Assembly (NCBI GenBank): GCA_016296435.1
Contig: JAEDJI010000025.1
Span: 1-10,856 of the forward strand
DNA from: Bacilli bacterium
GTDB lineage: Bacteria > Bacillota_I > Bacilli_A > RF39 > UBA660
Length of the DNA: 10,856 bases
Direction of reading: 5' to 3'
Shown: positions 1-10,856 of the stretch, one piece after another
Layout: each line of letters starts with the position of its first letter
How positions within the stretch are numbered: the first letter of the stretch is position 1
Translations under genes and position numbers: made by a program
Notes under the pieces: model-generated
Seen by the model: the letters and a program-made list of their open reading frames with translations, nothing else
Databases searched by the model: none
Told to the model about the DNA's origin: nothing

Positions 1-2
1 GG

Positions 3-21
3 TTTCATCATGTTGATGAAA
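3..21. repeat. Perfect inverted repeat overlapping the TR promoter
   Basis: TTTCATCA and TGATGAAA form a perfect 8-bp inverted repeat around a TGT spacer. There is no T-tract after it, so it does not look like an intrinsic terminator. Its right arm overlaps the -35 hexamer of the promoter proposed for the template-repeat RNA, which is the position of an operator. DGRs also carry hairpins close to variable repeats, so it could instead be a structural element belonging to a target gene upstream. In frame 1 the first 24 bases read as the tail of an ORF ending at TAG 22-24, but this is too short to call a gene. Confidence 0.45.
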
Positions 22-41
22 TAGGTTATAAACTGTAAAAT
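13..41 (+). promoter_or_regulatory. Promoter for the DGR template-repeat RNA
   Basis: TTGATG (13-18) and TAAAAT (36-41) are separated by exactly 17 bases. The predicted start is near base 48, at the very beginning of the GC-richer template repeat. The same -10 hexamer is used by the tsaE promoter at 7147-7152. The call rests on the sequence match and position only. Confidence 0.55.
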
Positions 42-42
42 A

Positions 43-201
43 GACGCTAACTTTCCTAACGGTTCCAACCCTTGGTTCATCCGTGGTGGGAACTATGGCA
101 ATGGTGCTAACGCCGGCGCGTTCAACTTCAACAACAACAACGGTAACGCGAACACTAACAACTCTGCTCGTGCCGTGTTCCTTGGCGCTCTGGACTACAC
201 A
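43..201 (+). other. DGR template repeat (TR)
   Basis: This block is far richer in GC than its surroundings. Read in the frame beginning GCT at 46 it encodes a C-type-lectin-like variable segment with the landmarks PWFIRGGNY, AGAFNF and a run of four Asn, then SARAV. Fourteen AAC codons and one AAT fall in about 45 codons. AAC is the codon expected where adenine mutagenesis diversifies a residue without making stops. The frame has a stop at 22-24 and no start or ribosome binding site, so it is a template, not a gene. Adenines appear intact, which favours TR over a mutated variable repeat (VR). It lies upstream of Avd and a DGR-type reverse transcriptase. The exact ends cannot be fixed without the VR; they are placed by the base-composition change. 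Confidence 0.88.
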
Positions 202-330
202 ATTAGAAGAGACCTCTGTTATTACTTAGATAATATCAAGTTTCATATTTCGAATTATTTATATAATTTTGGGTCATGATTATGGTTTACGGATTATAAT
301 AGACTGTTATTTTGTAGAAGTTTATTACCT

Positions 331-352
331 TTTTACAGACATGTTTGTAAAA
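331..352 (+). other. Hairpin in the TR RNA 3' region
   Basis: TTTTACAGA (331-339) can pair with TTTGTAAAA (344-352) through 9 base pairs including one G-U, closing a CATG loop. No T-tract follows. It lies in the non-coding part of the DGR RNA between TR and the terminator, where RNA structure contacts the reverse transcriptase complex in known DGRs. A specific role is not shown. Confidence 0.4.
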
Positions 353-409
353 GAAAGTGTTATATGTGTTTTTAGTGAGTAATGTAATTTGAAAATTAGA
401 AACCATAGG

Positions 410-443
410 CAATATAGAAAATGTCATTTTCTATATTGTTTTT
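410..443 (+). terminator. Intrinsic terminator or attenuator between TR and msl
   Basis: CAATATAGAAAATG (410-423) is perfectly complementary to CATTTTCTATATTG (425-438), a 14-base inverted repeat with only one unpaired central base, followed by five T (439-443). In RNA the innermost pairs would open to form a loop. It ends about 15 bases before the ribosome binding site of the MutS-like gene, so it should cap the TR RNA and may limit readthrough into msl-avd-RT. Confidence 0.75.
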
Positions 444-466
444 ATATATCTGCTTTTTGGAGGTTT

Positions 467-820
467 ATGAGTAAAATATACAATTTATATTTAGATTATA
501 AAAGTAAAGATAATACTTATTTATATTTATTTAAGTGTGGTAATTTTTATATTTTTATTGGTGATGATTGTGATTATATATGTAGAGTAACTACTTTAAA
601 AAAGATTAAGTTTACTAATGATGTATATAAATGTGGTTTTCCCCTTAATAGTCTTGATACTTATCTTAGTATATTTAAAGAGATTGGACTTAATATAAAA
701 GTTATTGATGAATTAAATGATGATAATGTTCTTGTTAATAGAATTAAGAATATAGATCTTAATAATACAACAGGAATTGAAGCACTTAATATTTTAAAGG
801 AGTTAAAGGAATTAATATGA
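467..820 (+). CDS. Miniature MutS-like DGR accessory protein (MSL)
   Basis: The 117-residue protein is too small to be MutS but resembles two separate parts of it. Residues about 7-80 match the mismatch-recognition domain I: YLDYK, then GNFYIF (25-30) in place of the usual GDFYExF, and CGFP...LDTYL. Residues about 92-117 (IDLNNTTGIEAL, then ILKELKEL) resemble the extreme C-terminal TPxxAL-xxL-xxLK tail of MutS. The connector, clamp and ATPase domains are absent. Phe27, aligned with the mismatch-stacking Phe, is kept, but the following Glu of the F-x-E motif is Ile29. MutS-like accessory genes have been reported in DGR surveys, from memory. ATG 467 is chosen because GGAGGT sits at 459-464; the longer TTG start at 389 would run through the terminator hairpin. 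It overlaps avd by ATGA, implying coupled translation. Its role, perhaps binding TR/VR heteroduplex or cDNA, is inference. Confidence 0.75.
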   Translation: MSKIYNLYLDYKSKDNTYLYLFKCGNFYIFIGDDCDYICRVTTLKKIKFTNDVYKCGFPLNSLDTYLSIFKEIGLNIKVIDELNDDNVLVNRIKNIDLNNTTGIEALNILKELKELI

Positions 821-1167
821 ATGAATTAGAAAATCTTGTTATATACAAGAAATATACTGATATGATGTATTATTTTTATAATTTACTCGATAAATATCCG
901 AAGTCTGAAAGTAATGGATTAGTAAGTGAAATTAAATATAATTTATATCTTGGTCTTGTAAGCATTATTAATGCTTATAAGAGTTATGATAGTAAAATAA
1001 AATATTTAAATGAACTTGATGTTCATTTAAAAGTATTAAAAGTTTTAGTTAGAATATCTTATAGAAAAAAATATATAACTGGTAAAAACTATGGAGCTTG
1101 TTCTAGAAAAATTGGTGATGTTAATAATATAATGTTTGGATGGATTTATAAGTGCCAAAAACGATAA
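817..1167 (+). CDS. avd: DGR accessory variability determinant (Avd)
   Basis: This 116-residue protein matches the Avd family in length and pattern. It opens with an LVIYKKYTDMMYYFYNLLDKYPKS helix-turn segment (split here as residues 7-20 and 21-30), continues with a helical middle (NLYLGLVSIINA), and ends in an INDxxxxxGxW-like tail (IGDVNNIMFGWI). Avd proteins are small, basic four-helix bundles that form pentamers, bind nucleic acid and the DGR reverse transcriptase, and are required for mutagenic retrohoming. The start ATG overlaps the stop of the MutS-like gene, with AAAGGAG shortly upstream. The 3' end overlaps the reverse transcriptase start by 16 bases, so all three proteins come from one operon and are probably made in linked amounts. 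Confidence 0.88.
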   Translation: MNELENLVIYKKYTDMMYYFYNLLDKYPKSESNGLVSEIKYNLYLGLVSIINAYKSYDSKIKYLNELDVHLKVLKVLVRISYRKKYITGKNYGACSRKIGDVNNIMFGWIYKCQKR

Positions 1168-2153
1168 GGAATTGTTATTATAGAAAACTAACTTTTGATA
1201 GTTTATATAATGCTTATATTAGAGCAAGTTTAAATAAAAGAAATAAAAGAGCTGTTATTAAGTTTAGTGTTGATTTAGAAACTTATCTTAGTAATATATA
1301 TAACGAATTGTATAATAATTCTTATAAGTCTTCTAAATATAGGGAATTTATTATATATGAACCAAAGAAGAGAATTATTAAGGCTTTACCTTTTAGAGAC
1401 AGGATTGTTCATCAATGGTATATTGAAGAGTTTATTAAACCTTATATTGTACCAAGGTTTATTGAGGATTCTTATGCTTGTATTATTGGAAAAGGTACAC
1501 ATCAGGCTATTTTAAAACTTAATAAATATATGAGAATTATGAATAAAAAGTATGGAGAGTATTATATTATTAAGTTTGATATAAGTAAGTATTTTGAAAG
1601 TATTGATAAGAATATACTTTATAAAATAATGATGAAATATATTAGTGATAAATATTTGCTTAATTTAACTTATAATATTATATTTGATAATGACTTTAAT
1701 GGTATACCAATTGGTAATTATACAAGTCAATACTTTGCTAATATTTATTTAAATGAACTTGATTATTATGCAAAGTTTGACTTAAAATTAGATTATTATA
1801 TTAGGTATATGGATGATTTTATAGTATTAGTTAAAGATAAGATTGATGCTAAAAGGATTTATTGTTTAATTGAGTCATTTGTTAATGATCAATTAAACTT
1901 AAAACTTAATAGAAAAAGTAGATATTATCCCTCAAGATTAGGATGTGATTTTTGTGGATATATTTTATATAATGATTATAAGTTAATTCGTAAAAGAAGT
2001 ATAAAAGGTATGAGAGATAAAATATATGACTTTAAAAAGGGTATTGTTAGTTTTGATGAAATTGAACTTAGTTTTGTTTCTTGGTGTGGTCATGCTAGAC
2101 ATGCTAATAGTTATAAGGTAATGAGTGATTTTTATGGCTTTATTTATAAATAG
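1152..2153 (+). CDS. DGR-type reverse transcriptase
   Basis: The 333-residue protein has the reverse transcriptase motifs in order. FDISKYFESID (142-152) contains catalytic Asp143. IGNYTSQ (187-193) is the I/L-G-x-x-x-S-Q motif that distinguishes DGR enzymes from group II intron and retron relatives, which have QG at this place. YMDD (219-222) carries the metal-binding Asp pair, and LGCDFCGY (263-270) lies in the following region. There is no fused maturase or endonuclease domain, and the length is normal for DGR enzymes. These enzymes copy TR RNA with frequent errors at adenines, and the cDNA replaces the VR of a target gene. The GTG start at 1152 overlaps avd by 16 bases and has only a weak binding site, so translation is likely coupled. 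The family assignment is firm. Confidence 0.93.
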   Translation: MPKTIRNCYYRKLTFDSLYNAYIRASLNKRNKRAVIKFSVDLETYLSNIYNELYNNSYKSSKYREFIIYEPKKRIIKALPFRDRIVHQWYIEEFIKPYIVPRFIEDSYACIIGKGTHQAILKLNKYMRIMNKKYGEYYIIKFDISKYFESIDKNILYKIMMKYISDKYLLNLTYNIIFDNDFNGIPIGNYTSQYFANIYLNELDYYAKFDLKLDYYIRYMDDFIVLVKDKIDAKRIYCLIESFVNDQLNLKLNRKSRYYPSRLGCDFCGYILYNDYKLIRKRSIKGMRDKIYDFKKGIVSFDEIELSFVSWCGHARHANSYKVMSDFYGFIYK

Positions 2154-2175
2154 GGTGCAGTGATTCACCAAATGT

Positions 2176-2204
2176 GATGCTTACTTGGTAGTAAGTGTCT
2201 TTTT
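2176..2204 (+). terminator. Intrinsic terminator of the DGR operon
   Basis: GATGCTTACT (2176-2185) pairs with AGTAAGTGTC (2190-2199), including two G-U pairs, around a TGGT loop. Five T follow (2200-2204). It lies 22 bases after the reverse transcriptase stop and separates the DGR from the next gene. Confidence 0.75.
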
Positions 2205-2254
2205 AATGTTGTATTTTATTAGTAAAAATAATTTTAATACTTGGTGTTTTTAGA

Positions 2255-2283
2255 TTGTATTTCTTTTTTATTTATGGTATCAT
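2255..2283 (+). promoter_or_regulatory. Promoter of the BIG2 surface-protein gene
   Basis: TTGTAT (2255-2260) and TATCAT (2278-2283) are 17 bases apart, with TGG directly before the -10 (extended -10). The predicted start near 2290 leaves a short leader carrying AGGAGG (2300-2305) ahead of ATG 2314. The tRNA cluster uses the same -10 hexamer. Confidence 0.6.
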
Positions 2284-2313
2284 TTATATATAAAATAGTA
2301 GGAGGATGGTACT

Positions 2314-4962
2314 ATGAGTTTTAACGATAATGATGTGAGTAATAACAATGTTAATAATTTAAATAATTCTAATGTTAATAATGGTATAGATAATATGAAT
2401 AATACTTCTTTTGATAGTGGTTTTAATAATTATGAGAATAGTGATTTTAATAGTTCTAATATGAATCAATATGATAATTCTAGTATTGGGAATGCTAGTT
2501 ATGATCAACCTGATTATAGTGATTTTGGTAATTCTGATACTGGTGATTATTCTAATAGTGATAATGGTCTTAAGAAGAAACTTATTATTGGTGTTGTAGT
2601 TATTATTGCTATTATAATTCTTATATTGATTTTTACGTCTTTATTTGGTAGAGGTAATAAGAAACTTGATTTAGATGTTCCTGATGTTGTTTATGCTGGA
2701 AATGAGTTTGAGTTTGTTACTGCTATTCCTAATTCTGATAAGGAATTATTTTATATGTTTAGTAGTGATAATCAAGAAGTGCTTCAATTTGAATATAAAT
2801 CACTTGCATCGGGTGATACTGCTAATACAATTATTCCTAAAAAGGATGGAAAGGCTAAAATAAAGGTTCAGGCTTTTGATAAAGGTAAGCTTGTTGGTGT
2901 GTATGAACGTGAAGTTATTGTTTGTCCAAAGTTTGATGATACTATATTTAGTAATGATGTCTATAAAGTTGCTTCAGGTGATGACTTAGATCTAGGTATT
3001 GATTTAGGCGTTTATGAAGAATGTTATAAGAATATTAAGTATACTAGTACTGATGAAGATATTGCTCTTGTTTCTAGTGATGGGGTTGTTTCTGCAAAAA
3101 AGAAGGGTAATACTACTATAAAAGTAAGTAATAAGTACAAAACTGTTGATAAAAAGGTTTATGTTGTTTCTGCATCGGGCATTAATTCTGTAACAGGTGT
3201 TAAACTTAATGTTTCATCTCTTAATATATCTGTTGGAAAAAGTGGAAGTTTATCTGCTATTGTGTCTCCGAGTAACGCTACTAATAAGTCTGTTATTTGG
3301 TCATCTAGTAATGAGAGTGTTGCTCTTGTTTCTAGTAAAGGTAAGGTTGTTGGAGTAGGTGTTGGTAGTGCTGTTATTACTGTTACTACTCAAGATGGTA
3401 ATAAAACTGCTATGGCAAATGTTACAGTTAAAAATCCTAGTTCTAGTTCTTCTAGTAGTAGTTCATCGAATACTAGTGGTTCTAGTTCTAGTTCTAAATA
3501 TAAAAAAGTTACTAAGATTTCTATAAATAATGATGATTTTACTATTAAAGTTGGTAATACTAAGTCTTTATCTTATACTATTACTCCGAGTAATGCTACT
3601 AATAAGAAAGTGACATGGGATACTGGGAATCCTTCAATTGCAAAGGTTAATAATGCTGGAAAGGTTACTGGTGTAGGTGCTGGTACTACTTATATTTCTA
3701 TAAAGAGTGTTGATGGTGTTTCCGATAAAGTCAAAGTAGTAGTTACTAAAAGCGAACCAATTAAAGCTACTAAAATCACATTGACTCCAAGTTCTCTTAC
3801 TTTAAATGTTGGTTCTAAAAAGGCTGTTTCTGCTACTGTTACGCCAAGTAATGCTACTATTAAAACAGTTACATGGGTTTCACATAATACTAATATTGCT
3901 AAAGTAGATAGTTATGGTAATGTAACTGGAGTAGGTGCTGGTAGTACAAAAATTTCTGCTTTTACTACTGATAATTCAGTTAGTGCTTCAATTAATGTTA
4001 CAGTTAATGGTTCTAGTAGTGGTGGTTCTACTACAAAGCCAACTGAACCTGAAAAACCTAAAAATATTGATGTTAATAATATAATAGTTACTCCTACTTC
4101 TGTTGAAATGTATGTTGGTGATACTAAGACTATTGAAACAACTGTGATACCAAATGATGCTACTAATAGTAGTTTGATTTGGAAAAGTACTAATTCAGAT
4201 ATTGCTAGTGTATCAAGTAGTGGCGTTATTAAAGGTTTGAAATATGGTACTACTACTGTGAAGGTTAGTTCTGTTAGTAATCCTAGTGTTTCAAAGGTTA
4301 TAACAGTTAGTGTTAAGAATAAAACTAAGAGTATTTCTTGCTCTACTACATTTACTGATCAAAATGGCCATACTATTAATGGTACTGCAAGTTCTTCTGT
4401 TACTACTATTAATATAAAATCGGTTTGTACTGCTACTGCGACAACTATTAATGATATTTCAATTTATAGTTCAAAGGATTTGATTTCTGTCGCATCATTA
4501 AATATTACTGGTTCTTCTTCTAGTACTTCTAGAACAAAGACTGGTTCAATATATAATGCTAAAGAAAAGGCTGGAACATATACTATAAGAGTAGAGGCTA
4601 CTGATGCAAATAATACTGTGTATACATTTACTTCTCCTCTTGTAATAACTGGATCAGTTTCTTGCTCTAAGATTAAAGCTAATACAGATAATTTAAGTGG
4701 TAAAGTTAAATTTCATGCATATACTAGTAAAAAATTAGGTAGTGTTACCTTGAAACTTACTAATAAGACTAAATCTAAATCTTATTCGTATACAATGTCT
4801 TATAGTGGAACTGTTACTGATAATGGTGATTATAAATATCATTATACTTATGTCGTAGATACAGTAAAGGGTGATGCTTATGTATGGAAAGTTACTGCTA
4901 CTGATAGTTCTTGTGGAAAAACTATTAGTACAGGGGAATATTCAAAAACAGGACCTGCGTGA
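2314..4962 (+). CDS. Membrane-anchored protein with BIG2 Ig-like repeats
   Basis: The 882-residue protein starts with about 85 residues very rich in Asn, Asp and Ser, probably disordered. A Lys cluster (87-89) and one hydrophobic helix (about 90-110) follow, with no visible cleavage site. The charge pattern puts the short N-terminus in the cytoplasm and the long C-terminal part outside. Four clear BIG2 domains lie at about 293-373, 398-477, 484-563 and 587-667, each with VTPSNAT-like and GVGxGxxxI-like landmarks. A weaker domain lies at about 206-286. A Ser-rich linker (376-393) separates domains one and two. The last 210 residues have Cys674 and further Cys residues, and no family I recognise. 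BIG2 modules occur in adhesins and cell-surface proteins, so a surface or envelope role is likely but the ligand is unknown. No segment resembles the DGR TR, so it is not an evident DGR target. It has its own promoter and terminator. Confidence 0.82.
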   Translation: MSFNDNDVSNNNVNNLNNSNVNNGIDNMNNTSFDSGFNNYENSDFNSSNMNQYDNSSIGNASYDQPDYSDFGNSDTGDYSNSDNGLKKKLIIGVVVIIAIIILILIFTSLFGRGNKKLDLDVPDVVYAGNEFEFVTAIPNSDKELFYMFSSDNQEVLQFEYKSLASGDTANTIIPKKDGKAKIKVQAFDKGKLVGVYEREVIVCPKFDDTIFSNDVYKVASGDDLDLGIDLGVYEECYKNIKYTSTDEDIALVSSDGVVSAKKKGNTTIKVSNKYKTVDKKVYVVSASGINSVTGVKLNVSSLNISVGKSGSLSAIVSPSNATNKSVIWSSSNESVALVSSKGKVVGVGVGSAVITVTTQDGNKTAMANVTVKNPSSSSSSSSSSNTSGSSSSSKYKKVTKISINNDDFTIKVGNTKSLSYTITPSNATNKKVTWDTGNPSIAKVNNAGKVTGVGAGTTYISIKSVDGVSDKVKVVVTKSEPIKATKITLTPSSLTLNVGSKKAVSATVTPSNATIKTVTWVSHNTNIAKVDSYGNVTGVGAGSTKISAFTTDNSVSASINVTVNGSSSGGSTTKPTEPEKPKNIDVNNIIVTPTSVEMYVGDTKTIETTVIPNDATNSSLIWKSTNSDIASVSSSGVIKGLKYGTTTVKVSSVSNPSVSKVITVSVKNKTKSISCSTTFTDQNGHTINGTASSSVTTINIKSVCTATATTINDISIYSSKDLISVASLNITGSSSSTSRTKTGSIYNAKEKAGTYTIRVEATDANNTVYTFTSPLVITGSVSCSKIKANTDNLSGKVKFHAYTSKKLGSVTLKLTNKTKSKSYSYTMSYSGTVTDNGDYKYHYTYVVDTVKGDAYVWKVTATDSSCGKTISTGEYSKTGPA
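3190..4314 (+). repeat. Tandem BIG2-domain coding repeats
   Basis: Four diverged repeats of roughly 240-300 bases encode the BIG2 domains. The best-conserved part is the stretch meaning PSNAT, for example CCGAGTAACGCTACTAATAA near 3268 and a close copy near 3587, with weaker copies near 3844 and 4152. A Ser-codon run (about 3439-3492) lies between repeats one and two. Such repeats can recombine and change domain number between strains. Confidence 0.7.
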
Positions 4963-5004
4963 TTTTATTAATAGATTTAAATGTTATTTATCATGATTTA
5001 TTTT

Positions 5005-5035
5005 AAATAAGACTTCGTTTTTGAAGTCTTATTTT
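5005..5035 (+). terminator. Intrinsic terminator after the BIG2 gene
   Basis: AAATAAGACTTC (5005-5016) pairs perfectly with GAAGTCTTATTT (5023-5034) around a GTTTTT loop, a 12-bp stem ending in TTTT. The A-rich left arm means it could also work on the other strand. It is 43 bases after the stop codon. Confidence 0.75.
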
Positions 5036-5370
5036 AATATTATAAATGTTATTATTAATATTTAATGAAAACGATGATAAGGTTCTTAATATGCTATGTA
5101 AAATAATGAAATAATAAAATATTACATTAATGATTTTAAGGATGGGGGTTATAGTTATGTATGATAAAGAATTAAATAAAGAAAAAAATAAGAGAAAATA
5201 AACAAAAGTTTTAATGAAGGGTTAAATATTTTTGATAAAAGTGTTCTTTAAAAATGTAAAAAACTTTTTTTAATTTAATTTAATAAATATTAATATAGCT
5301 ATTATTTCTAAGCGTACTTATTTTTCTTTGAAGAGCTTAATAATGAAATATAGTAGCTTCTATTGCTTTT
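5036..5370. other. AT-rich intergenic region without a clear gene
   Basis: This stretch of about 335 bases between the BIG2 terminator and the DUF421 promoter has many stops in all frames. The only item of note is the tiny reading frame at 5157-5201 with a purine-rich binding site. No tRNA, repeat array or strong hairpin with T-tract was found. Confidence 0.6.
5157..5201 (+). pseudogene. Tiny ORF, possibly frameshifted remnant
   Basis: ATG 5157 is preceded by GGATGGGGG at a usable distance and encodes 14 charged residues (MYDKELNKEKNKRK) before TAA. A second reading frame overlaps its end and runs on as NKSFNEGLNIFDKSVL to a TAA just after. Joined by a one-base shift in the A-rich tract, the two would give a peptide of about 33 residues. 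It may be a decayed gene or mere chance in A-rich DNA. I recognise no family. Confidence 0.2.
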
Positions 5371-5399
5371 TTGTATGGTTTTATCTTTATTGGTTATAT
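5371..5399 (+). promoter_or_regulatory. Promoter of the DUF421 gene
   Basis: TTGTAT (5371-5376) and TTATAT (5394-5399) are 17 bases apart, with TGG before the -10. The predicted start, around 5406, coincides with the ribosome binding site GGTGAT (5407-5412). This rules against the longer TTG start at 5371 and supports ATG 5416. Confidence 0.5.
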
Positions 5400-5415
5400 T
5401 ATTATTGGTGATATA

Positions 5416-6117
5416 ATGGATTTATTACATGTTTCTTTTAGAGCATTTCTTTCTTTGGTAACTTTATTTTTGGTTACTAAGATAATTGGTAAAAAGCAGG
5501 TTTCTCAGCTTAGTTTGTTTGATTATGTTATTGGAATATCTATAGGTAATTTTGCTGCTGAAATGACTATTAATATTGATTCTGATATTTTGTTTGGAAC
5601 TGTAGCTGTTTTGATATATGGTGTTGTTGCTTATCTTATTAATGTTTTGACTATGAAGAGTATTGTTTTAAGAAGGTTTTTTATGGGAAAACCTAATATG
5701 GTAATTAGAGATGGTGTTATTTTAGAAGGTGGTTTAAAGTCTGTTAAGTTTGATATAAATGATTTATTGGAACAATGTCGTTCTATGGGGTACTTTGATG
5801 TTTCTGAGATTGCTTATGCTTTGGTAGAACCTGATGGAAAGCTTAGTATTCTTCCAAAAGCAGAGTATAAACCTGTTACTGCTAAGGATATGAATATTGA
5901 TGTTAAGGATTCTAGTATGTGTGCTAATGTTATTATAGATGGTGAAATTATGGAATTTAATCTTAAGGAAATTGGCAAGAATAAAGATTGGTTGCTCAAA
6001 AAACTTAAAACTTTAGGGAAGAATTATTCTGATATATTACTTGCTACTGTTGATAGTAGTGGTAATCTTGTTACATTTTTAAAAAATGATTTAAAGTCTA
6101 ATGATATGTTAGAATAG
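5416..6117 (+). CDS. DUF421/YetF-like membrane protein
   Basis: The 233-residue protein has the YetF-family layout. Hydrophobic segments at about 8-22, 34-50 and 58-80 surround the hallmark GKKQVSQLSLFDYVIGISIG (25-44). A soluble domain follows with RDG (98-100), a DLLEQCR helix and YALVEPDGKLSILPK (134-148). The end (about 155-233) is a second soluble part. YetF-like proteins sit in the cytoplasmic membrane with the soluble domain in the cytoplasm. Relatives in spore-formers contribute to spore germination or envelope properties, but the molecular activity is not settled and nothing here specifies it. ATG 5416 fits the family start and has GGTGAT eight bases upstream. No stem-loop terminator separates it from the lipoprotein gene, so partial readthrough is possible. 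Confidence 0.82.
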   Translation: MDLLHVSFRAFLSLVTLFLVTKIIGKKQVSQLSLFDYVIGISIGNFAAEMTINIDSDILFGTVAVLIYGVVAYLINVLTMKSIVLRRFFMGKPNMVIRDGVILEGGLKSVKFDINDLLEQCRSMGYFDVSEIAYALVEPDGKLSILPKAEYKPVTAKDMNIDVKDSSMCANVIIDGEIMEFNLKEIGKNKDWLLKKLKTLGKNYSDILLATVDSSGNLVTFLKNDLKSNDMLE

Positions 6118-6137
6118 TAGATTTTTTTTCTTTTTTG

Positions 6138-6146
6138 TGATATTAT
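6138..6146 (+). promoter_or_regulatory. Possible extended -10 promoter of the lipoprotein gene
   Basis: TGA directly before TATTAT (6141-6146) forms an extended -10 element, with no good -35 hexamer 17 bases upstream. The predicted start near 6153 would again fall at the binding site GAGG (6153-6156). Readthrough from the DUF421 gene is the alternative. Confidence 0.35.
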
Positions 6147-6163
6147 TATATTGAGGTAATGAT

Positions 6164-6553
6164 ATGAAAGTAAAGTATTTATTTGTTTTATTTATTTGTT
6201 TTTTGCTTACTGGATGTATCTTTAATCCTTATCATGATTCAAAATTTGGAGAAATAGTTATAGACACATGGTTTAATGAAGATGATCTTGGTGATGTTAG
6301 AAAAAAAATAGAGAATATTAATGAGATTATTGATAGGAGTTGTGTTTATTTAGAGGATAATGGTTCTAATTATGTTTATGAGTGTGAATTAGTTTATCGA
6401 CCTATTGGGGAGACTGTTATACCGTTATCTAAAAATAAAACTATTTTGCTTTTTGCTATTTATACTCCATTTGATAATACTTTTTCATATAGAGTTTATA
6501 ATTCTAATAGTGAATATGGTATTTGGGAATTGGATAATGATTTAAAATATTAG
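6164..6553 (+). CDS. Small lipoprotein of unknown function
   Basis: The 129-residue protein has a clear lipoprotein signal: Lys2 and Lys4, a hydrophobic core (5-15) and the lipobox LTGC with Cys18. Signal peptidase II should cut before Cys18, which is then lipid-anchored on the outer face of the membrane. The mature part of about 112 residues is acidic in its first half and has Cys residues near 65 and 79 that could pair. I do not recognise a family. The binding site GAGG lies eight bases before the start. It ends one base before the GGGAGG region of the next gene, so it is probably cotranscribed with the DUF308 membrane protein. Confidence 0.72.
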   Translation: MKVKYLFVLFICFLLTGCIFNPYHDSKFGEIVIDTWFNEDDLGDVRKKIENINEIIDRSCVYLEDNGSNYVYECELVYRPIGETVIPLSKNKTILLFAIYTPFDNTFSYRVYNSNSEYGIWELDNDLKY

Positions 6554-6569
6554 TATGGGAGGAATTTTT

Positions 6570-7106
6570 ATGTCAAAAAAGATATGGAATTTTATTATTG
6601 GTTTGGTTCTTATAATTGGTGGTGCTATATTGCTCGTTAATCCTGAACAATCTTTTTCTAAATTAGTTTTTTTTGTAGGAATTGTATTGTTATTAACAGG
6701 AATAATAAAAATAATTTATGCTTTTTTAAATAGAGATTATGTTTATTTGCCTGGTAATGTATTTATGAGTGGATTTTTAAATGCTTTGTTTGGGTTTGTG
6801 CTTATTTTTAATCCTGATACTACTACTAAGATAATATCTATATTTATTGGGATTTGGTTACTTTCTACTTCTTTATCATCTTTAGTGTTATTACTTAATA
6901 TGAAAGGAAGTGATTATTTTAGTCAAACTATGTTAGTGACTAATATTCTTAAGTTTATTGTAGGTTTATTAGTACTTGTTACTCCGATTATTTCAGTATT
7001 GTTTACAGGTGTATTTTTAGGATTGTTCTTAATAGTAGTTGGTGTTTGTGCAATATTTAATTATAAAGATGAAGAAAAAATATATAAAGTTAAAGTAAAA
7101 AAATAG
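6570..7106 (+). CDS. DUF308/HdeD-like membrane protein
   Basis: The 178-residue protein is almost entirely hydrophobic. It is built from three internal repeats of two membrane helices: about 7-50, 67-110 and 125-163. Two repeats have an NP turn (VNPE at 23-26, FNPD at 80-83) and the third a TP turn. This is the pattern of DUF308, the family of the E. coli acid-resistance membrane protein HdeD. The C-terminus is short and Lys-rich, likely cytoplasmic. Function outside enterobacteria is not established. ATG 6570 is preferred to ATG 6555 because GGGAGG (6557-6562) lies between them at correct spacing. It starts 16 bases after the lipoprotein stop and is followed by a terminator. Confidence 0.78.
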   Translation: MSKKIWNFIIGLVLIIGGAILLVNPEQSFSKLVFFVGIVLLLTGIIKIIYAFLNRDYVYLPGNVFMSGFLNALFGFVLIFNPDTTTKIISIFIGIWLLSTSLSSLVLLLNMKGSDYFSQTMLVTNILKFIVGLLVLVTPIISVLFTGVFLGLFLIVVGVCAIFNYKDEEKIYKVKVKK

Positions 7107-7115
7107 AAAATTTAT

Positions 7116-7143
7116 AAAAGGTGTTGATATACATCTTTTTTTT
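7116..7143 (+). terminator. Terminator after the DUF308 gene
   Basis: AAAAGGTG (7116-7123) pairs with CATCTTTT (7132-7139), including one G-U, around an 8-base loop. The T-run continues to 7143. The loop (7124-7131) holds the -35 hexamer of the following tsaE promoter. Confidence 0.6.
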
Positions 7144-7152
7144 GTGTAAAAT
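7124..7152 (+). promoter_or_regulatory. Promoter of the t6A operon
   Basis: TTGATA (7124-7129) and TAAAAT (7147-7152) are exactly 17 bases apart. The predicted start is near 7159, leaving a leader of only about a dozen bases before ATG 7171, with TTGGTGAT as the binding site. This is one of the best promoter matches in the window. Confidence 0.7.
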
Positions 7153-7170
7153 TAATATTGGTGATTAATT

Positions 7171-7623
7171 ATGGAATATAAAATTACTTTAAGGGATGAA
7201 AGTGAAACTATTGAACTTGCTCAAAATATAGAGTCAGAAAAGTTTTTTAATATGGTTATTTGTTTGAACGGAGATTTAGGTAGTGGTAAGACTGTTTTTG
7301 CTAAGGGTTTTGCTAGTGCTTTAGGTATTGATGAGGTTATTACTTCTCCTACATTTAATATAGTTAAAGAATATACTTCTGGAGAAATTCCTCTTTTTCA
7401 TATGGATGTTTATAGATTGGATGAAACAGATGTTGAAATTGATTTTGCGGAGTATTTTGTTAAGAAAGGTGTTACTATTATTGAGTGGTCAGATATGATT
7501 AAAGATTTGCTTCCTGAAGAAAGATTGGAAATTAGTTTTAAAATTATTGGTGAAGATACTAGACTTGTTATTATTAGGCCTATTGGAAAAAGATATGAAG
7601 ACTTATGTGAGGCGGTATTATGA
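7171..7623 (+). CDS. tsaE: tRNA t6A synthesis ATPase TsaE
   Basis: The 150-residue protein is full length for TsaE, the P-loop ATPase that works with TsaB and TsaD to place threonylcarbamoyl on A37 of ANN-decoding tRNAs in the cytoplasm. Visible motifs are the Walker A loop GDLGSGKT (34-41), the SPTF switch segment (59-62), HMDVYRL (77-83) and the Walker B-like IIEWSD (103-108). Family knowledge holds that TsaE drives a catalytic cycle of the complex rather than transferring the group itself. It is first in the operon, directly behind a good promoter, and its stop overlaps the tsaB start (ATGA). Confidence 0.95.
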   Translation: MEYKITLRDESETIELAQNIESEKFFNMVICLNGDLGSGKTVFAKGFASALGIDEVITSPTFNIVKEYTSGEIPLFHMDVYRLDETDVEIDFAEYFVKKGVTIIEWSDMIKDLLPEERLEISFKIIGEDTRLVIIRPIGKRYEDLCEAVL

Positions 7624-8237
7624 TAAGTCTTTTTTTGAATACTTCGGTTGATTTTCTTTCTGTTGCAATTGTTAAAGATGATGTTGTATTAGATTCTTTT
7701 TATACTAAGCTTAATAATGATTTATCTAAAATTACTCTTAGTGTTATTGATGATATGTTGAATAGATTGTCTATTTCTAAGAGGGATATTGATAAAATTG
7801 TTTGTGTTAATGGTCCAGGATCTTTTACTGGACTTAGAATTGGTGTTACTATAGCTAAGGTTTGGGCTTATAGTCTTAATATTGACATTATAGGAGTTTC
7901 TAGTTTATATGTACTTGCTACTGGAGTAGAGGGTGATTATATAGTTCCTATTATTGATGCAAGGCGTGGTTATGTTTATGCTGGTATTTATGATGGTAAT
8001 TACAATGTTATTATGAATGATTGCTATATTTCTTTGGAAGAATTGTCTAATAAGGTTAGTGAACTTTCGTCTGATGTTGTTTATGTGTCTTCGAATGGGT
8101 TTAATGGTTCTGTAGTGTATAGTCCAAATATTGAAAGAATATTTAAATATATAGATATGAGTAATGTTAGTAATTGTTTTTCATTTGTTCCTAATTATTT
8201 AAAAAGGGTTGAAGCTGAGGAAAAGTTAAATGGTTAA
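7620..8237 (+). CDS. tsaB: tRNA t6A complex subunit TsaB
   Basis: The 205-residue protein has the ASKHA-fold start LFLNTSVDFLSVAIVKDD (4-21) and the hallmark GPGSFTGLRIG (65-75). TsaB is a catalytically inactive paralogue of TsaD that pairs with it and bridges to TsaE. At 205 residues it is a little shorter than many bacterial TsaB proteins, mainly at the C-terminus, where family conservation is weak. RRGYVYAGIYD lies at about 115-125. The start overlaps the tsaE stop by four bases, and the end overlaps the rimI start by eight, which suggests coupled translation of the set. Confidence 0.93.
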   Translation: MISLFLNTSVDFLSVAIVKDDVVLDSFYTKLNNDLSKITLSVIDDMLNRLSISKRDIDKIVCVNGPGSFTGLRIGVTIAKVWAYSLNIDIIGVSSLYVLATGVEGDYIVPIIDARRGYVYAGIYDGNYNVIMNDCYISLEELSNKVSELSSDVVYVSSNGFNGSVVYSPNIERIFKYIDMSNVSNCFSFVPNYLKRVEAEEKLNG

Positions 8238-8607
8238 GGATGTTGATGTTTCATTACTTAAATCTTTTGGAGTTGTTAAGACTGCTAATCCTTTTATTAA
8301 GTATATTGGATATTTATTAGATGATGTTGTTATTGGTTATATTGAATATAGTGTTTTATATGAAAAAGCAGAAATATGTAATATTTTTGTTAATGAGGAT
8401 AAGAGAAATATGGGGGTTGGTTTTTTAATGATGAAGTATTTGATTACTTATCTTAAGAGTAGTAATATTTACAATATTACTTTAGAGGTTAGTGTGTTAA
8501 ATAGTAGTGCTATTTCATTGTATAAGAAGTTTGGCTTTGTAGAGGTTGCAAAAAGAAATGGCTATTATAATGGGGTAGATGGTATTTTGATGGAGTTGAT
8601 TTTATGA
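8230..8607 (+). CDS. rimI: GNAT N-acetyltransferase, RimI-like
   Basis: The 125-residue protein is a compact GNAT fold. The acetyl-CoA pyrophosphate-binding R-x-x-G-x-G motif is RNMGVG (59-64). LEVSVLNSSAISLYKKFGF (85-103) matches the RimI pattern LEVrxsNxxAixLYxkxGF, followed by RNGYY (109-113). RimI acetylates the N-terminus of ribosomal protein S18 in E. coli, and RimI-type enzymes act on other N-termini elsewhere. Its place between tsaB and tsaD is a common arrangement in low-GC Gram-positives. It is shorter than E. coli RimI, with a trimmed N-terminus. GAGG near 8217 precedes ATG 8230, and the end overlaps tsaD by four bases. The substrate cannot be told from sequence. Confidence 0.85.
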   Translation: MVKDVDVSLLKSFGVVKTANPFIKYIGYLLDDVVIGYIEYSVLYEKAEICNIFVNEDKRNMGVGFLMMKYLITYLKSSNIYNITLEVSVLNSSAISLYKKFGFVEVAKRNGYYNGVDGILMELIL

Positions 8608-9608
8608 AAGATGTTTATATTTTAGGTATTGAGAGTAGTTGTGATGAAACTAGTGTTTCAATTGTTAAGAATGGTTGTGATGAGATTAATACTGTTATTC
8701 TTAGTCAAATTGATATTCATACTTTATACGGAGGGGTTGTTCCTGAAATTGCTAGTCGAAATCATGTAAAAGATATTACTTTTGTAATTGATAAGTGTCT
8801 TAGAGATTCTGGTATTGAAATGGATATGATTGATGCTGTTGCTGTCACATATGGGCCTGGTCTTATTGGATCTTTGTTGGTAGGACTTGAAGCTGCTAAG
8901 ACTATTGCTTATGTGTATGATAAACCTTTAATACCTGTTCATCATATTGCTGGGCATATTTATGCAAATAATATCGGTCATGAACTTAAATTTCCGCTTT
9001 TGTCACTTGTTATTAGTGGTGGGCATACTGAACTTATTAAAATGGATGATCATTTAAGTTTTTTAAAGATTGGTGGTACTTTAGATGATGCTGTTGGTGA
9101 ATGCTATGATAAGGTTGCGCGTGTTGTTGGAATTGGCTATCCTGGTGGCCCTTTAGTTGATAAGCTTGCTCATACTGGAAATGTAAGCTATCATTTACCT
9201 ATTCCTATGAACGATGATAGTTACAATTTTAGTTTTAGTGGACTTAAGAGCGCTGTTATAAACTTGGTACATAATGAGGAACAACGTGGTAATGTTATAA
9301 ATAAAGAGGATTTGTGTGCTTCTTTTCAAGATGTTGTTGTAAAATCATTGGTTGGAAAAACTGTTAAGGCATTAAAAGAATATAATATTAATAATCTTAT
9401 AGTAGCAGGTGGTGTTGCTGCTAATAAGGGGATAAGAGATGCTTTTGAAAAAGAATCTTTAATAAATGAGTTTTCGTTTAGTTTTCCAGATATGAAATAT
9501 TGTACTGATAATGCTACGATGATTGCTGCATGTGGATACTTTTTATATAAAAAAGGTGTGCGTGCTGGTCTTGATCTTAACGCAAAATCTAGTGAAAAAT
9601 TGTTTTAA
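8604..9608 (+). CDS. tsaD: tRNA threonylcarbamoyltransferase TsaD
   Basis: The 334-residue protein is full length for TsaD (Gcp/YgjD/Kae1 family), the catalytic subunit that transfers threonylcarbamoyl from its adenylate to A37 of ANN-decoding tRNAs. Motifs in order are GIESSCDETS (8-17), GGVVPEIASRNH (43-54), GPGLIGSLLVG (84-94), the metal-binding HHIAGH (113-118, H114 and H118), SGGHTEL (138-144), AGGVAAN (268-274) and CTDNAAM-like CTDNATM (300-306), whose Asp302 completes the metal site. All key residues are present. It is the last gene of the operon. No strong terminator follows; only a weak A+T palindrome lies at about 9608-9621. Confidence 0.96.
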   Translation: MKDVYILGIESSCDETSVSIVKNGCDEINTVILSQIDIHTLYGGVVPEIASRNHVKDITFVIDKCLRDSGIEMDMIDAVAVTYGPGLIGSLLVGLEAAKTIAYVYDKPLIPVHHIAGHIYANNIGHELKFPLLSLVISGGHTELIKMDDHLSFLKIGGTLDDAVGECYDKVARVVGIGYPGGPLVDKLAHTGNVSYHLPIPMNDDSYNFSFSGLKSAVINLVHNEEQRGNVINKEDLCASFQDVVVKSLVGKTVKALKEYNINNLIVAGGVAANKGIRDAFEKESLINEFSFSFPDMKYCTDNATMIAACGYFLYKKGVRAGLDLNAKSSEKLF

Positions 9609-9652
9609 TTTTATAAAATTGAAAAAAATATTAAAAAAATGCAAAAAATCAC

Positions 9653-9681
9653 TTGCAAAATAATAAAATATATAGTATCAT
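9653..9681 (+). promoter_or_regulatory. Promoter of the tRNA cluster
   Basis: TTGCAA (9653-9658) and TATCAT (9676-9681) are 17 bases apart and lie about 29 bases ahead of the first tRNA. The -10 hexamer and the following TTATAT are shared with the BIG2 promoter. Confidence 0.65.
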
Positions 9682-9709
9682 TTATATTGCTTACAGAAGT
9701 TTGCATTGT

Positions 9710-9786
<77 letters not shown>

Positions 9787-9791
9787 TATAT

Positions 9792-9868
9792 GCCTCAATA
9801 GCTCAGTTGGTTAGAGCACTTGACTGTTAATCAAGGGGTCCTAGGTTCAAGTCCTAGTTGGGGCGCCA
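9792..9868 (+). tRNA. tRNA-Asn (GUU)
   Basis: The 77-base cloverleaf has acceptor GCCTCAA with TTGGGGC, anticodon stem CTTGA/TCAAG, loop CTGTTAA with GTT at 9826-9828, T-loop TTCAAGT, G73 and an encoded CCA. It is the probable ligand of the T-box leader that begins about 160 bases downstream of its 3' end. Confidence 0.96.
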
Positions 9869-9876
9869 TTATTATT

Positions 9877-9953
9877 GGCCCGTTGGTGAAGTGGCTTAAC
9901 ACACCACCCTTTCACGGTGGCATTCTCGGGTTCGAATCCCGTACGGGTCACCA
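9877..9953 (+). tRNA. tRNA-Glu (UUC)
   Basis: The 77-base cloverleaf has acceptor GGCCCGT with ACGGGTC (one G-U), anticodon stem CCACC/GGTGG, loop CTTTCAC with TTC at 9911-9913, T-loop TTCGAAT, A73 and an encoded CCA. It is the last gene of the three-tRNA unit. Confidence 0.96.
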
Positions 9954-9964
9954 TTTATGTAAAC

Positions 9965-9988
9965 AACTCTCTCGATGAGAGTTTTTTT
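9965..9988 (+). terminator. Intrinsic terminator of the tRNA cluster
   Basis: AACTCTC (9965-9971) pairs with GAGAGTT (9977-9983) around TCGAT, followed by a run of T to 9988. It lies 12 bases after tRNA-Glu. Confidence 0.85.
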
Positions 9989-10015
9989 ATTAAAATGTTT
10001 GTTTATTAAATGTAT

Positions 10016-10021
10016 TATAAT
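10016..10021 (+). promoter_or_regulatory. Candidate -10 element for the T-box transcript
   Basis: A perfect TATAAT lies just ahead of the T-box leader, giving a predicted start near 10028. No good -35 hexamer is found 16-18 bases upstream, so either the promoter is weak or another element is used. Confidence 0.4.
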
Positions 10022-10027
10022 TTTTTA

Positions 10028-10292
10028 ATAACTTTGAGAAAGAGAAGTAACTTTGATGGAATTTAAAGTGAGTTAGTGATAGTGTGAAACTAATAAGAAA
10101 GTCATTGTGAATAACACTTTTTAGTTGCTTACCGAAAGTTTGCAAGTAGGCTAAGCCGGGCTGTATCCGTTATCTTAATACTAGGTTTGTTAGAACTGAA
10201 AGTGATCATATAAATAAATTTTTATGATAAATTGGGTGTTACCGCGGAATAACCAGTTTTCGTCCCTTTGTTGATGAATACTGGTTATTTTT
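10028..10292 (+). promoter_or_regulatory. T-box leader, probably tRNA-Asn responsive
   Basis: The leader ends in the T-box core GGGTGTTACCGCGG (10234-10247), followed by TTCGTCCC (10259-10266) and a terminator, the standard antiterminator/terminator pair. Stem I is suggested by AGAAGTAAC near 10041 and AGTGAGTTAGTGATAGTGTGAA (as two pieces, about 10066-10076 and 10077-10087) for the distal loops. The likely specifier is AAC (10113-10115) within GTGAATAACACT, an Asn codon that fits the downstream asparagine synthetase. The neighbouring AAT is also Asn. Uncharged tRNA-Asn should favour the antiterminator. The core differs from the consensus GGGTGGNACCGCG by T in place of the second G of the TGGN bulge, the base that pairs with C74 of the tRNA. 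Confidence 0.85.
10248..10292 (+). terminator. T-box-controlled terminator
   Basis: AATAACCAG (10248-10256) pairs perfectly with CTGGTTATT (10281-10289), followed by T to 10292. The conserved TTCGTCCC element lies in its loop and would instead pair with GGG of the T-box in the antiterminator. Confidence 0.85.
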
Positions 10293-10317
10293 AATTTATT
10301 ATAAGGGAGGAATTTAT

Positions 10318-10665
10318 ATGTGTAGTTTTATGGTTTATACCAAGAATGATATTTGTGAAGAGGATTTTTTAAGGGGATTTAGTAAAATTGGGTATAGAGG
10401 ACCTGATATGACTAGAACTGATTTTGTAAATGTAATGTGGGGTTTTCATCGTTTGTCTATTATGGATTTATCAGAGGATGGAATGCAACCATTTTATTTT
10501 AAAGATATGAAGGTTGTATGTAATGGTGAAATATTTGATAAGTATTATGCTTCTTATGATGGTATGATTGTTGACTATTGGATGCCTAATAAAAACTGGG
10601 TTGGATGTGATGTTAACGATCCTTCTGCCAGGGTTTTGTCTAATTATGGTGATAGTGGAAAATAG
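10318..10665 (+). pseudogene. asnB: Asparagine synthetase with large internal deletion
   Basis: The 115-residue product begins exactly like glutamine-hydrolysing asparagine synthetase. It has the nucleophile Cys2 after Met, RGPD (27-30), GFHRLSIMDLS (42-52) and CNGEIF (68-73). It then jumps to the enzyme's C-terminal end: KYYASYDG, DYWMPNKNWVG and DPSARVL (101-107). The rest of the glutaminase domain and the whole ATP-dependent synthetase domain with its SGGLDS loop are missing, several hundred residues in all. The frame is kept across the joint. GGGAGG (10305-10310) and the T-box leader are intact in layout, so the fragment may still be expressed, but it cannot make asparagine. It may be a deletion by recombination between short repeats, or an assembly error. 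Confidence 0.85.
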
Positions 10666-10856
10666 GTATTTTTAAATACGGTTTAAGTGACATTTATAAT
10701 GCTGATAATAGTTAAATATTTTAAAATATTATTTGATTTAAATAAAAATATTTATTTGAAAAAAATATTATATAATACTATAATCAGAGTTATTTTAGTT
10801 TTTTACAAAAATGTAAATCTAAATGCAAATTAATTATAAAGTTGTACTAAAACTAT
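10666..10856. other. AT-rich region with small palindromes after the asnB remnant
   Basis: GTATTT/AAATAC (10666-10679) just after the stop, and AAATAAA/TTTATTT near 10739-10756, are small A+T palindromes; the first could act as a weak terminator. TTTACA-AAAA-TGTAAA (10802-10817) lies downstream of the promoter. No reading frame is supported. Confidence 0.45.
10756..10784 (+). promoter_or_regulatory. Near-consensus promoter pointing out of the window
   Basis: TTGAAA (10756-10761) and TATAAT (10779-10784) are exactly 17 bases apart. The predicted start is near 10791. The served gene must begin beyond the window, because no start codon with a binding site is seen before 10856. Confidence 0.65.

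Follow-up and report, generated by a model that had tools for sequence, protein, structure and literature searches.

The window, a contig of 10,856 nt analyzed over its whole length, carries a real diversity-generating retroelement (DGR) that belongs to the MSL group, named for its MutS-domain-I accessory, and has the layout usual for its lineage. We put at roughly 90% the probability of our overall explanation, that of a chromosomal DGR in an AT-rich, uncultured Bacilli-type bacterium whose template repeat (TR) RNA forms a unit apart from the msl-avd-RT operon. Identity as a DGR is supported by the reverse transcriptase (RT) motifs, the adjoining Avd, the template repeat, and target proteins whose differences are biased to adenine-containing codons. 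The genes run TR, MSL, Avd, RT, with the TR ahead of all protein genes, as the initial annotation had it (Table 1). Its description of the element as active-looking is reasonable for a locus judged by its sequence.

Table 1. Coordinates of the DGR features in the window
Feature	Position	Strand	Evidence or detail
5' hairpin of TR unit, TTTCATCA-TGT-TGATGAAA	2-22	+	Fold of 1-24, -8.0 kcal/mol
Template repeat (TR), reads ANFPNGSNPWFIRGGNYGNGANAGAFNFNNNNGNANTNNSARAVFLGALD	46-195	+	Adenine codon positions; likeness to target C-termini
Conserved structured spacer RNA	276-410	+	Covariation alignment; covariance model R3
Spacer RNA helix P1	280-286/293-299	+	Loop TTACGG
Spacer RNA helix P2	331-336/347-352	+	Read from sequence
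Spacer RNA helix P3	364-376/395-406	+	Alignment structure
Terminator-like hairpin with T-run	410-445	+	13-bp stem, loop GTC, TTTTTAT; -12.6 kcal/mol
msl, MutS-domain-I protein, 117 aa	467-820	+	ATG start; MutS_I PF01624 E 1.7e-8
avd, accessory variability determinant, 116 aa	817-1167	+	bAvd PF22296 E 9.2e-21; PHROG 3206 'Avd protein of DGR' E 2.7e-22
DGR reverse transcriptase, 333 aa	1152-2153	+	GTG start; PF00078 (RVT_1) E 5.7e-14; PHROG 1423 reverse transcriptase E 4e-99
Terminator-like site 3' of RT gene	2176-2209	+	Terminator scan, 1 found vs 0.2 expected in shuffles

DGR-type RTs are defined by a (V/I/L)GxxxSQ motif together with YMDD, and both motifs named in the initial annotation were read directly in the translation of the window RT (as IPIGNYTSQ and YMDD). 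Avd adjoins the RT as claimed, the two genes overlapping at 1152-1167, and its profile matches come from both Pfam and PHROG. The msl and avd genes also overlap, at 817-820. A longer msl ORF beginning with TTG at 389 was considered and was unsupported, the relatives starting at the same MSK.

A template repeat is indeed present upstream, within the 43-201 segment first proposed, and its bounds are better placed at about 46-195. In the target frame, its adenines are distributed 17, 17, and 0 over the three codon positions, so that all 34 sit at positions 1 and 2, those of the variable codons. The 43-201 segment is a GC island (53% GC versus 28% for the window), and no 159-nt stretch starting after 250 outside the tRNA block exceeds 40% GC. 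An in-frame TAG at 22-24, 7 codons ahead of the TR, rules out this region as the 3' end of a gene. The 5' hairpin is followed by ATAGGTTATAAACTG, which we take to correspond to the GGGATTA-type motif preceding TRs in relatives. A loose pattern for that motif was present in 18 of the 20 relatives with a TR/VR pair (VR, variable repeat) among the best listed loci, and the 42 nt 5' of the motif folded at -6 or below in 14 of these 18, versus 36 of 200 control stretches. Since hairpin and GGGATTA-like motif recur upstream of TRs, the one unit in the window, at about 2-445, seems to be complete.

The TR translation matches the C-termini of proteins P0121-P0124 and P0131, with exceptions mainly at adenine-containing codons. 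Twelve proteins at least 87% identical to P0121 (itself included) disagreed with the TR translation at 149 of 227 codons that contain an adenine and at 51 of 371 A-free codons, the latter fitting only if several of the 12 have another TR (other strains or other genes). P0131 differed at 13/19 A-containing and 0/31 A-free codons. The proposed check, a search for VRs that differ at TR adenines, was thus answered at the protein level by these two sets. The proteins come from separate contigs, so their linkage to the window RT rests on TR likeness. The 660-aa target is membrane-anchored and has a C-terminal DGR-type fold of the C-type lectin kind. A prepilin-type signal opens some complete targets (e.g., in loci L053 and L059; P0128, N_methyl 8.2e-7), and others, such as P0121, begin with a membrane helix; among the 123 proteins P0121-P0243, the prepilin pattern was found only in P0128 and P0129.

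Relatives were taken as the 80 best genome loci among the matches listed, with RTs 46-57% identical to that of the window, from Bacilli, Tenericutes, and Clostridia bins. An A-tolerant scan detected a VR-TR pair upstream of the RT on the same strand in 20 of these 80 loci, and the paired repeats differed at 297 of 648 TR adenines versus 10 of 1940 other bases. GC content rose from locus to TR and from TR to VR in 20/20 pairs. Wherever the frame could be seen, the target gene carried the VR at its 3' end. The VR-to-TR gap was 117-369 nt in 18 of the 20, and 856 and 1737 nt in the array loci L024 and L016. A hairpin 3' of the VR, more stable than on the TR side, was present in 18 of the 20 VR-TR relatives; a repeat scan of the whole window detected no VR there. 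By the layout of the relatives, the VR belonging to the window TR would be expected immediately to the left of base 1.

Avd was present in all 80 best listed loci and MSL in 65, of which 64 had the order MSL, Avd, RT. Because MSL is a recognized DGR accessory and is frequent in related loci, the view that the window represents a less common cassette type was not borne out. The same holds for the supposedly unusual TR position, as TR-linked RNA lies upstream on the RT strand in 43 of the 60 loci, among the 80 best listed, that have the RNA. The left end of the contig was within 3 kb of the RT in 38 of the 80 loci and the right end in 24, and contigs may break more often at the left side of the DGR. 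Among 386 genomes from the family that includes a Candidatus Onthousia bin, the best identity to the TsaD-like protein of the window was 75%; 38 of these genomes had matches to spacer RNA model R1 at E ≤0.01 under stricter filters.

Profile and predicted fold agree in indicating that MSL keeps the MutS domain I fold (predicted model with pLDDT 90; top Foldseek match 1nne, MutS, E 9.3e-6), here standing alone beside avd and RT as in MSL-type accessories. In MutS domain I, Phe-X-Glu is the mismatch motif. When the MSLs of the window and of 65 best listed loci were aligned to FYE of MutS, the Phe was invariant (66/66) and the Glu position was occupied by I in 50, L in 13, and V in 3. The Phe-X-Glu of a mismatch sensor is therefore missing from every MSL examined, which makes a role as a classic mismatch sensor unlikely and amounts to a testable claim on what MSL does not do. 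We infer a role in nucleic-acid binding, near the template-cDNA duplex or the VR hairpin.

Between the TR and msl, the window encodes a conserved structured spacer RNA. Fourteen sequences were put into a plain MAFFT alignment, and covariation was evaluated on it for a 26-pair structure that had itself been derived from them. Paired cells made up 93.4% of the alignment versus 68.0% (SD 1.7) after shuffling, two-sided changes occurred at 23 of 26 pairs versus 15.4, and the covariation score was 0.779 versus 0.271 for shuffled and 0.09-0.17 for slid versions. Covariance model R3, built from the 13 other sequences with the window excluded, matched the window at 276-410 with E 2.2e-6, the next best place having 0.96. 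An Rfam search of the window gave no family for the spacer RNA. The P1 loop takes forms such as UUACGG or UCAAGG, and P1 is broken, by eye, in 3 of the 14 rows (L034, L040, and L055). P2 coordinates were taken from the sequence because alignment A4 misplaces the P2 of the window by two columns. RNAalifold gave P2 and P3 and no P1 for 13 opposite-strand relatives. For 13 phage rows it recovered P1 alone of the three helices, each of its 10 pairs showing two-sided changes; these phage rows were found by the models themselves and so count as support, not as independent confirmation.

Model R2, built from 138 R1 hits, matched the window and 60 of the 80 best listed loci at E ≤0.01; the 20 loci without a match include some short of sequence on one side. 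The RNA in these 60 loci lay upstream on the RT strand in 41, downstream on the opposite strand in 14, downstream on the same strand in 3, and on both sides in 2. Among 80 viral loci there were 19 R2 hits at E ≤1, 7 of them at E ≤0.01; 16 had their ends 4-44 nt ahead of the RT match, and the other 3 followed closely on the RT. The strongest viral hits, L081 (6640-6779), L082 (8583-8722), and L084 (5518-5657), are viral DGRs with the template RNA just downstream of the RT on the same strand. The Bordetella phage BPP-1 element (1-6000) gave no R1 or R2 hit up to E 10 with filters off, so a single covariance model does not take in its spacer RNA; other phage DGRs match, most of them weakly.

The terminator-like hairpin that closes the TR unit ends 21 nt 5' of msl and was not reported by a standard terminator scan requiring 3 G-C pairs. 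Of the 44 last units, counting that of the window, 17 were followed by hairpins of -10 kcal/mol or below, compared with 15 of 300 control windows in scans whose settings differed slightly; such hairpins were also found at 9/92 internal or downstream units and 5/15 opposite-strand units. A unit terminator is not universal in the relatives. As there is almost no promoter room after the TR unit, the msl-avd-RT proteins would probably be made by read-through.

Several relatives carry template arrays, with at least 3 RNA units in 12 of the 80 best listed loci and at least 2 in 15. The arrays comprise 25 units in L013, 15 in L010, 11 in L032, 10 in L020, 9 in L007, 6 in L024, 5 each in L016 and L063, 4 in L004 (two pairs, one on each side of the RT), and 3 each in L003, L011, and L012, with L011 and L012, from two separate bins, having one and the same array. 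Units of L032 are spaced 357-392 nt apart, and each has its own TR of different sequence. By pattern, the TR frame was intact in 11/11 units of L032, 19/25 of L013, 6/10 of L020, 5/6 of L024, 4/5 of L063, 4/5 of L016, 4/15 of L010, and 0/9 of L007; given this variation, some units may be decayed or may have been missed by the pattern. On the RT tree, array status requires 6 changes, or at least 5 if the starred branches are trusted.

In 7 of the 12 array loci, one unit matched a VR with at most 1 non-A difference. These donor units (differences at A, other differences) were in L004 (16, 1), L012 (15, 0), L013 (10, 0; an internal unit), L010 (10, 0; unit 2 of 15), L011 (13, 1; unit 3 of 3), L016 (11, 1; unit 3 of 5), and L024 (18, 0; unit 2 of 6), and donors thus occupy different places in the arrays. 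Comparison of array units with VRs gave no clean donor in L003, L007, L020, or L032. L063 was dropped as a clean donor, its best unit equaling the VR without any difference and a stop lying within the VR in the target frame. There, the VR at 6838-6950 is identical to the TR unit at 8125, and the template may have been copied from the VR, or the reverse.

Target-like matches numbered 8 to 20 per genome in nine array-locus genomes and 8, 2, and 6 in three non-array genomes, for a query of one lineage and with many matches being one domain only. One-to-one pairing of units with paralogues was only partly seen: the L032 genome has eight target-like places, each at 3-14 non-A differences from the unit that fits it best. 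Of nine fetched stretches of the L013 genome, one had a VR matching a unit. The genome with the 11-unit array of L032 also holds runs of adjoining target-like genes, whose open frames span 663-685 aa, at L198 (G397:C1:6000-15000) and L199 (G397:C16:9500-16200). Adenine-directed homing into array TRs was considered and rejected; a first count had given more change at consensus adenines in TRs than in flanking RNA. Over the intact-frame units of seven loci, the third base of Asn codons changed as often (168 of 579 places) as the adenines of the same codons (333 of 1162), with 694 of 4080 for other non-A bases, and simple A-only editing of array TRs was unsupported.

The rest of the window looks like an ordinary chromosomal neighborhood at 7171-9953, whose ORFs we take to be tsaE, tsaB, rimI, and tsaD, followed by tRNA-Ile, tRNA-Asn, and tRNA-Glu. 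Directly after the DGR, 2314-4962 encodes an 882-aa protein with an Asn-rich N-terminus, a membrane-helix-like stretch, and five Big_2 domains (PF02368, 2.6e-57); a repeat scan found no VR in its gene. At 10025-10665, a T-box leader (RF00230) precedes a 115-aa ORF that has only weak amidotransferase matches and appears to be a truncated gene for an amidotransferase or asparagine synthetase.

On the basis of the identified parts, the A-codon bias of the targets, the RNA structure, and the conserved layout, we propose how transcription, binding, priming, and homing might proceed. The TR RNA would be produced as its own unit of 5' hairpin, TR, structured spacer RNA, and terminator, and msl-avd-RT would be expressed apart from it. 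The RT-Avd complex would bind the spacer RNA and copy the TR, making errors at its adenines; the resulting cDNA would replace the 3'-terminal VR of the gene for the 660-aa membrane-anchored lectin-fold protein. That gene, just upstream of the TR in relatives, would lie beside the window TR likewise, and MSL would probably aid by binding nucleic acid rather than by classic mismatch recognition.

A broader reading, which we hold to be reasonably likely, is that the template of this lineage is a portable, self-contained, stackable structured RNA gene serving a many-templates, many-targets DGR, the window being one complete unit. Such a unit would consist of 5' hairpin, TR, spacer RNA, and sometimes its own terminator; it could be placed upstream of the RT, downstream, or on the opposite strand; and arrays would hold up to about 25 different templates, several able to write into a multigene surface-protein family.

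Three other readings were weighed. The position of 43-201 at the left edge of the contig and a target frame open from 25 to 276 would suit a VR in a target gene of which the contig keeps only the 3' end, the true TR being elsewhere, a reading we regard as very improbable. The TAG at 22-24 leaves such a gene only 7 codons upstream, which we count as refuting; all 34 adenines are still at codon positions 1 and 2; the segment is followed by a TR-type spacer RNA and no VR-type hairpin; and it reads on where four target proteins end, at GALD. The contig also ends at the 5' edge of the TR unit, as it would if the window held the last unit of a longer array rather than a single-template DGR. The frequency of arrays among the best listed loci, their repeated changes on the RT tree, and the arrays in 3 of the 5 rows nearest the window by path (L010, L003, and L007) speak for such an array. 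The rows that group with the window (L009 and L078; support 80/87) have one unit, and the VR-to-TR gap is short in 18 of 20 relatives, both of which speak against it; a longer array is unlikely.

It is also improbable, though less so than a VR at 43-201, that the DGR has decayed or fallen silent, its parts intact and mutation ceased. Against this, all three frames are intact, YMDD is kept, and P0001, 99% identical to the window RT, represents 44 sequences on 9 contigs. Four target proteins are moreover 90-95% identical outside the VR and 68-82% within it in pairwise comparison.

By our reading of the literature portions available, the DGR mechanism is known mainly from one phage element with one template. 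A covariance model of the template RNA allows such DGRs to be detected without seeing a VR. Template arrays would let one RT draw on a template library, so that the surface proteins of uncultured bacteria could explore a search space both larger and more structured.

The BPP-1 DGR has the order mtd, avd, TR, brt, with a structured RNA after the TR and a hairpin after the VR as described in the accessible parts of PMC8867640, PMC12875486, and PMC3240598. It shares with the window DGR the RT, Avd, an A-rich TR, a VR ending a lectin-fold gene, and structured RNA 3' of the TR; the hairpin after the VR is shared with the relatives of the window, going by the available text of PMC3240598. The window differs in having the TR before all protein genes with a terminator-like hairpin between, an extra MSL gene, a cellular host, and an RNA whose models R1 and R2 do not match BPP-1. 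The Treponema denticola DGR likewise has its TR upstream, an accessory gene between TR and RT that overlaps the RT, and variable lipoproteins, but the accessory is HRDC in place of MSL; the text at hand mentions several TRs per individual in metagenomes and mentions no tandem array (PMC4891356, in part).

MSL-type DGRs, reportedly first described by Wu et al. in 2018, share the MutS_I accessory adjoining Avd and RT; added here are the self-contained TR RNA unit, the loss of Glu in 66/66 MSLs, and the arrays of some relatives. The portion available of PMC10053308 lists MSL (PF01624) among known DGR accessories. A 2012 survey, in its available sections, gives VR-TR-RT as the commonest order (56.6%) and already proposes that cassette order varies, that TR and RT can lie on different strands, and that they are transcribed separately (PMC3521204), so that a template RNA standing by itself has been put forward before. 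A limited search of the DGR literature, including parts of PMC6642488 and PMC8144416, found no description of tandem TR arrays. As far as searched, two features go beyond the known systems: the covarying, self-contained RNA unit that holds the template in this lineage, and the arrays of that unit, seen in relatives only.
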